This document shows, one piece after another, positions 1 to 64,000 of a DNA stretch of 64,000 nucleotides; the stretch's first letter is position 1; every line of letters starts with the position of its first letter. Both the position numbers and the translations under genes were made by a program. This DNA is from Oleomonas cavernae (GTDB lineage Bacteria; Pseudomonadota; Alphaproteobacteria; Zavarziniales; Zavarziniaceae), in NCBI RefSeq assembly GCF_003590945.1, contig NZ_QYUK01000011.1, positions 1,826,001 to 1,890,000 of the forward strand, read 5' to 3'. The notes under the pieces were generated by a model, which saw nothing but the letters and a program-made list of their open reading frames with translations, was not told the origin of the DNA and ran no database searches.

Positions 1-108
1 CCAGAGCAGGAACAGGATCAGGGTGGCGACAGCGAAAATGGCGACGAAGCGTACCCCCTCGCGGTGCAGGGGGTGAATGATCGAGCGGATCGAAGCCAGA
101 ATATCCAA
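1..108 (-). CDS. psd: Phosphatidylserine decarboxylase proenzyme, N-terminal part (cut by window edge)
   Basis: The minus strand from 108 reads an open frame of 36 codons to the window edge. It starts LDILASIRSIIHPLHREG and then runs into a hydrophobic segment ending FLLW. A short basic start with a HREG motif followed by a membrane anchor is typical of the alphaproteobacterial Psd proenzyme, which makes phosphatidylethanolamine from phosphatidylserine at the inner membrane. No ATG is available: the start is a TTG at 108-106, with GGAGA as ribosome site seven bases upstream. The Atm1-type exporter lies 64 bases upstream on the same strand. Only the N-terminus is visible, so the LGST processing site cannot be checked. 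Confidence 0.6.
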   Translation of the reverse strand, partial: MDILASIRSIIHPLHREGVRFVAIFAVATLILFLLW

Positions 109-172
109 GTCTATGTCTCCTGTGCCGGGCAGGTCTGTCGAACCACGCAATACACTGATCCGAGGCCGGTGC

Positions 173-2053
173 CTACTCGGCCACGGCCGAGATGCGAACC
201 GTCCCCGGATCGAGGCCTTCGGCCCGAACCTCGGCCAGTTTGGCTTCCGCCTCAACCGCCTCGAGCTGGCGCTGCCACATCAGAGCATATTGGCCGCCCA
301 GTTCGAGCAGGTCGTCATGGGTGCCGCGTTCGACGATCTGGCCCTTGTCCAGCACCAGGATCTGGTCGGCGTCGACCACGGTCGACAGGCGGTGGGCGAT
401 GATCAAGGCGGTGCGGCCGCGCGCGATTTCCTTGAGGCTCGCCTGGATTTCCTTCTCGGTCTGGGTGTCGAGGGCCGAGGTCGCCTCGTCAAGCAGCAGG
501 ATCGGCGGGTTCTTCAGGATGGTGCGGGCAATCGCCACCCGCTGCTTCTCGCCGCCCGAGAGTTTCAGGCCGCGCTCGCCCACCATGCTGTCGTAGCCAT
601 CGGGCAGGGAGACGATGAAATCGTGGATGCGCGCCAGGCGCGCCGCTTCCTCGACTTCCGCGTCACTGGCACCGGGCCGGCCATAGCGGATGTTGTAACG
701 GATGGTGTCGTTGAACAACACGGTATCCTGGGGCACGATGCCGATCGCCTTGCGCAGGGTCGCCTGGGTGACGTCGCGGATATCCTGGCCGTCGATGGTC
801 ACGCTGCCGGCCTCGATATCGTAGAAGCGGAACAGGATGCGGCTGATGGTCGACTTGCCGGCGCCCGACGGGCCGACCACGGCGATCGTGCTGCCCGGCG
901 CCACGGTGAAGCTGACATTCTTCAAAATGCCGCGGCGGGCGTCATAGCGGAACTCGACGTTCTCGAAGCGCACCTCGCCGCCCGTGATCGCCAGCGGCCT
1001 GGCACCGGGCCGGTCCTGGACTTCCTCCTCGACATCCATGACCTCGAACATGGCTTCCATGTCGATCACCGCCTGCTTGATCTCGCGGTAGACGAAACCC
1101 AGCATGTTCAAGGGGATGTAGAGCTGGATCAGGAAGGTGTTGACCAGCACGAAGTCGCCCACCGTCATGGTCCCGGCGGCCACGCCGCTGCCGGCGATAT
1201 ACATCACCGCAGCCAGGCCCAGGGCCATGATCACCGACTGTCCGGTATTGAGGAACGACAGGGTGCCCTGGCTCTTGACCGCGGCCTTTTCGTATTTCTC
1301 CAGGGCCTTGTCGAAGCGCACCGCCTCGTGCGCCTCGTTCGAGAAATATTTCACCGTCTCGTAGTTCAGCAGGCTGTCGACCGCCTTGGTGTTGGCGTCG
1401 GTATCCTGGGTGTTCATCTCGCGCCGGTACTTGATGCGGCTCTCCGAGACGAAATAGGTGAAGGTGATATAGGCGACGATGGTGACCAGCATGGCCGCGA
1501 CCATCGGCCAGCCGAAGCCCGTCGCCAGCAGGATGACGACGAACAGGATCTCCAGGATCGTCGGCGCGATGTTGAACAGGGTGAAGCGCAACAGGAGCTC
1601 GATGCCCTTGGTGCCGCGCTCGATCACCCGGTTGAGGCCGCCGGTGCGCCGGTCCAGGTGGAAGCGCATCGACAGGCGATGGAGATGCTCGAAGGTGGTT
1701 AGCCCCAAGCGCCGCACCGCGTTCTGGCCGACGCGCGAAAACACGCTGTCGCGCAACTCGGCAAAGCCCTGGGCGCTGATCCGGGCCAGGGCATAGGAAA
1801 TGATCATCAGCACGGGGATGGTGATGACCGTCGCCTTGACCGACAGCAGGTCGATCGCACCCTTGTAGAAATAGGGCACGATGACATTGGCGACCTTGCC
1901 CAGGACCAGGAAGCCCATGGCATAGACCACGCGCAGGCGCAGATCCCGGCGGCCTTGCGGCCACAGGTAGGGCAGGAACAGTTTCAAGGTCTGCCAGCCG
2001 GTGCGGCGGGGCGCCGTTTGCGGCGCCGGGCGCCCGGATCGCGTAACTGTCAT
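173..2053 (-). CDS. ABC transporter, fused permease and ATPase, Atm1/heavy-metal exporter type
   Basis: A 626-residue half-transporter that should work as a homodimer in the inner membrane. Residues about 30-320 form the six-helix exporter domain, and residues about 355-590 the ATPase. The ATPase carries Walker A GPSGAGKST (near 393), signature LSGGEKQR (near 496) and Walker B ILLLDEATSALD (near 517). The membrane part, with NVIVPYFYKGAIDLL early on and NTKAVDSLLNYETVKYF near the middle, resembles the Atm1/HMT1 branch, which exports glutathione-linked sulfur or metal compounds. That substrate is inferred from family only. The length is normal for the branch. It may share a transcript with psd, which follows 64 bases downstream. 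Confidence 0.88.
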   Translation of the reverse strand: MTVTRSGRPAPQTAPRRTGWQTLKLFLPYLWPQGRRDLRLRVVYAMGFLVLGKVANVIVPYFYKGAIDLLSVKATVITIPVLMIISYALARISAQGFAELRDSVFSRVGQNAVRRLGLTTFEHLHRLSMRFHLDRRTGGLNRVIERGTKGIELLLRFTLFNIAPTILEILFVVILLATGFGWPMVAAMLVTIVAYITFTYFVSESRIKYRREMNTQDTDANTKAVDSLLNYETVKYFSNEAHEAVRFDKALEKYEKAAVKSQGTLSFLNTGQSVIMALGLAAVMYIAGSGVAAGTMTVGDFVLVNTFLIQLYIPLNMLGFVYREIKQAVIDMEAMFEVMDVEEEVQDRPGARPLAITGGEVRFENVEFRYDARRGILKNVSFTVAPGSTIAVVGPSGAGKSTISRILFRFYDIEAGSVTIDGQDIRDVTQATLRKAIGIVPQDTVLFNDTIRYNIRYGRPGASDAEVEEAARLARIHDFIVSLPDGYDSMVGERGLKLSGGEKQRVAIARTILKNPPILLLDEATSALDTQTEKEIQASLKEIARGRTALIIAHRLSTVVDADQILVLDKGQIVERGTHDDLLELGGQYALMWQRQLEAVEAEAKLAEVRAEGLDPGTVRISAVAE

Positions 2054-2165
2054 TTTTGATTAAGGCTCTTTTAAGCGCGGTGGGCTCGACTAGGGGGATA
2101 TGGGGGCGTGATCGCAAAATCCGACCCCCCTGGCCATGCCCTGCCAGTATAGGAGATGCCCCGCT

Positions 2166-2561
2166 TTGTCCACGCCAGAGACTGTAAAAGCCGCAGGCGG
2201 TCGCTTCCGCTTCGCCCTCGCCGGCGTTCGCTTCGAGGGGGAAATCGAGGATTCGGGCGGCCCTGAGGCCATGCTGCGGCTGAGCGCGGACCTGGGCGGC
2301 CTGCCCTATTCAGCCGAGGATCGCGAGGCCCGCCGGCGCTGGCAGAACCTGCTCGAAACCGTCGATCCCGGTGCCGCGGATCATCATGTCCTGGCGGCCG
2401 ACCGCCATGTTCATTTCGACAGCGCAACCAAGGTCGACGGCCCGCTGGCCGGCCCGCGCCTGATCGAGGTGCTGACCGTCATCCTGCTGACCCTGCGCAC
2501 CCGCCTGGGCGCGCCGGCCCCTGCGCCCAAGCGCCGCTTCAGGGCCGAGGGGCGCGGGTGA
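2166..2561 (+). CDS. Hypothetical protein, about 131 residues
   Basis: I do not recognise a family. The protein is soluble-looking, with a mixed beta-like start (GGRFRFALAGVRFEGEIED), a charged middle rich in Arg and Asp, and a basic proline-rich tail. The frame is open from an ATG at 2136, but AGGAG at 2151-2155 favours the TTG at 2166, which begins LSTPETVKAAGG. It is divergent from the ABC exporter, and its 3' end overlaps the convergent DMT transporter by 23 bases. Codon usage is like its neighbours, which supports a real gene; the opposite strand here has no better candidate. Confidence 0.5.
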   Translation: MSTPETVKAAGGRFRFALAGVRFEGEIEDSGGPEAMLRLSADLGGLPYSAEDREARRRWQNLLETVDPGAADHHVLAADRHVHFDSATKVDGPLAGPRLIEVLTVILLTLRTRLGAPAPAPKRRFRAEGRG

Positions 2562-3459
2562 CCAGCGCGATGCCGGCCGCGATCGGCGCGATGCCGATCA
2601 GGTCGAGCAGCGGCACGCCCTCGCCCACGATCACCCAGCCGAAGGCCAGGCCCAGCGGCGGCATCAGGAAATGCAGGCTGCTGGCGGCGGTGGCGCTGCG
2701 CCGCGCCAGGATCTTGAACCACAGGAAATAGCCGCCGACCGACACGCCCAGCACCATCCAGGCCATGCTGGCCAGCATGGGCAGGGTATAGCGGATATGG
2801 CCCAGGTCCTCGAAGCCCAACGCCAGCGGCAGCAGGGCGAGGCCCGCGGCCAGCAACTGGATGCCGTTGCCGGTCCAGGGGCCAACCGGCGGCGCCAGGC
2901 GCTTGTAGAGCACGGTGCCCGTCACCAGCGAGATCAGCCCGCCCAACAGCAACAGGGTGCCACCGGCATCCTCGATGCCGCCGCCCAGGCGCGAGCGCAG
3001 CACGATGCCCACGCCGATCAGGCCCAGTACCAGGCCGGCGATCTTGCGCGTGGTCAGCCGCTCGCCCAGGACCGGCACGGCGACCAGCGCGGTGAGCAGC
3101 GGGTTGGCGCTGATCAGCACCGCGGCAAAGCCCGACGAGACCGTGGTCATGCCCACCCAGGAAAACCCCAGGTAGATCGCATTGTTGAAGAGGCCGAGCA
3201 GGCCCAGGGCGCCGATCTGGCGCCAGGTGGCACCCCCGGCCTCGCCGAAGCGGCGCGCCAGGCCCAGGCAGATGACCCCGGCGACCAGGAAGCGCACCGC
3301 CAGCAGGATCAGCGGCGGACAGTCGCTCAGGGCAATCTTGGCCGGGGCGAAGGCCGAACTCCACAGCAGGCAGAACAGGCCGACCAGCAGGATTTCCATC
3401 CAGCGGTCGCTGATCAGGGCCCGTACCCGGTTCGCGCGCTGCGCTGCCACCACCATCAT
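2539..3459 (-). CDS. DMT superfamily transporter, EamA type
   Basis: A 306-residue protein made almost entirely of hydrophobic segments, fitting the usual ten-helix EamA layout with two repeats of five helices. The first half has the family-typical LLWSSAFAPAKIAL and FNNAIYLGFSWVGM patches with ANPLLTALVAVPVLGERL. The second half ends with a matching GEGVPLLDLIGIAPIAAGIALV. Such proteins are inner-membrane exporters of amino acids, nucleotides or other small metabolites; the substrate cannot be read from sequence. It is transcribed divergently from a LysR regulator 114 bases away, so that regulator is the likely controller. Confidence 0.87.
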   Translation of the reverse strand: MMVVAAQRANRVRALISDRWMEILLVGLFCLLWSSAFAPAKIALSDCPPLILLAVRFLVAGVICLGLARRFGEAGGATWRQIGALGLLGLFNNAIYLGFSWVGMTTVSSGFAAVLISANPLLTALVAVPVLGERLTTRKIAGLVLGLIGVGIVLRSRLGGGIEDAGGTLLLLGGLISLVTGTVLYKRLAPPVGPWTGNGIQLLAAGLALLPLALGFEDLGHIRYTLPMLASMAWMVLGVSVGGYFLWFKILARRSATAASSLHFLMPPLGLAFGWVIVGEGVPLLDLIGIAPIAAGIALVTRAPRP

Positions 3460-3526
3460 CGCCTCGTTCCTCGCCGGTCACACGGCAGGGAGACCATAGG
3501 CACCGGCTGGTCCATTTGGAAATTAG

Positions 3527-3536
3527 ATGTTAACAT
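3527..3536. promoter_or_regulatory. Palindromic operator candidate between DMT transporter and LysR gene
   Basis: ATGTTAACAT is a perfect ten-base palindrome with LysR-like T-N11-A spacing around it. It lies in the 114-base divergent gap, 38 bases before the LysR start codon chosen here. LysR proteins commonly bind such a site to control themselves and the divergent gene. The role is inferred from position and symmetry only. Confidence 0.45.
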
Positions 3537-3573
3537 GAGCATCATCGGAAAATCGAATAACAAGGCTTCCGCC

Positions 3574-4437
3574 ATGTTCGACCTCGACCTTCTGCGCAGC
3601 TTCGTCTCGGTCGTCGATGCCGGCGGCTTCACCCGGGCGGGCGAGCGGGTGAACCGCACCCAGTCGACTGTCAGCCAGCAGATCAAGCGGCTGGAGGCGG
3701 CGGTGGGCAAGCCGCTGTTCGAGCGCGACCGGCGCGCCGTTCAACTGACCGAGGCGGGCGAGACCCTGATCGGCTATGCCCGCCGCATGCTGGCCCTGGC
3801 CGGCGAGGCGCAGGATGCCCTGGGCAAAGGCCCCGCCCCCGCCTCGGTCCGTCTCGGCATCCCGGAGGATTTCGCGATCAATGCCCTGACCGGCGTCATC
3901 GCCCGCTTCGCCCGGGCCCAGCCGGCGGTCCGCCTGGAAGTGCGCTGCGACCTCTCGGTTGCCTTGCGCGACGGCTTGGCGCGCGGCCTCTACGACCTGG
4001 TCCTGGCCAAGCGCGAGCCCAATGCCGGCCCGGCCTTCGCCGCCTGGCCCGAACGCCTGGTCTGGATCGCCAGTCGCGACCTGGACCTCGCCCAGGCCGA
4101 TCCCCTGCCCCTGGTCACCTTCCTGCCCGGCTGCATCTACCGCGACCGGGCGATCCGGGCGCTGGAAGCCAGCGGGCGGCGCTGGCGCATCGCCTATGAA
4201 AGCCCCAACCTGATGGGCGTGCAGGCGGCCATCGCCGGCGGCCTGGGCATCGCCCTGCAGGAAGCGGCGACGGTGCGCGACGATCATCGGATACCGAGCC
4301 TGCGCGACGGCCTGCCCGCCGTCCCGCCCACGGAACTGCACCTCAACCTGCGCGACGGCGCACCGACGGCAGCCCAGGCGCTGGCCCGCACCATCGCCGA
4401 CTTCTGCGACCAGGACAGGCTGGCGAGGGCGGCATAG
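3574..4437 (+). CDS. LysR family transcriptional regulator
   Basis: A 287-residue regulator. The N-terminal winged helix-turn-helix (residues 1-60) begins MFDLDLLRSFVSVVDAGGFT, with TQSTVSQQIKRLE as the recognition region. Residues about 88-280 form the periplasmic-binding-like effector domain. The start at 3574 gives the standard LysR N-terminus; an in-frame ATG at 3535 would add 13 atypical residues and would overlap the likely operator. It is divergent from the DMT transporter, its probable target. Effector unknown. Confidence 0.88.
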   Translation: MFDLDLLRSFVSVVDAGGFTRAGERVNRTQSTVSQQIKRLEAAVGKPLFERDRRAVQLTEAGETLIGYARRMLALAGEAQDALGKGPAPASVRLGIPEDFAINALTGVIARFARAQPAVRLEVRCDLSVALRDGLARGLYDLVLAKREPNAGPAFAAWPERLVWIASRDLDLAQADPLPLVTFLPGCIYRDRAIRALEASGRRWRIAYESPNLMGVQAAIAGGLGIALQEAATVRDDHRIPSLRDGLPAVPPTELHLNLRDGAPTAAQALARTIADFCDQDRLARAA

Positions 4438-4517
4438 TGGGTTGGCTCTCGTTGGAGGATGGTCAATCCGACGACATGGAGCTGGAATCAGTCATCTCAG
4501 TAGCGTAACTTCCCCTT

Positions 4518-5475
4518 ATGCAACATATGATGGCAAAGTTGCGGCGGTGGCTGCATCCACAGGCGCCGTCTCCGGACGAGCATGCCCCTTATCGGATATT
4601 TACACGAGCACACGACAAGATCGTCCCGGCCGACCAACTCGACACTGTTCTCGGGGGACTTTCCGCGATCGATCGCATTCATTTCGACAAAGCTTGCAGG
4701 ACATTCGACGGCGCATTGTCTGAGTGGCGAACCAAAGCTCAGTTGGCCGCCCTTGAGGCATCGAACCACGTCAGGAACGCCTTAAGTGACAAGGCAAGGT
4801 CAGACACGGTTGTGACGATTCTGGTCGATCATTCGGGGTCGATGAAAGGTCAGAGCATTCTGCTTGCGGCCGCTGCGGCGGAGGTCGCCACCGATTTTAT
4901 TCGCATTCTCGAGCATTGCGGTTGAAGTGCTCGGCTTCACGACACTCAGTTGGAGAGGAGGCAAATCGCGTGCGCGATGGCTTTGGACTAGGCGCCCGTC
5001 ACAGCCGGGACGACTTTGCGATCTCCTGCATATCATCCATCGGTCGAGCGACACGCAACTCCATTTCGGAAGTTCTTTCAGGCTGATGCTGCGTCCCAAC
5101 CTTCTCAAAGAGAATGTAGATGGCGAGGCGATCGAGTGGGCCGTCGACCGATTGAGAGCATGCCCTAAGACGCGAAAAATACTCGTGGTAATCTCAGACG
5201 GCGCACCTGTTGATGACTCCACCTTGGCTTCGAATGACCTGGAAATTCTAGACAGGCATCTTCGTCAGACTGTGAGTACAGTTGAAGCAAGTACCGACAT
5301 CAAAATTGCAGCACTCGGGATCAGCTTCGACGTCAGTCGCTATTACGCTACCTGCACGACGATTAGAACCCCCGAGGATCTAGGCACCGCCATGATTGGC
5401 CTGTTGGAACAGGTTCTCGTGGAGCCAAATATCCGCGCACCAATGACTGAAACAGCCGAGCAGCTATCCACCTAA
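4518..5475 (+). pseudogene. CobT-like VWA-domain protein, truncated and frameshifted
   Basis: Two adjacent frames together match the C-terminal half of the cobaltochelatase subunit CobT. The first frame (4518-4925) has YRIFTRAHDKIVPADQL, then the metal-site motif DHSGSMKG of a von Willebrand A domain. The second frame continues VEVLGFTTLSWRGGKSR, GRLCDLLHIIH, LLKENVDGEAIEWA and VVISDGAPVDDSTL to a stop at 5475. The shift lies at about 4918-4924, where one extra or two (or five) missing bases would rejoin the frames. Full CobT is roughly 600 residues; the N-terminal half is absent and no cobS or cobN is nearby. GC content is clearly lower than in the flanks, suggesting transfer. Unlike the other frame breaks in this window it is not a simple G-run loss that leaves a full-length gene, so I call a pseudogene, not certainly. 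Confidence 0.7.
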
Positions 5476-5512
5476 CCAATTGAGCCAGAGCACCAAGAAA
5501 GCGTTTCCGCGA

Positions 5513-6037
5513 TCAATTGGTGCTCCCAAGAAAGGCCTCGCTGAATTCAGGCGAGGCGACGAAGGCCAGGGTCGCGCGTAATTCGGCAGCGCGTTCAACG
5601 CCGAAGGCGGCCTCGAAACGATCCTGGGCGACGCGCCAAAGACGCATCGCTTCATCGAGCTTTTCACCGCCCAACCTGGTCAGGGTCACCCGCTTGGCCC
5701 GCCGGTCGCGGGGATCGGCGACCAGTTCGACCAGGCCGTCGCGCACCAGCGGCTTCAGCGAATGGCCCAGGGCCGACAGGTCCATGACCAGCGCCTGCGC
5801 CATTTCGCGCATGGTCGGTTCCTGCATGAAGCGGCTCTGCACCATCAGTCCGAATTGCGGCCCGCGCAGGCCGCAGGGCGCCAGCACATCGTCGTAGAGC
5901 TGGCCCATCTGCCGCGTCGCCCGCCGCAGGACGGCGTTGTTGCAGAAGCTGGGATCGGGCAGGTGCGCCGGTTTCACTTGACGTCTCGCTTTCCGGTTCG
6001 GGGCGGCCGTCCCGCCCCTTGGGCCAAACATAATCAA
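5513..6037 (-). CDS. MarR family transcriptional regulator
   Basis: About 174 residues with a MarR-type winged helix: a dimer helix near the start (NNAVLRRATRQMGQLYDDVL), the recognition region MREMAQALVMDLSALGHSL, and a wing with ADPRDRRAKRVTLT, which is the conserved DxRxxR signature. The start is uncertain; 6037 or the ATG two codons later are the ATG choices. It is divergent from an SDR gene, with palindromes in between, so it most likely represses itself and the SDR. The inducer is unknown, though such pairs often respond to electrophiles or phenolics. Confidence 0.85.
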   Translation of the reverse strand: MIMFGPRGGTAAPNRKARRQVKPAHLPDPSFCNNAVLRRATRQMGQLYDDVLAPCGLRGPQFGLMVQSRFMQEPTMREMAQALVMDLSALGHSLKPLVRDGLVELVADPRDRRAKRVTLTRLGGEKLDEAMRLWRVAQDRFEAAFGVERAAELRATLAFVASPEFSEAFLGSTN

Positions 6038-6060
6038 CGAAGGGTCACTTGACTATATGG

Positions 6061-6094
6061 TGGCATATGCCATTTATTGAAACAGGTATATACC
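6061..6094. promoter_or_regulatory. Twin palindromic operator for the MarR/SDR divergent promoter
   Basis: TGGCATATGCCA (6061-6072) is a perfect 12-base palindrome and GGTATATACC (6085-6094) a perfect 10-base one. A half copy, GATATGCCA, follows at 6103-6111. They fill the gap between the MarR start and the SDR start, the expected place for MarR binding. Binding is inferred. Confidence 0.55.
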
Positions 6095-6130
6095 ACTAAC
6101 ATGATATGCCACTGAAATCCGGAGCCTGAA

Positions 6131-6928
6131 ATGTCCCAAATCTCCCCCGCCGGCACGGCCGTCGTCACCGGCGCCTCCTCTGGCATCGGCGCGCTCTATG
6201 CCCAGGGCCTCGCCGAGCGCGGCCATGACCTCGTCCTTGTCGCCCGGCGCCAGGACCGGCTCGACGCGGTTGCCGCCCGGATCCGGGCCAAGACCGGCGT
6301 CAAGGTGGAGGTTGTCGTCGCCGACCTGTCCAAGCCGGCCGATCTCGCCCGGGTCGAGGCGCGGCTGAGCAGGGACGCCGCCATCACTGTCCTGGTCAAC
6401 AATGCCGGCGTCGCCAATTACGGCGCCTTCGAAACGGCCAGCGACCAGTCGCTCGACGAGACCATCGCGGTCAACGTCACCGCGCTGACCCGCCTGACCC
6501 GCGCGGTGTTGCCGGGCCTTGTGCGCCACGGTGCCGGCGTGATCGTGAACGTCGCCTCGGTCCTGGCCTTCCATCCCCTGGCGGCGCTTGGCGTCTATGC
6601 TGCGGCCAAGGCCTATGTGGTGGCCTTCTCGCAGGCCTTGCAGGCCGAGGTGGCGGGCAAGGGCGTGCTCGTCCAGGTCCTGGCCCCGCCGGCGGTCGCC
6701 ACCGATTTCTGGGACAGCGCCGGCCTCGCGGTCAGCAATTTGCCCGAAGCCGCGGTCATGACCTTGCAGGATCTGGCCGCCGCCGCCCTGAAGGGCTTCG
6801 ACCGCGAAGAACAGTTCGTCATTCCGTCCCTGCCCGAGGTGGCGGATTGGGAGAGCTTCCAGGCCGCGCGCCAGAAGCTGGTCGGCGTTCTCATGAACGG
6901 CAAGCCGGCCGCCCGCTACGCCGCCTGA
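6131..6928 (+). CDS. Short-chain dehydrogenase/reductase (SDR)
   Basis: A 265-residue classical SDR. It has the cofactor motif TGASSGIG (residues 14-21), the NNAG motif near 96, and the catalytic Ser before YAAAK near 158. ARR after the second strand suggests NADP(H) preference. The fold is complete and ends about 30 residues beyond the usual core. A hairpin follows the stop. It is divergent from a MarR regulator and probably under its control, hinting at a role in detoxifying a reactive carbonyl or similar compound; the substrate is not readable from sequence. Confidence 0.86.
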   Translation: MSQISPAGTAVVTGASSGIGALYAQGLAERGHDLVLVARRQDRLDAVAARIRAKTGVKVEVVVADLSKPADLARVEARLSRDAAITVLVNNAGVANYGAFETASDQSLDETIAVNVTALTRLTRAVLPGLVRHGAGVIVNVASVLAFHPLAALGVYAAAKAYVVAFSQALQAEVAGKGVLVQVLAPPAVATDFWDSAGLAVSNLPEAAVMTLQDLAAAALKGFDREEQFVIPSLPEVADWESFQAARQKLVGVLMNGKPAARYAA

Positions 6929-6937
6929 TGGTCTGGA

Positions 6938-6964
6938 GGCGTGTCGCCGGGCCGGCGACACGCC
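6938..6964. terminator. Strong hairpin after SDR gene
   Basis: GGCGTGTCGCCG and CGGCGACACGCC form a perfect 12-base stem with a 3-base loop, nine bases after the SDR stop. There is no T tract, so it may be a Rho-independent terminator of the weak type or simply a 3' end stabiliser. It lies in a convergent gap. The rest of the gap to 7108 shows nothing. Confidence 0.5.
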
Positions 6965-7108
6965 TGACCGGCAACGCAACTCGGGAACAACCGGAACGTC
7001 AGCCGGGGCGGGGCTCCCTTCGAGCATTTGACCCGGTCCTTGCGGTGAGGACATAGGCGGTCCCGCAGGTGCATGTGGCCGTCGTGTCATTCGGCGCAGG
7101 TCCAGACG

Positions 7109-7822
7109 TCAGGCATCCAGGAGCGGGGCAAAGCCGCCGTGAATCATGCGGGTGCCGTCGTAGGGAACACTCTGCGGGTGCATGCGCGGGTCGGCAAATA
7201 CCTTGGGCCAGCCGGCGTCGCGAACGGCCTTCGACGGCCACTCGATCCAGGCATAGACCACCTTCTCGTCGCCCGTGGCCTTCACCGCGCCCTTGTAGTC
7301 GGTGACCTTGCCGTCAGGGACATCGTCGCCCCAGGCCTCGACGACACGGGTTGCGCCATATTCCTTGAAGACGGCCGCGGTCTCGGCCGCCCGGGCCCGA
7401 TAGGCATCCTTGTTCCCGGCCGGCACCGGGATCAGGGCGCCATCGACATAGCCCATCTTGCCCCGGGGGCCCTCGTCGATGATGACGGTGAAGCCGCCGA
7501 AGATCATCCGCTGGCCGTCGAAGGGCATCGCCGCGCCCATCGCCGCCATGCGCGGGTCGCTCATCATCTTCTCGATGGCCGCGTCGCGCACCGCCTTGTC
7601 GGGATATTCGAGCCAGGAGAAGACGATGACCTCGTCCTCCTTGGCCTTCACCGCACCCTTGAAGTCGGTGATCTTGCCGTCGGGCACGTTGTCGCCCCAG
7701 TTTTCGACCATGCGGGTGGCGCCGAAGGCCTTGAACAGCGATGCCGCATCGGCGGCATGCTTGCGATAGGCTTCCTTGTTGGCGGCGGGCACCGCGACGA
7801 CGAATCCTTCCACATAGGCCAT
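7109..7822 (-). CDS. Tandem DUF1428 protein (two fused copies)
   Basis: A 237-residue protein made of two homologous halves. Copy one (residues about 2-117) starts AYVEGFVVAVPAANKEAYRK and copy two (about 123-235) starts GYVDGALIPVPAGNKDAYRA. Both repeat FGATR/YGATR, a WGDxVPDGK stretch, a TDFKGAVKA/TDYKGAVKA stretch, a DPRM patch and an RMIFGGF/RMIHGGF end. DUF1428 (YbaA-like) proteins are usually single-domain, about 115 residues, with a ferredoxin-like dimeric fold and no firm function. Here the dimer may be built into one chain. It is divergent from a MarR gene with an operator palindrome between. Confidence 0.85.
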   Translation of the reverse strand: MAYVEGFVVAVPAANKEAYRKHAADAASLFKAFGATRMVENWGDNVPDGKITDFKGAVKAKEDEVIVFSWLEYPDKAVRDAAIEKMMSDPRMAAMGAAMPFDGQRMIFGGFTVIIDEGPRGKMGYVDGALIPVPAGNKDAYRARAAETAAVFKEYGATRVVEAWGDDVPDGKVTDYKGAVKATGDEKVVYAWIEWPSKAVRDAGWPKVFADPRMHPQSVPYDGTRMIHGGFAPLLDA

Positions 7823-7860
7823 GGCTTTTCTCCTTGTTGGTTAGGGCCTTGACGAAATAG

Positions 7861-7872
7861 GTTGATATCAAC
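7861..7872. promoter_or_regulatory. MarR operator palindrome
   Basis: GTTGATATCAAC is a perfect 12-base palindrome ending 11 bases before the MarR start codon and about 40 bases upstream of the DUF1428 start. A site in this position would control both divergent genes. Binding is inferred. Confidence 0.55.
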
Positions 7873-7883
7873 ATAATTACGCC

Positions 7884-8330
7884 ATGTCAAAGCCCGATGC
7901 GGTTCCCTTCGAAACCACGCTTCATGTCCGCGATCATTGCCTGTGCCTGGCCACCCAGCGGGCGGCCCGTACCCTGGCGCGCCGCTTCGACGAGGCGCTT
8001 CGGCCGGCCGGCCTGACCAGCGGGCAGTTCTCGCTGCTGATGTCGCTCAACCGCCCCTCCCCGCCGTCGATCGGGTCGGTCGCGGCCTTCCTGGCGATGG
8101 ATCGCACTACCCTGACCGCCAACCTCAAGCCGCTCGAGCGGCGCGGGCTGGTGGCGACCATGGTCGATCCGGCCGACCGGCGCGGGCGCCTGCTGACGCT
8201 GACGCCGGCCGGGGGCAAGCTGCTGCACGCCGCGCTGCCGATCTGGCAAAGCACCCATGAGGACGCCGACCGGCTGTTGTCGCAAGGCGACGCAAAAATC
8301 CTGCGCGCCGGCTTGCAGGCCTTGTCGTGA
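7884..8330 (+). CDS. MarR family transcriptional regulator
   Basis: 148 residues with the complete MarR winged helix-turn-helix. The dimer region includes CLATQRAARTLARRFDEAL, the helix-turn-helix is about residues 55-80 (SIGSVAAFLAMDRTTLTANL), and the wing carries DPADRRGRLLTLT, matching the family signature. Its start lies just 11 bases after a perfect palindrome, so autorepression is likely, as is control of the divergent tandem DUF1428 gene. The end is convergent with the FAD monooxygenase, 21 bases apart. Confidence 0.86.
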   Translation: MSKPDAVPFETTLHVRDHCLCLATQRAARTLARRFDEALRPAGLTSGQFSLLMSLNRPSPPSIGSVAAFLAMDRTTLTANLKPLERRGLVATMVDPADRRGRLLTLTPAGGKLLHAALPIWQSTHEDADRLLSQGDAKILRAGLQALS

Positions 8331-8351
8331 CGGGATTCGTGGCGGCAGGGC

Positions 8352-9540
8352 CTAGTAGTTTTGCGCCGTCACGTCGCAGCCGTAAATCCAGTCCTGGCGG
8401 GCATGGACCTTCGACGGCATCACCCGGGCACCCAGCCACAGGGCCCCGTATTTGACCAATTGGCCGGCCTTGCTGCGCACATGGAAATGCCGGGCATTGG
8501 CGCGGGCGCCGAGCTGGACCCTGGCGGTGCGCGGCTGGCGCAGGATCGCGTAGCGTTGCAGGGCCACGACGGCATCCTGCGGCTGGGCGGCGAGGCAGCG
8601 CGACAGGACCCAGGCATCCTCGATCGCCATGACCGCGCCCTGGGCCAGGAAGGGCAGCATGGGGTGGCAGGCGTCGCCCAGCAGGGTCACCGGGCCCTCG
8701 CTCCAGCGGGCCAGGGGCGCGCGATCGAACAGGGCGCGGCGATGGCAGGCGCCGGCCCGCGCGATGATCTGCTGCAAGGTATCGTGCCAGCCGGCGAAAT
8801 CGGCGGCGAGTTCGGTCTTGTCGCCCTCGGCTGTCCAGGATTCCTGCTGCCAGGACGATTGCTCGACCACGCCGACGAAATTCACCAATTCGCCCCGGCG
8901 CAGATAGTAGGTGACGGCATGGCGCCCCGGCCCGGCCCAGATGCAGGCCGACGGCGGCACGAGGTCGCGCAGTCCCTCGGCCGGGACCACCAGCCGCCAG
9001 GCGACATTGCCGGTGAACCGCGGGGCGTCGGGGCCCAGCATCTGCGCCCTGACCGCGGAATGGATGCCGTCCGCGCCGATCAGGATATCGCCGGTGACCT
9101 CGCCGCCGGTCGCCAGGCGGGCCACGACGCCGGTGCCGTCGAGGCGGTAGTCGGTGACCTTGGCGCTGGTCCGCACGGCCTGGGGTGCCCGCGCGATCAG
9201 GGCCCGGACCAGCACCTCGAGCAGGTCGGCCCGGTGCAGGTGCAGGTAGGGCGCGCCGTAGCGTGCCACGGCGGCACCCTCCAGCGGCACGGTGAAGATC
9301 TGGCGGCCGCTCTGCCCAGGCGCATCTCGATCTGCCGGGGCGCGAAAGCGTAGGACGCCACGGCGGCATCGAGGTCCAGCGCCTTGAGCACGCGCATGCC
9401 GTTGGGGCTGATCTGGAGGCCCGCGCCAACCTCGGCAAAGGCCGCCGACTGTTCCAGCAGTTCGACCTCGATACCGGCCTGGATCAGGCACAGGGCGGTG
9501 GTCAGGCCGCCGATGCCGCCCCCGCGATCAGGGCTTTCAA
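8352..9540 (-). CDS. FAD-dependent aromatic-type monooxygenase (frameshifted twice in this sequence)
   Basis: Joined over two single-base losses, this encodes a flavoprotein hydroxylase of about 396 residues. The N-terminus gives the dinucleotide-binding run around IAGGGIGGL, then FAEVGAGLQISPNGMRVLKAL. Later come GADGIHSAVRAQM (the second FAD motif) and LLGDACHPMLPFLAQG, the third FAD motif of salicylate/3-hydroxybenzoate hydroxylase relatives. The breaks are at the C runs 9519-9523 and 9315-9317 (G runs on the coding strand); adding one base to each restores the full frame. The best start is a TTG at 9540, 12 bases after the aguB stop, so it is probably cotranscribed with aguB. The substrate is unknown. 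Confidence 0.78.
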
Positions 9541-9552
9541 GTCAGCGCACCG

Positions 9553-10446
9553 TCAATAGGCGGCCGCGGCATGGGGATGCTCCCCATCGAGGGAAAGCAG
9601 GACGTCATAGAGCTCGGGCCGGCGATCGCGGAACACGCCCCAGGAACGGCGCTGGTGCGCCGTGGCATCCAGGTCGAAGGTGGCGGTCAGCACGGTTTGC
9701 GTCGCCTTGTCGGCCTCCGCCACCTTGGCGCCGGTCGGATCGGCGATGAAGGACGAGCCGTAGAAGGTGATCTGGGTATTGCGCTTGCCGGGCTCGGTCC
9801 CGATTCGGTTAGAGGCGACCAGCGGCATCAGGTTGGCGCCGGCGTGGCCCTGCATCACCCGCTGCCAATGGGCCGAGGAATCGAGCGTGGAATCATGCGG
9901 TTCGGTGCCGATCGCCGTCGGGTAGAACAGGATCTCCGCCCCCAGCAGGGCCATGGAGCGGGCGCTTTCGGGGAACCACTGATCCCAGCAGATGCCAACG
10001 CCAATACGGGCATAGCGGGTATCCCACACCCGGAAACCGGTATCGCCGGGCGAGAAATAGAATTTCTCGGTATAGCCGGGGCCGTCGGGAATATGGCTCT
10101 TGCGGTAATTGCCCAGCACCGCGCCGTCGGCGTCGACCACCGCGACCGAATTGTAGAAGGCCTGGCCCGCCCGCTCGAAATACGAGACCGGCAGCACGAC
10201 CTGCAATTCCGCCGCCAGGCGGGCAAAGTGGGCGATCAGCGGGTTATCGTCGAACGGCTGGGCCAGATCGAAGAAATCATGAATCTGGTCCTGGCAAAAG
10301 TAAGGCGTCTCGAACAGTTCCTGGATCAGGATGATCTGCGCGCCCTGGGCCGCCGCCGCGCGCACCAGGCCCTCGGCCCTTGCGATATTGCCGACAGTGT
10401 CCCAGTCGCACGCCATCTGGGTTGCTGCCACGGTCACGTTTCGCAT
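9553..10446 (-). CDS. aguB: N-carbamoylputrescine amidase
   Basis: A 297-residue nitrilase-superfamily enzyme that hydrolyses N-carbamoylputrescine to putrescine, CO2 and ammonia in the cytosol. The Glu-Lys-Cys triad is visible as E43 (LIQEL), K116 (YRKSHIP) and C153 (GVGICWDQWFPE). The stretches SHIPDGPGYTEKFYFSPGDTG-like (about 117-137) and IGTEPHD are characteristic of the AguB branch. The agmatine deiminase that makes its substrate is encoded 1.7 kb away on the other strand, which supports the call. The start is in a gap of about 40 bases after the excalibur gene. Confidence 0.92.
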   Translation of the reverse strand: MRNVTVAATQMACDWDTVGNIARAEGLVRAAAAQGAQIILIQELFETPYFCQDQIHDFFDLAQPFDDNPLIAHFARLAAELQVVLPVSYFERAGQAFYNSVAVVDADGAVLGNYRKSHIPDGPGYTEKFYFSPGDTGFRVWDTRYARIGVGICWDQWFPESARSMALLGAEILFYPTAIGTEPHDSTLDSSAHWQRVMQGHAGANLMPLVASNRIGTEPGKRNTQITFYGSSFIADPTGAKVAEADKATQTVLTATFDLDATAHQRRSWGVFRDRRPELYDVLLSLDGEHPHAAAAY

Positions 10447-10485
10447 CGGTCCGCTCCTTGGTTGCGCGGGGCGGAGTGTGCCCCA

Positions 10486-10709
10486 TCACGTCGTCGATTT
10501 GAAGCCGCAGAGGTCTTCGCACGGGATCCCGTCGCCGTCCCGGTCCAAGACGCTGCCGCCACACTGCTTGTAATAGAACCGCGCCTCGTCGCAGTCGCGC
10601 ATCTGGTCGCAGGTGCGTTTGGCTTCGCAGGTCTCCTTGGGGCCGGCGACATTTCCTGCGCGGCCGCCGGATACCCAAGGAGGCAGACCAGCAGCAAGAC
10701 CCGGCGCAC
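10486..10709 (-). CDS. Small secreted excalibur-domain protein (frameshifted in this sequence)
   Basis: The frame starting with a GTG at 10709 encodes a signal peptide, RRVLLLVCLLGYPAAAQ. The excalibur calcium-binding domain continues in a second frame: ETCEAKRTCDQMRDCDEA, then DRDGDGIPCEDLCG before the stop at 10486. One lost base in the CC at 10655-10656 explains the switch, the same G-run loss seen in other genes here. The restored product is about 74 residues and would be periplasmic. The excalibur fold, with Cys pairs and the DxDxDGxxCE loop, is usually found at the end of secreted nucleases; here it stands alone. It starts three bases after the TetR stop, so it is in that operon. Confidence 0.65.
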
Positions 10710-10712
10710 GGC

Positions 10713-11426
10713 TCAGCGTTTCCGTGAGGGCCGCTTGGGCGCGGGTGCCAGCGCGGCCATGGTTTCGGGCGATGCCGGCTGGCGCAGCAGGCCCTCGAGC
10801 GTGTCGAGCAGATTCTGGCGCGCAACCTCTTCGGTCCAGCGCGGCGGCCAGAGATCGGGCCGCTGGCCGACCGAACGCCGCGACGACAGGATCGAAAAGG
10901 CATAGAGGATGGCAAAACGAAACCGCTGCTCCATCAGCGGCGATGGCAGTGCGGGAAGCATGTGCCGAAGGTGCGCGAGGCAACGGCGCGTCGCCAGCCC
11001 CAGCTCGACATGAATGCCCTCGAAGATCAGGTCGGGGTGCTTGGCCATCATCATGTCGACGAATGCCGCCATGTCGGTGTCGAAGCCCAGGTCGCCGGGC
11101 TCCTCGTGCGGCAGGCGGATCAGGATGTCCAACACGTCGCGGACGGCACGCGGGCCGCCGGCGGCTTCCATGGCGTCGATCCGGCGGTGCCGGTGGGTAT
11201 CAATGATCTGCGCGATCTCGCCGGCAAGTTCACGCGCAAGGGCTTCCTTGCTGGCAAAATAATAGTGCACCGAGCCGGTATTCTTCTGCCCCGCCGCGCG
11301 GACGATATCGCGGATCGAGACCCCTTCAAGGCCATCGCGGGCAAACAGCACCAGCGCGGTCCGCTTGATGAGATCCCTGGTATCTCCGTCTTTCAGCGGG
11401 CCGTCGTTGAGCATGCCTGCAACCAT
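10713..11426 (-). CDS. TetR/AcrR family transcriptional regulator
   Basis: A 237-residue repressor. The N-terminal helix-turn-helix is about residues 18-64 (ALVLFARDGLEGVSIRDIVR, then KNTGSVHYYFASKEAL, the conserved tyrosine-rich TetR motif). The ligand domain follows, and a basic tail ends PKRPSRKR. An in-frame ATG at 11414 is an alternative start. It is divergent from the GXWXG/DUF4334 gene and followed at once by the excalibur gene. Paired direct repeats in the divergent gap are candidate operators. Ligand unknown. Confidence 0.85.
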   Translation of the reverse strand: MVAGMLNDGPLKDGDTRDLIKRTALVLFARDGLEGVSIRDIVRAAGQKNTGSVHYYFASKEALARELAGEIAQIIDTHRHRRIDAMEAAGGPRAVRDVLDILIRLPHEEPGDLGFDTDMAAFVDMMMAKHPDLIFEGIHVELGLATRRCLAHLRHMLPALPSPLMEQRFRFAILYAFSILSSRRSVGQRPDLWPPRWTEEVARQNLLDTLEGLLRQPASPETMAALAPAPKRPSRKR

Positions 11427-11488
11427 CCGTCTGTCCTGGCAGCGCCGATTGTGGCCCGCGTCCCGGGCCGGCGCAGTAATTAAAATAC

Positions 11489-11516
11489 CGATTTACAAAT
11501 TTAGAACAACGATTTA
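11489..11516. promoter_or_regulatory. Direct repeats in the TetR / GXWXG divergent promoter
   Basis: CGATTTA occurs at 11489-11495 and again at 11510-11516, 21 bases apart (two helical turns), in an AT-rich patch that stands out in this GC-rich DNA. This arrangement on one face of the helix suits cooperative binding of a TetR dimer pair or an activator. The function is inferred. Confidence 0.4.
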
Positions 11517-11543
11517 TAACCTGCCTCAAACGGGAGGAACAAG

Positions 11544-11990
11544 ATGACGAATGCCACTGCGTTGTTCGAGGCCATCCTCGCAAGCGACCAGCCGCCGGAT
11601 GCCCAGGCCCTGGATGCCCTCTTCGACCGCCTGGAACCGGTCGAGGCGGCATTCATGCTGGGCGACTGGGAGGGCGGCACCTTCAATACCGGGCACGAGG
11701 CCGAAGCCCAGCTTCTGGCCATCAACTGGGCCGGCAAGGCCTTCCACGATGCCGAGCACGTCGACCCGATCGTCTGCCGCGACCCCGACGGCAAGCGCTT
11801 CGCCAACAAGATCCTGGGCAGTGCCCGGCTTCGCGCCATGCACTACCGCGGCTCGGTCACGGCGACCATGATCTATGACGACCATCCGATCTTCGACCAC
11901 TTCCGCAAGGTCAGCGACAAGCTGGTGGTGGGCGCGATGGACCGCAAAGGCGAGAACAGAACGGGCTACTTCTTCCTGCGCCGTCTCTGA
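11544..11990 (+). CDS. GXWXG / DUF4334 domain protein
   Basis: A 148-residue protein with the two-part layout of this family. Residues about 25-85 hold the GXWXG domain, with the eponymous motif seen as GDWEGG, and residues about 90-147 hold DUF4334 with MHYRGSVTATMIYDDHPIFD and a closing GYFFLRR. Length is normal. The function is unknown in general; members often sit beside regulators of lipid or xenobiotic metabolism. It has a good ribosome site (GGGAGG) and is divergent from a TetR regulator, its probable controller. Confidence 0.85.
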   Translation: MTNATALFEAILASDQPPDAQALDALFDRLEPVEAAFMLGDWEGGTFNTGHEAEAQLLAINWAGKAFHDAEHVDPIVCRDPDGKRFANKILGSARLRAMHYRGSVTATMIYDDHPIFDHFRKVSDKLVVGAMDRKGENRTGYFFLRRL

Positions 11991-12098
11991 GCGGCCGCCT
12001 GCCCCCGGCGGTATGCCGGTGCGCATGCCCCCCATCGACGCAGCCCGCTTGCCCGCGCACAAGGCGGACGGCAGGATGGCGCCGACGGGGAGAGTGGA

Positions 12099-13208
12099 AT
12101 GGCGCTGACATTGTCGTCGACACCGCGGGCCGATGGCTTCCGCATGCCGGGCGAATTCGAGCCGCACCAGGGCTGCTGGCTGATCTGGCCCGAGCGGACC
12201 GACAACTGGCGCGCGGGCGCCAAGCCGGCACAAAAGGCCTTTGCCGCGGTCGCCGGCGCCATCGCGCAGGGCGAGCCGGTGACCGTGCTGGCCTCGGCGG
12301 CGCAATTCGTCAACGCCCGGCGCCAGTTGCCCGCCCCGGTTCGCGTGATCGAAGCCGCCAGCAACGATAGCTGGTGCCGCGATGTCGGCCCCAGCTTCGT
12401 GACCGACGACAAGGGCCGCCTGCGCGGGGTGGACTGGGGCTTCAACGCCTGGGGCGGGCTCTATTCCCCTCACGACCAGGACGAGCTGATCGCTGCCAAG
12501 ATCCTCGAGGTCGAGCGCACGCCGCGCTACCGCGCGCCCCTGGTGCTGGAAGGCGGCTCGATCCATGTCGACGGCCAGGGCACGGTGCTGACCACCGAGG
12601 AATGCCTGCTCAACCCCAACCGTAACCCCGAGCTGTCGCGCGGCGCGATCGAGCGGCATCTGAAGGATTACCTCAACGTCGAGACCGTGGTCTGGCTGGG
12701 CCCCGGCGTATACTTGGACGAAACAGACGGCCATATCGACAACCTCGCCTGCTTCGTGAAGCCCGGCGTGGTGGCGCTGACCTGGTGCGACGATCCCGAG
12801 GATCCGCAATATGCGATTTCCAAGGATGCCTTCGACCGCCTGTCGAAGGCACGGGATGCCCGGGGACGCAGCTTCGAGATCGTCAAGCTGCCCTCGCCCG
12901 GGCCGCTGTATGCGACGGCCGACGAGGCATCGACCGTCGACGACTGGAGCCTGGACATGGACGCGAGCGGCGGCCAGGAACGCAGCGGCGGCCATCGCCT
13001 GGCAGGGTCTTACGTGAATTTCTATATCGGCAACGGCGTGGTGGTCATGCCCCTGCTCGACCCCAAGACCGATGCCCAGGCCCAGGCGATCGTCGCCGGC
13101 CTGTTCCCCGACCGCCGCATCATCGCCGTGCCCGGGCGGGAGATCCTGCTGGGCGGCGGCAACATCCATTGCATCACCCAACAGCAGCCGCTGGGCCGCC
13201 CCGACTGA
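12099..13208 (+). CDS. aguA: Agmatine deiminase
   Basis: A 369-residue guanidino-modifying enzyme that turns agmatine into N-carbamoylputrescine and ammonia. It has [18 protein letters not shown] at residues 16-33, [10 protein letters not shown] with the catalytic Asp region, [21 protein letters not shown], and the C-terminal GGGNIHC supplying the nucleophilic cysteine. Length and order match AguA. With aguB it forms a complete two-step route from agmatine to putrescine. RidA follows 15 bases downstream, very likely in the same transcript. GGGGAGAG lies just upstream of the start. Confidence 0.94.
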
Positions 13209-13223
13209 CGAAGTGAGAGTGAC

Positions 13224-13685
13224 ATGACCGGTAAAGTCGATGCCCGCCTGGCGCAACTCGGGCTGACCCTGCCCACCCCCGTGGCGCCGGTGGCCAATTA
13301 CGTGCCCTTCACCATCGTCGGCAACCTCCTGTTCATTTCGGGTCAACTGCCACTGAACGCCGACGGCCTGGTCAAGGGCACCCTGGGCCAGGATATCTCG
13401 GTCGAGGCCGGTTACGCCGCGGCGCGAACCTGTGCCGTCAACCTGATCGCCCAGGCCAAGGCGGCCCTGGGCGACCTGGACCGGGTGACGCGGGTGGCCA
13501 AGATCGGCGCCTTCATCGCCTGCGCCGCCGGCTTCACCGACCAGCCCAAGGTCGCCAACGGCGCTTCGGACCTGATGGTGGAAGTGTTCGGCGAGGCCGG
13601 GCGCCATGCCCGCAGCGCCGTCGGCACCAACGCCTTGCCCTTGGGCGCCGCGGTCGAGGTCGATGTCATCATCGAGTTTGCCTGA
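13224..13685 (+). CDS. RidA family protein (YjgF/YER057c/UK114)
   Basis: A 153-residue RidA homologue of the longer subgroup. It has the family pattern NLLFISGQLPL near the start, a DLDRVTRVAKIGAFIACAAGF core, and a C-terminal RSAVGTNALPLGAAVEVDVI stretch in which the Arg that binds the substrate carboxylate is retained. RidA proteins hydrolyse reactive enamine/imine intermediates that leak from PLP and related enzymes. It lies directly after aguA and overlaps the next gene by one base (TGATG), so an operon is likely. A protective role in polyamine metabolism is inference. Confidence 0.9.
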   Translation: MTGKVDARLAQLGLTLPTPVAPVANYVPFTIVGNLLFISGQLPLNADGLVKGTLGQDISVEAGYAAARTCAVNLIAQAKAALGDLDRVTRVAKIGAFIACAAGFTDQPKVANGASDLMVEVFGEAGRHARSAVGTNALPLGAAVEVDVIIEFA

Positions 13686-13999
13686 TGCTGCCGATGCCTG
13701 AGGGGACGGAGGAGGTCACCCGGGCCTATCGCTGGATGTGGCTGGCGATCGTCACCCTTGGGCTGGGGGCGCTCGTCGCCTGGCGGCAGGCGCGGCAATT
13801 CGATCAGGACGATCCGTTCACCGCCGCGCATCGCCGCCATATCAGCCGCAGCGTCGGCCAGTGTGCCGCCGTCTTCGGCCTGGGGATTCTGCTCAGTGCA
13901 ACCGCTGTCGGCATCTTCGTCCAGGCGGCGGCGATCATCTGGTACCTTCACCGTTATGCCACCGGCTCGGTCCTGGCCGAAGACCGGCTTGCCCCATAA
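13685..13999 (+). CDS. Small inner-membrane protein, DUF4870-like
   Basis: 104 residues with two or three membrane segments: MWLAIVTLGLGALVAW near the N-terminus and a longer hydrophobic run from about residue 60 that holds GLGILLSATAVGIF. Between them lies HRRHISRSVGQ, reminiscent of the short loop in DUF4870 proteins, but the match is loose. Its ATG overlaps the ridA stop by one base, so it is translationally coupled. After its stop a 16-base unit containing TAAAGATCATC is repeated twice before the next start codon. Function unknown. Confidence 0.65.
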   Translation: MLPMPEGTEEVTRAYRWMWLAIVTLGLGALVAWRQARQFDQDDPFTAAHRRHISRSVGQCAAVFGLGILLSATAVGIFVQAAAIIWYLHRYATGSVLAEDRLAP

Positions 14000-14025
14000 A
14001 GATCATCCCCCGTAAAGATCATCTC

Positions 14026-14763
14026 ATGACCACCGACTGGCTCCGTTCCCTGCCCGTGGCCCATCGCGGCCTGCATGATGCCAGGGCCGGGATCCCTGAA
14101 AACAGCCTGGCCGCCTTCGCCGCCGCGGCGCAAGGCGGCTATGCCCTTGAACTGGACATCCAGGTCTCGGCGGACGGCGTCCCCATGGTGTTCCACGACG
14201 ACACGCTGGACCGCATGACCGCGCACAAGGGCCGGGTCGATGCCCGGCCGGCGGCCGAACTGGCCGAGATCACCTTGGCCAAGACGGCCGAGAGAATCCC
14301 CACCCTGGCCGAGGTGCTGGCGCTGGTGGCGGGCCGGGTGCCGATCCTGGTCGAGGTGAAGGCCGCCCGGGGCAAGGTCGGGCCGCTGGAGGCGGCGACG
14401 GCCGAGGTCTTGCAGCCCTATCGCGGGCGCTATGCGGTGCAGTCGTTCAACCCCTTCTCCATGGGCTGGTTCCGCGCCCACGCGCCGCTGGTGCCGCGCG
14501 GGCAGATCTCCATGGATTATCGCATGGACGACCAGGAACCGCTGAAGCCCTATCAGAAATGGCTGCTGACCCATCTGCTGTTCAACCGCATCAGCCGGCC
14601 GCATTTCATCGCCTATGATGTCCGCGCCCTGCCCAGCCGTGCCACCACCCGCGCCCGCAAACAGGGCCTGCCCCTGCTGACCTGGACCGTGCGCACCCCG
14701 GCCGACCGCAAGCGCGCCGGCGACCACGCCGACAACATCATCTTCGAAGGCTTCCGGCCATGA
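14026..14763 (+). CDS. Glycerophosphodiester phosphodiesterase
   Basis: A 245-residue TIM-barrel phosphodiesterase releasing glycerol 3-phosphate from deacylated phospholipids. The catalytic HRG is in VAHRGLHD (residues 12-19), followed by PENSLAAF and the metal-binding ELDIQVSADGVPMVFHDD. ILVEVKA supplies the later acid residue and LLTWTVR the barrel end. No signal peptide, so it acts in the cytosol. The start at 14026 was preferred because the frame further upstream overlaps the membrane gene in a different frame. It overlaps the following SDR by four bases (ATGA). Confidence 0.9.
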   Translation: MTTDWLRSLPVAHRGLHDARAGIPENSLAAFAAAAQGGYALELDIQVSADGVPMVFHDDTLDRMTAHKGRVDARPAAELAEITLAKTAERIPTLAEVLALVAGRVPILVEVKAARGKVGPLEAATAEVLQPYRGRYAVQSFNPFSMGWFRAHAPLVPRGQISMDYRMDDQEPLKPYQKWLLTHLLFNRISRPHFIAYDVRALPSRATTRARKQGLPLLTWTVRTPADRKRAGDHADNIIFEGFRP

Positions 14764-15509
14764 GCCGGGGCACGCTGATCGTCACCGGTGGCAGCCGGGG
14801 CATCGGCGCCGCCATCTGCCGCCGTGCCGCGGCCGACGGTTTTGCCGTGGCGGTGAACTACGCCAGCGGGCACGCGGCAGCGGCCGAGGTGGTTGCCGCC
14901 ATCACCCGGGCGGGCGGCCGGGCGGTGGCGATCGAAGCCGATGTCGCCGACGAGGCGGCGGTGGTGCGCCTGTTCAACGACGCGGAGTCGGCCCTCGGCC
15001 CTCTCGCCGGCCTGGTCAACAATGCCGGGATCACCGGCGGCTTCCGCGCGGTGGCCGATCTCGACGCCGCGATGATCGCCCGCGTGCTGGCGGTGAACGT
15101 CACCGGCGCGATGATCTGCGCCCGCGAGGCGGTGCGCCGCCTGTCGACCGCCCGCGGGGGACAAGGCGGCGTGATCGTCAACATCTCCTCGCGCGCTGCC
15201 GATACCGGCGGTGCGGGCGAATGGGTGCACTACGCCGCGACCAAGGGCGCCGTCGACAGTTTCACCGTTGGCCTGGCGCGCGAGGTGGCACGCGAGGGCA
15301 TCCGCGTGAACGCCGTCGCCCCCGGCCTGGTGGCAAGCGACCTGCACGGCAGCGCCGGCGACCCCGGCCGCCCTGCCCGCATGGCCCCGCTGATCCCCAT
15401 GGGCCGGGCTGGTTTGCCGCAGGAAGTGGCCGAGGCGGTGGCCTTCCTGCTCTCTCCCGCCGCCAGTTACATCACCGGCGCCATCCTGGACGTCGGCGGC
15501 GGGCGCTGA
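14760..15509 (+). CDS. SDR family oxidoreductase (glucose 1-dehydrogenase / FabG-like)
   Basis: 249 residues, classical SDR: TGGSRGIG cofactor loop (residues 8-15), NNAG near 86, catalytic Ser in NISSRAAD, YAATK near 159, and RVNAVAPG afterward. It ends with YITGAILDVGGGR, the usual closing motif of FabG-like members. The start codon overlaps the GDPD stop (ATGA), so the two are translationally coupled. Substrate unknown. A palindromic repeat follows in the convergent gap. Confidence 0.88.
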   Translation: MSRGTLIVTGGSRGIGAAICRRAAADGFAVAVNYASGHAAAAEVVAAITRAGGRAVAIEADVADEAAVVRLFNDAESALGPLAGLVNNAGITGGFRAVADLDAAMIARVLAVNVTGAMICAREAVRRLSTARGGQGGVIVNISSRAADTGGAGEWVHYAATKGAVDSFTVGLAREVAREGIRVNAVAPGLVASDLHGSAGDPGRPARMAPLIPMGRAGLPQEVAEAVAFLLSPAASYITGAILDVGGGR

Positions 15510-15525
15510 ACTTGGAACGGCATCG

Positions 15526-15638
15526 TGCGTCCTTCGAGACGCCACCTTTGGTGGCTCCTCAGGATGAGGAGAATCTTTATGCCACTAAGATTCTCCTCAT
15601 CCTGAGGAGGGCGCGAAGCGCCCGTCTCGAAGGACGCA
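15526..15638. repeat. Palindromic intergenic repeat, family 1 (complete copy)
   Basis: Outer arms TGCGTCCTTCGAGACG and CGTCTCGAAGGACGCA are inverted, as are inner arms CTCCTCAGGATGAGGAGAAT and its complement, around a short AT-rich centre. It lies in the convergent gap between the SDR and GNAT genes. Relatives are at 27898, 38311 and 56959 in this window. Confidence 0.85.
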
Positions 15639-15651
15639 GGATGGTACTGCC

Positions 15652-16122
15652 TCACCCCGGCTCGCGGATCATCAGCTTGCGCGGTATCTTGTGGGTGCCG
15701 GCGATGCGGCCGGTGTCGCGGAAGCCCCATCTTTCGTAGAAGGCGATGGCCCGGGCGTTGTAGTGGATAACGCCCAGCTTCATCGGCACATCGTCCCGGA
15801 TCACCGCCTGCATCAGGCAATCGGCGGCCCCCTTCCCTTGCGCATGCGGGGCGACGATCAGCCAGTCCAGTTCGGGCAGGCCGGGATCGCTGTGGTCCAC
15901 GATGACGAAGCCGGCCAGGCGCCCCGCCTCGTCCGCCGCCACCAGGACCGTGCGTCCAGGGTCGGCGCAGGCCGCACTGGCCGAGGCGGTGATACGGGCA
16001 TTCTCCGCCCGCTGCTCGTCGGTCAAGCTCTCGTGATCGAAGGCGGGCGGGATGGCCGCCTGGGCGAGTGACGGGATGGCGGCCAGGTCGGCCAGAACCA
16101 GGGGACGGGTCGTGAATTTCAT
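15652..16122 (-). CDS. GNAT family N-acetyltransferase
   Basis: 156 residues from the ATG at 16122 (MKFTTRPLVLADLAAIPSL). The acetyl-CoA site is in LDWLIVAPHAQGKGAADCLM and the C-terminal IHYNARAIAFYERWGFRDTG, a classic GNAT motif B. A frame extension to 16170 adds unlikely residues. It is divergent from the FemAB-like gene by about 57 bases. Substrate not identifiable. Confidence 0.85.
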   Translation of the reverse strand: MKFTTRPLVLADLAAIPSLAQAAIPPAFDHESLTDEQRAENARITASASAACADPGRTVLVAADEAGRLAGFVIVDHSDPGLPELDWLIVAPHAQGKGAADCLMQAVIRDDVPMKLGVIHYNARAIAFYERWGFRDTGRIAGTHKIPRKLMIREPG

Positions 16123-16179
16123 GGGTGCAGTGTGCCAAGGCCCCTTGGCAGGCGGCAAGTCTGGCGCCACTTTCGGGGC

Positions 16180-17349
16180 ATGTCAGCAGACGGCGATATG
16201 GTCGAGATCGAGGTGGTGAAGGGCGCGGGCCTGATCGCGGCCGCTGCCTGGAACGCCTGCGCCGGCCCGGACAACCCCTTCGTCTCCCATGAATTCTTCG
16301 CTTGCGCGGAAAGCTCGGGCTGCGCCACGGCGGCCAAGGGCTGGGCACCGCATCACCTGGTCATGCGCCGGGCCGACGGCACCGTCATCGGCATCATGCC
16401 GCTGTACCTGAAGAACCATTCCTATGGCGAATATGTCTTCGACCATGGCTGGGCCCAGGCCTATGAGCGGGCCGGCGGGCGCTATTACCCCAAGCTTCAG
16501 TCGAGCGTGCCCTTCACCCCGGTGACCGGCCCGCGCTTCCTGGTCCATCCGCAAGCCGATCGGCCGTCGGTCGAGAGCGCCTTGCTGCGCGGGGCCATCC
16601 AGATCGCCGAAAGCAACAATATCTCGTCCCTGCACATCACCTTCGCGCAGGAGGGCGAATGGCAGCGCCTCGGCGAGCTGGGCCTGCTGCAGCGGATCGA
16701 CCAGCAGTTTCACTGGGAAAACCGCGGTTACAGCCGTTTCGACGATTTCCTGGGCGCGCTGACCTCGCGCAAGCGCAAGCAGATGAAGCGCGAACGGCGC
16801 GATGCCGTGCAGGACGGCGCGATCGAGGTGCTGTCGCTGACCGGCGACGCCCTGCGGCCGGAACATTGGGATGCCTTCAACCGCTGCTACCTCGCCACCG
16901 CCGCGCATAAATGGGGCAGCCCCTACCTCAACCGCGACTTCTTCCGCCACCTGCACGAGACCATGGCGGACAAGGTGCTGCTGGTCCTGGCCCGGCGCGA
17001 GGGGCGGTTCATCGCCGGCGCCTTGAACCTGATCGGGACCGACACGCTCTATGGCCGCAACTGGGGCGCCACCGAGGATCACCCCTTCCTGCATTTCGAG
17101 GTCTGCTACTACCGGGCGATCGATTTCGCGATCGAACGCGGCTTGGCGAAGGTGGAGGCCGGCGCCCAGGGCGAGCACAAGCTGGCGCGCGGCTATGTCC
17201 CAAGCCCGACCTATTCCCTGCACTGGATCGCCGATCCCGGTTTCAGGCGTGCCGTCGCCGACTACCTGAAGCGCGAGCGTGCCGCCGTGGCGAGCGAGGC
17301 CGCGATCCTGGAAGAGCACGTCCCCTACCGCCACGAGGACGGCAGTTAG
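16180..17349 (+). CDS. FemAB-like / DUF482 GNAT-fold protein
   Basis: A 389-residue member of the FemAB_like (PF04339) group annotated as peptidoglycan-biosynthesis-related. Diagnostic stretches are NPFVSHEFFACAESSGC, GIMPLYLKNHSYGEYVFDHG, then NRGYSRFDDFLGALTSRKRK and near the end AGAQGEHKLARGY. Two tandem acyltransferase folds are expected. The biochemical role is not proven in this family. The start at 16180 is chosen; an ATG at 16198 is also possible. Codon use is like the neighbours. Confidence 0.85.
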   Translation: MSADGDMVEIEVVKGAGLIAAAAWNACAGPDNPFVSHEFFACAESSGCATAAKGWAPHHLVMRRADGTVIGIMPLYLKNHSYGEYVFDHGWAQAYERAGGRYYPKLQSSVPFTPVTGPRFLVHPQADRPSVESALLRGAIQIAESNNISSLHITFAQEGEWQRLGELGLLQRIDQQFHWENRGYSRFDDFLGALTSRKRKQMKRERRDAVQDGAIEVLSLTGDALRPEHWDAFNRCYLATAAHKWGSPYLNRDFFRHLHETMADKVLLVLARREGRFIAGALNLIGTDTLYGRNWGATEDHPFLHFEVCYYRAIDFAIERGLAKVEAGAQGEHKLARGYVPSPTYSLHWIADPGFRRAVADYLKRERAAVASEAAILEEHVPYRHEDGS

Positions 17350-17380
17350 AACGCTTTTCCGTTCGTTGGATGGAAGCCCG

Positions 17381-18055
17381 TCACCGCTCCTGCCAGGCGG
17401 CAGCGCCGACGAAGAGGATCAGCAACTGCTGGACGAAGACCTCGATCCGCGCCTGGCCGATCGACGGATCCTCATGGGCCAGGTCCAGAATCTCGATCGC
17501 GGCGTTCAGCATGGTGTTGACCACCAGGTCGCAGACATTGCGCAAGGTCCTGGGCGAGAGGTGGTTGAGGGTGCCCATGGCGGTGACGTCGCCCACCATC
17601 TCGTCGATGAACCGGTCGACCTCGTGGCGCACCGCCTCGCGCATCATGGGCGAGCGGCCGTGGCGATCGGCGGCGACGCGGAAATATTGCGGGTTGGCCT
17701 CGACATAGCTTTTGAAGATCAGGATCGAGCGGCGAACGATATCCTCCGTCGGCATGCCCACCTGGCGCACCTCGCGCAGCATGCCGCGCAGGCCCCGGCC
17801 GCATTCGTCGACGATGGCGAGGCCCAGTTCCTCCATGTCCTTGAAGTGGCGGTAGAAGGCCGCGGGCACGATGCCGGCCCGCTTGGTCACCTCGCGCAGG
17901 CTGAGCGAATCGAAGCTGCGCCCCTCCTGCATCAACTCCAGCGCCGCGTTGGCGAGCGCCCGGCGCGTGCGCTGGCCGCGCTCGGTGGGCGCGTCGAGGT
18001 GACTGTGCTCGATGGTTTCTGCGGGTTTCACGGCGGCACCTGAGGTTTTACGCAT
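17381..18055 (-). CDS. TetR family regulator of the desaturase genes, DesT/FabR-like
   Basis: About 224 residues. The helix-turn-helix is near residues 25-70 (RTRRALANAALELMQEGRSF, LSLREVTKRAGIVPAAFYRHF), followed by a ligand domain containing DECGRGLRGMLREVRQ, characteristic of DesT/FabR. Those repressors sense the saturated/unsaturated acyl-CoA balance. The divergent neighbours are the ferredoxin reductase and desaturase of the DesC-DesB pair, matching the Pseudomonas arrangement. An ATG at 18076 would place an operator-like sequence inside the gene, so I prefer 18055, though neither has a clear ribosome site. Confidence 0.82.
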   Translation of the reverse strand: MRKTSGAAVKPAETIEHSHLDAPTERGQRTRRALANAALELMQEGRSFDSLSLREVTKRAGIVPAAFYRHFKDMEELGLAIVDECGRGLRGMLREVRQVGMPTEDIVRRSILIFKSYVEANPQYFRVAADRHGRSPMMREAVRHEVDRFIDEMVGDVTAMGTLNHLSPRTLRNVCDLVVNTMLNAAIEILDLAHEDPSIGQARIEVFVQQLLILFVGAAAWQER

Positions 18056-18058
18056 TAC

Positions 18059-18112
18059 GTGAACACATGTTGACATTGGTCGTGGCCGCTGTCAAAGTGC
18101 ACACATGTTCAC
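18059..18112. promoter_or_regulatory. Twin DesT-type operators upstream of the desaturase operon
   Basis: GTGAACACATGTTGAC at 18059-18074 and GTGCACACATGTTCAC at 18097-18112 are two near-palindromes sharing ACACATGTT, starting 38 bases apart. Half-sites of the GTSAAC kind resemble those reported for DesT/FabR. They lie between the TetR gene and the desaturase operon. Binding is inferred. Confidence 0.55.
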
Positions 18113-18121
18113 ATTCATGGA

Positions 18122-19234
18122 ATGCTGCCCATGCAACAAGAAGCCAATAGCTTGAAAGCCCGCCTCCTCGACCTCGCCGGGCTGTTCGCGACCCCCTTGC
18201 GCCCCTCCCACTATCTGGAACTGGTCAACCCGTTGTGGACCACCCACCGCCTGCAGGCGCGGGTCGAATCGGTGTGGGACGAGACCGCCGATGCCCGCAC
18301 CCTGACCCTGCGGCCGGGCCGCGGCTGGCGCAGCCACCGGGCCGGGCAGTTCATCCGGGTGGGCGCCAGCATCGACGGCCTGCGCCATACCCGCACCTAT
18401 TCGATCTCCTCAGCGCCCGAGCGCGGCGACGAGTGCATCACCATCACGGTGAAGGCGGTCGACGGCGGCCGGGTCTCGCGCCACCTGGTGCGCCAGATCA
18501 AGCCGGGCGACTACCTGCCCATCGGCCTGCCCCAGGGCGAATTCGTCCTGCCCGAGGCGATGCCGGTGCGGCCCCTGTTCATCACGGCGGGCAGCGGCAT
18601 CACCCCGGTGATGGCCATGCTGCGCTCCTACGCCGCCCTGGGCCGGATGCCGGACGTGACCCACATCCACTATGCCCCCCACGCCTATGACGTGATCTTC
18701 GGCAACGAGCTGAAAGCCCTCGCCGCCGCCCATCCCGGCTACAAGCTGAAACTGGTTCACACCCGCGAGCTGGGCGCGGAACTGTCGCAGCGCCGCCACT
18801 TCAGCGCCGAGCAGCTTGCCGAGCTGTGCCCCGACTGGGCGGAACGCGACGTCTGGGGTTGCGGCCCCGCCGCCCTGCTGGGCGCCGTGGAAAGCCACTG
18901 GAACCAGGCCGGCCGCGCCCGCCACCTGCATCTGGAACGGTTCCAGGCGGTCCTGGCGCCGGTCCCGGCCGATGCCGCCGGCGGCCATGTCAGCTTCACC
19001 ACCAGCAAATGCGAGACGGATGCCGATGGCCACACGCCGCTGCTGCGGGTGGCGGAAGCCGCCGGCCTCAACCCCGCCCACGGTTGCCGCATGGGCATCT
19101 GCCACGGTTGCGACGCGGTGCTGGTCTCGGGCTGTGTCCGCGACCTGCGCACCGGCGCCCTGATCGACGAGCCCGGCGACAAGGTTCAAGTCTGCGTCAG
19201 CGCCGCCTGCGGCGACGTTGCCCTCGCCCTCTAA
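18122..19234 (+). CDS. Ferredoxin-NAD(P)H reductase with C-terminal 2Fe-2S domain, DesC-like
   Basis: A 370-residue electron-transfer protein. Residues about 40-135 bind flavin (RTYSISSAPE), about 140-255 bind NAD(P)H (FITAGSGITPVMAMLR, and WGCGPAALL), and about 285-370 form a plant-type ferredoxin with the Cys cluster GCRMGICHGC and a fourth Cys in VQVCVSA. This delivers electrons to the membrane desaturase encoded 22 bases downstream. The order regulator, reductase, desaturase matches desT-desC-desB. An ATG at 18131 is an alternative start. Confidence 0.9.
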   Translation: MLPMQQEANSLKARLLDLAGLFATPLRPSHYLELVNPLWTTHRLQARVESVWDETADARTLTLRPGRGWRSHRAGQFIRVGASIDGLRHTRTYSISSAPERGDECITITVKAVDGGRVSRHLVRQIKPGDYLPIGLPQGEFVLPEAMPVRPLFITAGSGITPVMAMLRSYAALGRMPDVTHIHYAPHAYDVIFGNELKALAAAHPGYKLKLVHTRELGAELSQRRHFSAEQLAELCPDWAERDVWGCGPAALLGAVESHWNQAGRARHLHLERFQAVLAPVPADAAGGHVSFTTSKCETDADGHTPLLRVAEAAGLNPAHGCRMGICHGCDAVLVSGCVRDLRTGALIDEPGDKVQVCVSAACGDVALAL

Positions 19235-19256
19235 TCCCGAACGGAAGGATCGACAA

Positions 19257-20369
19257 ATGTCTCTCCCGGTTCACCTGAACGATACCGAAATCGACGAATT
19301 CGGCCGCGAACTCGACCATATCTACGAAGAGGTCATGACCAGCCGCGGCGACCGCGACGCCGCCTACATCCGGCGGGTGATCAAGGTCCAGCGCTGGCTG
19401 GCCCTGGGCGGCCGGATCGTGATCTATGCCAGCCTCGGCCTGCTGCCCTATTGGGGCCATGCCCTGGCGACCTGGCCCGCCTTCCTGGGTGTGATCACGC
19501 TCGGCACCCTGATGCTGGGGACCGCCAAGATCCTGGAGAACATGGAGATCGGCCACAATGTCATGCATGCCCAGTGGGACTGGATGCGCGACCCGGAAAT
19601 CCAGTCCAGCTCCTGGGAATGGGACACGGTCTGCCCGTCCGACCAGTGGAAGCATTCGCATAATGTGATGCATCACACCTGGACCAATGTGATCGGCAAG
19701 GACCGCGACGTCGGCTACGGCATCCTGCGCGTCAGCGAGGCGCAAGCATGGTCGCCCAAGTACCTGCCCCAGATGCTCTACAACACCCTGCTGGGCCTAT
19801 TCTTCGACTGGGGCGTCGCGCTCCATGATGTCGAGGCCGAACGGCTGATCGCGGGCGAGAAGACCTGGAAGGAAGCCCTGCCCACCCTGAAGGGCATCGG
19901 CCGCAAGGTGGTGCGCCAGGTGGGCAAGGACTACCTCGCCTATCCGCTGCTGGCCGGGCCGTTCTTCCTCTATGTCCTGGGCGCCAATTTCACCGCCAAC
20001 ATCATCCGCAACGTCTGGTCCTACATGATCATCTTCTGCGGCCACTTCCCCGCCGGCTCGCAGGTGTTCACCGTCGAGCAGGTCGAGAACGAGACCCGGG
20101 CGAAGTGGTATGTCCGGCAGTTGCTGGGCTCGTGCAACATCACCGGCGGCAAGCTGTTCCACATCATGTCGGGCAACCTCAGCCACCAGATCGAACACCA
20201 CCTGTTCCCCGACATGCCTTCCAACCGCTACCCGGAAGTGGCGCCGCGCGTCCAGGCCCTGTGCGCCCGCTATGGCCTGGCCTACAACAGCCATTCGCTG
20301 GGCCGGCAGTTCGGCACCACGACCTGGAAGATCCTGCGGCTGTCCCTGCCCACCCCCAACGCCGCCTGA
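19257..20369 (+). CDS. Acyl-CoA / fatty acid desaturase, DesB-like
   Basis: A 370-residue membrane di-iron desaturase. The three histidine boxes are seen as GHNVMHAQWDW, HSHNVMHHTW and SHQIEHHLFPDMP; membrane segments lie before and between them (about 50-95 and 205-245). It should introduce a double bond into acyl chains using electrons from the adjacent reductase, changing membrane fluidity. The start at 19257 has GGAAGGAT upstream; the open frame before it overlaps the reductase. Position in the double bond cannot be told from sequence. Confidence 0.9.
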   Translation: MSLPVHLNDTEIDEFGRELDHIYEEVMTSRGDRDAAYIRRVIKVQRWLALGGRIVIYASLGLLPYWGHALATWPAFLGVITLGTLMLGTAKILENMEIGHNVMHAQWDWMRDPEIQSSSWEWDTVCPSDQWKHSHNVMHHTWTNVIGKDRDVGYGILRVSEAQAWSPKYLPQMLYNTLLGLFFDWGVALHDVEAERLIAGEKTWKEALPTLKGIGRKVVRQVGKDYLAYPLLAGPFFLYVLGANFTANIIRNVWSYMIIFCGHFPAGSQVFTVEQVENETRAKWYVRQLLGSCNITGGKLFHIMSGNLSHQIEHHLFPDMPSNRYPEVAPRVQALCARYGLAYNSHSLGRQFGTTTWKILRLSLPTPNAA

Positions 20370-20428
20370 TTGCGGCGGCACCCGCCCCCCGCGTAAGCTG
20401 GCCATGACGATCGACAGGGAGAATCGTT

Positions 20429-20878
20429 ATGGCCGGCCCCGCCCACAAACTGCGCGAACCAGAGTGCATCTTCTGCAAGATCGTCGACGGCGTCCTGCCC
20501 TGTCACAAGGTCTATGAGGACGAGCACACCCTGGCTTTCATGGATATCTTTCCGTTGAGCCCGGGCCATGCCCTGGTCATCCCCAAGGACCACCACCCCG
20601 ACCTCTTCGCCATGACCGACGCCCTGCTGGGGCCGGTCATGACCACCACGCGCAAGGTGGCGATCGCCATCGCCAAGGCCTTCGGCCCCGACGGCGTGAA
20701 CCTGTTCCAGGCCAACGGCCCGGCCGCCGGCCAGACGGTGTTCCATTTCCACATGCACATCCTGCCCCGGCGCTTCGGCGACGGCGTGCTGGCCACCAAC
20801 CACGGCCAGCGCGCGGGCGACCACACCGCCCTGGCCGGCGAGGCGCAAAAGGTTCGCGGCATCCTGTCCGACATGTAG
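20429..20878 (+). CDS. HIT family protein
   Basis: 149 residues with the histidine triad HFHMHILP (residues about 109-116), a zinc-type pair in CIFCKIVDG near the N-terminus, and GHALVIPKDHH in the middle. HIT proteins of this group hydrolyse nucleotide phosphoramidates or dinucleotides. It is followed six bases later by an AAA ATPase gene, so cotranscription is likely. Ribosome site AGGGAGA lies before the ATG. Confidence 0.92.
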   Translation: MAGPAHKLREPECIFCKIVDGVLPCHKVYEDEHTLAFMDIFPLSPGHALVIPKDHHPDLFAMTDALLGPVMTTTRKVAIAIAKAFGPDGVNLFQANGPAAGQTVFHFHMHILPRRFGDGVLATNHGQRAGDHTALAGEAQKVRGILSDM

Positions 20879-20884
20879 CGGCCG

Positions 20885-21958
20885 ATGATCCGGCGTTTCC
20901 GCGTCCGCAACTATCGCTCGCTGCGCGACGTCGAGATCGAGCCGGGTGCCCTGACCGTGGTGACCGGCGCCAATGGTGCGGGCAAGTCGAACCTGTACCG
21001 GGCCCTGACGCTGGCGGCGGCTGCGGCACGCGGCAACCTGGCGCCCACCATGGTCGAAGACGGCGGCATGCCCTCCGCCCTGTGGGCGGGGGATTGGAAG
21101 AAAGACGAGCCGCGGCGGCTGATCGTGGACGTCGAGTGCGATGCATGGCGATACAAGGTCGCGTGCGGCGTACCGATTCCAACCGGGCAAGCGTTCCAAC
21201 TCGACCCCGAGGTGAAGGTGGAGGAACTTGCCGCCATCGACGGCATGCGTACCCTCACGCTTCTTGAGCGCAAGGGCCCCAGTGCCTGGATGCGGACCAA
21301 AGGCGGCAGCAAGACGACCTATCCCGTCGTCCTGGAACCGCAAGAAGCCGCCCTTGCCCAATTGCGCGAACCGCACCTCTATCCCGAGATCGCCGGCGTC
21401 CAGCGCGAAATGGCGGGCTGGCGCTTCTATCATCATTTCCGCACCGATGCCGGTTCACCTATTCGCTCGGCCCAGATCGGCACCCGCACACCGGTGCTGT
21501 CGACCGACGGTCACGACCTCGCTGCTGCATTCCAGACCATCATCGAGATCGGCGATCGTGACGGCCTGACGACGGCCGTCGACCGAGCCTTTCCCGGAGC
21601 CCGGCTTGGGATCGACTTCGGCCGGGGCCAATTCGACACGCACCTGTTCCAGCAGGGCTTTCCCCGTGCCTTCGCCGCCCGCGAACTGTCGGACGGCACC
21701 TTGCGTTACCTGTGCCTGGTCGCCGCCCTGCTCTCGCCCCGGCCGCCGCCGCTGCTGGTGCTGAACGAGCCTGACCAGAGCCTGCACCCGGACCTGACCG
21801 GCCCGTTGACCGACCTGATCCTCTATGCCGCCGCCTCGACCCAGGTCTGGGTGATCACCCACAGCACGCCGCTGGCCCGGCTACTGGCCCAGGCCGGCGC
21901 CACCGCGTTCGACCTGCGGCTGGAGAACGGCGCGACCGCGGCCGAGCAGGTGGGGTGA
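20885..21958 (+). CDS. AAA family ATPase, RecF/OLD-like
   Basis: 357 residues, a single-chain SMC-like ATPase. Walker A is GANGAGKSN (residues about 29-37), after the RecF-type start MIRRFRVRNYRSLRDVEIEPG. The ABC-like signature is seen as ELSDGTLRYL, Walker B as LLVLNEPDQSLHP, and an H-loop as VITHST. There is no long coiled coil and no TOPRIM domain, so it is not a full OLD nuclease. These stand-alone proteins are common and largely uncharacterised; some are in defence systems, but nothing adjacent here supports that. Confidence 0.85.
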   Translation: MIRRFRVRNYRSLRDVEIEPGALTVVTGANGAGKSNLYRALTLAAAAARGNLAPTMVEDGGMPSALWAGDWKKDEPRRLIVDVECDAWRYKVACGVPIPTGQAFQLDPEVKVEELAAIDGMRTLTLLERKGPSAWMRTKGGSKTTYPVVLEPQEAALAQLREPHLYPEIAGVQREMAGWRFYHHFRTDAGSPIRSAQIGTRTPVLSTDGHDLAAAFQTIIEIGDRDGLTTAVDRAFPGARLGIDFGRGQFDTHLFQQGFPRAFAARELSDGTLRYLCLVAALLSPRPPPLLVLNEPDQSLHPDLTGPLTDLILYAAASTQVWVITHSTPLARLLAQAGATAFDLRLENGATAAEQVG

Positions 21959-21988
21959 GCGACGATCAGCGCCAAGCGTAACCCATAT

Positions 21989-22125
21989 CGTCATGACCGG
22001 GCTTGTCCCGGTCATCCACGTCGGGACGAGCCACATCTGTTGAGAGAAGAGGCAGCTTGGCGACGTGGATGGCCGGGACTTCGCCCGGCCATGACGAGTT
22101 AGGATGGTGAGGATGGTGAGGATGG
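21989..22125. repeat. Dispersed ~109-base repeat, copy A, plus short tandem repeat
   Basis: From 21989 to 22097 lies an element with CGTCATGACCGGGCTTGTCC at one end and CCGGGACTTCGCCCGG plus CCATGACGA at the other. It recurs almost unchanged but inverted at 56319-56445. It fills a convergent gap. Directly after it AGGATGGTG repeats two and a half times (22101-22125). The remaining bases up to 22264 show no gene. Confidence 0.8.
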
Positions 22126-22264
22126 AAGGAAACCGCCCGAAAGAAGTGGCCTCCCACGCCCCTTTTCCCTTGTCCGGACAGCCGCGGCACAAGCCCGTGC
22201 ATGACGATCAAGGGTGGTGCGCACCGGACACTCACGGCCCTACGCCGGAATGACGGCAGAGGGA

Positions 22265-23002
22265 TCAGGCCGTGCCTTGCCGTTTGGCGATGTCGATCCA
22301 CTCCTTCTCGGCGGCGCGGTAGCGGCTGTCGGCGCGATTCGAGCGGGCGATGATCTCGCCGAACAAGGCCTTGGCGGCAATGTCCGAACCCTGCCGCTGC
22401 ATGAGCAGGGCATAGCGGCAGCGTGCCTCCTCGCCCGGGGCGTAGGTGACGAGCGTTGCATATTCCGTCAGGGCTTCGTCCTCGCGGCCCAGCGACTCCA
22501 GTGCCTTGGCATAGAGCAGGTGCGCCTCGGCCGATTGGAACGAGGGGTTGGTCGTCCGCAGATGGTCGAGCAGTTCCAGCACCTCGACCGCGCGGCCGGC
22601 ACCATCGGCCGCCCTCGCCGCCCCCATTAGCAGCGCCGTATCGTCACCGTGGATGCCGCTCAAGGCCGACCGATACATTTTCAGGGCATCGTCGAATTGC
22701 CGCAGGCGCAGGTATTCCTCGGCCACGTAGCGGCGATTGTCGACCGTGTCGGCCCCCTCCAGGGCATCGAGCCGGGCGCGCAGGTCGCGCCCCGGATCGA
22801 CCTTCTTGATCGCATCGCGCTTCAGGTTCCGCGCCGTGCGCGAGCCCAGCATCTCCGGCAGGAGTTCGGCCACCAGATAAGCCATGATCCCCGCCATCGG
22901 CAGCAGGACCACGACATAGATCCAGATCCGGTCGCGGCCGGTGCGGATGATGTGGATGACGACCGTTACCTGCAGCAGCAGGCTGATGAGGATGAATGGC
23001 AT
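22265..23002 (-). CDS. Membrane-anchored TPR protein
   Basis: 245 residues. Two hydrophobic segments occupy the first 45 residues (ISLLLQVTVVIHII and WIYVVVLLPMAGIMAYLV), similar to the PLDc_N-type membrane hairpin. The rest is helical with TPR-like units near 85-220 (YVAEEYLRLRQFDDALKMYR, AHLLYAKALESLGREDEALT). It probably faces the cytoplasm and binds a partner protein; which is unknown. The 150 bases upstream (23003-23152) hold no other gene. Confidence 0.8.
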   Translation of the reverse strand: MPFILISLLLQVTVVIHIIRTGRDRIWIYVVVLLPMAGIMAYLVAELLPEMLGSRTARNLKRDAIKKVDPGRDLRARLDALEGADTVDNRRYVAEEYLRLRQFDDALKMYRSALSGIHGDDTALLMGAARAADGAGRAVEVLELLDHLRTTNPSFQSAEAHLLYAKALESLGREDEALTEYATLVTYAPGEEARCRYALLMQRQGSDIAAKALFGEIIARSNRADSRYRAAEKEWIDIAKRQGTA

Positions 23003-23152
23003 GCCCCAGACTCACGCTCTTAAGCTGCGCCGAGAATGCCACGACAATCGGGGCGGCGCCACCCGGCACAAATTGACCGCATTCGCGAGACAACGTAGCG
23101 TCGGGACCTTGGCGTTTGTTCGCCCCGATGTTCGCCAAGGAAGAACGCCACG

Positions 23153-23806
23153 ATGACCATCACCATCACCGCCTTTGAACGGTCACCCGACGGCGGCAAG
23201 GGGCTGGCGCGTGATACGCGCGTGCGCTGGGCGCTTGAAGAAGTCGGCCAGCCCTATGAGGTTCGCCTTGTTTCGTTTCGGGCGATGAAGGAACCCGCGC
23301 ATCTGGCGCTTCATCCTTTCGGCCAGATCCCGACCTATGAGGAAGGCGCTCTCGCCCTGTTCGAGACAGGCTCGATCGTGTTCCATATCGCCGAGCGCCA
23401 CGCGGGCCTGCTGCCGGACGATGCCGATGCCCGGGCGCGCGCGATCACATGGATGTTTGCCGCGCTCAACACGGTGGAGCCGCCGATCCTCGAACTCACC
23501 ATCGCCAAGATCGTGGAGGGCGACAGGCCCTGGAGCAAGGAGCGCCTGCCGCTGGTCGAGGACCGCATCCGCGACCGGTTGAAGCAACTTTCCGCGCGCC
23601 TGCGCGATGCCGACTGGCTCGACGGTGGGTTCAGCGCGGGCGACCTGATGATGGTGTCGGTACTGCTCAGGCTGAAATCATCGGGCATTCTGGACGACTA
23701 TCCGAACCTGGCCGCCTATCTCGCCCGCGGCGAAGCGCGGCCCGCCTACAAGCGGGCGTTCGAGGCCCAACTGGCGGTCAACACCGGCACACCACTGCCG
23801 GGCTGA
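23153..23806 (+). CDS. Glutathione S-transferase family protein
   Basis: 217 residues. The thioredoxin-like N-terminal domain has DTRVRWALEEVGQPYEVRLV, the cis-proline in FGQIPTYE and the glutathione gamma-glutamyl contact in LFETGSIV. The all-helical C-terminal domain has DWLDGGFSAGDLMM, whose Asp caps the conserved helix. Convergent with the host-attachment gene, 15 bases apart. Substrate unknown. Confidence 0.9.
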   Translation: MTITITAFERSPDGGKGLARDTRVRWALEEVGQPYEVRLVSFRAMKEPAHLALHPFGQIPTYEEGALALFETGSIVFHIAERHAGLLPDDADARARAITWMFAALNTVEPPILELTIAKIVEGDRPWSKERLPLVEDRIRDRLKQLSARLRDADWLDGGFSAGDLMMVSVLLRLKSSGILDDYPNLAAYLARGEARPAYKRAFEAQLAVNTGTPLPG

Positions 23807-23821
23807 TCGGGGTTCGTCTTC

Positions 23822-24289
23822 CTAGAAGCCGATGGCGTTCAGCAGGTGCCGGCCCAGGTCGGTCGACGGGGTCTTCACCAGATCCTTGTCGATCTCGGCC
23901 ACGACCTTGTCCCTGGCGGCCGGCCCCAGGGAATGGCGCAGATCGCCCAGGACCGGTGCGGGCGCCGCGATGATCAGGCGTTCGAAGCGCTGGGCCGTCG
24001 CCCCGGCGTCGAGAATGGCGGCCAGCTTCTGGGCGAAGCGGGTCTTCTCCAGGCGCTGGGGATCGGTCTGCGGCTCCATGGCCGAGCGCCGCGAGTCGGC
24101 CGAGTTGAACGACCGGCCCGGCCGGTCGCTCATGATGTCATGGGCATAGGCATGAGCGCCGTCGCTCGGCTCGATCACGCCGCCGTCGACCCCGGTCAGG
24201 CTATCGAACGGGCGCCCGCCTTCCAGCAGCCGGGCATGATGGCCATCGGCAAGAAGGACCCAGTAGTTCGGCAGTTGATTCCTGGCCAT
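23822..24289 (-). CDS. Host attachment protein (AtsA/baeRF-like)
   Basis: 155 residues from the ATG at 24289, which has GGGGAG upstream. The N-terminal WVLLADGHHARLLE and the C-terminal IIAAPAPVLGDLRHSLG, then DLVKTPSTDLGRHL, match PF10116, named for attachment to plant host cells. The fold is related to eRF1-like domains, and most members are of unknown function in free-living bacteria. The frame extends to 24328 but without a better start. Confidence 0.85.
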   Translation of the reverse strand: MARNQLPNYWVLLADGHHARLLEGGRPFDSLTGVDGGVIEPSDGAHAYAHDIMSDRPGRSFNSADSRRSAMEPQTDPQRLEKTRFAQKLAAILDAGATAQRFERLIIAAPAPVLGDLRHSLGPAARDKVVAEIDKDLVKTPSTDLGRHLLNAIGF

Positions 24290-24441
24290 GACGGCTCCCC
24301 ATCGACGATGCGCTCCGACCGTGGTCAATCCGCGGCCGGGACGCTTTGAGATGAATCAAGAGACGCTGCGACAAGGCAGTGTCGATCCCCATGACGGCTC
24401 AACGCCCGGCGATGGATCGACGTTCCCTCTTTAAAGTCGTT

Positions 24442-24473
24442 CCCGTGCAACCACTTGGGCGCGGTTGCACGGG
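24442..24473 (-). terminator. Hairpin after clpA
   Basis: CCCGTGCAACC and GGTTGCACGGG form a perfect 11-base stem with a 10-base loop, 11 bases past the clpA stop. Reading in the clpA direction it is followed by AACGACTTTAAAG rather than a clean T tract, so it is a probable but not textbook terminator. Nothing else is seen in 24290-24484. Confidence 0.5.
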
Positions 24474-24484
24474 TGGGGACGGAC

Positions 24485-26836
24485 TCAGTGCGTCAACTCG
24501 GGCGTACGCTCGGCGTCGCCGTCGTCTTCCGTCGGGTGCGGACGCTTGGCCGCCTCGATCTCGAAGATCAGTTCGCCGTCCTTGAGATCGACGTGGACCG
24601 TGCCGCCGCGGGCCAGCTTGCCGAACAGCAGGTCGTCGGCCAGCGGCTTCTTGACCTTCTCGGCGATCACCCGGGCCAGCGGCCGGGCCCCGAAGAGCGG
24701 ATCGAAGCCGGTGGTCGCCAGATGCGTGCGCGCGGCCTGGCTGACCGTGATTTCCACGCCGCGGTCGCCGAGCTGGAATTCCAGTTCGGCGATGAACTTG
24801 TCCACGACCTTGGCGATGATCTCCGGCGTCAGGCCGCCGAAGGGCACCACGGCGTCGAGACGGTTGCGGAACTCCGGCGTGAACAGGCGCTTGATCGCAT
24901 CCTCGTCGGCGCCGAAATTCGTCGTCCGGCCGAAACCAATCGCCGTCTTGGCCGCTTCCGAGGCCCCGGCATTGGTGGTCATGATCAGCACGACATTGCG
25001 GAAGTCGATCTTCTTGCCGTTGTGATCGGTCAGCTTGCCGTGGTCCATGACCTGCAACAGGATGTTGAACAGGTCAGGGTGCGCCTTCTCGATCTCGTCG
25101 AGCAGGAGCACGCAGTGCGGATGCTGGTCGACCGCGTCGGTCAGCAGGCCGCCCTGGTCGAAGCCGACATAGCCCGGCGGCGCGCCGATCAGGCGCGAGA
25201 CCGTGTGGCGTTCCATGTATTCCGACATGTCGAAGCGGATCAGCTCGACGCCCATGATCTTGGCGAGCTGGCGGGCGACCTCGGTCTTGCCCACCCCGGT
25301 GGGCCCGGAGAAGAGATAGGAGCCGATCGGCTTCTCGCCCTCGCGCAGGCCGGCGCGGGCCAGCTTGATCGCCGCCGCCAGCGCGTTGATCGCCGCATCC
25401 TGGCCGTAGACGACGCGCTGGAGTTCGGTCTCCAGGTTGCGCAGCAGGGCGCGGTCATCTTTCGAGACCGATTTGGGGGGAATGCGCGCGATCTTGGCGA
25501 CCACCGCCTCGATCTCCTTCACCCCGATGGTCTTGCGCCGGCGGGCCGGGGGCAGCAGCATCTGGGCGGCGCCGGACTCGTCGATCACGTCGATCGCCTT
25601 GTCGGGCAGCTTGCGGTCGTTGATGTACTTGGCCGCCAGTTCCACCGCCGCCTTGATCGCGTCGTTGGTGTAACGGACCTGGTGGTGCTCCTCGAAATAG
25701 GGCTTGAGTCCTTTGAGGATCTTGATCGAGTCCGGCACCGAGGGTTCGTTCACGTCGATCTTCTGGAACCGGCGCAACAGGGCGCGGTCCTTTTCGAAGT
25801 ACGAGCGGAACTCCTTGTAGGTGGTCGAGCCGATGCAGCGCAGGGAACCCTGGGCCAGGGCGGGCTTGAGCAGGTTGGAGGCATCCATCGACCCGCCGGA
25901 GGTGGCGCCGGCGCCGATCACGGTGTGGATCTCGTCGATGAACAGGATGGCGCCCGGCGTCTGCTCGATCTCGCTGATCACCGCCTTCAGGCGTTCTTCG
26001 AAATCGCCGCGGTAGCGGGTGCCGGCCAGCAGGGTGCCCATGTCGAGCGAATAGATCACCGCGTTGAACAGCACCTCGGGCACGTCGCCCTCGACGATCT
26101 TCAGCGCCAGGCCTTCGGCGATCGCGGTCTTGCCCACGCCCGGATCGCCCACCAGCAGCGGGTTGTTCTTCTGCCGGCGGCACAGGATCTGGATCGTGCG
26201 CTCGATTTCCGGCTCGCGGCCGATCACCGGGTCGATCTTGCCGTCGGCCGCCTTGCGGTTGAGGTTGACGGCATAGGCGGCCAGCGCCTCGCCCTTGCGC
26301 GGGGCGCTGCCGCCCTCGGGCGGGCGGCGCTGGGCGCCGGGCGCCTCGCTGTTGTCTTCCTCGGCGCCGCGCACCGGGCGGCTTTCGCCGTGGCCGGGAC
26401 GTTTGGCGACGCCGTGGCTGATGTAACTGACCGCGTCCAGCCGGGTCATGTCCTGCTCCTGCAGGAAATAGGCGGCATGGCTTTCGCGCTCGCCGAAGAT
26501 CGCGACCAGCACATTGGCCCCGGTGACCTGGTCGCGGCCCGAGGATTGGACATGGATGACGGCGCGCTGGATCACCCGCTGGAAGCCGGTGGTCGGCTTG
26601 GCATCCTCGTCGCTTTCGACGACCAGGCCCTCGAGCTCGGTATCCAGGTAGCCGACGAGCTGGCGCCGCAAGACGTCGAGATCGACGTTGCAGGCACGCA
26701 TCACGGCCGCCGCGTCGGAATCGTCGATCAGGGCGAGCAGAAGATGCTCGAGGGTGGCGAATTCATGCTGGCGCTCGTTGGCGAGGGCCAGTGCCCGGTG
26801 AAGGGACTTTTCGAGGCTGCGCGAAAAGGACGGCAA
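24485..26836 (-). CDS. clpA: ATP-dependent Clp protease, ATPase subunit ClpA
   Basis: A 783-residue unfoldase with N-domain and two AAA modules. Walker A motifs are [13 protein letters not shown] (about 225) and [13 protein letters not shown] (about 505). The first Walker B is [12 protein letters not shown] and the second [13 protein letters not shown]. The N-domain (residues 1-145) starts [20 protein letters not shown]. It lacks the long middle coiled coil of ClpB. It threads substrates into ClpP, which is not in this window. clpS lies 105 bases upstream on the same strand. Confidence 0.96.
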
Positions 26837-26941
26837 GGCACACCTCCGGGCTCACGCCGACCGCCAACGGGGCGGCCACCAGCTTCGACCCTCATCGGAG
26901 GGTCGACAGGCGACAAGGACGGAAAGACTCGTGCCTCGCGC

Positions 26942-27355
26942 CTATTCCTTCTCCATCGTGCATTGAAGGGGATGCTGGTGTCGACGGGCGAAATCCACCA
27001 CTTGCGTGACTTTCGTCTCCGCGACCTCGTAGGTGAAAATGCCGCAGACGCCGACGCCCTTCTGATGCACGTGAAGCATGATCTGTGTCGCCTCTTCCAG
27101 ATTCTTGTGGAAGAACCGCTCGAGGATGTGAACGACGAACTCCATGGGGGTGTAGTCGTCGTTCAGGAGAAGCACCCGGTAGAGGGACGGGCGTGCCGTC
27201 TTGGGCAGCGTCCGCGTCAGAAGCCCGGTCTGGTTGCCGCCGTCGCCATCCTGGCCCCCGCCCGTCGCGTGCACAGGCCCGGCCGCGCCGCCGGCATGCG
27301 GTTCGCCTGGAAGGTCGGGGGACGGCAGTGGGGTCGTGGGGCGATATGTCTTCAT
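26942..27355 (-). CDS. clpS: ClpS adaptor for ClpA (N-end rule)
   Basis: 137 residues. The core has [20 protein letters not shown], with the Asn-Asp pair that binds N-degron amines, then [21 protein letters not shown] and a final TMEKE. It brings proteins with N-terminal bulky residues to ClpA. The start at 27355 (MKTYRPTT) is followed by an unusually long, Gly/Pro-rich extension of some 50 residues. The frame runs on upstream to 27427, but no better start is evident. Confidence 0.93.
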
Positions 27356-27521
27356 GATGCTCAGGATACTAGCAATCACATGGGGATGAAGCGGCGGTTT
27401 GACCAGCCTAACCCGAATTCTTTTCATGGCGCGCCGCCAAAGCGGGAAATTTATCGCAAACCGGCAAGCGGCGACGCCGGCCGGGGTTCAGACTGGCCGG
27501 CCCATCTCAAAGGACAGGCCC

Positions 27522-27878
27522 ATGAGCCCCGCCATCTTCACCCATCGCAGCGCCAAGCCCATCGCGGAAGTTGACGCCCCCTGGCCCGGCACGGCCATTG
27601 CCGGCACCCCGCAGACCGTCACGCTCAACGGCTATGCCTCGGCCGACGGCAAGAAGCTGATGGGAACCTGGCAATCGACCCCCGGCACCTGGGCGATCGA
27701 CTACGATTCCTGGGAATACTGCCACCTGCTCGAGGGCCACTGCGTGATCACCGCCGAGGGCCGGGACCCGGTTCACCTGCGGGCCGGCGACATCTTCATC
27801 GTCGAACCGGGCACCAAGGGAACCTGGGAAGTCCTGGAGACGATCCGCAAATACTACGTCTTCGTCCTGGCCGACTGA
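27522..27878 (+). CDS. Cupin-domain protein (DUF861/Cupin_3)
   Basis: 118 residues folded as a single cupin. Core motifs are GTWQSTPGTWAIDYDSWEYC, LLEGHCVITAEG and LRAGDIFIVEPGTKGTWEV, matching the DUF861 group that includes ureidoglycine-aminohydrolase-like proteins. The start at 27522 has AAAGGA seven bases before it; the upstream frame overlaps the divergent clpS region and is not needed. No enzymatic role can be assigned. Confidence 0.85.
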   Translation: MSPAIFTHRSAKPIAEVDAPWPGTAIAGTPQTVTLNGYASADGKKLMGTWQSTPGTWAIDYDSWEYCHLLEGHCVITAEGRDPVHLRAGDIFIVEPGTKGTWEVLETIRKYYVFVLAD

Positions 27879-27897
27879 GGACATGGCAGGAACATCC

Positions 27898-27957
27898 TGC
27901 GTCCTTCGAGACGGCCCTTCGGGCCTCCTCAGGATGAGGAAAATCTTTTTGGCATAA
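27898..27957. repeat. Palindromic intergenic repeat, family 1 (one arm only)
   Basis: TGCGTCCTTCGAGACGGCCC, then CCTCAGGATGAGGAAAATC and TTTTTGGCATAA, match the left half of the element at 15526. The second half is missing. It lies in the convergent gap between the cupin and phasin genes. Confidence 0.75.
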
Positions 27958-27993
27958 CGACTTACTTAACCCGGAGCGGGGCCCGCCAACAAA

Positions 27994-28023
27994 AATGCCG
28001 GCATGGTCGCCCATGCCGGCATT
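27994..28023 (-). terminator. Rho-independent terminator of the phasin gene
   Basis: AATGCCGGCATGG and CCATGCCGGCATT form a perfect 13-base stem with loop TCGC. On the minus strand it is followed by TTTTTG, as expected of an intrinsic terminator, 73 bases after the phasin stop. Confidence 0.85.
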
Positions 28024-28095
28024 CTCGGGGAGGATACGCTAAGCACTCCAGACGACGCGGGGGCGGTCGAACTCCCCCGCGCTTCGCACGACCGG

Positions 28096-28566
28096 TCAGG
28101 CGACCGGGGTGGCGAACTTCTTGAAGGCAACGCCCAGCTGACGGCTGACCGGCTCGACCGCGGACTGGGTCAGGGTCACGGTCATCTCGCCGACCTTGTT
28201 GGTGTAGGCGAGGAAGGCATCGAAAGCCGACTTGGTGAAATCGTTCTGCAGGTCGACGACTTCGCGCAGGCTCTTGGCGCCGACCACGGCCTTGGACACC
28301 GCAACCAGATCCTCGACCGCCTTCTTGGCATAGGCCGCGGTCTCGGTGGTGACGCTTTCGACGCCCTTGACGGTGATGTTGAAGGACGAGACGAACGCCT
28401 CGTAGGTGTCCTTGGAGAGCGAGCCGGCCTCTTCGAAGGTCTTCAGCGCCTGCTCCATCTTACCCTTGACCTGCTCGGCAGTGGCCTTGAAGGTCTCGGT
28501 CGCGGTTTCAGTGGTGGTGGTCATTTCGGTAGTCTCCGGTTTGACGCTCTTGGTCTTGGTGGCCAT
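28096..28566 (-). CDS. Phasin family protein
   Basis: 156 residues, mostly amphipathic helix, rich in Ala, Thr, Lys, Glu and Val and without Cys. It has the phasin layout: a Lys/Thr-rich N-terminus, a helix with EQVKGKMEQALKTFEEAG, then the family motif TYEAFVSSFNITVKGVE and FDAFLAYTNKVGEMTV. Phasins coat polyhydroxyalkanoate granules. The start at 28566 has GAGGAA five bases upstream. A strong terminator follows and a phaR-like palindrome precedes it, so this is a single-gene unit; no PHA synthase is in the window. Confidence 0.88.
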   Translation of the reverse strand: MATKTKSVKPETTEMTTTTETATETFKATAEQVKGKMEQALKTFEEAGSLSKDTYEAFVSSFNITVKGVESVTTETAAYAKKAVEDLVAVSKAVVGAKSLREVVDLQNDFTKSAFDAFLAYTNKVGEMTVTLTQSAVEPVSRQLGVAFKKFATPVA

Positions 28567-28770
28567 GGTAGTTCCTCGTTCACTATGGTGCTTCGTGGAT
28601 CGGGTCGGCTGCTGTCGAAAGCCGCCGGCCCGCCAACGCAGTGCGGTCGCGCACCGCCCTGACACCGTAGCCACCTTGCCGAAAGCCCCGCATCCAAGGT
28701 TCCTTCAGCGCGTTTGCTCGATGCCGCAACGCAATAACTATGGCGCTAATTTGGGCGTTTTCTGATCATT

Positions 28771-28800
28771 GTCAAGGCATTTTGTTGCATTGCAGCAAAA
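28771..28800 (-). promoter_or_regulatory. Promoter with PhaR-like palindrome upstream of phasin
   Basis: Bases 28780-28800 form a near-perfect 21-base palindrome: TTTTG, T, TGC, ATT, GCA, G, CAAAA, with nine of ten pairs matching. TGC-N3-GCA symmetry is like the TGC-rich sites bound by the PHA repressor PhaR. Directly downstream on the minus strand is TTGACA (28776-28771) and, 17 bases later, a weak AAATTA. The leader to the phasin start is about 190 bases. Regulator identity is inferred. Confidence 0.5.
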
Positions 28801-28821
28801 TGACGATCCGGCCCGGCGGGC

Positions 28822-29505
28822 CTAGAAAAACCGGGGAATGTCGAGGCCGTTGGCGCTCACCTGGGCGGTGAACGGGCGCTGGTCGGAGTCGTGCCCGTAG
28901 CCGCTCTCCAGCAGCGGAAGGTCGAGGGGGCGCGGCGGATTGATGGCAATGCCGGTCAGGTCGGCGTCGAACAGGTGGCGCGGAAAGGTCAGGGCGGCGA
29001 AGCGGGCATCCGGTGCCTGAAAGGCGTTGAAGTGGAAGCGGCCCTGCCGGCAGCGCGCCACCACCCAATAGAAATTGTCCGAACGGAGGAATTCGCCGCG
29101 CGGGGCCGGGCCGTCGACGCCGTCGGCGGCCATCGCACCTTCGAGCGCCTCGAGCCGGGCCTTGCTGATGCCCACACTGGCCTTGTCGGCCGAGATCTGG
29201 GGGCCTTGCGCCGTGGCCGCCAGCAGGACGCCAGGGCCCCAGACGTGCTCGTCCATCTGCGCGCCGTAGTCGGTGACCTTCAGGTCGTAGGCGCGCACCT
29301 GCTCGGTCCACACCGCGTTGTAGACGAAACGGATACGGTCGGGGCCGCCGGCCTCGCAGGCCGCCTTCACATCGTCGCCGGAGAGATAGCTCAGCCAAGT
29401 GGGGATCCGGCCCAGGTTGAGGTCCACCGGGCCCTGGGCCATGCAGCCGCCCAGCACGGTCGAAACCCCGATCACCAGGATTGTGATCCCATTCGCGATG
29501 GTCAT
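28822..29505 (-). CDS. Hypothetical lipoprotein
   Basis: 227 residues. The N-terminus TIANGITILVIGVSTVLGGC is a lipoprotein signal peptide with LGGC as lipobox, so the mature protein should be lipid-anchored in the periplasm. The remainder has RIRFVYNAVWTEQVRAYDL and FYWVVARCRQGRFHFNAFQ, beta-rich and with no family that I recognise. The ATG at 29505 starts the signal peptide; the frame continues upstream to 29607 without one. It is divergent from the D,D-carboxypeptidase. Confidence 0.72.
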   Translation of the reverse strand: MTIANGITILVIGVSTVLGGCMAQGPVDLNLGRIPTWLSYLSGDDVKAACEAGGPDRIRFVYNAVWTEQVRAYDLKVTDYGAQMDEHVWGPGVLLAATAQGPQISADKASVGISKARLEALEGAMAADGVDGPAPRGEFLRSDNFYWVVARCRQGRFHFNAFQAPDARFAALTFPRHLFDADLTGIAINPPRPLDLPLLESGYGHDSDQRPFTAQVSANGLDIPRFF

Positions 29506-29716
29506 GCCGGCGACTCCACGCTGCCGCCGACGAGCATGCCCCAGCCGGGCGCCGGCGCCAAGCTTTGCCGCCGCGGCCGCCTTGTGACCGCCACTTACCG
29601 CAGGCACCTGAGTCGCAGGATCAAATCAAAGCTGCAAGCATCAGATTCTATGGACAAACTTCCGATCCAACCGTATCGTTCGAATGGGCTGTTCATTTTC
29701 CGTAGGGGCGAACCAA

Positions 29717-31345
29717 ATGAGAGGTGCGCTGTCGAGGGCCGTTGCGGGTATTGCCCTGCTCTGGTCGCATCTGGGTCGGACGGGTAGCCGGCACCGGGGA
29801 CGCAACAGGCCGGCCTTGCTCGTCGCCCTGGCGATCGCGACGGCAGGCGTGGCGGCGAGCAATGCCGCCGGCGCGGCACCCCAGTATGCCGTGGTCATCG
29901 TCGATGCCGATACCGGCCGGGTCATCCTGTCGGACAGCCCGACCGCGCAGACCCATCCGGCGTCCCTGACCAAGATGATGACGCTGTACCTGACCTTCGA
30001 CGCCATCAAGGCCGGCAGCCTGAGCCTCGATCAACGCATCACCGTGTCGGCCGAGGCCGCGTCACGCCCGCCGACCAAGCTGGGCATCGGCGCCGGCAAG
30101 ACCATCGCGGTCAAGGATGCGATCATGGCGCTGATCACCCTGTCGGCCAACGACATGTCGGTCGCGCTGGCCGAAGCGATCGCCGGCTCGGAAGGTGCCT
30201 TCGCCCGGCGCATGACCTCGCGTGCCCGCGAACTGGGCATGAGCGCCACCGTGTTCCGCAATGCCAACGGCCTGCCTGATCCCGGCCAGGTTACCAACGC
30301 CGCCGACATGACCAGGCTGGGCCTGGCGCTGATGCGTGATCATGCCGATTACTACCCCTATTTCGCCACGGTGGACTGGCGCTATGGCGGCAAGGTGATC
30401 CGCAACCACAATCGCATGCTGGGCCGCTACGAAGGCACCAATGGGATCAAGACCGGTTACATCAAGGCCTCGGGCTTCAACCTGGTGGTTTCGGTGGAAC
30501 GCGACGGGCACCATCTGGTGGGCGCCATTTTCGGCGGCTCGTCGGCGCGGGCCCGCGACGACCACATGATCGAACTGCTCGATGCCGCCTTCGCCCGCAT
30601 CGAGGCAAGGCCGGAAATGCTCGTCGCCGGCGGCGAGACCATCCGCCCCAACGCGGTCCAGGCCCCCAAGCCGATCGCCGTCGCCGCGGCCAGGCCGGCA
30701 GCACCCGCCCCGGCGCCCCCTGCCCCGGCCGATGTCGCCCTGGCCGCCGCCGCGCTCGACGCCAAGATCGCCGAGGTCGACAGCAGCGCCGAAGACGAGA
30801 GCGAAATCGCCTATGCCGCCCCGCCGGCCGCGCCGATGACCCGCCCGGCCGCCGCCGTGCCTGCCCCTGTTGCCACCCCCGCGGCGACTGCCGTCCCGGC
30901 ACCGGTCGCCGCCGCCCCCGCTGCGCCGGCACCCCGCCCGGCCGCGCCGGCTGCCGTGGCCGCCGCCAAGCCCGCGCCGGCAAAACCGGCACCCGCCAAG
31001 CCTGCTCCCGGCACGCTGGAAGCCCAGGTCGCGGAGGCCCATCAGCGCGCCACCGCCGGCGAGACCTGGGGCGTTCAGATCGGTGCCTTCCGCCGCCAGG
31101 ACGCGGCGATCGACCATCTCAACGATGCCGCCAAGATCGCCCCCTCGATGCTCAATGCCGCCCGCATGGCGGTGCACCAGGGCACCGACGACAAGGGCAC
31201 GATCTATCGCGCCCGCTTCGTCGGCCTGACCGAGACCTCGGCCCGCCAGGCGTGCCTGAAGCTGCGCGAGAAATCGGTTTCCTGCATCGCCTTGAAGGTG
31301 CCGTCGACCGTGGCCGCCAGCGCGATGGCCGGCACCACCAACTAG
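29717..31345 (+). CDS. D-alanyl-D-alanine carboxypeptidase (S11) with C-terminal SPOR domain
   Basis: 542 residues. After a hydrophobic export segment (about 35-55) comes the S11 penicillin-binding domain with SLTKMM (active Ser, SxxK), SAND (SxN) and IKTGYIKAS (KTG). A long Ala/Pro-rich linker (about 310-450) holds many PAP and PAA runs. The C-terminal 80 residues are a SPOR domain (TWGVQIGAFRRQDAAIDHL), which binds denuded septal glycans. It should trim stem peptides at the division site. The start at 29717 has AGGGGCG upstream; 29684 is an alternative. murI follows four bases after its stop. Confidence 0.92.
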   Translation: MRGALSRAVAGIALLWSHLGRTGSRHRGRNRPALLVALAIATAGVAASNAAGAAPQYAVVIVDADTGRVILSDSPTAQTHPASLTKMMTLYLTFDAIKAGSLSLDQRITVSAEAASRPPTKLGIGAGKTIAVKDAIMALITLSANDMSVALAEAIAGSEGAFARRMTSRARELGMSATVFRNANGLPDPGQVTNAADMTRLGLALMRDHADYYPYFATVDWRYGGKVIRNHNRMLGRYEGTNGIKTGYIKASGFNLVVSVERDGHHLVGAIFGGSSARARDDHMIELLDAAFARIEARPEMLVAGGETIRPNAVQAPKPIAVAAARPAAPAPAPPAPADVALAAAALDAKIAEVDSSAEDESEIAYAAPPAAPMTRPAAAVPAPVATPAATAVPAPVAAAPAAPAPRPAAPAAVAAAKPAPAKPAPAKPAPGTLEAQVAEAHQRATAGETWGVQIGAFRRQDAAIDHLNDAAKIAPSMLNAARMAVHQGTDDKGTIYRARFVGLTETSARQACLKLREKSVSCIALKVPSTVAASAMAGTTN

Positions 31346-31348
31346 GCC

Positions 31349-32221
31349 GTGATCGGCGTCTTCGATTCCGGTCACGGCGGCCTGACCGTCCTCAAGGCGC
31401 TGGTGCGCGAATTTCCGGGGCAGGCCTTCACCTATCTGGGCGACCACGGCCATGCCCCCTACGGCAATCGCGAACCCGACGAGATCTATCACCTGACCCT
31501 GGCCTCGCTGGAACGGCTGTTCGCGCTGGGCTGCCGGCTGGTGGTGATCGCCTGCAATACCGCGGCGGCCACCGGCCTGCGGCGGCTGCAACATCATTGG
31601 CTGCCGGCCCACCATCCCCAGCGCCGCGTCCTGGGCGTGCTGGTGCCCATGGTCGAGGCCGTCACCGGCGTGCCCTGGATGGCCGACGTGACCACCCGCC
31701 GGCCCCATGGCGAGGCCCGCACCGTGGCCGTCTTCGCCACCCGGCACACCGTGCGCAGCGACGCCTTCGCCCGCGAAATCGGCTCCCGCGCGCCGGAAGT
31801 GACCGTGGTCCAGCAGGCCTGCCCCGTCCTGGTCGACCTGATCGAACGCGATGCCCCGCGTGACATCCTGGCCCGCGCCGTCCGCCGCTATACCGCCCTG
31901 CTGATGCGCCGGCTGGAGGGCGCGGCGCCCAGTTCGGTGATCCTGGGCTGCACCCACTATCCGCTGGTGGCGGAACTGTTCGCCGCCGCCCTGCCCGCAG
32001 GGGTCGAAATCCTGTCGCAGCCCGACATCACGGCGAAGAGCCTGGGGGCCTACCTGTCCCGGCATCCGGAATTCGCCGGGGCCGGCGAACCAGGCCAGGT
32101 GCGCTTCCATACTACCGGCGACGCTGTCCGGGTGACCTCGCTGGCCACCCGCTTCTACGGCCGGCCGGCCCGGTTCGAAGCGCTCGATGCGGCGGCGCCG
32201 CGCCAGATCAAGATAGCGTAA
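31349..32221 (+). CDS. murI: Glutamate racemase
   Basis: A 290-residue cofactor-free racemase that makes D-glutamate for peptidoglycan. It starts with a GTG and IGVFDSGHGGLTVLKAL. The two catalytic cysteines are in IACNTAAATGL and ILGCTHYPLV, and the Asp/Tyr patch is in YLGDHGHAPYG. The start is four bases after the D,D-carboxypeptidase stop, coupling precursor synthesis and trimming. The 3' end overlaps the convergent ArsR gene by 14 bases. Confidence 0.93.
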   Translation: MIGVFDSGHGGLTVLKALVREFPGQAFTYLGDHGHAPYGNREPDEIYHLTLASLERLFALGCRLVVIACNTAAATGLRRLQHHWLPAHHPQRRVLGVLVPMVEAVTGVPWMADVTTRRPHGEARTVAVFATRHTVRSDAFAREIGSRAPEVTVVQQACPVLVDLIERDAPRDILARAVRRYTALLMRRLEGAAPSSVILGCTHYPLVAELFAAALPAGVEILSQPDITAKSLGAYLSRHPEFAGAGEPGQVRFHTTGDAVRVTSLATRFYGRPARFEALDAAAPRQIKIA

Positions 32222-32906
32222 CGCCGAAGATCTCGGCGAAGCCCTGGCGCCCGCCAGGCGTGATCGCCAGGGCGCGGCCGTCCTTGACCCGGGCGATCCA
32301 GCCCAGCTCGAAGCAGCGCGTGCAAAGGGCAGCGCCCAAACGACCGCCCAGATGCGCGCGCCGTTCGCTCCAGTCGAGGCAGGTCCGGCACAGCGGCCGG
32401 GTGCCCTGGCAAGGCTGCGCCAGGTCGATCCCGAAACTGGCCAGGAAGGCGCTGCCCGCCTCGGTCACCATGCCGGCGCCATCGGCCAGGATCACATGTC
32501 CGCGCGCCTGCAGCGCATCCGCCAGCGCGATCCCCAGGCGCCCGGCCAGGTGGTCGTAGCAGGTGCGGGCCAGGCGCAGGGCCTCGTCCCGCGGGCCGGC
32601 CGGACGATGGCGCCTGGGCCCGGCCGCGGTCAGCGCCGTCAGGGCTTCCAGGGCCTCGGCAACCTGGACCGAGGCCAGCCGGTAGTAGCGATGGCGCCCC
32701 TGCTTCTCCAGGGCGATCAGATGGGCCTCCGCCAGCTTGGCCAGATGGCCGCTGGTGGTGGAGGCGCCGACCCCCGCGGCCCAGGCCAGTTCGCCCGCGG
32801 TCAAGGCCCGCCCGTCCATCAGGGCGAGGAGGATGTTGGCCCGGGCCACGTCGCCGATCAGGGCGGCGACTTCGGCCACGGTGTTGCCCGAGGCGATCAT
32901 GGACAT
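32208..32906 (-). CDS. ArsR-type regulator with C-terminal cysteine-rich domain
   Basis: 232 residues. Residues 1-80 form an ArsR winged helix (NILLALMDGRALTAGELAWA, TTSGHLAKLAEAHLIALEKQ, RHRYYRLA). The second half is an extra domain with CRTCLDWSERRAHLGGRLGA followed by CTRCFELGW, that is two CxxC pairs that could bind metal or sense redox. Simple ArsR proteins are about 100 residues, so this is a longer known branch. Starts at 32933 and 32906 are possible. Ligand unknown. Confidence 0.83.
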   Translation of the reverse strand: MSMIASGNTVAEVAALIGDVARANILLALMDGRALTAGELAWAAGVGASTTSGHLAKLAEAHLIALEKQGRHRYYRLASVQVAEALEALTALTAAGPRRHRPAGPRDEALRLARTCYDHLAGRLGIALADALQARGHVILADGAGMVTEAGSAFLASFGIDLAQPCQGTRPLCRTCLDWSERRAHLGGRLGAALCTRCFELGWIARVKDGRALAITPGGRQGFAEIFGVTLS

Positions 32907-32990
32907 GGCCGCAGCATAGCCCGCGGCCGCCATCCGATCACCAGGTCAAACTTCGGCCGCGGCCGAAACGTCCGCCCGGGCCCGGCGCGC

Positions 32991-34378
32991 TCAGATCTTC
33001 GGGGGCTTCACGCCCGCCGCGGTCAGGGCCGCGATGAGCGAGGCCTTGAGCCCGTCCAGCGCGGCGACATCGTGGCCCTCCGCCCGAGCGACCAGCACCG
33101 CCTGGGTGTTGGAGGCGCGCAGCAGCCACCAGCCGGCGGGGGTCTTCACGCGCACGCCGTCGGTGTCGTCGACCTCGGCCCCGTCGGCGGCGAGCTTGGC
33201 CTTCACCGTCTCGACGATGGCGAATTTCTGCTCCTCGGGCACCTCGAAGCGCAATTCCGGCGTGTTCACCGTGTCGGGCAGGCGATCGCGCAGATCGGCC
33301 AGCGAAATGCCCGCCTTGACCACCGCCTTGATCAGGCGCAGGGCGGCATAGAGGGCATCGTCGAAGCCATAGAACCGGTCGGCGAAGAAGATATGGCCGG
33401 ACATCTCGCCGGCCAGCGGCGAGCCGGTCTCGATCATCTTGGTCTTGACCAGCGAATGGCCGGTCTTCCACATCAAGGGCTTGCCGCCCAGGCGGGCGAT
33501 CTCGTCGAACAGCACCTGGCTGGCCTTGACGTCGGCGATGATGGTCGCCCCGGCCGCTCGGCCAGCACGTCGATCGCCAGGATCGCCAGCAACTGATCGC
33601 CCCAGATGATCCGGCCCTTCTCGTCGATCGCGCCGATACGGTCGGCGTCGCCGTCGAAGGCGATGCCGATGTCGAGCTTTTCCTTGGCCACCAGGGCCTG
33701 CAACTGTTCCAGGTTGTGGGGCTCGGTCGGGTCGGGGTGATGGTTCGGGAAGGTGCCGTCGACTTCTTCGTTGATCACGAAGTGGCGGCCCTTGAGACCG
33801 GCGACGATACGCCCCAGCACGGCACCGGCGGCACCGTTGCCCGGATCCCAGCCGATCCCAAGGTCGTTGTCGACCGCCTCGGCCAGCAGGCGCGCGACGT
33901 AATCGCCCGAGACATCCTTGTCGGTGACCGAACCAGCCCCCACGACGAGGTCGCCGGCCGAAGACAGGCGACCCAGTTCCTGGATCTGCGGCCCGAAAAA
34001 GGACTTCTTGCCCTTCATCATCTTGAAGCCGTTGTGATGCGGCGGGTTATGGCTGCCGGTGACCATGATGCCGCCGTCGGTCTCCAGCGTGGTCGCCGCG
34101 AAATACAGCATCGGCGTGGGGCCGGTGCCGATGCGCACGACCTGCGCCCCGGCCGAAACCAGGCCTTCGACCAGCGCCGCCGCCATGCCGGGCGAGGACA
34201 CGCGGCCGTCGCGGCCGACGGCGATGGTGGGGTTGGCCGTGCCCGCCGCGCGGCCGATCGCCGTCGCGAAAACCCGGCCCAGGGCGCGGGCATCAGCCTC
34301 GTGCAAGGTCTCGCCCACGACGCCACGAATATCGTATTCGCGCAGGATCGACTTGTGGAACTGATGCGCCTGGGTCAT
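32991..34378 (-). CDS. Phosphomannomutase/phosphoglucomutase (frameshifted in this sequence)
   Basis: About 463 residues when joined across a single lost base at the C run 33548-33551. The four alpha-D-phosphohexomutase parts are visible: the metal loop [10 protein letters not shown], the active serine in [14 protein letters not shown], the sugar loop [10 protein letters not shown], and the phosphate loop [15 protein letters not shown] at the end. It interconverts hexose 6- and 1-phosphates, feeding galU. The start at 34378 has GAGG upstream. It follows ugd by 17 bases, so the three nucleotide-sugar genes form an operon. Confidence 0.86.
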
Positions 34379-34395
34379 GGAAACCTCGCTATGCT

Positions 34396-35714
34396 TCAAG
34401 CTGGAACGGTGGCGGACCGGCCGATGGAATAGTAGTCGAAGCCGGCCTCGGCCATTTCGTCGGGACGATAGATGTTACGCAGGTCGACGATCACCGGCTG
34501 GGCCAGGGCGGCCTTCACGCGGGCAAGGTCGAGGGCACGGAATTCGTTCCATTCGGTGATGATCACCAGGACGTCGGCACCGGGCAGGGTGGCATAGGCA
34601 TCCTTCACCCATTCGACGCCCGCAATCATCGCCGCGGCGTTGGTCATGGCTTCGGGATCGAAGGCCCGAACCTTGGCGCCGGCCGCAATCAGGCGCGGCA
34701 GGATTTCCAGCGACGGGGCGTCGCGCATGTCGTCGGTATTGGGCTTGAAGGCGACGCCCAGCACGGCCACGGTCTTGCCCGCAAGGTCGCCGCCTGCTGC
34801 CGCGATCACCCGGTCGGCCATGGCGATCTTGCGGTCGTCGTTGACCGCCACCACCGCCTCGACGATGCGGCTGGGGGTGCCGTAATCGCGCGCGGTGCGC
34901 ACCAGGGCCAGGGTATCCTTGGGGAAGCACGAGCCGCCGAAGCCCGGCCCCGCGTGCAGGAACTTGCGCCCGATGCGGCCGTCGAGGCCGATGCCGCGGG
35001 CCACGTCGGAGACGTCGGCGCCGACCTTCTCGCACAGGTCCGCCATCTCGTTGATGAAGGTGATCTTGGTCGCCAGGAAGGCGTTGGCGGCGTATTTGAT
35101 CAGTTCCGAGGTCTCGCGCGAGGTGAAGACGAACGGCGTCTCGAGCAGGAACAGCGGGCGGTAGAGCTGGCGCATGACGGCGCGGGCGCGGTCGCTCTGG
35201 GCCCCACCACCACCCGGTCGGGCCGGCGGAAATCCTCGATCGCGTTGCCTTCGCGCAGGAATTCAGGGTTCGAGGCGACATCGAAGGCCAGGTCCGGCCG
35301 CACCGCGCGGATGCGCCGCTCGACCTCGGCACCGGTGCCCACGGGCACGGTCGACTTGGTCACGATCACGGTATAGCCGGTCAGGGCGGCGGCGATTTCC
35401 TCGGCCGCGGCATAGACGTAGGACAGGTCGGCATGGCCGTCGCCGCGGCGGCTGGGCGTACCCACGGCGATGAACACGGCGTCGGCGCCCTGCACCGCGG
35501 GGCCCAGCTCGGTGGTGAAGGACAGGCGGCCGGCGGCGGCATTCTCGGCCACCAGCTTGTCGAGGCCGGGTTCGAAGATCGGGATTTCACCCCGCTTCAG
35601 GGCCTCGATCTTGGCCGGGTCCTTGTCGACGCAGATAACGGAGTGACCGAACTCGGAAAAACAGGCACCAGACACCAGACCGACATAGCCCGTGCCAACC
35701 ATCGTCACCCGCAT
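34396..35714 (-). CDS. ugd: UDP-glucose 6-dehydrogenase (frameshifted in this sequence)
   Basis: About 440 residues after restoring one base in the C run 35202-35205. The NAD-binding start is MRVTMVGTGYVGLVSGACF. Past the break it continues with MRQLYRPLF, the catalytic Cys is in GPGFGGSCFPKDTLAL, and the C-terminal domain has GVAFKPNTDDMRDAPSLEI. It oxidises UDP-glucose to UDP-glucuronate for capsule or exopolysaccharide synthesis. It lies 17 bases downstream of galU, which makes its substrate. Confidence 0.9.
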
Positions 35715-35731
35715 GACAACCTCTCAAGCTT

Positions 35732-36610
35732 TCAGAGCGCGGCAGCGGTCTTCTTCAGGAACGGCGCGAGCTTAGGACCAATGTCGCCGCGTGCCAGGGC
35801 AAAAGCGATGTTGGCCTCCAGGAAGCCGATCTTGTCGCCGCAGTCGAAGCGCGTACCGTCATAGGCGAAGCCGTGGAACGGCACCTCGCCGATCATCTTG
35901 GCCAGGGCATCGGTCAGTTGGATTTCACCGCCGGCGCCGCGCTCCTGGGTTTCCAGGTGGCCGAAGACCTTGGGCGACAGAATGTAGCGGCCGATCACCG
36001 AGAGCGTGGACGGCGCCACCTCGGGCTTGGGCTTCTCGACCAGGCCCTTGACCTCGGTCAGGCGGCCCTGCGTCTTGCCCGGGGCCAGAATGCCGTAGCG
36101 CGAGGTGTGCTCGCGCGGCACGTCCATGACGCCGAACATGTTGCCGCCGACAAGGGCATAGGCTTCGGCCATCTGGGCCAGGCAGGGCCGGTCGGCCAGC
36201 ACCAGGTCGTCGGGCAGGATCACCGCGAAGGGCTCGTCACCCACCAGTTCCTTGGCGCACAGCACCGCATGGCCCAGCCCCAGGGCCTCGGGCTGGCGGA
36301 CATAGGAAACCTGCCCCAGCTTGGGCTGCCAGGCGCGCAGTGCCTCGAGTTCGGCGGTCTTGCCGCGGCGGGCCAGAGTCTCTTCCAGCTCGAAATGCTT
36401 GTCGAAATGGTCTTCCAGGGCGGTTTTGCCGCGGCTGGTCACGAAAATGAAATGTTCGCAGCCCGCCGCCCGTGCCTCTTCCAGGGCGTAGTGGATCAGC
36501 GGCTTGTCGACCACCGGGAGCATTTCTTTCGGCATGGCCTTGGTCGCGGGCAGGAAGCGCGTGCCCAAGCCGCCGACGGGAAACACGGCCTTGCGGATCT
36601 TGATTGTCAT
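35732..36610 (-). CDS. galU: UTP-glucose-1-phosphate uridylyltransferase
   Basis: 292 residues. The nucleotide loop is KAVFPVGGLGTRFLPATKAM and the active site has DKPLIHYALEEARAAG; later VEKPKP and YDGTRFDCGDKIGFLEAN are GalU hallmarks. It makes UDP-glucose. The start at 36610 leaves the usual short N-terminus; the frame extends to 36646 without support. First gene of the galU-ugd-pgm/pmm unit on the minus strand. Confidence 0.94.
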   Translation of the reverse strand: MTIKIRKAVFPVGGLGTRFLPATKAMPKEMLPVVDKPLIHYALEEARAAGCEHFIFVTSRGKTALEDHFDKHFELEETLARRGKTAELEALRAWQPKLGQVSYVRQPEALGLGHAVLCAKELVGDEPFAVILPDDLVLADRPCLAQMAEAYALVGGNMFGVMDVPREHTSRYGILAPGKTQGRLTEVKGLVEKPKPEVAPSTLSVIGRYILSPKVFGHLETQERGAGGEIQLTDALAKMIGEVPFHGFAYDGTRFDCGDKIGFLEANIAFALARGDIGPKLAPFLKKTAAAL

Positions 36611-36713
36611 GATCGGGAAAACTCGAATTCGTGAAGGACCGTCCACGCCCGGCTAGATGCCACGCGGGACTAGGCAAAGCAACGTGTCAGTTAAGGCGAA
36701 GTCCCCGCGACCT

Positions 36714-36740
36714 CCCTCTCCTCCTTCGAGGAGGAGAGGG
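36714..36740. repeat. Palindromic repeat, family 3
   Basis: CCCTCTCCTCCT and AGGAGGAGAGGG form a perfect 12-base stem with a TCG loop, followed by CTGGGGTGAGGAGG. A related copy is at 63950-63974 with GTTGGGTGAGGAGG after it. It lies between mipZ and galU (both minus strand) and could end the mipZ transcript. Confidence 0.75.
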
Positions 36741-36827
36741 CTGGGGTGAGGAGGATGGCCGCGATGGCGGTGCAAGCCCCCTCGCCCAACCCCCTCCGCC
36801 CTGAAGGGCAGCGGAGGCTTCGTCAAC

Positions 36828-37666
36828 CTATTCGGCGGCGCTGACCAGCGGTGCGGCGGCCCGGTCGACCGGCGGCAGGTCGAGCGAGGCGACCAGGGTG
36901 CGGACCTCCTGGCGGGCGGCAACCTCGGACATGCTGAGGGTCGAGCCGGTGCGCCCCAGGTCGAGCATGGTCAGGCCCTGGAGGAACAATTCGCGGTAGG
37001 TCACCCGCTCGGACAGGCCGGCGACGACCCGGAAGCCGATGCGCTTGGCCAGGCGCGCCAGAACCTCGGAGACGCGGCGCTTGTTGCGGGCGTCGAGATG
37101 GCTGACGCGGTTGCGCATGACCAGCCAGTCGATGGTGCCGCCGGTGCGGGCCCGGCGCTTGCGCATCTCCCACACCAGTTCGGAATAGAGGCTGGGCCCT
37201 AGGATCGTGTGGTCATGGGGATCGACCCGGCGATCAGGTCGAGATCGATGAAACTGTCGTTCATCGGGGTCAGCAGCGTGTCGGCGCAACCATGGGCCAG
37301 GCGCGACATGAAGCTGTCGGAACCGGGACAGTCGATGATCACGACATCGTTGGCATCGACGTAGTCTTCCAGCACGGTCAGGAAGCGGGTGCGCTCGTCG
37401 GCCTGGGCGGCCTGGAAATCCGGGATCTCGCTGCGCGTGACCACGGCGTAGGACGGCATCAGCAGGTTGACCCCTTCCGATACCGCCTTGGCGCGGTTGT
37501 CGAGATAGCGGGTCAGGGTCCGCTGGCGGCCGTCGAGATCGATGGTGGCGACCTTGCGCCCCTGCTCCAGCAGGGCGGCAACCAGGTGCATGGCACTGGT
37601 CGATTTGCCCGAACCGCCCTTCTCGTTGCCGAGGACGATGATATGTGCCCGCCGCCCGCTGCTCAT
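36828..37666 (-). CDS. mipZ: Division-plane positioning ATPase MipZ (frameshifted in this sequence)
   Basis: A ParA-superfamily ATPase of about 280 residues once one base is restored in the C run 37226-37228. The deviant Walker A is GNEKGGSGKSTSAMHL, followed by VATIDLDGRQRTLTRYLDNR and IIDCPGSDSFMSRLAHG. After the break come PSLYSELVWEMRKRRA, RNRVSHLDARNKRR and LSERVTYRELFLQGLTMLDL, all MipZ features. MipZ forms a gradient from the poles and inhibits FtsZ, placing the septum mid-cell; it replaces MinCD in many alphaproteobacteria. Confidence 0.9.
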
Positions 37667-37787
37667 GGATAACCGTCCGAGTCGTAAGAATAGTCAATCG
37701 TCGGGCCGGGGCCTGCGGCCGTCAATGATTCGGCAATCGGAAATCCCTTGAAGGGCCTGGCGGCGCGCCTCTGCTAGGGTATGGACC

Positions 37788-38291
37788 ATGCCGGCACGTT
37801 TCCACCATGTCACCGTCTCTTCAGCCGTCGCGGCGCCCCGCGCGGCCGTCTGGGCACGCATTGCGAGCTTCGAGGGCGTGAACGACGAACTCGGCCCGAT
37901 CCTGTCGATGAGCGCCCCGCCGGAAGTGCCGGCCCTGACGCCTGAGCTGGCGACCGGCCAGCCGCTGTTCCGCAGTTGGTTGCGCCTGTTCGGCATCCTG
38001 CCCGTCGACTACGACCATATCGGCTTTGGCGCCATCGAGCCTGGCGAGTATTTCGCCGAACGCTCGACCATGGGCCTGATGACGGCCTGGCATCACGACC
38101 GTCACCTGCACGATGCCGCCGGGGGCACCCGTGTCGTCGATCACCTGGCCTTCGTGCCCCGGGTGCCCGGCACCGGCCCCCTCGCCCGGGTGCTCGTGCG
38201 CGCCCTCTTCCATCACCGTCACCGCCGCCTGGCCAGGCACTTCGGTGCCATCGCCCCCATTACGTCGAGCACGGCGATCGATCCGCGCTAG
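37788..38291 (+). CDS. SRPBCC-fold protein
   Basis: 167 residues with a START/SRPBCC look: FHHVTVSSAVAAPRAAVWAR at the start (strand and helix of the fold), GYFAERSTMGL-like strands in the middle and a basic C-terminal helix rich in Arg and His (LFHHRHRRLARHF). Such proteins bind hydrophobic ligands. No enzymatic residue can be recognised. It is divergent from mipZ by about 120 bases. Confidence 0.72.
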   Translation: MPARFHHVTVSSAVAAPRAAVWARIASFEGVNDELGPILSMSAPPEVPALTPELATGQPLFRSWLRLFGILPVDYDHIGFGAIEPGEYFAERSTMGLMTAWHHDRHLHDAAGGTRVVDHLAFVPRVPGTGPLARVLVRALFHHRHRRLARHFGAIAPITSSTAIDPR

Positions 38292-38310
38292 GGGGCTGGC
38301 ATCGGCGTTG

Positions 38311-38422
38311 TGCGTCCTTCGAGACGGCCCTCCGGGCCTCCTCAGGATGAGGAGATTTGTTTTGGCATAAAGACTCTCCTCATCCTGAGGAGCCATGCGA
38401 AGCGTGGCGTCTCGAAGGACGC
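38311..38422. repeat. Palindromic intergenic repeat, family 1 (complete copy)
   Basis: TGCGTCCTTCGAGACGGCCC at the left and GGCGTCTCGAAGGACGCG at the right are inverted, as are the inner CTCCTCAGGATGAGGAGA arms. It fills the convergent gap between the SRPBCC gene and the histone-like gene, before the terminator of the latter. Confidence 0.85.
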
Positions 38423-38464
38423 GCGCTGCCGGTCCGATCGCCGCTCCCGCCTGGACAAAAAAAG

Positions 38465-38491
38465 ACGGCGGGGACTTTGGGTCCCCGCCGT
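38465..38491 (-). terminator. Intrinsic terminator of the histone-like gene
   Basis: ACGGCGGGGAC and GTCCCCGCCGT form a perfect 11-base stem with a 5-base loop. On the minus strand it is followed by CTTTTTTT, a textbook T tract, 15 bases after the stop codon. Confidence 0.92.
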
Positions 38492-38506
38492 ACTTGCAAA
38501 GTAAGA

Positions 38507-38884
38507 TTACTTTGCCTTCTTGGCCGGCTTCGACTTCGCCGCCGGCTTGGCCGCCGCAGCGGCCGCCGCCTTCACCGGCTTCGCGGCCGCAGGCTTCTTG
38601 ACAGCAGCAGGCTTCTTCGCCGCCGCGGGCTTCGCCGCCACGACCTTCAGCGCCGGCTTCTTGGCAGCAGCGGCGGGCTTGGCAGCCGCGGCAGGCTTCT
38701 TCGCGGCAGCGGGCTTCGCCGCAGCGGCAGGCTTCTTCGCCGCGGCCGGCTTGGCCGCAGCAGCCTTGGCCGGCTTGGCCGCGGGCTTCGCCTTGGCTGC
38801 CGGCTTGGCAGCGGCGGCGGGCTTCGCAGCAGCGGCTTTCTTCGCCGGGGCTTTGGCCGGCTTTTTCTCAGTGGTCTTTGCCAT
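38507..38884 (-). CDS. Histone H1-like Ala/Lys/Pro-rich DNA-binding protein
   Basis: 125 residues composed almost only of Ala, Lys and Pro. It begins MAKTTEKKPAKAPAKK and is built from irregular repeats of the kind AAAKPAAAKKP, ending SKPAKKAK. This resembles the C-terminal tail of eukaryotic histone H1 and bacterial relatives such as AlgP, HctB and Bordetella BpH1. It should be disordered and bind DNA through charge. The repetitive DNA will vary in length between strains. It has its own terminator, so it is a single-gene unit. Confidence 0.85.
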   Translation of the reverse strand: MAKTTEKKPAKAPAKKAAAAKPAAAAKPAAKAKPAAKPAKAAAAKPAAAKKPAAAAKPAAAKKPAAAAKPAAAAKKPALKVVAAKPAAAKKPAAVKKPAAAKPVKAAAAAAAKPAAKSKPAKKAK

Positions 38885-39566
38885 GATCGGTTTCACTCCG
38901 TCAGTCGTTTTGGACGAGGCTCGGCGAACCACCGGCGATCTTCGCCTGATGGTCAGCCAACAGTGGCCGCTGTTGTTTCTGGCTTGGGTGGCGGCCACAC
39001 CACATGGAGCCAGCTCTTACCGCCCGCTTGCGCGGACGGACCTCATCACGTCTCCCGCGACGCGAAACATTTGCGCGACAGGGCGTGGAGATCTGCAAAA
39101 ACGTACTTGAAAACGAAGTAACCAGTATGGTATCAAATATGAAATCGACAGTGGTGGCCGTTGCCGCATCGGCGGCGATCTTGGTTTTGGGACTGACCCC
39201 GGCCTTGTACTGGCGCATGTCGATTCCGAATCAGGTCACGGCAACGCAAAGTATACACGCACTGCGAATAATCGTAGATGCTTTCTACAGTCGTTCGTCA
39301 TGCGCCAACTTTGACAGCCGCGGATACCCTGGCTTGCGCGCTCAAGTCAAAGCGCACAACACACGATCGCCAGCAACGACGCGCAAGTATTTGCCATCGC
39401 GCCAAAGCCCGCGGCCCGGCGAGTCGAGAGGCATCGGCGTAAAATCCGCCAGTCGAGCAATGACAAGGTTAATGCAGTGAACGATTGACTCGTCGCGACG
39501 ACTGGCATACTCGCCAACCGATTTGACTGAACAAGAATGCCTGAAGCCTCTCGAGGAAGCGCCCGC
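38885..39566. other. GC-poorer gap with one weak ORF (39127-39480, +)
   Basis: This 680-base stretch before panC is less GC-rich than its flanks. One open frame from ATG 39127 (or 39139) would give 117 residues with a hydrophobic start (KSTVVAVAASAAILVLGLT) and a basic tail lacking any recognisable motif. Without a clear ribosome site, it may be a short membrane protein, a decayed gene or noncoding. The promoter of the histone-like gene should also lie here. Confidence 0.3.
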
Positions 39567-40427
39567 ATGTCAGACGCCGAAACCCTGCCGCTGCCGGCCG
39601 CGCGCTCCATCGCCGCGCTGCGCCAGACCGTCCAGTCGTGGCGCACCGCGGGCCTTCGCATCGGCTTCGTGCCGACCATGGGCGCCTTGCACGCCGGCCA
39701 TCTGTCGCTGGTCGAACTGGCCCGGTCGCGCGCCGATCGCGTGGTGGTTTCGATCTTCGTCAACCCCACCCAGTTCGCCCCGCACGAGGACTTCACCAAG
39801 TATCCGCGCCAGGAGATGGCGGACGCCGCCAAGCTCGCGGCCTTCGGCGTCGACCTGCTCTATGCGCCGGTGGTCGAGGAGATGTATCCCGCGGAGGCCG
39901 CGACCACGGTCGTCGTCGATGTCGTCACCAGGCGGCTGGACGGCGTCTTCCGCCCCACCCATTTTGCCGGCGTCGCGACCATCGTCGCCAAGCTGCTGAA
40001 CCAGGTGCGGCCCGACGTCGCCGTGTTCGGCGAGAAGGACTATCAGCAACTGCTCGTGGTGAAGCGCCTGGCGGCCGATCTCGACCTGGGCGTCGAGATC
40101 CTGCCCGGGCCGACCGTGCGCGAGGCCGACGGCCTGGCGATGTCGTCGCGCAACGCCTATCTCTCGCCCGAGGATCGGGCGATCGCCGCCTCGCTGCCCG
40201 CGACCCTGCAGTTGGTGGCGGCACAGCTCAAGGGCGGCGGCGACGCGGCCCCGATCCTTGATGCCGGCCGCAGCCAGTTGCTGAAAGCCGGATTCCGCGA
40301 GATCCAGTATCTCGACCTGGCCGATGCGCAAACCCTCGAGCCGCTGGCCCGGGCGGACCGCCCGGCCCGCCTGCTGGTCGCCGCCCTGGTCGGGCAGACC
40401 CGGCTGATCGATAACGTCGCGGTGTAA
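39567..40427 (+). CDS. panC: Pantoate-beta-alanine ligase
   Basis: A 286-residue pantothenate synthetase making pantothenate from pantoate and beta-alanine with ATP. It contains VPTMGALHAGHLSLV (the HxGH nucleotide motif), FVNPTQFAPHEDFTKYPR, FRPTHFAGVATIVAKLLN, FGEKDYQQLLV and MSSRNAYL with the KMSK-like role. The start at 39567 has GAGGAAG upstream; a more distal ATG at 39537 is less likely. Convergent with the next gene, 10 bases apart. Confidence 0.95.
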   Translation: MSDAETLPLPAARSIAALRQTVQSWRTAGLRIGFVPTMGALHAGHLSLVELARSRADRVVVSIFVNPTQFAPHEDFTKYPRQEMADAAKLAAFGVDLLYAPVVEEMYPAEAATTVVVDVVTRRLDGVFRPTHFAGVATIVAKLLNQVRPDVAVFGEKDYQQLLVVKRLAADLDLGVEILPGPTVREADGLAMSSRNAYLSPEDRAIAASLPATLQLVAAQLKGGGDAAPILDAGRSQLLKAGFREIQYLDLADAQTLEPLARADRPARLLVAALVGQTRLIDNVAV

Positions 40428-40437
40428 CCGAAAAGGT

Positions 40438-41091
40438 CTATAGCGCGAACGCGCCGGCCCGGTCGAGCGCGCGCACCACCACGGCACACAGCGCAGCACC
40501 GCGATCGAGCAGCAGCGGATCGAGGGTGACCGCCCGCCGCCCGTCGGCATCGAGCGCCAGGGTGAGCGAGCGCAGGACCACCAGCCGCCCCACGCCGCGC
40601 GCCCGGCCTTCGTCGGGATAGGTGGCAAGGCCGGTCACCGCCCAGCGGGCCCACGGGCCTTCGAGGCGAAACCCATTGGGCCCGGTCACCCGCAGCCCGT
40701 TGACATCGGCGTGGAAGAAATCCGGCGCATCGGCCTGCTGCATCTCGACATCGCGGTAAAGCCCGGCCGCCGTGCGCCGCCCCAGGATCGCCCCCAGCAG
40801 CGCCGAGCCCGCCAGCAGCCCCGCGACGAACCACAGGCCGCCGACCGGCGCCAGGAAGCTTGCCGGCGGCTGCCCTTCCGCCAGCCCGATCAGGTACAGG
40901 ATCGAGAAGATCAGCGCCGGGCCGATGGCGAAGGCGACGGCCCAGCGCGCGGATTCGATGCGCAGGCGATTTGCGATCGCCCGGCCTTTCAGCGCCCGCC
41001 CCTCCACCGGCAAGGTCAAGGCGCGGGCCAGCGACGAATTGGCCAGGCGGTCGAGGGCGCGGCGCTGTTTCAGCGTCAGTCGATAGGCCAT
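40438..41091 (-). CDS. Hypothetical membrane protein
   Basis: 217 residues. Two membrane segments (about 50-70, AFAIGPALIFSILYLIGL, and 80-105, LWFVAGLLAGSALLGAILG) follow a basic cytoplasmic start with QRRALDRLANSSLARALTLP. The C-terminal half is soluble and beta-like (HADVNGLRVTGPNGFRLEG). I do not recognise a family. It may be cotranscribed after the crotonase gene 30 bases upstream. Confidence 0.65.
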   Translation of the reverse strand: MAYRLTLKQRRALDRLANSSLARALTLPVEGRALKGRAIANRLRIESARWAVAFAIGPALIFSILYLIGLAEGQPPASFLAPVGGLWFVAGLLAGSALLGAILGRRTAAGLYRDVEMQQADAPDFFHADVNGLRVTGPNGFRLEGPWARWAVTGLATYPDEGRARGVGRLVVLRSLTLALDADGRRAVTLDPLLLDRGAALCAVVVRALDRAGAFAL

Positions 41092-41121
41092 GCCGTTTTC
41101 TGCCCCCAGCCCTCTCGACGG

Positions 41122-41958
41122 TCAGGCCAGCCAGGCCGGACGCCGCTTCTCGAGAAAAGCCGACAGGCCTTCCTTGGCTTCTTCCGTGGCCCGGCGTTTG
41201 GCGATCGCCACCGCCGTCAACTCGCCCATGTCGTCGTCGAAAGCCATGCCTTCGAGTTCGGCAACCAGGCTCTTGCCCCGGGCGACCGCGCCGGGGGCTG
41301 CGGCGAAGATCGCCTCGATCACCCTGTCTGCCCGATGCTCGGCCGCTGCGGCGTCGGGCAGCAGCTCGCTCAACAGGCCCATGCGATAGGCGTCGGCGGC
41401 ATCGAAGCGTTCGGTGGTCTGGAAGTAACGCCGGCAATTGCGGGCACCGATCGCCCGCATGACATAAGGCGCGATGGTGGCTGGCATCAGGCCGATCTTG
41501 GCCTCCGACAAGGCAAAGGCCGCGCGCGGCGTGCCCAGGGCGATATCGCAACAGGCGACGACCCCGACCCCGCCGCCATAGGCCGGGCCGTCGACCAGGG
41601 CGATGGTGGGGATCGGCAGGCGGTCCAGGCGGGCGAACATGACCGCCAGGCCGCGGGCATCGGCCAGGTTCTCGTCATAGAGCTGGGTTGCCTGGCGGCG
41701 CATCCAGGCGATGTCGCCGCCGGCCGAGAAGCTCGCCCCTTCGGCCCGGATCATCAGGGCGCGCACGCCGTCCTGGCGGCCCAGGTCGTAGAAGATGGTC
41801 GAGAGGCGGTCGATGGTGAGTTCGTCGAAGCAATTGTGCTTCTCGGGCTTGGCCAGGGTTACGACGGCGAGGCCCGAAGGCGAGAATTCGAGGCGCACGC
41901 CGGCTTCGAGATCGGGGATCTCGGTATGGGGGGCGAGTTCGTTGGGATCGATGCTCAT
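41122..41958 (-). CDS. Enoyl-CoA hydratase/isomerase (methylglutaconyl-CoA hydratase-like)
   Basis: A 278-residue crotonase. The oxyanion-hole parts are FSAGGDIAWM and ALVDGPAYGGGVGVVACCD. The second catalytic patch is SEAKIGLMPATIAPYVMRAIG, which is typical of the branch hydrating 3-methylglutaconyl-CoA in leucine breakdown. No other leucine-catabolic gene lies beside it, so the exact substrate is uncertain. The start gives a slightly long N-terminus (residues 1-25). Confidence 0.85.
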   Translation of the reverse strand: MSIDPNELAPHTEIPDLEAGVRLEFSPSGLAVVTLAKPEKHNCFDELTIDRLSTIFYDLGRQDGVRALMIRAEGASFSAGGDIAWMRRQATQLYDENLADARGLAVMFARLDRLPIPTIALVDGPAYGGGVGVVACCDIALGTPRAAFALSEAKIGLMPATIAPYVMRAIGARNCRRYFQTTERFDAADAYRMGLLSELLPDAAAAEHRADRVIEAIFAAAPGAVARGKSLVAELEGMAFDDDMGELTAVAIAKRRATEEAKEGLSAFLEKRRPAWLA

Positions 41959-41990
41959 GTCTGAAACCTTGGGGCTTTAAGGAACCGGGA

Positions 41991-42404
41991 CTAGTCGACG
42001 ATATTGCCGTCGGGCCATTGCGGCAGATCATCCTTGATATCGTAGGAGTCACCCTTGAACGCGACGAAGATATGATGCCGGGCGGCAAGGCCGGTGGGTT
42101 CGTCCAAACAGCCGATGGCGATGCTGACCTGCTCGTCGCCCGCCCGCTCCCAGAACAGGGACGAGCCGCATTCCCGGCAGAAGCCGCGGCGGGCGGCGGT
42201 GCTGGACCTGTACCAGGCCAAGCCGCGCTCGTTGCTGAAGACCATGTCCCGGCGCCGGGCGCTGGTATAGGGGCCGGGCGCGCCGTGCCAGCGCCGGCAC
42301 TGGGCGCAATGGCACACCGTCTCGCGCCCGAAGGGGCCGCTCACCTGGAAGCCGACCGCGCCGCACAGGCAGCGGCCGTGAAGACTATTTTCGTTAACGC
42401 CCAT
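41991..42404 (-). CDS. GFA family (CENP-V/glutathione-dependent formaldehyde-activating-like) protein
   Basis: 137 residues with the zinc cysteines of the family: GRCLCGAVGF, CHCAQCRRWHG and CRECGSSLF. The fold is a small beta-tent with one or two zinc ions. Despite the family name, formaldehyde activity is shown for very few members, so no reaction is assigned. The ATG at 42404 is used; the frame continues to 42479 across the divergent promoter. It overlaps no neighbour and is upstream of the crotonase on the same strand. Confidence 0.88.
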   Translation of the reverse strand: MGVNENSLHGRCLCGAVGFQVSGPFGRETVCHCAQCRRWHGAPGPYTSARRRDMVFSNERGLAWYRSSTAARRGFCRECGSSLFWERAGDEQVSIAIGCLDEPTGLAARHHIFVAFKGDSYDIKDDLPQWPDGNIVD

Positions 42405-42477
42405 GGACGCCCTCCGCGCAGGCGCTATTCTTCGGGCGCCCTTGGGCCCAGGGTCAAGAAGATATGAGGAGAGCACC

Positions 42478-43536
42478 ATGAGCGATGGCCGGATCCTGCT
42501 TTACGGCGCCACCGGCTATACCGGCCGCCTGATCGCGCAGAGGGCCAAGGCGCAGGGCCTGGACATGCTCCTGGCCGGGCGCTCGAACGAGGCCGTGGCG
42601 GCCGTGGCGACGCCGCTGGGCCTGCCTTACCTCGCGGTCGGGCTCGACGACCCGGCCAAGCTCGACGAGGCCCTGGCGGGCATCCGCGTGGTGCTGCATG
42701 TCGCCGGCCCCTTTTCCGCCACCAGCAAACCGATGGTCGAGGCCTGCCTGCGCAAGGGCGTCCACTATCTCGACATCACCGGCGAGATCGAGGTGTTCGA
42801 GGCCTGCGCCGCCCGCGACGCCGCGGCCCGCACCGCCGGGGTCATGCTGATGCCCGGTGTCGGCTTCGACGTCGTGCCGTCCGACTGCATGGCCCTGCAT
42901 GTCAAGAACCGCCTGCCCTCGGCCACCACGCTGACCCTGGCCATGAACGGCCTCTCGAACATGTCGCGCGGCACGGCCAAGACCTCGGTCGAGGCCCTGG
43001 GCAAGGGCACCGCCATCCGCAAGGGCGGCCGCATCGTGGAGATCGACGAGATCCCCCGGAAGACGCTCGATTTCGGTGCCGGGCCCGAGCCGGTGATCGG
43101 CATCTCCTGGGGCGACGTCGCCACCGCCTATCACTCGACCAGCATTCCCGACATCGAGGTGTTCTTCCGCGAAACGCCGGAAATGGCGCGGATGATGGGC
43201 ATGCCGAAGTTCCTGCGCAAATTGCTGGGGTCCAGGCCCGGGCAGGCGGTGCTGAAACGCGCCATCAACCTGATGCCCGCCGGCCCCGGCGAAGACATCC
43301 GCAACACCGCCCGCGCCACCGTCCTGGCCAAGGCGCGCGACAGCACCGGTGCCCTGGTGCGCAGCCGGCTGGAAACCCCCGAACCCTATGCCCTGACCGT
43401 CGAAACCGCGCTGCTGATCGTCGGCCGCGTGCTGGCCGGCGACGCCCCCATCGGCTACCAGACCCCGGCCAAGGCCTATGGCGCCGACCTCATCCTGGAA
43501 GTGCCGGGGACCAGGCGGGATGAGCTGAACGCCTAA
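42478..43536 (+). CDS. Saccharopine dehydrogenase-like / trans-acting enoyl reductase family protein
   Basis: 352 residues. The Rossmann start is ILLYGATGYTGRLIA (residues 5-19), followed by LLAGRSNEAV, VVLHVAGPFS and VHYLDITGEI, all shared by the saccharopine-dehydrogenase-like NADP proteins that include mycobacterial enoyl reductases. The C-terminal part is typical of the group (ALTVETALLIVGRVL, GYQTPAKAYG). The substrate is unknown. The start at 42478 has AGGAGAG upstream. Confidence 0.87.
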   Translation: MSDGRILLYGATGYTGRLIAQRAKAQGLDMLLAGRSNEAVAAVATPLGLPYLAVGLDDPAKLDEALAGIRVVLHVAGPFSATSKPMVEACLRKGVHYLDITGEIEVFEACAARDAAARTAGVMLMPGVGFDVVPSDCMALHVKNRLPSATTLTLAMNGLSNMSRGTAKTSVEALGKGTAIRKGGRIVEIDEIPRKTLDFGAGPEPVIGISWGDVATAYHSTSIPDIEVFFRETPEMARMMGMPKFLRKLLGSRPGQAVLKRAINLMPAGPGEDIRNTARATVLAKARDSTGALVRSRLETPEPYALTVETALLIVGRVLAGDAPIGYQTPAKAYGADLILEVPGTRRDELNA

Positions 43537-43542
43537 CCTCTA

Positions 43543-43640
43543 CCGTCATCCCCGCGAAGGCGGGGATCCACGGTCATGGAGCACTGGAACAGACCCGTAT
43601 TGCCACCGTGGTGGATCCCCGTCTTCGCGGGGATGACGAC
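43543..43640. repeat. Inverted pair of family 2 repeats
   Basis: CGTCATCCCCGCGAAGGCGG plus GGATCCACGG at the left and the inverted GTGGATCCCCGTCTTCGCGG plus GGATGACG at the right enclose about 35 bases. It fills the whole convergent gap between the enoyl-reductase-like gene and the AhpD-like gene. Related copies are near 54167-54462 and 56866-56950. Confidence 0.85.
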
Positions 43641-43652
43641 TGGGGTTTCGTA

Positions 43653-44222
43653 CTACCGCCCCAACGTAAAAAATTCGTCGTTGGGGCGCATGCTGGTGAC
43701 ATTGGCCAGGCGGTTCGACAGGGCGAAGAACGCCGCGATCGCGGTGATATCCCAGGCATCCTCGTCGCTGAAGCCGTGCGCCTTCAACGCGGCAATCTCG
43801 TCGTCGCCCACCGCATAGGCCTCGAGCGCCACCTTCATGGCGAAGTCCAGCATGGCCTTCTGCCGCGCCGTGATGTCGGCCTTGCGGTAATTGATCGCGA
43901 CCTGGTCGGCAATCAGCGGATTCTTGGCGCGGATCCGCAGGATGGCACCATGGGCGATCACGCAATACTGGCACTGGTTGGCATTGCTGGTGGCGACCAC
44001 GATCATCTCGCGCTCGGCCTTGGTCAGGTTGCCGGGCTTGTCCATCAGGGCGTCGTGATAGGCAAAGAAGGCCCGGAATTCATCGGGCCGGCGCGCCAGC
44101 ACCAGGAAAACATTGGGCACGAAGCCGGACTTTTCCTGCACCGCGAGAATGCGCTCGCGAATGTCCTGCGGCAGGTCGGCGATTTCGGGCACCGGGAAAC
44201 GGCTGATGGCGGGCTGGGTCAT
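43653..44222 (-). CDS. Peroxidase-related protein, AhpD/carboxymuconolactone decarboxylase-like
   Basis: 189 residues. The redox motif CQYCVIAHG (near residue 82) with the preceding EREMIVVATSNANQ is the AhpD-like active site. DEDAWDITAIAAFFALSNRL and MRPNDEFFTLGR at the end match the uncharacterised peroxidase-related subfamily. It may reduce hydroperoxides or act as a thiol partner. It is the last gene of a six-gene compact minus-strand run and starts five bases after the GST stop. Confidence 0.88.
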   Translation of the reverse strand: MTQPAISRFPVPEIADLPQDIRERILAVQEKSGFVPNVFLVLARRPDEFRAFFAYHDALMDKPGNLTKAEREMIVVATSNANQCQYCVIAHGAILRIRAKNPLIADQVAINYRKADITARQKAMLDFAMKVALEAYAVGDDEIAALKAHGFSDEDAWDITAIAAFFALSNRLANVTSMRPNDEFFTLGR

Positions 44223-44227
44223 GGGTG

Positions 44228-44866
44228 TCAGGCCTTCTTCAGCGGGTGCCCCGGCATCAGGTCGTAAGGATGCTTCCAGCCCGGCAGGGCCTTGATCCGT
44301 TGCACCCAGGCGCCGATCGACGGGAACTCATGGTTCCAGTCGACGCCGAATTCCGTGTCGAAGAAGACATAGCCGGCCAGCGACAGGTCGGCGATCGTGA
44401 GGCCGTCGCCCACCACCCAGTCGCGCCCGCCCAGATGGCTGTCCAGAACCTTGGCCGCCGCCCGCACCCGGCCCTTGAGGAAGTCGAGCACCTCCGGCGC
44501 GGCCGGCTTGGGCGCGAAGTTCAAGAGGAAGCGATAGGTCGCGATATAGGAGGTGAACTTGTGATTGTCGAACAGGATCCAGCGCAGGATCTCGCGCCGT
44601 TCCGCGTCGTCCCGCCAGCCGAAGCGGCCCAGCGTCTCGACCAGGTAGTCGAGGATGACGCCCGACTGCGACAGGCGCACAGCCCCGTGTTCCAGCACCG
44701 GCACCTCGGCCATCACATTGACCGCCTGGTATTCCGGGGTGCGGGCCTCACCATTGAAGAAATCGACGAAGCGCGGGGACCAGTCCGCCCCGGCCAGTTC
44801 CAGGAACAGGGCCGGCTTGTAGGCGTTACCCGATTGGGCGAAGCAATAGAGCGTGTATTCGGCCAT
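44228..44866 (-). CDS. Glutathione S-transferase
   Basis: 212 residues. The N-terminal thioredoxin-like domain has LYCFAQSGNAYKPALFLELA, the cis-Pro in EVPVLEHG and the glutathione contact LSQSGVIL. The helical domain has GGRDWVVGDGLTIADLSLAGY with the conserved Asp. It starts three bases after the glycosyltransferase stop, so translational coupling is likely. In this operon a role in handling oxidised lipid products is plausible but inferred. Confidence 0.9.
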   Translation of the reverse strand: MAEYTLYCFAQSGNAYKPALFLELAGADWSPRFVDFFNGEARTPEYQAVNVMAEVPVLEHGAVRLSQSGVILDYLVETLGRFGWRDDAERREILRWILFDNHKFTSYIATYRFLLNFAPKPAAPEVLDFLKGRVRAAAKVLDSHLGGRDWVVGDGLTIADLSLAGYVFFDTEFGVDWNHEFPSIGAWVQRIKALPGWKHPYDLMPGHPLKKA

Positions 44867-44869
44867 TCC

Positions 44870-46078
44870 TCAGTCTCCCCTGGCATCGGACGATACGATA
44901 GACGACCAGCGCCGCCGCTCGATCCCCGTAACGCGCCCGCCCCGCATGCGGTAGACGCAATGGCCCCAGACCACCTTGCGGCGATCGAGGCTGAGCACGA
45001 TGGCCGCCAGATGCAGGAGGTGGATGACCGGCAGCAACAGCGGCATGAAGCGCAGGATTACCTCGACAACGCCGCCGACAGGGGCAATCCCCGCCCGGCG
45101 CGCCATCGATCGCCGCCGCTGGTCGGCGGCAGCGATCATGATCAGCGAGAGAGCATAGGCCGCGAGGCCGGCGGGCGAGTGGAAGGCCAGCCACAGCAGC
45201 GCGACCGAACCGAACAGGTTGGCCACCACCGTCACCGCCGCGGCCAGCCACAGCGGCCATTGATAGAACAGGAACATCTGATATTGCCGCTGCCCGAAGG
45301 CGATCAGCGACGCGAAACTATGCGCGACCGGCGTCGGCAGCAGGACCGAGCGCCGGAAGATCACCCGGGCCCCGGCACGCCGCGCCGCCTTGGCCAGGGA
45401 AAGGTCGTCGGAAATTTCGCGCTCGAACAGATCGGGCAGGCCCAGCCGCTCGACCGCGTCCCGGCGCAGGGCAATCGAGCCGCCCCAGGCGAGCCAGCCG
45501 TCGTTGGGCTTGGGCAGCCCTGCGACCGACCGGTCGATCCAGGTCCCCAGGACGGTGGCCGGGCGGGCATCGGCCGGCATCGTCCAGCGGTAACCGGTGA
45601 CGACATCGGCCACATCGCGGGTGAGCGGCCGCAGCAGATGGCCCAGCCAGTCGGGCGGGGGCAGAATGTCGATGTCGGCCAGCACCACATAGGGTTCGCT
45701 CTGGCCGAACAGGCGCAGGGCGGACGCCTGGTTGCGGCATTTCTGGCTGGATGCCGTCGCCTCCCCCGCCACCACCACATCGATCGAAAAGGGACTCGAC
45801 GCCACCAGCGCCAGCAGCCGCGCATAGGCCGGGTCGTCGACGGACTCGACGGCAAAGACGATCCGCGCTGGCCGGCAGCGTTGGGCCAGCAGGGCATCGT
45901 GGAAGGCCGCCAGCCGCGGCAAATCACCGGTCGCGGGAACGATCATCACGGCCCGCGCCGTCACCGGCTCGACCAGCGCCGGCACCCGCCGGCACATCAC
46001 ATGGGCCGTCACGAGCGTGACGACGGCGCTGATCAAGCCCAGCGCGCCGCCGGCCCAGGCGATGATCTCGGCAATCAT
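44870..46078 (-). CDS. Family 2/21 glycosyltransferase, ceramide glucosyltransferase-like
   Basis: 402 residues. One membrane segment at the N-terminus (residues about 2-25) and three or four at the C-terminus (about 270-375) frame a GT-A domain. Acidic catalytic parts are VLADIDILPPPDW, then the acceptor-site EISDDLSLAKAARRAG; FGQRQYQMFLF stands at the place of the usual QxxRW. This is the layout of ceramide glucosyltransferase and of hopanoid-linked HpnI. No other hpn gene is near, so the acceptor is open. The start at 46078 has GAGGAAGG; an upstream extension overlaps the P450 gene. Confidence 0.85.
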   Translation of the reverse strand: MIAEIIAWAGGALGLISAVVTLVTAHVMCRRVPALVEPVTARAVMIVPATGDLPRLAAFHDALLAQRCRPARIVFAVESVDDPAYARLLALVASSPFSIDVVVAGEATASSQKCRNQASALRLFGQSEPYVVLADIDILPPPDWLGHLLRPLTRDVADVVTGYRWTMPADARPATVLGTWIDRSVAGLPKPNDGWLAWGGSIALRRDAVERLGLPDLFEREISDDLSLAKAARRAGARVIFRRSVLLPTPVAHSFASLIAFGQRQYQMFLFYQWPLWLAAAVTVVANLFGSVALLWLAFHSPAGLAAYALSLIMIAAADQRRRSMARRAGIAPVGGVVEVILRFMPLLLPVIHLLHLAAIVLSLDRRKVVWGHCVYRMRGGRVTGIERRRWSSIVSSDARGD

Positions 46079-46100
46079 CAGCACCCTTCCTCGCCACCGA

Positions 46101-47501
46101 TCATTCGGCGGCGGCCTGGGCGTCGGCATTGCGCCGGGTGAGACGCAGCACGATGCCGTTGGCCGAGCGCAAGGTCAGCCGCGCCACCGGCTGTGGCTCG
46201 TGGCCCGGCTCGGCCTCGAAGCGATAGCGCCGGATCAGGGTCGCCAGGATCAAGGTCGCTTCCTGCAAGGCAAAGGCGGCGCCAAGGCAGACGCGCGGCC
46301 CCATGCTGAACGGCAGATAGGCGCAGCGCGCCGCCTCGGCGCCGCGCTCGGTCTCGAAGCGATCGGCGTCGAATTCGTCGGGCGCGTCCCAATGATTGCG
46401 GTTGCGATGAAGCATCCAGGGCGAGACGAAGATGATCGAGCCGGGCTTCACATCCTTGCCCCGCAGGCATTCGCCCTCGATCGGCGTGCGCGCGATGAAG
46501 GCGACGGGCGGGTAGAGGCGCAGGGCTTCGCGGAACACCGCGCGGGTATATTCCAGGCCGCGCAGGTCGCTGAAGACCGGTTGCCGGTCGCCCAGGACGG
46601 CCGTCACCTCGGCCAGCAGCCGCGCCTGGACCTCGGGCTGCTTGGCAATCAGGTAGAGCGTCCAGCCCAGCGCGCTGGCCGAGGTTTCGTGCCCGGCCAG
46701 GAACAGCATGGCGACCTGCTCGTAAAGCTCCTCGAAGCTGAAGGGCGTGCCATCGGTGGGGTCACGCGCCTCGAGCATCGCCGCCAGGATATCGCGCGCC
46801 GGCACCGCCTCGCCCCTGGCGATGCGCTCCAGCCGCGCGCGGATCATCGGCTCCAGCAGGCCGCGGATCTCGCGCGCGGCGCGGCCGGCGCGGGCGTGGC
46901 GGGGCGACAGGAAGGTGGGCAGGCGGAAGATGCGCAGCATGCCGTGGGCAAAGGCGATTTCCTGGAACTCGTTGAAGGCGGCGAAGACCCGTTCGGCCGC
47001 GCCCTGCTCCATGGTCGAGGAGAAGATCGTCCGCAGGATGATGTCGGCGGTAACGTGCGTGGTCTCGACATCGATCGTGTAGGGGCGGCCGTCGGCGACG
47101 GTGTCGAGGCGTGCCGCCATGTCACGCGTGGCGTCCAGCATCTGGGCGAAGACGTCCTTCACCCGCGCCGCCTCGAAGGCCGGATTCATCATGCCGCGCT
47201 GGCGCTTCCAGGTGGCGCCGTTGGAGGTGAAGATGCTGTCGCCCATCAGGCGCCGCAGCATGAAGCCCAGCACCTCGTCCTTGGGATAGTTGTCGGCCCT
47301 CTCGGCCAGGACGCGGCGCACCAGGGGCGGGTCGTTCAGCATGTAGAAGGTGCGGGTCGGCATCCGCACCTGCCCCATCTTCATGGTGTAGGCCTTGTCG
47401 GACAGGACCGACAGGCCGTCGCGCAGCCACATGGGCAACACCCGCCAGAACGGCGCGCCGCCTGGCTTGGGTTCCGGTTTGGGCGGGCGGAAGCCGGCCA
47501 T
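46101..47501 (-). CDS. Cytochrome P450
   Basis: 466 residues. The I-helix motif is LFLAGHETSASALGW, the K-helix ExxR is in REALRLYPP, and the heme-ligand loop is FSMGPRVCLGAAFALQE with the axial Cys. The N-terminus is proline-rich without a membrane anchor. The chain resembles the CYP4/CYP102-like fatty-acid-type branch (YPPVAFIARTPIEG), which hydroxylate acyl chains or terpenoids; the substrate is inferred only. It starts four bases after the membrane hydrolase stop and ends 22 bases before the glycosyltransferase. Confidence 0.92.
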   Translation of the reverse strand: MAGFRPPKPEPKPGGAPFWRVLPMWLRDGLSVLSDKAYTMKMGQVRMPTRTFYMLNDPPLVRRVLAERADNYPKDEVLGFMLRRLMGDSIFTSNGATWKRQRGMMNPAFEAARVKDVFAQMLDATRDMAARLDTVADGRPYTIDVETTHVTADIILRTIFSSTMEQGAAERVFAAFNEFQEIAFAHGMLRIFRLPTFLSPRHARAGRAAREIRGLLEPMIRARLERIARGEAVPARDILAAMLEARDPTDGTPFSFEELYEQVAMLFLAGHETSASALGWTLYLIAKQPEVQARLLAEVTAVLGDRQPVFSDLRGLEYTRAVFREALRLYPPVAFIARTPIEGECLRGKDVKPGSIIFVSPWMLHRNRNHWDAPDEFDADRFETERGAEAARCAYLPFSMGPRVCLGAAFALQEATLILATLIRRYRFEAEPGHEPQPVARLTLRSANGIVLRLTRRNADAQAAAE

Positions 47502-47505
47502 CTGT

Positions 47506-48714
47506 CTACTCCGGGGCCTCGGCCCTGTCGGGCGCAGTGTCGGCAAAGCGTTCGGCCAGCGCAAGCGGCCCGGCGACCATGGCAAAGAAGTCGCAACGGC
47601 CCAGGCGCGGCGTCGCCATCAGGTATTGCGTATGCATCTGGTAGCGATCCTGCTTCAACGCGGCATAGCCTTCCTTGCCGAACAGGACATGGAAGCGCGG
47701 CGAGACCAGCTTCGGGCTGACCGGCGCCCCGGGCGGGCGCTCGCGGCCGATCAGTTCCAGGGGGTCGATCCGGGGGAAACAAGCCACGTCGTAGGCGGCG
47801 GTGATGTCGACCCAGGTCACGGCCGGATCAAGCGCGATGCGCGCGATTTCATCGCGGAACCAGGCCGAGCGCGGTTCGAGCGCCAGCAGCGGCGTCATCG
47901 AGCCCAAGGTGGCGAAGGCAAGGCGGGGCACGCCGGCGAAATCCTCCGGTCGCCTGGCCAGGGCGCGGCCCAGGGCTGAAATGGCCAGGGTCGTGCCGAC
48001 GCTGTGGCCGATGACCAGGAGCTCGTCCACGCCGCCCTCGCGCGCTGCATCGGCGATCCGCGCCGCCAGGGCATCGAGCTTGGCGTCGAGATAGGGAAGC
48101 TGGCCGGCGATCTGCCAGGCATAGAAGTTGCTGAGCTGTATCCGCCACAGCACGCTGCTGGTCCGTTGCAGCCAGCGCAGCATGGGCTTGAACGCGAAGA
48201 GCCCCAGCGGCGCGCCGGCAAGGGCGAACAGCACCTCGACTTCGGCGGCCCACAGGCCCAGCGACAGCAGGAGCAAGATCGCCGCCGGCAGCCCCAGGAG
48301 GATCAGCAGGACCGTCGACACCGGCTCGAGGATATTCAGCAGGTACCAGTGCCTGATCTTGAAGATGCGCCTGAAATAGCCGTAGCGGACACCCCACCAC
48401 AGGGTGGTCGCCGTGCTGCGCACGATCGACCAGTCCGGCCGCGGCCACATGCGGCGGACCACGTCGTCCCAGCGCAGGAACTCGAACCGGGTCTCGGTCG
48501 CCACGGTCTCGCCGCCGACCCGGGTCTCGCCGGTGAGGGTCCACTCGAACACTTGCCCGCCATGCCGCCGGGGCGGCCCCAGATGGTAGGCGGTGCCGGG
48601 GCCGGCGGTCGCGGCGGCCTTGGGCGCTTCCTCCCGCCACAGCTCGTAATAGTGGCGCGGCCCGCGCGGATCGAAACCGCTGATGAACAATACCCGTCTG
48701 CGTCTGATCACCAT
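47506..48714 (-). CDS. Membrane-associated alpha/beta hydrolase-like protein
   Basis: 402 residues. The N-terminus VLFISGFDPRGPRHYYELW looks like the first strand of an alpha/beta hydrolase. One or two membrane helices follow near 135-175 (TVLLILLGLPAAILLLLSLG). The nucleophile elbow is GHSVGTTLAISAL (Ser near 240), and a Asp/His pair for the triad is plausible near the C-terminus but not certain. I do not recognise a named family; lipase or acyl-hydrolase function is inferred. It lies between the patatin and P450 genes with gaps of 11 and 4 bases. Confidence 0.75.
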   Translation of the reverse strand: MVIRRRRVLFISGFDPRGPRHYYELWREEAPKAAATAGPGTAYHLGPPRRHGGQVFEWTLTGETRVGGETVATETRFEFLRWDDVVRRMWPRPDWSIVRSTATTLWWGVRYGYFRRIFKIRHWYLLNILEPVSTVLLILLGLPAAILLLLSLGLWAAEVEVLFALAGAPLGLFAFKPMLRWLQRTSSVLWRIQLSNFYAWQIAGQLPYLDAKLDALAARIADAAREGGVDELLVIGHSVGTTLAISALGRALARRPEDFAGVPRLAFATLGSMTPLLALEPRSAWFRDEIARIALDPAVTWVDITAAYDVACFPRIDPLELIGRERPPGAPVSPKLVSPRFHVLFGKEGYAALKQDRYQMHTQYLMATPRLGRCDFFAMVAGPLALAERFADTAPDRAEAPE

Positions 48715-48725
48715 GCAACCCGCGA

Positions 48726-49832
48726 TTATTCCTGGCGACGCCGACCATACAACGGAATGCCCATACGCATCCGCTGTCGCAGGCGAAGCGGCGGCAGGTC
48801 GGCGAAGGGCGAGTCCGTCTCGTCACCGAACAGCGTCGCAATGGCCGACCAGCCGGCCGAGGCGCCGCGCAACAGCCGGACCCGCCGCCGCTCGACCTTG
48901 CCGATTTCGCGCAGCGGCCGCGCCGGGCGGATCACGGCGAGATGGGGGTTGCCCGGCCCCGGCAGATGCGCGTCGAGCAGGCTGGCGGCCAGCTTGAGGT
49001 AGAGCTGCGGCCGGGCGAGATAGGCGGCGGCCACCGCCGGCGAGACGCGGCGGGCCAGCAGGCGCGCGAACCAGGACCGGCTGGGCCCGCCATCGAGGCC
49101 CGAGACATCGGGCCGGGTCGACAGCACCAGGAGGTGAGTCGCCCCCTCCGCCGCCGCCAGGGCCACCGGGATCGGGGCCGACAGGGCGCCATCGACCAGC
49201 AGCCGGCCGTCGGCGCCGGGGACCGGCCGGCCACCGACCATGGGCAGCCTGGTGCTGGCCCGCAGGCTGTTGAGGACGGCGGCGCGATTGCGAAACCCCC
49301 GCAAGCCGACGGCGGCGCCGGTCGCCACGTCGGTCGCCATCATGACCAGGGGAATCGGCGAGGCGATCACCCGTTCGGCATCGAGCGCGCGGATCTCGCC
49401 GATCACGTTGTCGATCAGATAATCCGTGTTCATCACCGGCCGGCCGATCAGGGCGCGGCCGAAGCGCAGGAAGGCCTTGTTGTTGATGTCCTCGTAGAAG
49501 ATGCGGGTGCCGTCCAGCGCCTGGCCGGCCAGCAGATAGGCCCCGGCGCAGGCCCCGGCCGAGGTGCCGTAGACCGCATCGATGGTGTCGAGCAGCCCCA
49601 GGACCTCGAGGGCCGAAACCATGCCGCCGGCGACCACGCCCCGCATGCCGCCGCCCTCGATGACCACGGCGAGGCGATAGGCATCCTGCCGGGCGCCGGG
49701 CTTGGAACCGGCCGCCTGCCGCGCCCGCATCAGTTCGATCACCGGGCTGTCCGCCAGCGACGGCTCCTCCACCCGAGGCTTCCGTCTGACGCGCCAGATC
49801 AGGGGGCGGCCACGCCTTGCGCTCGCCTGCAT
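48726..49832 (-). CDS. Patatin-like phospholipase
   Basis: 368 residues. The oxyanion hole GGGMRGVVAGG (residues about 55-65), the serine in GTSAGACAGAY (GxSxG) and the catalytic Asp in DGALSAPIPV form the patatin Ser-Asp dyad. The C-terminus is basic. It should hydrolyse acyl esters of membrane lipids. It is the first gene of the compact run 49832-43653; four following genes also act on lipids or small molecules. A long antisense frame exists but has no motif. Confidence 0.9.
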   Translation of the reverse strand: MQASARRGRPLIWRVRRKPRVEEPSLADSPVIELMRARQAAGSKPGARQDAYRLAVVIEGGGMRGVVAGGMVSALEVLGLLDTIDAVYGTSAGACAGAYLLAGQALDGTRIFYEDINNKAFLRFGRALIGRPVMNTDYLIDNVIGEIRALDAERVIASPIPLVMMATDVATGAAVGLRGFRNRAAVLNSLRASTRLPMVGGRPVPGADGRLLVDGALSAPIPVALAAAEGATHLLVLSTRPDVSGLDGGPSRSWFARLLARRVSPAVAAAYLARPQLYLKLAASLLDAHLPGPGNPHLAVIRPARPLREIGKVERRRVRLLRGASAGWSAIATLFGDETDSPFADLPPLRLRQRMRMGIPLYGRRRQE

Positions 49833-49920
49833 CCGCTCCTCGGTATTGCCACAACCGCATCATATGGCTGGAATGACGCGCGGAAGCAACGCCACCAAAG
49901 GGATGACGCGTCGAACGGCC

Positions 49921-51423
<1,503 letters not shown>

Positions 51424-51542
51424 GATTCCCCCGCCCGTTTCTTGTGCGGCCTGGATGGTTCGCGCTGGGGCGAGCGGGGTCAAGGGCCGCCATGCGCGGC
51501 AAGCGATGGTGACGGCGGCGCAATCGTGCCTATATATCGCCT

Positions 51543-52564
51543 ATGGATGGCGCCCAGAACCGGCCGAAGGCCCCTGTGACCCCGCTGATCGATCCGTTCC
51601 AGCGGACCATCACCTATCTGCGCGTTTCGGTCACCGATCGCTGCGATTTCCGCTGCCAGTATTGCATGGCCGAGGAAATGACCTTCCTGCCCAAGGCCGA
51701 CCTGCTGACCTATGACGAGCTGGACCGGCTGTGCTCGGCCTTCATCCGCCGGGCCTGCGCCGCCTGCGCCTGACCGGGGGCGAGCCCCTGGTGCGCCGCG
51801 GCCTGATGGACCTGATCCGCGGCCTCTCCCGCCACCTACGGTCAGGCGACCTCGACGAACTGACCCTGACCACCAACGGCAGCCGCCTGGCCCTGTTCGC
51901 GCCCGAACTGGCGGCGGCGGGGGTGAAGCGCATCAATGTCAGCGTCGACACGCTGGATCCCGCTGCCTTCAAGGCGATCACCCGCCGGGGCGACCTAGGC
52001 GTCGTGCTCGACGGCATTCGTGCCGCCCAGGATGCCGGCATCGCGGTGAAGATCAACACCGTGGCGCTGAAGGGCATCAACGAGGATCAACTGATCCCGC
52101 TGGTCGACTGGGCCCATGGGCAGGGCATGGACATCACCTTCATCGAGACCATGCCGCTGGGCGACATCGACGGCGACCGCACCGATCACTACCTGCCCCT
52201 GACCCAGGTCCGGGCGCGTCTGGCCCAGCGCTATGCCATGAGCGAGAGCGGCCACCGCACCGGCGGCCCGGCACGCTATGTCCATGTGACCGAGACCGGG
52301 CGGCGCATCGGCTTCATCACGCCGTTGACCCACAATTTCTGCGAGACCTGCAACCGCGTGCGCCTGACCTGCACCGGCACCCTCTACATGTGCTTAGGCC
52401 AGGAGGATTCGGCCGACCTGCGCGCGGTGCTGCGCGGCGGCGGCGACATCGATGCGGCACTCGACGAAGCCATCGCCCGCAAGCCCAAGGGCCACGACTT
52501 CGTCATCGACCGCCCCGGCGCCCGGCCGGCCGTTGCCCGCCACATGAGCACCACCGGCGGCTGA
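51543..52564 (+). CDS. moaA: GTP 3',8-cyclase MoaA (frameshifted in this sequence)
   Basis: About 340 residues after adding one G to the run at 51751-51753. The radical-SAM cluster is [12 protein letters not shown]. After the break [16 protein letters not shown] follows. The second cluster is in [20 protein letters not shown], and the chain ends in the family-typical Gly-Gly (HMSTTGG). MoaA makes the first intermediate of molybdopterin. Both halves are otherwise intact, so the break is most likely an artefact of sequencing. Confidence 0.93.
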
Positions 52565-52612
52565 TCCCGTATGCCCCCTGCCCATCCGTCCCCTTCCCCC
52601 TTGTAATCGGTC

Positions 52613-53392
52613 ATGGCTCGCGAACGCATCACCTTCATCGCGTCGGACGCGAAGGAAGCCCAGGCGGCGCTGCGGCGCCTGCGCGACCGCTATGGCGAGG
52701 CGGGCGACAATGCCGACGTGATCGTGGCCCTGGGCGGCGACGGCCTGATGCTGCATTGCCTGCACCAGATGATGGGCGGCACCTTCGCCGACCTGCGCCT
52801 GCCGATCTACGGCATGAACCAGGGCACCCTGGGGTTCCTGATGAACCCTTACGCCGAGGACGACCTGCTGGTGCGCCTCGCGGTCGCCGAATCCTCCGTG
52901 CTGCACCCTTTGCGCATGCGCGCGCACGGCCGCAACGGCCGGATCAGCGAGGCCCTGGCGATCAACGAGGTCTCGCTGTTCCGCGAGACCCACCAGGCGG
53001 CCCGCATCCGCATCTTCGTCGACGGCCGCATGCGCCTCGATTCGCTCACCTGCGACGGCATCCTGCTCTCCACCCCGGCCGGCAGCACCGCCTACAACCT
53101 CTCGGCCCACGGCCCGATCCTGCCGCTCAATACCGGCGTCCTGGCGCTCACCCCGATCAGCGCCTTCCGCCCCCGGCGCTGGCGCGGCGCCCTGCTGCAG
53201 CAGGAGGCGCAGGTGCGCCTGGAAGTGCTGGAAGCCGACAAGCGCCCGGTCTCGGCGGTCGCCGACAACAAGGAAGTGCGCAACATCATCGAGGTCGAGA
53301 TCAGTGAAGACCGCGAGATCGACCTGCAACTCCTGTTCGACCCCGGCGGCGCGCTGGGCGAACGCATCCTGACGGAACAGTTCGCGCCGTAG
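52613..53392 (+). CDS. nadK: NAD kinase
   Basis: 259 residues. The ATP/NAD site is [18 protein letters not shown] (GGDG) and the second motif is [10 protein letters not shown], followed by [21 protein letters not shown]. It phosphorylates NAD to NADP. The last 69 bases (53324-53392) have a second, slightly diverged copy of the same length at 54063-54131 and a shorter third one at 54289-54324. It starts 48 bases after moaA. Confidence 0.94.
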
Positions 53393-53452
53393 ATCCCAAG
53401 CCAGTGGACAAAACTACCCTCTTAAGTAGAATGTTTTCAGAGAGGGAACCTG

Positions 53453-53998
53453 ATGTCCTTTGTCAAAAACCAGTCGCAGATTTTTTTCAGGTCTGTAGCG
53501 GGGCAGACGTATTTTTTTCCGCCTGCTGGGAGACTTGGCAAAGGCTATCTCGTCACGCCCGAGAACAAGATACGAATAGAGACTGCGATCAAGCGATGGT
53601 TTGTAGCCTTTGTCGCTTGGCTTATTGCCCAATTCATTCTGTTGTCGGCTCTTGATCTAGACATCGCAATAACGATCATCAGCGCAATTTTTGTTATCTT
53701 TATTGCGATTTCGGCGATTTTTATGAGACGCTTAACACAAGGGCTTGAGGAAACGGCAATAAGAATGTCGATCAACGAGGCCATTGAGGACCAGGCACGA
53801 AAGATCACAAAGAGGCGGTTGTACTATCTTTTAGGCAGTTCTCTTTTCATGACCGCCGCATCGATCTTCGCTTTCGTCATCTCATTGAAAGACCCTGGCT
53901 GGAATACAGCTTATGCCGTTTTGGGCTTCTTCCTGTTTTCGTGTGGACTAACTTACTATGTCCATCTCGCACGCATACGTTCGCGGACTATGCGCTGA
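53453..53998 (+). CDS. GC-poor membrane protein of unknown function
   Basis: 181 residues. The N-terminal GQTYFFPPAGRLGKGYLVTP resembles a short motif seen at the start of a known uncharacterised family of small membrane proteins. Four hydrophobic segments lie at about 53-70, 73-90, 125-145 and 150-170 (FVAWLIAQFILLSALDL, ITIISAIFVIFIAISAIF). Base composition is far lower in GC than the neighbours, and it sits between the true nadK end and a duplicate of that end. Transferred origin is likely. No motif suggests an activity. Confidence 0.72.
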   Translation: MSFVKNQSQIFFRSVAGQTYFFPPAGRLGKGYLVTPENKIRIETAIKRWFVAFVAWLIAQFILLSALDLDIAITIISAIFVIFIAISAIFMRRLTQGLEETAIRMSINEAIEDQARKITKRRLYYLLGSSLFMTAASIFAFVISLKDPGWNTAYAVLGFFLFSCGLTYYVHLARIRSRTMR

Positions 53999-54062
53999 CA
54001 TTGCTGCCACACGCTACACTTTGGCGTAATGCTGAGGATAACAACCGCGCACCTGAATCGGC

Positions 54063-54131
54063 CTGCAACTGCTGTTCGATCTCGGCGGCGCGCTCGGCGA
54101 GCACATCCTGACGGAACAGTTCGCGCCTTGA
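54063..54131 (+). repeat. Second copy of the nadK 3' end
   Basis: 69 bases encode LQLLFDLGGALGEHILTEQF plus AP and a stop, against [20 protein letters not shown] plus AP in nadK itself. Length is identical and about sixty bases match. No start codon precedes it, so it is a remnant, not a gene. It marks the far edge of the GC-poor insert. Confidence 0.85.
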
Positions 54132-54166
54132 TCAAGGCCATCGCCGGCCGATGTAACCTCTCAGCC

Positions 54167-54462
54167 GTCATCCCCGCGAAGGCGGGGATCCACGGAAATG
54201 GCAGGCCCGGACGGCGCCGAGATCCTGGTTTCGGTTCCAGCCCTTGCCCATCGGTGGATCCCGGCCTTCGCCGGGATGACGGCGATTTGTGGGCGAGCGC
54301 ATTCTGACGGAACAGTTCGCGCCGCAGCTTGCAACCCCATCAGTGTCATCCCGGCGAAGGCCCGGATCCATTGGAATGGCACGCGCAACCTATCGCGCGA
54401 TACTGGTTTTCAGGCCCCCTTGCACGCCGATGGATCCCGGCCTTCGCCGGGATGACGGCTGG
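54167..54462. repeat. Cluster of family 2 repeats with a third nadK-tail fragment
   Basis: At least four copies lie here in alternating orientation: 54167-54196, 54251-54283, 54343-54373 and 54430-54462, each of the form GTCATCCCGGCGAAGG...GGATCCA. Between the second and third, 54289-54324 reads [12 protein letters not shown] in frame, a further copy of the nadK C-terminus. The cluster occupies a convergent gap. Confidence 0.8.
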
Positions 54463-54474
54463 TCTGTTACCCCT

Positions 54475-55041
54475 TCACCACTTGAAGAACGGTGGCGGGC
54501 TGATCGGATGCTTGGCCAGCCAGCCGCCGGTGAGCTGCACCAGGCGCTTGTGGAAGCCGGTGTTGGGAAAGGCGCGCTTCACCTCGCGGATGAAGCGGCG
54601 CGGCACGCCGAAGGTGACCAGCCCCAGCGACACGTCGACCAGGTCCGCCTTGCGGAAGACCTCGACCAGGGGATAGCGGTCGTCCGCATAGGCCTTGAGC
54701 TTGTGGTGCATGTCGACCATCAGCTCGATCTCGGCGGCCCAGGCCTCGCGCCCGGTCGCCTGCAGATAGTCGCGGGCGCGGCGGACCGACGGCGGCAGAT
54801 AGTCGAAGGTGCCGTCCGACCAGATGCCGATGTCGTGGAACGCGCCGGCGATCGCGATCTTGTCGCGATCTTCCCCATTACAGTCGCGCAGGGCGAAGCA
54901 GAAATTCGCCATGCGGTAGACGTGATTGCGATAGGCCGTGAAGTCGCCGCCGATCTGGCCGCGCCAAGTGTCGAGGATTTCCTCGAGCAGGGCCAAGTTC
55001 TCCACTGGTACCATTGCGCCCTCGCCCCGTTTCCGCGCCAT
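54475..55041 (-). CDS. HD-domain protein
   Basis: 188 residues with the metal-dependent phosphohydrolase pattern: HVYRMANFCFAL, then AGAFHDIGIW (HD pair), and DMHHKLKAY further on. The ATG at 55041 overlaps the stop of the preceding DUF6362 gene by one base (TGATG), giving translational coupling. An earlier TTG is also possible. Substrate unknown; HD proteins act on nucleotides among others. Confidence 0.85.
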   Translation of the reverse strand: MARKRGEGAMVPVENLALLEEILDTWRGQIGGDFTAYRNHVYRMANFCFALRDCNGEDRDKIAIAGAFHDIGIWSDGTFDYLPPSVRRARDYLQATGREAWAAEIELMVDMHHKLKAYADDRYPLVEVFRKADLVDVSLGLVTFGVPRRFIREVKRAFPNTGFHKRLVQLTGGWLAKHPISPPPFFKW

Positions 55042-55469
55042 CAAGGGTGGCGGCCCGGCCCATCCTTGGCAAGGCCCGCGAGAGACGGCGCCCCCTCATT
55101 CAGGTGGTCCGCGACGATGCGCAGGGCGGCGGCCTGGCGGTTGGCCACCGTGTTGCGATGGCAGCCGATCAGGCGCGCGAGCTTGGCCACCGAAATGCCG
55201 CTGGCCAGGGCCCAGGCGATGCGCCGCTGCGGCTCGCTCAGCCAGCGCAGCCAGTCGATGGTCGCCTCCAGCCGATCGATGGCGCCGGGGCTGGGCGGCC
55301 CCAGGCTCACCTTGGGCCCGTCGGCGCCATAGGCGGTGACCGCGTCGCGCACCACTTCGGGCCAAGCGGAACGCAGGCCGAGGCGAAACCGTGCCTCGGC
55401 ATCGGGTAGGCGGCGCAGGGTGTCGGCGGCTTCCTCCAGGCGCAGTTCAACCATTTCCGCCGTCCACAT
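55041..55469 (-). CDS. DUF6362 family protein
   Basis: 142 residues from ATG 55469 (MWTAEMVELRLEEAADTL). Recognisable stretches are AWPEVVRDAVTAYG, GPPSPGAIDRLEATIDWLRW and a C-terminal helix-turn-helix-like RRIAWALASGISVAKLARLI. The DUF6362 group is frequent in alphaproteobacterial genomes and prophages and resembles small sigma-like or DNA-binding factors. It is divergent from an S24-type repressor and coupled to the HD gene. Confidence 0.78.
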   Translation of the reverse strand: MWTAEMVELRLEEAADTLRRLPDAEARFRLGLRSAWPEVVRDAVTAYGADGPKVSLGPPSPGAIDRLEATIDWLRWLSEPQRRIAWALASGISVAKLARLIGCHRNTVANRQAAALRIVADHLNEGAPSLAGLAKDGPGRHP

Positions 55470-55532
55470 CCGCATCCCTCCCCGTCGCCTGATCGGCAAA
55501 GGATAGGGTTAAAAGAGAACATTTCAAGAACT

Positions 55533-55563
55533 ATTTGCCCAATCCGGGCAAATGTTGTATAAA
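55533..55563 (+). promoter_or_regulatory. Promoter and operator of the S24-type repressor
   Basis: ATTTGCCC and GGGCAAAT form an inverted repeat (55533-55540 and 55546-55553) with a 5-base spacer. The left arm contains TTGCCC, a -35-like hexamer, and 17 bases downstream is TATAAA at 55558-55563, a good -10. Repressor binding would therefore cover the promoter. The GTG start of the repressor is at 55591. Regulation is inferred. Confidence 0.65.
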
Positions 55564-55590
55564 ACACTGACACGTAATGGGAGCACTCTT

Positions 55591-56231
55591 GTGCAGAACC
55601 GTCTGGCCGAATTGCGCCGCCGCGCGGGCCTGACCCAGGACCAACTGGCGGAGCGGGCGGAAACCGGCCGCTCGCAGATCGTCAAGCTCGAACGGGGCGA
55701 ACGCCGCCTGACCGTGGACTGGATGCTGCGCCTGGCCCGCGCCCTGAACTGCGAGCCCAAGGACCTGCTGCCGCCCGAACCCGGCCCCGCGCCCACGCCG
55801 TCGGCCCCCTCCGGCCCTGGGCCACCGGCCCCGGCGGCATGCCGGCGCGCGACCTGCCCGTCTGCGGGGCGGCGCGGGGCGGCGCCAACGCCCTGTTCGT
55901 CGACCAGGGCAACGCGCTCGAACACGTCTTCCGCCCGGCCCAGCTCGACGGCGTGGGCAACGCCTTCGCCGTCTACGCCGTGGGCGACTCGATGGAGCCC
56001 AAATACCAGGCCGGCGACCTCCTCTTCATCAACCCCAACCTGCCCCCGGTGAAAGGCTGCTTCGTCGTCGTCGAACTGGGCGACCACGAGGCTTACGTGA
56101 AGCAGTTCGTGCGCCAGTCGGACGACATGCTGATGCTGAGGGAGTTCAGCCCGGTGATGCGGGACATCCCGATCGAAGCCGACCGGGTGAAAGCGATCTA
56201 CCGGGTGGTGGGCAGTTGGGAGGGGCGGTAA
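55591..56231 (+). CDS. HTH-XRE / S24 peptidase-like repressor (frameshifted in this sequence)
   Basis: About 213 residues after adding one G at 55819-55821. The XRE helix-turn-helix is AGLTQDQLAERAETGRSQIV (residues about 9-28). A Pro-rich linker leads to the second part beginning DLPVCGAARGGANALF, with the serine in VGDSMEPKYQAGDLLFI and the lysine in AYVKQFVRQ, the LexA/CI catalytic pair. The GTG at 55591 has GGGAG and fits the promoter found upstream. It resembles CI/C2-type phage repressors; neighbouring DUF6362 supports a phage-derived locus. Confidence 0.8.
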
Positions 56232-56318
56232 CCCCCTCCCCCGTCATTCCGGCGAAAGCCCATGGGTGTCCGGGATTTGATATCTCATGGATTACGTTCA
56301 TGCCTGAACACGCCTCTC

Positions 56319-56445
56319 GTCGTCATGGCCGGGCGAAGTCCCGGCCATCCACGTCGCCAAGCTGCCTATGCCGTCAACAGATGTGGCTCGTCCCGACGTG
56401 GATGACCGGGACAAGCGATGACCGGGACAAGCCCGGTCATGACGA
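56319..56445. repeat. Dispersed ~109-base repeat, copy B (inverted)
   Basis: TCGTCATGGCCGGGCGAAGT at the left through GGGACAAGCCCGGTCATGAC at the right is the inverted match of 21989-22097. It has an internal duplication of about 17 bases (GATGACCGGGACAAGC twice). A family 2-like fragment, CCGTCATTCCGGCG, stands at 56242. The element fills the convergent gap between the repressor and higA. Confidence 0.85.
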
Positions 56446-56478
56446 TTGAGAGTGGTGCCCAGATTCAGGAAGAGAACC

Positions 56479-56787
56479 TCACGCCGCCCGAATGGTCGGG
56501 ATACCGCTGACGTCGACATCGCGCTCGGCATGCCAGGTGTCGTGGGCGGCCTGCATGCGGATCCAGATGCCAGGGCCGTCGCCGAAGAGCTTGCCCAGGC
56601 GCACCGCCACCGTCGGCGAGACCGGCTTGCGCATGGCGATGATATCGTAGAGGTGCTGCCGCGAGATGCCGAGCAGGCGGGCGATCTCTGCCTTGGGCAG
56701 CTTGACATCGAGGAGAATATCCTCGATCGCCTCTCCCGGATGGGTCGGCGGCCGGTTAGGGTTGCGCACGGCAGAATGGTCGGCCAT
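56479..56787 (-). CDS. higA: HigA-type antitoxin (XRE), orphaned
   Basis: 102 residues from the ATG at 56787, with GAGGAG upstream. THPGEAIEDILLDVKLPKAE followed by IARLLGISRQHLYDIIAMRK is the HigA helix-turn-helix. VSPTVAVRLGKLFGDGPGIWI and MQAAHDTWHAE are typical of the family. HigA normally neutralises a HigB ribosome-dependent endoribonuclease encoded just upstream. Here only the last residues of such a toxin remain upstream, so this antitoxin stands alone and may keep only a regulatory role. Confidence 0.9.
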   Translation of the reverse strand: MADHSAVRNPNRPPTHPGEAIEDILLDVKLPKAEIARLLGISRQHLYDIIAMRKPVSPTVAVRLGKLFGDGPGIWIRMQAAHDTWHAERDVDVSGIPTIRAA

Positions 56788-56797
56788 CACAATCTCC

Positions 56798-56852
56798 TCA
56801 GTGATACTGCTCGAAGTCCACGCGACAGGCGTCGCCGCCGCTGGTACACCAA
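56798..56852 (-). pseudogene. HigB toxin C-terminal remnant
   Basis: Just before higA, 10 bases from its start, the minus strand reads RRNWCTSGGDACRVDFEQYH and a stop. HigB toxins end with a very similar GDAxxVDxxxYH. Upstream, the frame runs straight into a palindromic repeat at 56866, so the rest of the toxin is lost. Identification rests on this short tail and on position, hence moderate confidence. Confidence 0.55.
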
Positions 56853-56865
56853 TTCCGCCTTCTTG

Positions 56866-57042
56866 CCGTCATTCCAGCGAAAGCTGGAATCCATTCTGAT
56901 CCAGAGTGTTGCCGACATGGATTCCAGCTTTCGCTGGAATGACGCTTGGAAATCGAGAGTGCGTGGTTCGACAGGCTCACCATGAGGACAATCTTTTTGC
57001 CATAAAGGCTTTCCTCATCCTGAGCCTGTCGAAGGACGCAGG
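56866..57042. repeat. Family 2 repeat pair and family 1 repeat next to higB remnant
   Basis: GCCGTCATTCCAGCGAAAGC and the inverted GCTTTCGCTGGAATGACG enclose about 45 bases (56866-56944). Then TGCGTGGTTCGAC...CATGAGGACAATC and GTCGAAGGACGCAGG (56959-57042) form a diverged family 1 element. The stretch from 56853 to 57081 holds no gene. Confidence 0.8.
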
Positions 57043-57081
57043 ACCGGCCTGCAAACCGGTCCTGCGCTGTTTCCGGCAAGA

Positions 57082-58509
57082 TTACTCCCCGTAGCCCACG
57101 ATGCTCTTGAGCTCCAGGAAGTCGTGGATGCCCCAGTCGGCGTATTCGCGGCCGTTGCCGGACTGTTTGTAACCACCGAAGGCCGAATGCGTATCCCAAT
57201 CCGGATAGTTGATGTTGACCGTGCCGGCACGCAGCTCGCGCGCCACTTCGCGGGCGTGGGCGAGGTCCTTGGACTGGACATAGGCGGCCAGGCCATAGAC
57301 CGTGTCGTTGGCCTTGGCGATCGCCTCGTCTTCCGACTCATAAGGCAGGATCGACAGCACCGGGCCGAAGATCTCTTCGCGCGAGATGGTCATCTCGTGC
57401 TTCACGTCGCCGAAGATGGTCGGGCGGACGTAGTAGCCGCGGTTGAGGCCGTCGGGCCGGCCCAGGCCGCCGGTGACCAGGGTCGCCCCCTCGTCGATGC
57501 CGGATTTGATCAGGCGCTGGATCTTGTCGTACTGCACCTGACTGACCACCGGGCCCAGCACCGTATCCTCGGCATTGGGGTCGCCGACCTTGTGGGTCTC
57601 GGCCGCGGCCTTGGCAACCGCCAGGGCCTGGGCATGGGCAGCCGCCGGCACGAACATGCGGGTGGGCGCATCACAGGACTGGCCGGAATTGCCGAAGCAG
57701 GCGCCCACGCCCTGGGTGACAGCATCGGCGAGGTCGGCGTCGGGCAGGATGATGTTGGCCGACTTGCCGCCCAGTTCCTGGGCCACGCGCTTCACCGTGT
57801 CGGCAGCCGACTTGGCGACGATGATGCCGGCGCGGGTCGAGCCGGTGAAGGAGACCATGTCGACATCGGGGTGCGAGGCGATGACCTGGCCGACCGAGGG
57901 CCCGTCGCCGTTCACCAGGTTGAACACGCCCTTGGGCAGGCCGATCGCATCGACGATCTCGGCAAAGACGATGCCGCTGATCGGCGCGATTTCCGAGGGT
58001 TTCAGCACCATGGTGCAGCCGGCGGCGAGCGCTGGCGCCACCTTGCAGACGATCTGGTTGAGCGGCCAGTTCCACGGCGTGATCAGGCCGACGACGCCGA
58101 TGCCTTCCTTGACCATGCGGGTCTTGCCCCGGGCATGTTCGAACTCGTATTCCCGGAGTGCCTTGATGGTCGCTTCCAGGTGGACCTGGCCGGCCCAGGC
58201 CTGGGCCGCGCGGGCAAACGAGAGCGGCGCGCCCATCTCCTGCGTCACCGCCTGGGCGATGTCCTCGTAGCGCGCATTGTAGACTTCGAGCAGGCGCTCG
58301 AGGAAGGCCAGACGCTCGGCCTTGGTGGTCTTGGTGTAGCTGGGGAAGGCAGCCTTGGCGGCGGCCACCGCGCGATTCACGTCGTCGGCATTGCCGACCG
58401 AGATCTTGGTATAGGGCTCCTCGGTCGCCGGGTTGATCACGTCGAGGGTGGCGGGGGTAATGGGATCGACCCAGGCGCCGTCGATGTAGAATTTGAGGTG
58501 ATTGGACAT
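57082..58509 (-). CDS. Aldehyde dehydrogenase family protein
   Basis: 475 residues. The NAD site is in FTGSTRAGIIVAKSAADTV; the general base Glu is in QELGGKSANI and the nucleophile Cys in GNSGQSCDAPTRM. The C-terminus has EEIFGPVLSILPYESEDEAI and GYKQSGNGREYADWG. It oxidises an aldehyde to an acid; the substrate is open. The start at 58509 with MSNHLKFYIDGAW gives the standard N-terminus, and the frame upstream belongs to another reading frame of the cyclase region. Confidence 0.93.
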   Translation of the reverse strand: MSNHLKFYIDGAWVDPITPATLDVINPATEEPYTKISVGNADDVNRAVAAAKAAFPSYTKTTKAERLAFLERLLEVYNARYEDIAQAVTQEMGAPLSFARAAQAWAGQVHLEATIKALREYEFEHARGKTRMVKEGIGVVGLITPWNWPLNQIVCKVAPALAAGCTMVLKPSEIAPISGIVFAEIVDAIGLPKGVFNLVNGDGPSVGQVIASHPDVDMVSFTGSTRAGIIVAKSAADTVKRVAQELGGKSANIILPDADLADAVTQGVGACFGNSGQSCDAPTRMFVPAAAHAQALAVAKAAAETHKVGDPNAEDTVLGPVVSQVQYDKIQRLIKSGIDEGATLVTGGLGRPDGLNRGYYVRPTIFGDVKHEMTISREEIFGPVLSILPYESEDEAIAKANDTVYGLAAYVQSKDLAHAREVARELRAGTVNINYPDWDTHSAFGGYKQSGNGREYADWGIHDFLELKSIVGYGE

Positions 58510-58624
58510 GATGAGCTTCCCTCGCGTGACGTCGAATAAGCCGACTGACCGCTCATTCTTGGCACGGCTGCGGGGCGCCTGAAAAGCCCCTGCGCATAGC
58601 AGGGCGGGTTCGGCGAAAGCCGGC

Positions 58625-61036
58625 TCAGCCGAAGAGGTCGCCCTTGGCCGGCTCGTCGTCCACCGAGTCGACGACGATGCGGTTGCGCCCCGCGAGCTTG
58701 GCGGCATAGAGCGCCCGGTCGGCCTGGCCGACGAGATCGGACGAGCGATGCTGGCCCTTGAGCGGGAGCATGGCGGCGACACCGGCACTGACCGCGAGGA
58801 AGCCGCTGGGATCGCCACCATGGCGGATGGCCAGTTCGCGCACCGCCAGCCTGATCTTCTCGGCCACCGCCTGGGCGCCCATGGCATCGGTCCCGGGCAG
58901 CAGGACCACGATTTCCTCCCCGCCATAGCGCGCGGCAATGTCGCCGGGACGCTCGATCATGCGCAGCACGCACTGGCTGACGGCGCGCAGGCAGGTGTCG
59001 CCCGCCGGGTGGCCGTAGTAGTCGTTGTAGGCCTTGAAATAGTCGACATCGATCATGATCAGCGCCAGCGAATTCCCCGCCCTGATCGCCCGGCGGAATT
59101 CGCGGTCGAGCGCGCCGTCGAAGTGCCGCCGATTGGCGAGGCCGGTCAGGGCGTCTTCGAGCGCCCAGGCCTCGAGCATCTGGTTGGCCTTGGCCAGGCG
59201 GTCGTTGGCCTCGGCGATCTGCGCCTCGGCGGCCTTGGCACGGGTGATGTCGCGCACCACCGCGAGATAGCCTTGGCCCTCGGCCAGCCTGCGCACGTTG
59301 GCCTCGACCCAGACGTAGGAGCCGTCCACGCGCCGGCCACGGCAGCGCACGCTGGCGCGGCCATGATCCGCATCGGGCGACGCGAGCACCGCCTCGATCG
59401 CCGGCAGATCGTCGGGACAGAGGATGGCGCGCAGGTCCGTGCCCTCGATGTCGACCGGGTCGTAGCCCAGGAGATCGCGGATCGCCGGCGAGACGTAGAA
59501 GCAGTGAAAATCAGTGCCCAGGCGCATGATCATGTCGGTCGCATTGTCGGCCAGCAGGCGGTAGCGTTCCTCGCTGTCTTTCAGCGCCGCCTCGGCCGCC
59601 TTGCGGTCGGAGATGTCGCGCAATGCGCCCAGGAGCGCCGCGGGCTGGCCCGTCACCGGGTCGCGCACCAGCCGCAACTCGGCCTCGACCCAGATCCAGC
59701 GGCCGTCGCGGTGGCGGATGCGATTGGCCACCGAGGCCCGGTCGCGCCCGGCAGCCACCTGGCGGAACACCGCCTCGACCCGTGCCGCATCATCGGGGTG
59801 GACCTGGTTGACCGGCCTGATCCCCATCAGCTCCTCGGGCGCGTAGCCCAGGATCTCGCGGCTGGCGGGAGACACGTAACGGCGCACGAAATCGAGATCG
59901 AGGCGGAAGATCATGTCGGTCGAATTCTCGGCCAGCAGGCGGTAGCGCGCCTCGCTGTCCGACAGTTTCTCCTGCGCCGCCGCCAGGGCCCCCGCCATGT
60001 CGGCCAGGGTGCGGTCGAGGGCCAGGAGTTCCGCCGCATGCCAGGACGACAGGTTCGCCCGCGCCGTGAAATCGCCGCCGCCAAAGCGCCTGGCAGCCCG
60101 GCCGAGGGCGGCAATGGGCCTGACCAGGAAACGATCGCCCAGCCACCACGCCAGAATCGTGGCCCCCAGGCTGACCGCCAGGGCCAGGCCGAGGCCGATC
60201 ATCATCCGCTGGTCGGCGCCGGCAAGCACGGCGGCGCGGGACAGGCCGACCGCCAGCACCGCGCCGGAAAACCCGTCGGGCAGCGGGGCGAAGCCGAAGA
60301 TCCGCTCGACACCGTCGAGGTCGCGAATCCTGGCGATGCCGCCCTGGGGCTGTGCGGCGAGAAGGCGGGCCAGCGCTTCGTCGGGAACCGTCCGGCCGAC
60401 CCAGCGGGCGCTATCGGGCGAGCGCGCCAGCACGGCACCCGACTGCGGCTCCATCACCAGGACAGTCTGGTCGGGGCTGTCGATGGCCTGGCCCGCGAGT
60501 TGCGAAAGCCATTCCAGATTGATGCTGATGAAGATCATGCCCGTGCCGCCGGGGAGTGGCAGGGGACTGGCGGCAACGATCGTAGGCTTGCCGGTGGTCT
60601 TGCTCATCACCAGCCCGCCGACCACGAAGCCGGGCGCATCGGGGGCGGTCACCCGGGTGAACAATTCGGTACCGAAACCGGGACGCTGCTCGGTGATCAG
60701 GCTGTGACAGAGGAGGGTGCGATCGATGCCGATGACGCCCATGGTGGCAAATTGCGGCCGGGCACCGGCGATCGCCTTCAGGGTCTCGTGGCAGGTCCCG
60801 GGAACAGCCTCGGCCACGGCCGGCATGGTGGCGAGCAGCCCCAGCAGCAGGCGGGTATCCCTGAGGACTTCGGCCTGCTCGCCGGCACCCCGCGCGGCAA
60901 GTTCAGCGACCCGGCTGCGGGCGGCGTCGAGCGCCAGCCGCCGGTCGGCGACGCTGCCGGCGAAGAGCAGCGCCAGCAACGGCACGACCGCCGCCAGGGC
61001 AAGCAGGACCACCCGAAGGCGCAGGCCCGTCGTCAT
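58625..61036 (-). CDS. Diguanylate cyclase with sensor and two PAS domains
   Basis: 803 residues. Two membrane segments (about 6-27 and 274-295) frame a periplasmic sensor of some 245 residues. HAMP-like GRAARRFGGGDFTARANL follows, then PAS domains near 365-480 and 490-605, each with DMIFRLD/DMIMRLG and WVEAE/WVEAN hallmarks. The GGDEF domain has GGEEI with a preceding inhibitory RxxD (RPGD five residues earlier) and DALTGLANRR at its start. It should make cyclic di-GMP with product feedback. Ligands are unknown. No EAL domain is present. Confidence 0.93.
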   Translation of the reverse strand: MTTGLRLRVVLLALAAVVPLLALLFAGSVADRRLALDAARSRVAELAARGAGEQAEVLRDTRLLLGLLATMPAVAEAVPGTCHETLKAIAGARPQFATMGVIGIDRTLLCHSLITEQRPGFGTELFTRVTAPDAPGFVVGGLVMSKTTGKPTIVAASPLPLPGGTGMIFISINLEWLSQLAGQAIDSPDQTVLVMEPQSGAVLARSPDSARWVGRTVPDEALARLLAAQPQGGIARIRDLDGVERIFGFAPLPDGFSGAVLAVGLSRAAVLAGADQRMMIGLGLALAVSLGATILAWWLGDRFLVRPIAALGRAARRFGGGDFTARANLSSWHAAELLALDRTLADMAGALAAAQEKLSDSEARYRLLAENSTDMIFRLDLDFVRRYVSPASREILGYAPEELMGIRPVNQVHPDDAARVEAVFRQVAAGRDRASVANRIRHRDGRWIWVEAELRLVRDPVTGQPAALLGALRDISDRKAAEAALKDSEERYRLLADNATDMIMRLGTDFHCFYVSPAIRDLLGYDPVDIEGTDLRAILCPDDLPAIEAVLASPDADHGRASVRCRGRRVDGSYVWVEANVRRLAEGQGYLAVVRDITRAKAAEAQIAEANDRLAKANQMLEAWALEDALTGLANRRHFDGALDREFRRAIRAGNSLALIMIDVDYFKAYNDYYGHPAGDTCLRAVSQCVLRMIERPGDIAARYGGEEIVVLLPGTDAMGAQAVAEKIRLAVRELAIRHGGDPSGFLAVSAGVAAMLPLKGQHRSSDLVGQADRALYAAKLAGRNRIVVDSVDDEPAKGDLFG

Positions 61037-61143
61037 GCCAAGCAATTACAAGTACGGTCAGGCACGGCGCCATAGCTCCCCGGACGGAAGGACCAACGAC
61101 CGAAACTCTAACCGCCGCGGCCCTACCGTTTGGTTAACCAGGG

Positions 61144-61665
61144 TTACGCGACGTCTTTGCGGCGTTCGGCCTCGGGCACCCACTTCTCGATCATGCCCGA
61201 CAGGTTGTCGACCGCACCCGGCACCAGGCCCCGGGCAAGGAAGCGCTTGCGGTCGACCCAGCCGGGCAGGTCCAGGCGGTCGCACGGTTCGCGCCGGAAG
61301 CCGAACTTGGCGTAGTAGTCGTAGTCACCCACCAGGATGACGATGCGGTGGCCCTGGCGCTGGGCCTCGGCCAGGCCGTGCCACATCAGGGCGACGCCGA
61401 TCCCCTCGCCCCGCCGGGCGGGATCGACGGCCAGGGGGCCGAGCAGGATCGCCTCGGTATCGCCGTTGACCAGGATCGGCCAGAAGCGCAGGGAGCCGAC
61501 CAGCTTGCCCACGTCATAGGCGACGAAGCACAGGGCCGGGATGGGCGGCACGCCGTCGCGGAACTTGTAGACCGTCTTCTTGAAGCGTTCGGCACCAAAG
61601 GCCGTATCGATCAGGGTTTCTATGGCGGGGCCGTCTTCCGGCCGTTCCAGCATCAACGTGGTCAT
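61144..61665 (-). CDS. GNAT family N-acetyltransferase (YhbS-like)
   Basis: 173 residues with the acetyl-CoA loop ARRGEGIGVALMWHGLAEAQ (residues about 83-102) and ILVGDYDYYAKFGFRRE, a YhbS-type C-terminus. The tail is rich in Arg and Glu. It lies next to no obvious partner. An ATG at 61665 is a clean start. Substrate unknown. Confidence 0.87.
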   Translation of the reverse strand: MTTLMLERPEDGPAIETLIDTAFGAERFKKTVYKFRDGVPPIPALCFVAYDVGKLVGSLRFWPILVNGDTEAILLGPLAVDPARRGEGIGVALMWHGLAEAQRQGHRIVILVGDYDYYAKFGFRREPCDRLDLPGWVDRKRFLARGLVPGAVDNLSGMIEKWVPEAERRKDVA

Positions 61666-61996
61666 GAGGCTTCACTAGTCGATTGGGCACAAGAGCCCGT
61701 GAACAGATCGTGCCGGCGGCCGACAATGGGCCCGCCCTGCACCGTCAAATCCTGTGCGTCACGCGCACGCCTGCGGTCCGGGCCAGGGGTCCGGGCAGGC
61801 AAAGGGTTCGTCGTCGCAGCATCACGTGCCTCATGGGGACATCACCTAACACAACTGAACACACGCCCAATGGCCGATCGACGACAGTTCCGGGGTGATT
61901 TGAAGTCGTTGCCTATACGCAACGCCTGCGCCAAGCTTGGGTTCCCGCGAACAAGCGGCGGCCGCAGAGCCGCCCGGCGGGTTCAGGGAGGAAATC
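61666..61996. other. Intergenic stretch without recognisable feature
   Basis: 331 bases between the divergent GNAT and secreted-protein genes. A short open frame on the plus strand (61683-61898) is basic and low in complexity and has no motif or ribosome site, so I do not call a gene. No hairpin or repeat stands out. Confidence 0.4.
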
Positions 61997-62488
61997 ATGG
62001 GTGCCAGCGTGTGGCCCCTGGCGGCGACATTGGCGTTGCTGGCGGCCTGCCCGGCCCTGGCGGCCGAGCCGCCCAAGCGCGGCACGCCGCTCACCGGGGC
62101 CGAAATCCGCCAGTTGTTCGACAACAACACGGTCGATTCCGTGGTCGGGGTCTATGACTCGACGGCGCGCGGCTTCCACCATCCCGATGGCGAACTCGAT
62201 ATCTACGGTTCAGTGCGCTACTTCGACCATGACAAGCAGCGCATGGACACCTACGAGCGCACCGACACGGGCGACTGGTGGGTCGAGGGCGACCTCTACT
62301 GCATCCACCCGCACAAGATCGCCTTTGGTTTTACCGACTGCCTGGAGGTGCGGCGCGACGGCGACGAACTGCTGTTCTACTTCACCCAGTGTACGCTCAA
62401 ATCCTCGGACTATTGCGCCAAGGGCCGCCTGGGCGGCCGAGGTAACGTACTGCCCGGCGACCAGGTCATCCCCGCCCTCACCAACTGA
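61997..62488 (+). CDS. Secreted hypothetical protein
   Basis: 163 residues with a signal peptide: ASVWPLAATLALLAACPALA and cleavage near AAEPP. The mature part has GAEIRQLFDNNTVDSVVGVY, RYFDHDKQRM and a beta-type GDWWVEGDLYCIHPHKIAFG; three or four cysteines may form disulfides. It resembles small periplasmic proteins of the DUF995 kind in layout, but I cannot assign a family. The start at 61997 has GGGAGGA upstream. Amidase follows 15 bases downstream. Confidence 0.75.
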   Translation: MGASVWPLAATLALLAACPALAAEPPKRGTPLTGAEIRQLFDNNTVDSVVGVYDSTARGFHHPDGELDIYGSVRYFDHDKQRMDTYERTDTGDWWVEGDLYCIHPHKIAFGFTDCLEVRRDGDELLFYFTQCTLKSSDYCAKGRLGGRGNVLPGDQVIPALTN

Positions 62489-62503
62489 CGGAAAAACAAG
62501 AAA

Positions 62504-63940
62504 ATGCTCAGTGCCGATGCTTACGCTTCCCACGATGCCCTCGGCCTCGCGGCCCTTGTCGCTGCCGGCGAGACCACCCCCGACGATTTGCTGACCCTTG
62601 CCCTGGCCCGGGTGGCCGCGGTCAACCCCAGGATCAACGCGGTCTTCCACCTGGTGGAGGCCGAGGCCCGCCAGGCCATCGCCCAGGGCCTGCCCAAGGG
62701 GCCCTTCGCCGGCGTGCCGATGCTGATCAAGGATCTGAACGCCCATGTCACGGGCTGGCCGCTGACCAACGGCAGCCGCCTCTACGACGGCTTCGTCTGC
62801 GATCACGACAGCACCCTGGTGGCGCGTTTGCGCGCCGCCGGCTTCGTCCTGTTCGGGCGCACCACCTCGCCCGAGTTCGGCATCACCTCGACCACGGAAA
62901 ACCAGGTCCACGGCATCACCCGCAACCCCTACGACCTGTCGCGCACCTCGGGCGGCTCCTCGGGCGGGGCCTCGGCGGCGGTCGCGGCGGGGATCATCCC
63001 GCTGGCCCATGCCTCGGACGGCGGCGGCTCGATCCGCATTCCCGCGGCGGCCTGCCACCTGTTCGGCCTGAAGCCCAGCCGCGCCCGCAACACCATGGGG
63101 CCGGACGCGGGCGAAGGCTGGGGCGGCATGTCCACCGTCCACGCCGTGGGCCACAGCGTGCGCGATGCCGCCGCCCTGCTGGACGTCACCTCGCCCTTCG
63201 TCCATGGCGATCCCTATGTCGCCCCGGCCCCGGCCCGCTACTACCTGTCGGAAGTGGGCGCGCCCGTCGGGCGCCTGCGCATCGCCTTGTGCCTGGAAGC
63301 GATGAACCCGACGCCGCTGGAGGCCCCTGCCCTCGAGGCGGTCGACTTCATGGCCGGCCTGCTGAGGCGCCTGGGCCACGACATCATCGAGGTGAAGCGG
63401 CTGCCGGTGGACGGCCCGGCCCTGAGTGCCGCCCAGCGCAGCATCATCTCGGCCAGCCTGGCGCGCACGGTGGCCCAGCGCCTGGCTGCCATCCACCGCG
63501 CCTCGGCCGCCGACCTGCTGGAGCCGGTGACCGGCTTCATGGCCGAAGGCGGCCACATCGAACCGGCCACCGCCTATCTCGACGGCATCGCCGCGATCCA
63601 TCTGGCCGGGCGCCAGATGGCGCGGTTCTATGACGAGGGCGATTACGACTTCATCCTCTCGCCGCTGCTGCCCGAGGCGCCGCCGCCGATCGGCCTGCTG
63701 TCGCTCTCGCCGGCCGACCTCGACGTCTTCGTCGCGGCGATCGGCCGCTATTCGGCCTATACCGGCCTGCAGAACATGACCGGCCAGCCGGCCATGTCGA
63801 TTCCCTGCGGCCTCGACGCCCAGGGCCTGCCCCGCGCCGTGCAATTCGCCGGCCGCCTGGGCGACGAGGCCGGCCTGCTGCGCCTGGCCGCGCAATTGGA
63901 GACGGAAGCACCCTGGGCCCAGGTACGGCCGTCGCTGTAA
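62504..63940 (+). CDS. Amidase (amidase-signature family)
   Basis: 478 residues. The Ser-cisSer-Lys triad is seen as K76 (VPMLIKDLN), the cis-Ser in SGGSSGG near 150, and the nucleophile Ser in SDGGGSIR near 177. Domain length and the end (QNMTGQPAMSIPCG, GLPRAVQFAGRLGDEAGLLR) are typical. It hydrolyses amide bonds; the substrate is unknown. No gat genes are nearby, so it is not obviously GatA. The start is 15 bases after the secreted-protein stop. Confidence 0.92.
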   Translation: MLSADAYASHDALGLAALVAAGETTPDDLLTLALARVAAVNPRINAVFHLVEAEARQAIAQGLPKGPFAGVPMLIKDLNAHVTGWPLTNGSRLYDGFVCDHDSTLVARLRAAGFVLFGRTTSPEFGITSTTENQVHGITRNPYDLSRTSGGSSGGASAAVAAGIIPLAHASDGGGSIRIPAAACHLFGLKPSRARNTMGPDAGEGWGGMSTVHAVGHSVRDAAALLDVTSPFVHGDPYVAPAPARYYLSEVGAPVGRLRIALCLEAMNPTPLEAPALEAVDFMAGLLRRLGHDIIEVKRLPVDGPALSAAQRSIISASLARTVAQRLAAIHRASAADLLEPVTGFMAEGGHIEPATAYLDGIAAIHLAGRQMARFYDEGDYDFILSPLLPEAPPPIGLLSLSPADLDVFVAAIGRYSAYTGLQNMTGQPAMSIPCGLDAQGLPRAVQFAGRLGDEAGLLRLAAQLETEAPWAQVRPSL

Positions 63941-63949
63941 CCTGAAAAG

Positions 63950-63974
63950 CCCTCTCCTCCGAGGGAGGAGAGGG
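63950..63974. repeat. Palindromic repeat, family 3 (second copy)
   Basis: CCCTCTCCTCC and GGAGGAGAGGG form a perfect 11-base stem with a GAG loop, followed by TTGGGTGAGGAGG, as at 36714. It is right after the amidase stop and could end that transcript. Confidence 0.75.
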
Positions 63975-64000
63975 TTGGGTGAGGAGGTCTGTGGCGCACA

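Follow-up and report, generated by a model that had tools for sequence, protein, structure and literature searches.

A conserved patatin-hydrolase-P450-glycosyltransferase cluster in Zavarzinia, with a possible role in the tailoring of envelope lipids

Background

Glycosyltransferases (GTs) acting on ceramide and bacteriohopanetetrol (GT21 and HpnI) belong to one superfamily of membrane proteins with DxD and SDD motifs, in which (Q/R)xxRW is the typical motif of the GT21 family. LpxR (PF09982) is an outer-membrane lipid A 3'-O-deacylase, and gene clusters with PF05159 (Capsule_synth, KpsC/KpsS type) are present in Betaproteobacteria. In the portions of the literature that were available, nothing was found on a membrane hydrolase-P450 gene pair or on a P450 combined with either LpxR or KpsS, and no function assigned to the hydrolase-P450 pair was found either. 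The window analysed here is a stretch of 64,000 nt of Oleomonas cavernae (contig NZ_QYUK01000011.1), in which a run at 43653-49832 combines such a pair with a GT of the GT21/HpnI superfamily.

Gene organization of the run

Six ORFs with ATG starts, all on the minus strand, made up the run in the ORF listing. The first gene encoded a patatin-like hydrolase (48726-49832, 368 aa) and was followed by genes for a membrane alpha/beta-hydrolase-like protein, here called Hyd (47506-48714, 402 aa), a cytochrome P450 (46101-47501, 466 aa), a membrane GT (44870-46078, 402 aa), a glutathione S-transferase (GST; 44228-44866, 212 aa) and a peroxidase-related protein of the AhpD/CMD type (43653-44222, 189 aa), with gaps of 11, 4, 22, 3 and 5 bases. 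These coordinates bear out the arrangement given in the initial annotation, and its labels for the patatin, P450, GT, GST and AhpD-like proteins hold as well, with Pfam or NCBIfam scores above the cut-offs. For its hydrolase label, the GHSVG motif is present while no family of Pfam or NCBIfam reaches its cut-off.

Upstream of the patatin gene, glpK lies on the same strand with its stop at 49921, leaving a gap of 88 bases (49833-49920), and it could share a transcript with the run. Two further genomes (G001 and G002) also have glpK at this place, with LpxR in the position of the 88-base gap. A scan of the minus strand found no sigma-70-like promoter inside the run, and three terminator-like sites were counted there against a mean of 2.8 in shuffled sequences, both scans being weak evidence. 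Four proteins that were searched against phage families gave no match.

Conservation in Zavarzinia

The patatin, Hyd, P450 and GT genes were found in the same order in five of six Zavarzinia genomes (the window species and four congeners), at two chromosomal sites and with spacings from -14 to 50 bases, that is, with gaps or overlaps. In a scan of contigs with the GT as single query, only Z. marina was matched. GST adjoins GT in three of the five clusters (the window and two congeners), and the AhpD-like gene was observed at the cluster of the window species alone, no AhpD match being present at the other four, where 17.6-20 kb of surrounding sequence was covered. A conserved six-gene unit, as first proposed, was thus rejected, since the congeners keep only patatin-Hyd-P450-GT; the six-gene order is confined to one strain, whereas the four-gene order is not. 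GST is an accessory and not a constant member, both GST and AhpD being taken as accessory or fortuitous, and the AhpD-like protein is probably outside the pathway.

An LpxR gene lies 8-14 bases before patatin in all four congeners with the cluster (PF09982, 297-306 bits). A search profile for LpxR was made from these cluster copies themselves, which accounts for the high scores that they have against it. Compared with the PDB, the LpxR profile matched 3fid, a Salmonella structure, at 3.3e-17 with a His of the pair aligned. LpxR (PF09982) was absent from the window locus, and two other LpxR-like genes exist elsewhere in the genome of the window species.

Enzymes encoded in the cluster

The patatin protein matched PF01734 with 66.4 bits (cut-off 27.7), and the dyad motifs GTSAG and DGA were invariant in all five Zavarzinia clusters. 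Its profile had a weak match in the PDB, PlpD being the best.

Hyd carries GHSVG and a candidate triad of S238, D309 and H361. By residue counts in the alignment, D309 was present in all 53 Hyds, S238 in 51 (C in the other two) and H361 in 52, the lone exception being a piece of an interrupted gene. A hydrophobic stretch at about 123-167 was present in all 16 proteins examined. Some relatives had matches below the cut-off to Abhydrolase_6, Thioesterase or Lipase_3; the best E value of the Hyd profile against the PDB was 0.011, and AlphaFold2 gave a pLDDT of 48.7 from a two-sequence alignment.

The P450 passed the Pfam cut-off (PF00067, 271.3 bits). Its haem motif FSMGPRVCLG with C405, and E325 and R328 of ExxR, were invariant in five sequences, and AGHETS is also present. 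No redox partner gene was recognised within the run; such partners are commonly encoded elsewhere in the genome. The accessible part of PMC8197338 does not place the window P450 in a CYP family.

The GT shares with HpnI and GT21 the superfamily, the membrane character and the DxD and SDD motifs, but differs from them in its motif, its score and its genomic setting. It matched Glyco_transf_21 (PF13506) with 47.9 bits against a cut-off of 21.7, and ADxD and SDD were invariant in six sequences. Where (Q/R)xxRW is expected, all six had RQYQM, whereas ELRW was found in eight of eight relatives of the class. The HpnI model TIGR03472 was matched over nearly the full length with only 69.6 bits (cut-off 310), and the six Zavarzinia genomes contained neither an HpnI match above the cut-off nor a hopene cyclase (TIGR01507). 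HpnI, and with it hopanoid glycosylation, was therefore rejected for this GT, because RQYQM replaces the motif, the score is too low and hopene cyclase is absent from the genus. The label of a ceramide-glucosyltransferase-like enzyme stands at the depth of the superfamily and no deeper, and, with a usual motif of the superfamily replaced, the enzyme may have no activity or an altered one. The GT profile had no match in the PDB, and the AlphaFold2 model from a two-sequence alignment had a pLDDT of 48.4.

For the two downstream proteins, GST matched GST_N (PF02798) with 40.3 bits and GST_C (PF00043) with 40.2 bits. The AhpD-like protein matched TIGR01926, "peroxidase-related enzyme", with 219.1 bits (cut-off 81.8), together with the AhpD core domain, and contains CQYC.

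The Hyd-P450 pair in other lineages

Relatives of Hyd were found in 126 of 149 sampled genera of a Rhodobacteraceae-type family (f23 in our sampling), which appears to be Rhodobacteraceae itself. Neighbourhoods were read at the 56 best-scoring loci, which were not a random draw (at locus L114 the P450 is cut short by the end of the contig), and P450 directly followed Hyd in 52 of the 52 best-scoring loci of this family. In a P450 tree, 26 Hyd-linked sequences, hand-picked for spread among those available, stood on one side of a branch and 12 others on the other with a support of 99/100; the search behind it took the best 30 of 46 matches, with six linked P450s and 17 others at E 1e-5, and the 12 others longer than 300 residues were used. 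A further P450 tree left out two long-branch rows. The window P450 fell in one clade with the other linked P450s in the trees, and 22 linked Hyds formed a clade with support 99/99 in a tree of 49 Hyds from 48 loci. Hyd and P450 are an old two-gene module with a shared history.

The Rhodobacteraceae-type pair and the Zavarzinia pair have the same two families, order and strand, and their Hyds and P450s each fall in one clade, but no GT, patatin or LpxR match was recognised beside the former in the loci read, and therefore glycosylation is not intrinsic to the pair. A CcdA-like gene was present upstream of the Rhodobacteraceae-type pair in five loci inspected, not in Paracoccus. Among the loci read, patatin and LpxR accompany the pair only in Zavarzinia.

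GT also adjoins Hyd in a second class: in two betaproteobacterial species of one genus GT follows Hyd, and the proteins are 51% (GT) and 49% (Hyd) identical to those of the window. Capsule genes of PF05159 were near Hyd and a P450 of the same clade in four of six loci of other lineages (Polaromonas JS666, G455, G1026 and G1059), while no sugar gene was seen in the remaining two (G740 and G933), where few neighbours were scanned. These PF05159 clusters had no patatin, LpxR or variant-GT21 match and, conversely, no PF05159 was recognised in the Zavarzinia loci. One Hyd of an other-lineage locus had Cys instead of the nucleophile Ser, and a GT28-type GT was found beside more distant Hyds in two loci.

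Possible function of the cluster

The four-gene unit is kept together in Zavarzinia, LpxR lies beside it in the congeners, and capsule or GT genes lie beside Hyd in several other lineages; this company points to envelope lipids. With a probability of about one half, we read the run as an operon for the tailoring of envelope (glyco)lipids, which is based on the Hyd-P450 module and to which GT, patatin and, in four congeners, LpxR were added in Zavarzinia. The substrate, the order of the steps, the product and the membership of these enzymes in a single pathway, as we infer them, would be as follows. At the inner membrane, a membrane lipid or a precursor of one would be hydroxylated by P450 on a long chain, acyl or alkyl in nature. 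The central hydrophobic segment of Hyd would anchor this enzyme in the membrane, and its predicted Ser-Asp-His triad would serve, close to the hydroxylation step, for the release or transfer of an acyl group, either making the substrate of the P450 or capping its product. GT could then add a sugar to give a hydroxylated glycolipid, and patatin, with LpxR where present, may take acyl chains off the pool or the finished lipid. The comparison table of PMC11164329 gives 11.4-11.8% C18:1 2-OH and an unidentified glycolipid for Zavarzinia, although a different hydroxylase may be the source of this 2-OH fatty acid.

Other readings share part of this evidence. A catabolic or detoxifying cluster, in which the hydrolases would release a fatty acid or an ester from an external substrate, P450 would oxidise it and GST and AhpD would clean up, would fit the eight P450 matches in the window genome, the GST and AhpD genes at some of the clusters and the appearance of Zavarzinia, in the accessible parts of these papers, in work on hydrocarbon-degrading communities; it is unlikely, for Hyd in most sampled f23 genera is unlike a patchy catabolic trait, and the GT, LpxR and capsule-type neighbours misfit. 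P450, GT and hydrolase are a common tailoring set, so the pair might instead hydroxylate and hydrolyse acyl chains of signals or secondary metabolites, for example long-chain acyl-homoserine lactones (AHLs), the product being glycosylated in Zavarzinia. In line with this, the part of PMC5479921 available to us proposes that the chain of the poly-hydroxylated long-chain AHLs of one Rhodobacteraceae strain is oxidised by a P450, not necessarily one of the Hyd-linked clade. No synthase or carrier gene was recognised beside the pair in the loci inspected, however, and the capsule-type neighbours and LpxR would be left unexplained, which makes a signal or secondary-metabolite role quite unlikely.

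P450s of this type are also active on carotenoids and terpenes. The best solved relative of the window P450 in a PDB profile search was LUTEIN DEFICIENT 5 (205.2 bits), and its best NCBIfam matches, far below the cut-off, were albaflavenone and pentalenene oxygenases, so a carotenoid or terpenoid hydroxylase whose product is glycosylated by GT and acylated or deacylated by Hyd and patatin was considered; the lack of hopene cyclase in the genus and the misfit of LpxR and the capsule-type neighbours render it very improbable. Least probable of all is the proposal of the initial annotation that an oxidised glycolipid is the product of a single six-gene pathway, in which GST and AhpD act against peroxides. 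The short gaps in the window (3-22 bases) and the GST gene beside GT in some congeners speak for it, but neither accessory gene is constant, and P450 hydroxylation itself needs no alkyl hydroperoxidase. The glycolipid part of that proposal agrees with the four-gene unit and its envelope-lipid company, while the part on peroxide protection is not supported by the distribution of AhpD and GST.

Significance

Beyond the tailoring of envelope lipids in Zavarzinia, we tentatively suggest that Hyd-P450 could be a two-enzyme envelope step in which a hydroxylated lipid is made or remodelled, a step shared by nearly all Rhodobacteraceae and by scattered other members of the Alpha- and Betaproteobacteria. 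Where joined to GTs, as in Zavarzinia and in betaproteobacterial capsule-type loci and including the RQYQM lineage, it might lead to a hydroxy-glycolipid, perhaps the lipid anchor of a surface sugar. The partner enzymes of the Zavarzinia operon hint at the chemistry of the pair, and the new Hyd family and the motif-variant GT each merit enzymology. Bacterial P450s are usually regarded as patchy accessory enzymes; a Hyd-P450 pair whose association has persisted in both Alpha- and Betaproteobacteria, and which occurs in most of the f23 genera sampled, should serve a basic role, and it provides a testable handle on unidentified lipids of Alphaproteobacteria.

Gene cluster and its conservation in Zavarzinia

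The window belonged to a contig of 4.37 Mb in a genome of 5.64 Mb. The six minus-strand ORFs at 43653-49832 were borne out as the initial annotation had described them, all with ATG starts and with intergenic gaps of 11, 4, 22, 3 and 5 bases, and glpK was located 88 bases upstream on the same strand. Pfam and NCBIfam matches confirmed patatin (Pat), P450, GT21-superfamily glycosyltransferase (GT), GST and a TIGR01926 peroxidase-related protein (AhpD-like), and neither database gave a match for Hyd, the membrane alpha/beta-hydrolase-like protein. The P450 haem Cys and ExxR and the patatin dyad were intact. The nucleophile Ser of Hyd was kept in 51 of 53 sequences, with Cys in the other two (one at the betaproteobacterial locus L196), D309 in 53/53 and H361 in 52/53, the exception being a piece of an interrupted gene; a strongly hydrophobic stretch preceded the nucleophile in 16/16.

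Among six Zavarzinia genomes, the window's included, GT was present in five, all except G003, whose assembly was 74% complete in 670 contigs. The order Pat-Hyd-P450-GT was kept on a single strand around all four other GT matches, spaced by -14 to 50 bases (gaps or overlaps, with some start codons chosen by hand). In all four congeners with the cluster, an LpxR-family gene (PF09982, 297-306 bits) was found 8-14 bases before the patatin gene. It was missing from the window locus, where glpK directly precedes patatin, and two LpxR-like genes elsewhere in that genome scored 291 and 250 bits, compared with 652-702 bits for the cluster copies that had themselves supplied the profile. Three species carried the block next to glpK, moaA and NAD kinase; in G004 and G005 its neighbourhood was a different one. 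Since the order was kept at two chromosomal neighbourhoods, the conserved unit that stays together is (LpxR)-Pat-Hyd-P450-GT.

GST directly followed GT in G001, G002 and the window (78-83% identity), and AhpD occurred only in the window among the five clusters. The lipid modification that had been ascribed to the whole run stood in kind for four of the six genes (Pat, Hyd, P450 and GT) and failed as a six-gene set, and the proposed protection against peroxides by GST and AhpD was without support.

Glycosyltransferase

GT kept the DxD and SDD motifs and fell into the GT21/HpnI superfamily, and its next relatives among 289 class genomes reached 59 bits at most. HpnI was tried as its identity and rejected: GT scored 69.6 against the HpnI cut-off of 310, no HpnI above cut-off and no hopene cyclase was found in any of the six Zavarzinia genomes, and RQYQM was present in 6/6 GT cluster members versus ELRW in 8/8 aligned class relatives. 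Nor could GT safely be called a ceramide glucosyltransferase.

Distribution of the Hyd-P450 module

A profile of five Zavarzinia Hyds matched in 10 of 385 class genomes, four of them Zavarzinia. With a 16-sequence profile, matches at E<=0.001 were obtained in 62 of 398 phylum genomes, 44 strong (E below 1e-60) and 18 weak and partial by hand count, and in 126 of 149 genomes, each from a different genus, of a family (f23) which was taken to be Rhodobacteraceae because Paracoccus ferrooxidans and Pseudorhodobacter turbinis sequences branched within its Hyds. When the 56 best-scoring loci were inspected together with up to 1.5 kb of flanking sequence, P450 adjoined Hyd in 54 (52/52 of f23 and two Zavarzinia); the other two belonged to another family (f70), whose Hyds group with Methylobacterium in the Hyd tree.

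In a maximum-likelihood tree, 26 Hyd-linked P450s were separated with support 99/100 from 12 others, which came from six genomes, four also holding a Hyd-linked P450. The split stayed after three betaproteobacterial P450s were added (29 linked vs 10 other, FastTree 100), and when 49 Hyds were placed in a tree, a branch with support 99/99 set apart the 22 that are linked to a P450. Within the linked clades, both trees divided Zavarzinia, Polaromonas, G455 and G740 from f23 (P450 98/94, Hyd 89/98). These linked clades with a matching main division show that the Hyd-P450 pair is an old unit and no chance neighbourhood.

A CcdA-like gene directly preceded Hyd in five f23-type loci (L043-L046 and L056), and the three scanned (L043 8518-9270, L044 10496-11251 and L056 4207-4956) matched DsbD_TM; in Paracoccus a peptidase gene took its place. 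Methylobacterium-, Bradyrhizobium- and Rhizobium-type Hyds had no P450 match beside them, and some Hyds without linked P450 adjoined a protein annotated as or matching isoprenylcysteine methyltransferase. Such an ICMT/PEMT-type membrane methyltransferase beside distant Bradyrhizobium/Rhizobium-type Hyds (L130 5326-5913, L060 5543-6127) perhaps forms a different lipid-modifying pair with them.

Hyd loci in other lineages

Plasmid 1 of Polaromonas JS666 carried a family-1 glycosyltransferase, a PF05159 capsule gene, a GT28/EryCIII-type glycosyltransferase, Hyd, P450, a 114-aa protein and a second Hyd. G1026 had PF05159, P450, Hyd and PF05159; G1059 had a GT4-type glycosyltransferase, Hyd, the 114-aa protein and PF05159, with a non-adjacent P450 about 3 kb off on the strand of Hyd. 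At the G455 locus, where an ISL3-type transposase gene splits Hyd, the pair was accompanied by two PF05159 genes and another transposase, and the module was rare in the taxonomic order of G455 (5/349 genomes, one matching weakly). G933 and G740 had Hyd and P450, with no sugar gene in the one neighbour scanned per locus. PF05159 genes were thus present in four of these six loci. The 114-aa protein (L196 9324-9668, L052 6645-6989), without a Pfam match, was 72% identical between G1059 and Polaromonas, beside Hyd and capsule genes in both, and may be a further part of the betaproteobacterial version of the system.

In Methylorubrum CM4 and G466, Hyds that fall outside the P450-linked clade likewise had a GT28-type glycosyltransferase beside them. 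In one betaproteobacterial genus, an additional Hyd sharing 49% identity with that of the window was followed by a glycosyltransferase 51% identical to GT. Of 187 genomes of its family, two encoded this glycosyltransferase, and its neighbours were the same in each; a distribution this patchy suggests that Hyd and GT moved together from one class to another.

Other features of the window

A short dispersed repeat directly beyond the downstream end of the run (43601-43647), with further copies at 43544-43571 and 54162-54193 and 30 further partial genome matches (28-45 bases, 76-97% identity, both strands), looks like an intergenic palindromic element. On the plus strand, moaA was apparently split over two frames, the N-terminal radical-SAM start in 51543-51773 and the remainder with Mob_synth_C in 51731-52564, which appears to be a sequencing error or a broken gene. 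On the minus strand, what we take from the sequence start to be a UDP-glucose dehydrogenase-like gene seemingly occupied two overlapping frames (34396-35175 and 35100-35714), adjoined by a presumably galU-like ORF. A membrane-type ORF of 181 aa (53453-53998, plus strand), without a Pfam match, had a third-position GC of 0.54 versus about 0.85-0.93 in its neighbours and may be imported.

Proposed lipid modification

The best solved relatives of the P450 included LUTEIN DEFICIENT 5 (205 bits), the putative P450 7wzl, CYP4B1, CYP46A1 and BM3. Enzymes such as these handle long hydrophobic molecules, and the resemblance does not single out one substrate for the P450 of the run. In the open-access literature nothing was found on a Hyd-P450 pair or on P450 with LpxR or KpsS, which is no proof of novelty.

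We propose a sugar-bearing membrane lipid as the common thread of the company the module keeps. P450 would hydroxylate an acyl or alkyl chain, with Hyd as a putative acyl hydrolase or transferase around this step; GT would glycosylate, and patatin and LpxR might trim acyl chains. A published comparison table, taken as text, has Zavarzinia in the last of its 14 columns, with a C18:1 2-OH content of 11.4-11.8% and a glycolipid listed as unidentified (PMC11164329); as far as this column goes, the chemotaxonomy is compatible with such a mechanism and no proof of it. The wider Hyd-P450 module, to which the initial annotation was blind as it was to LpxR, is the more interesting finding.
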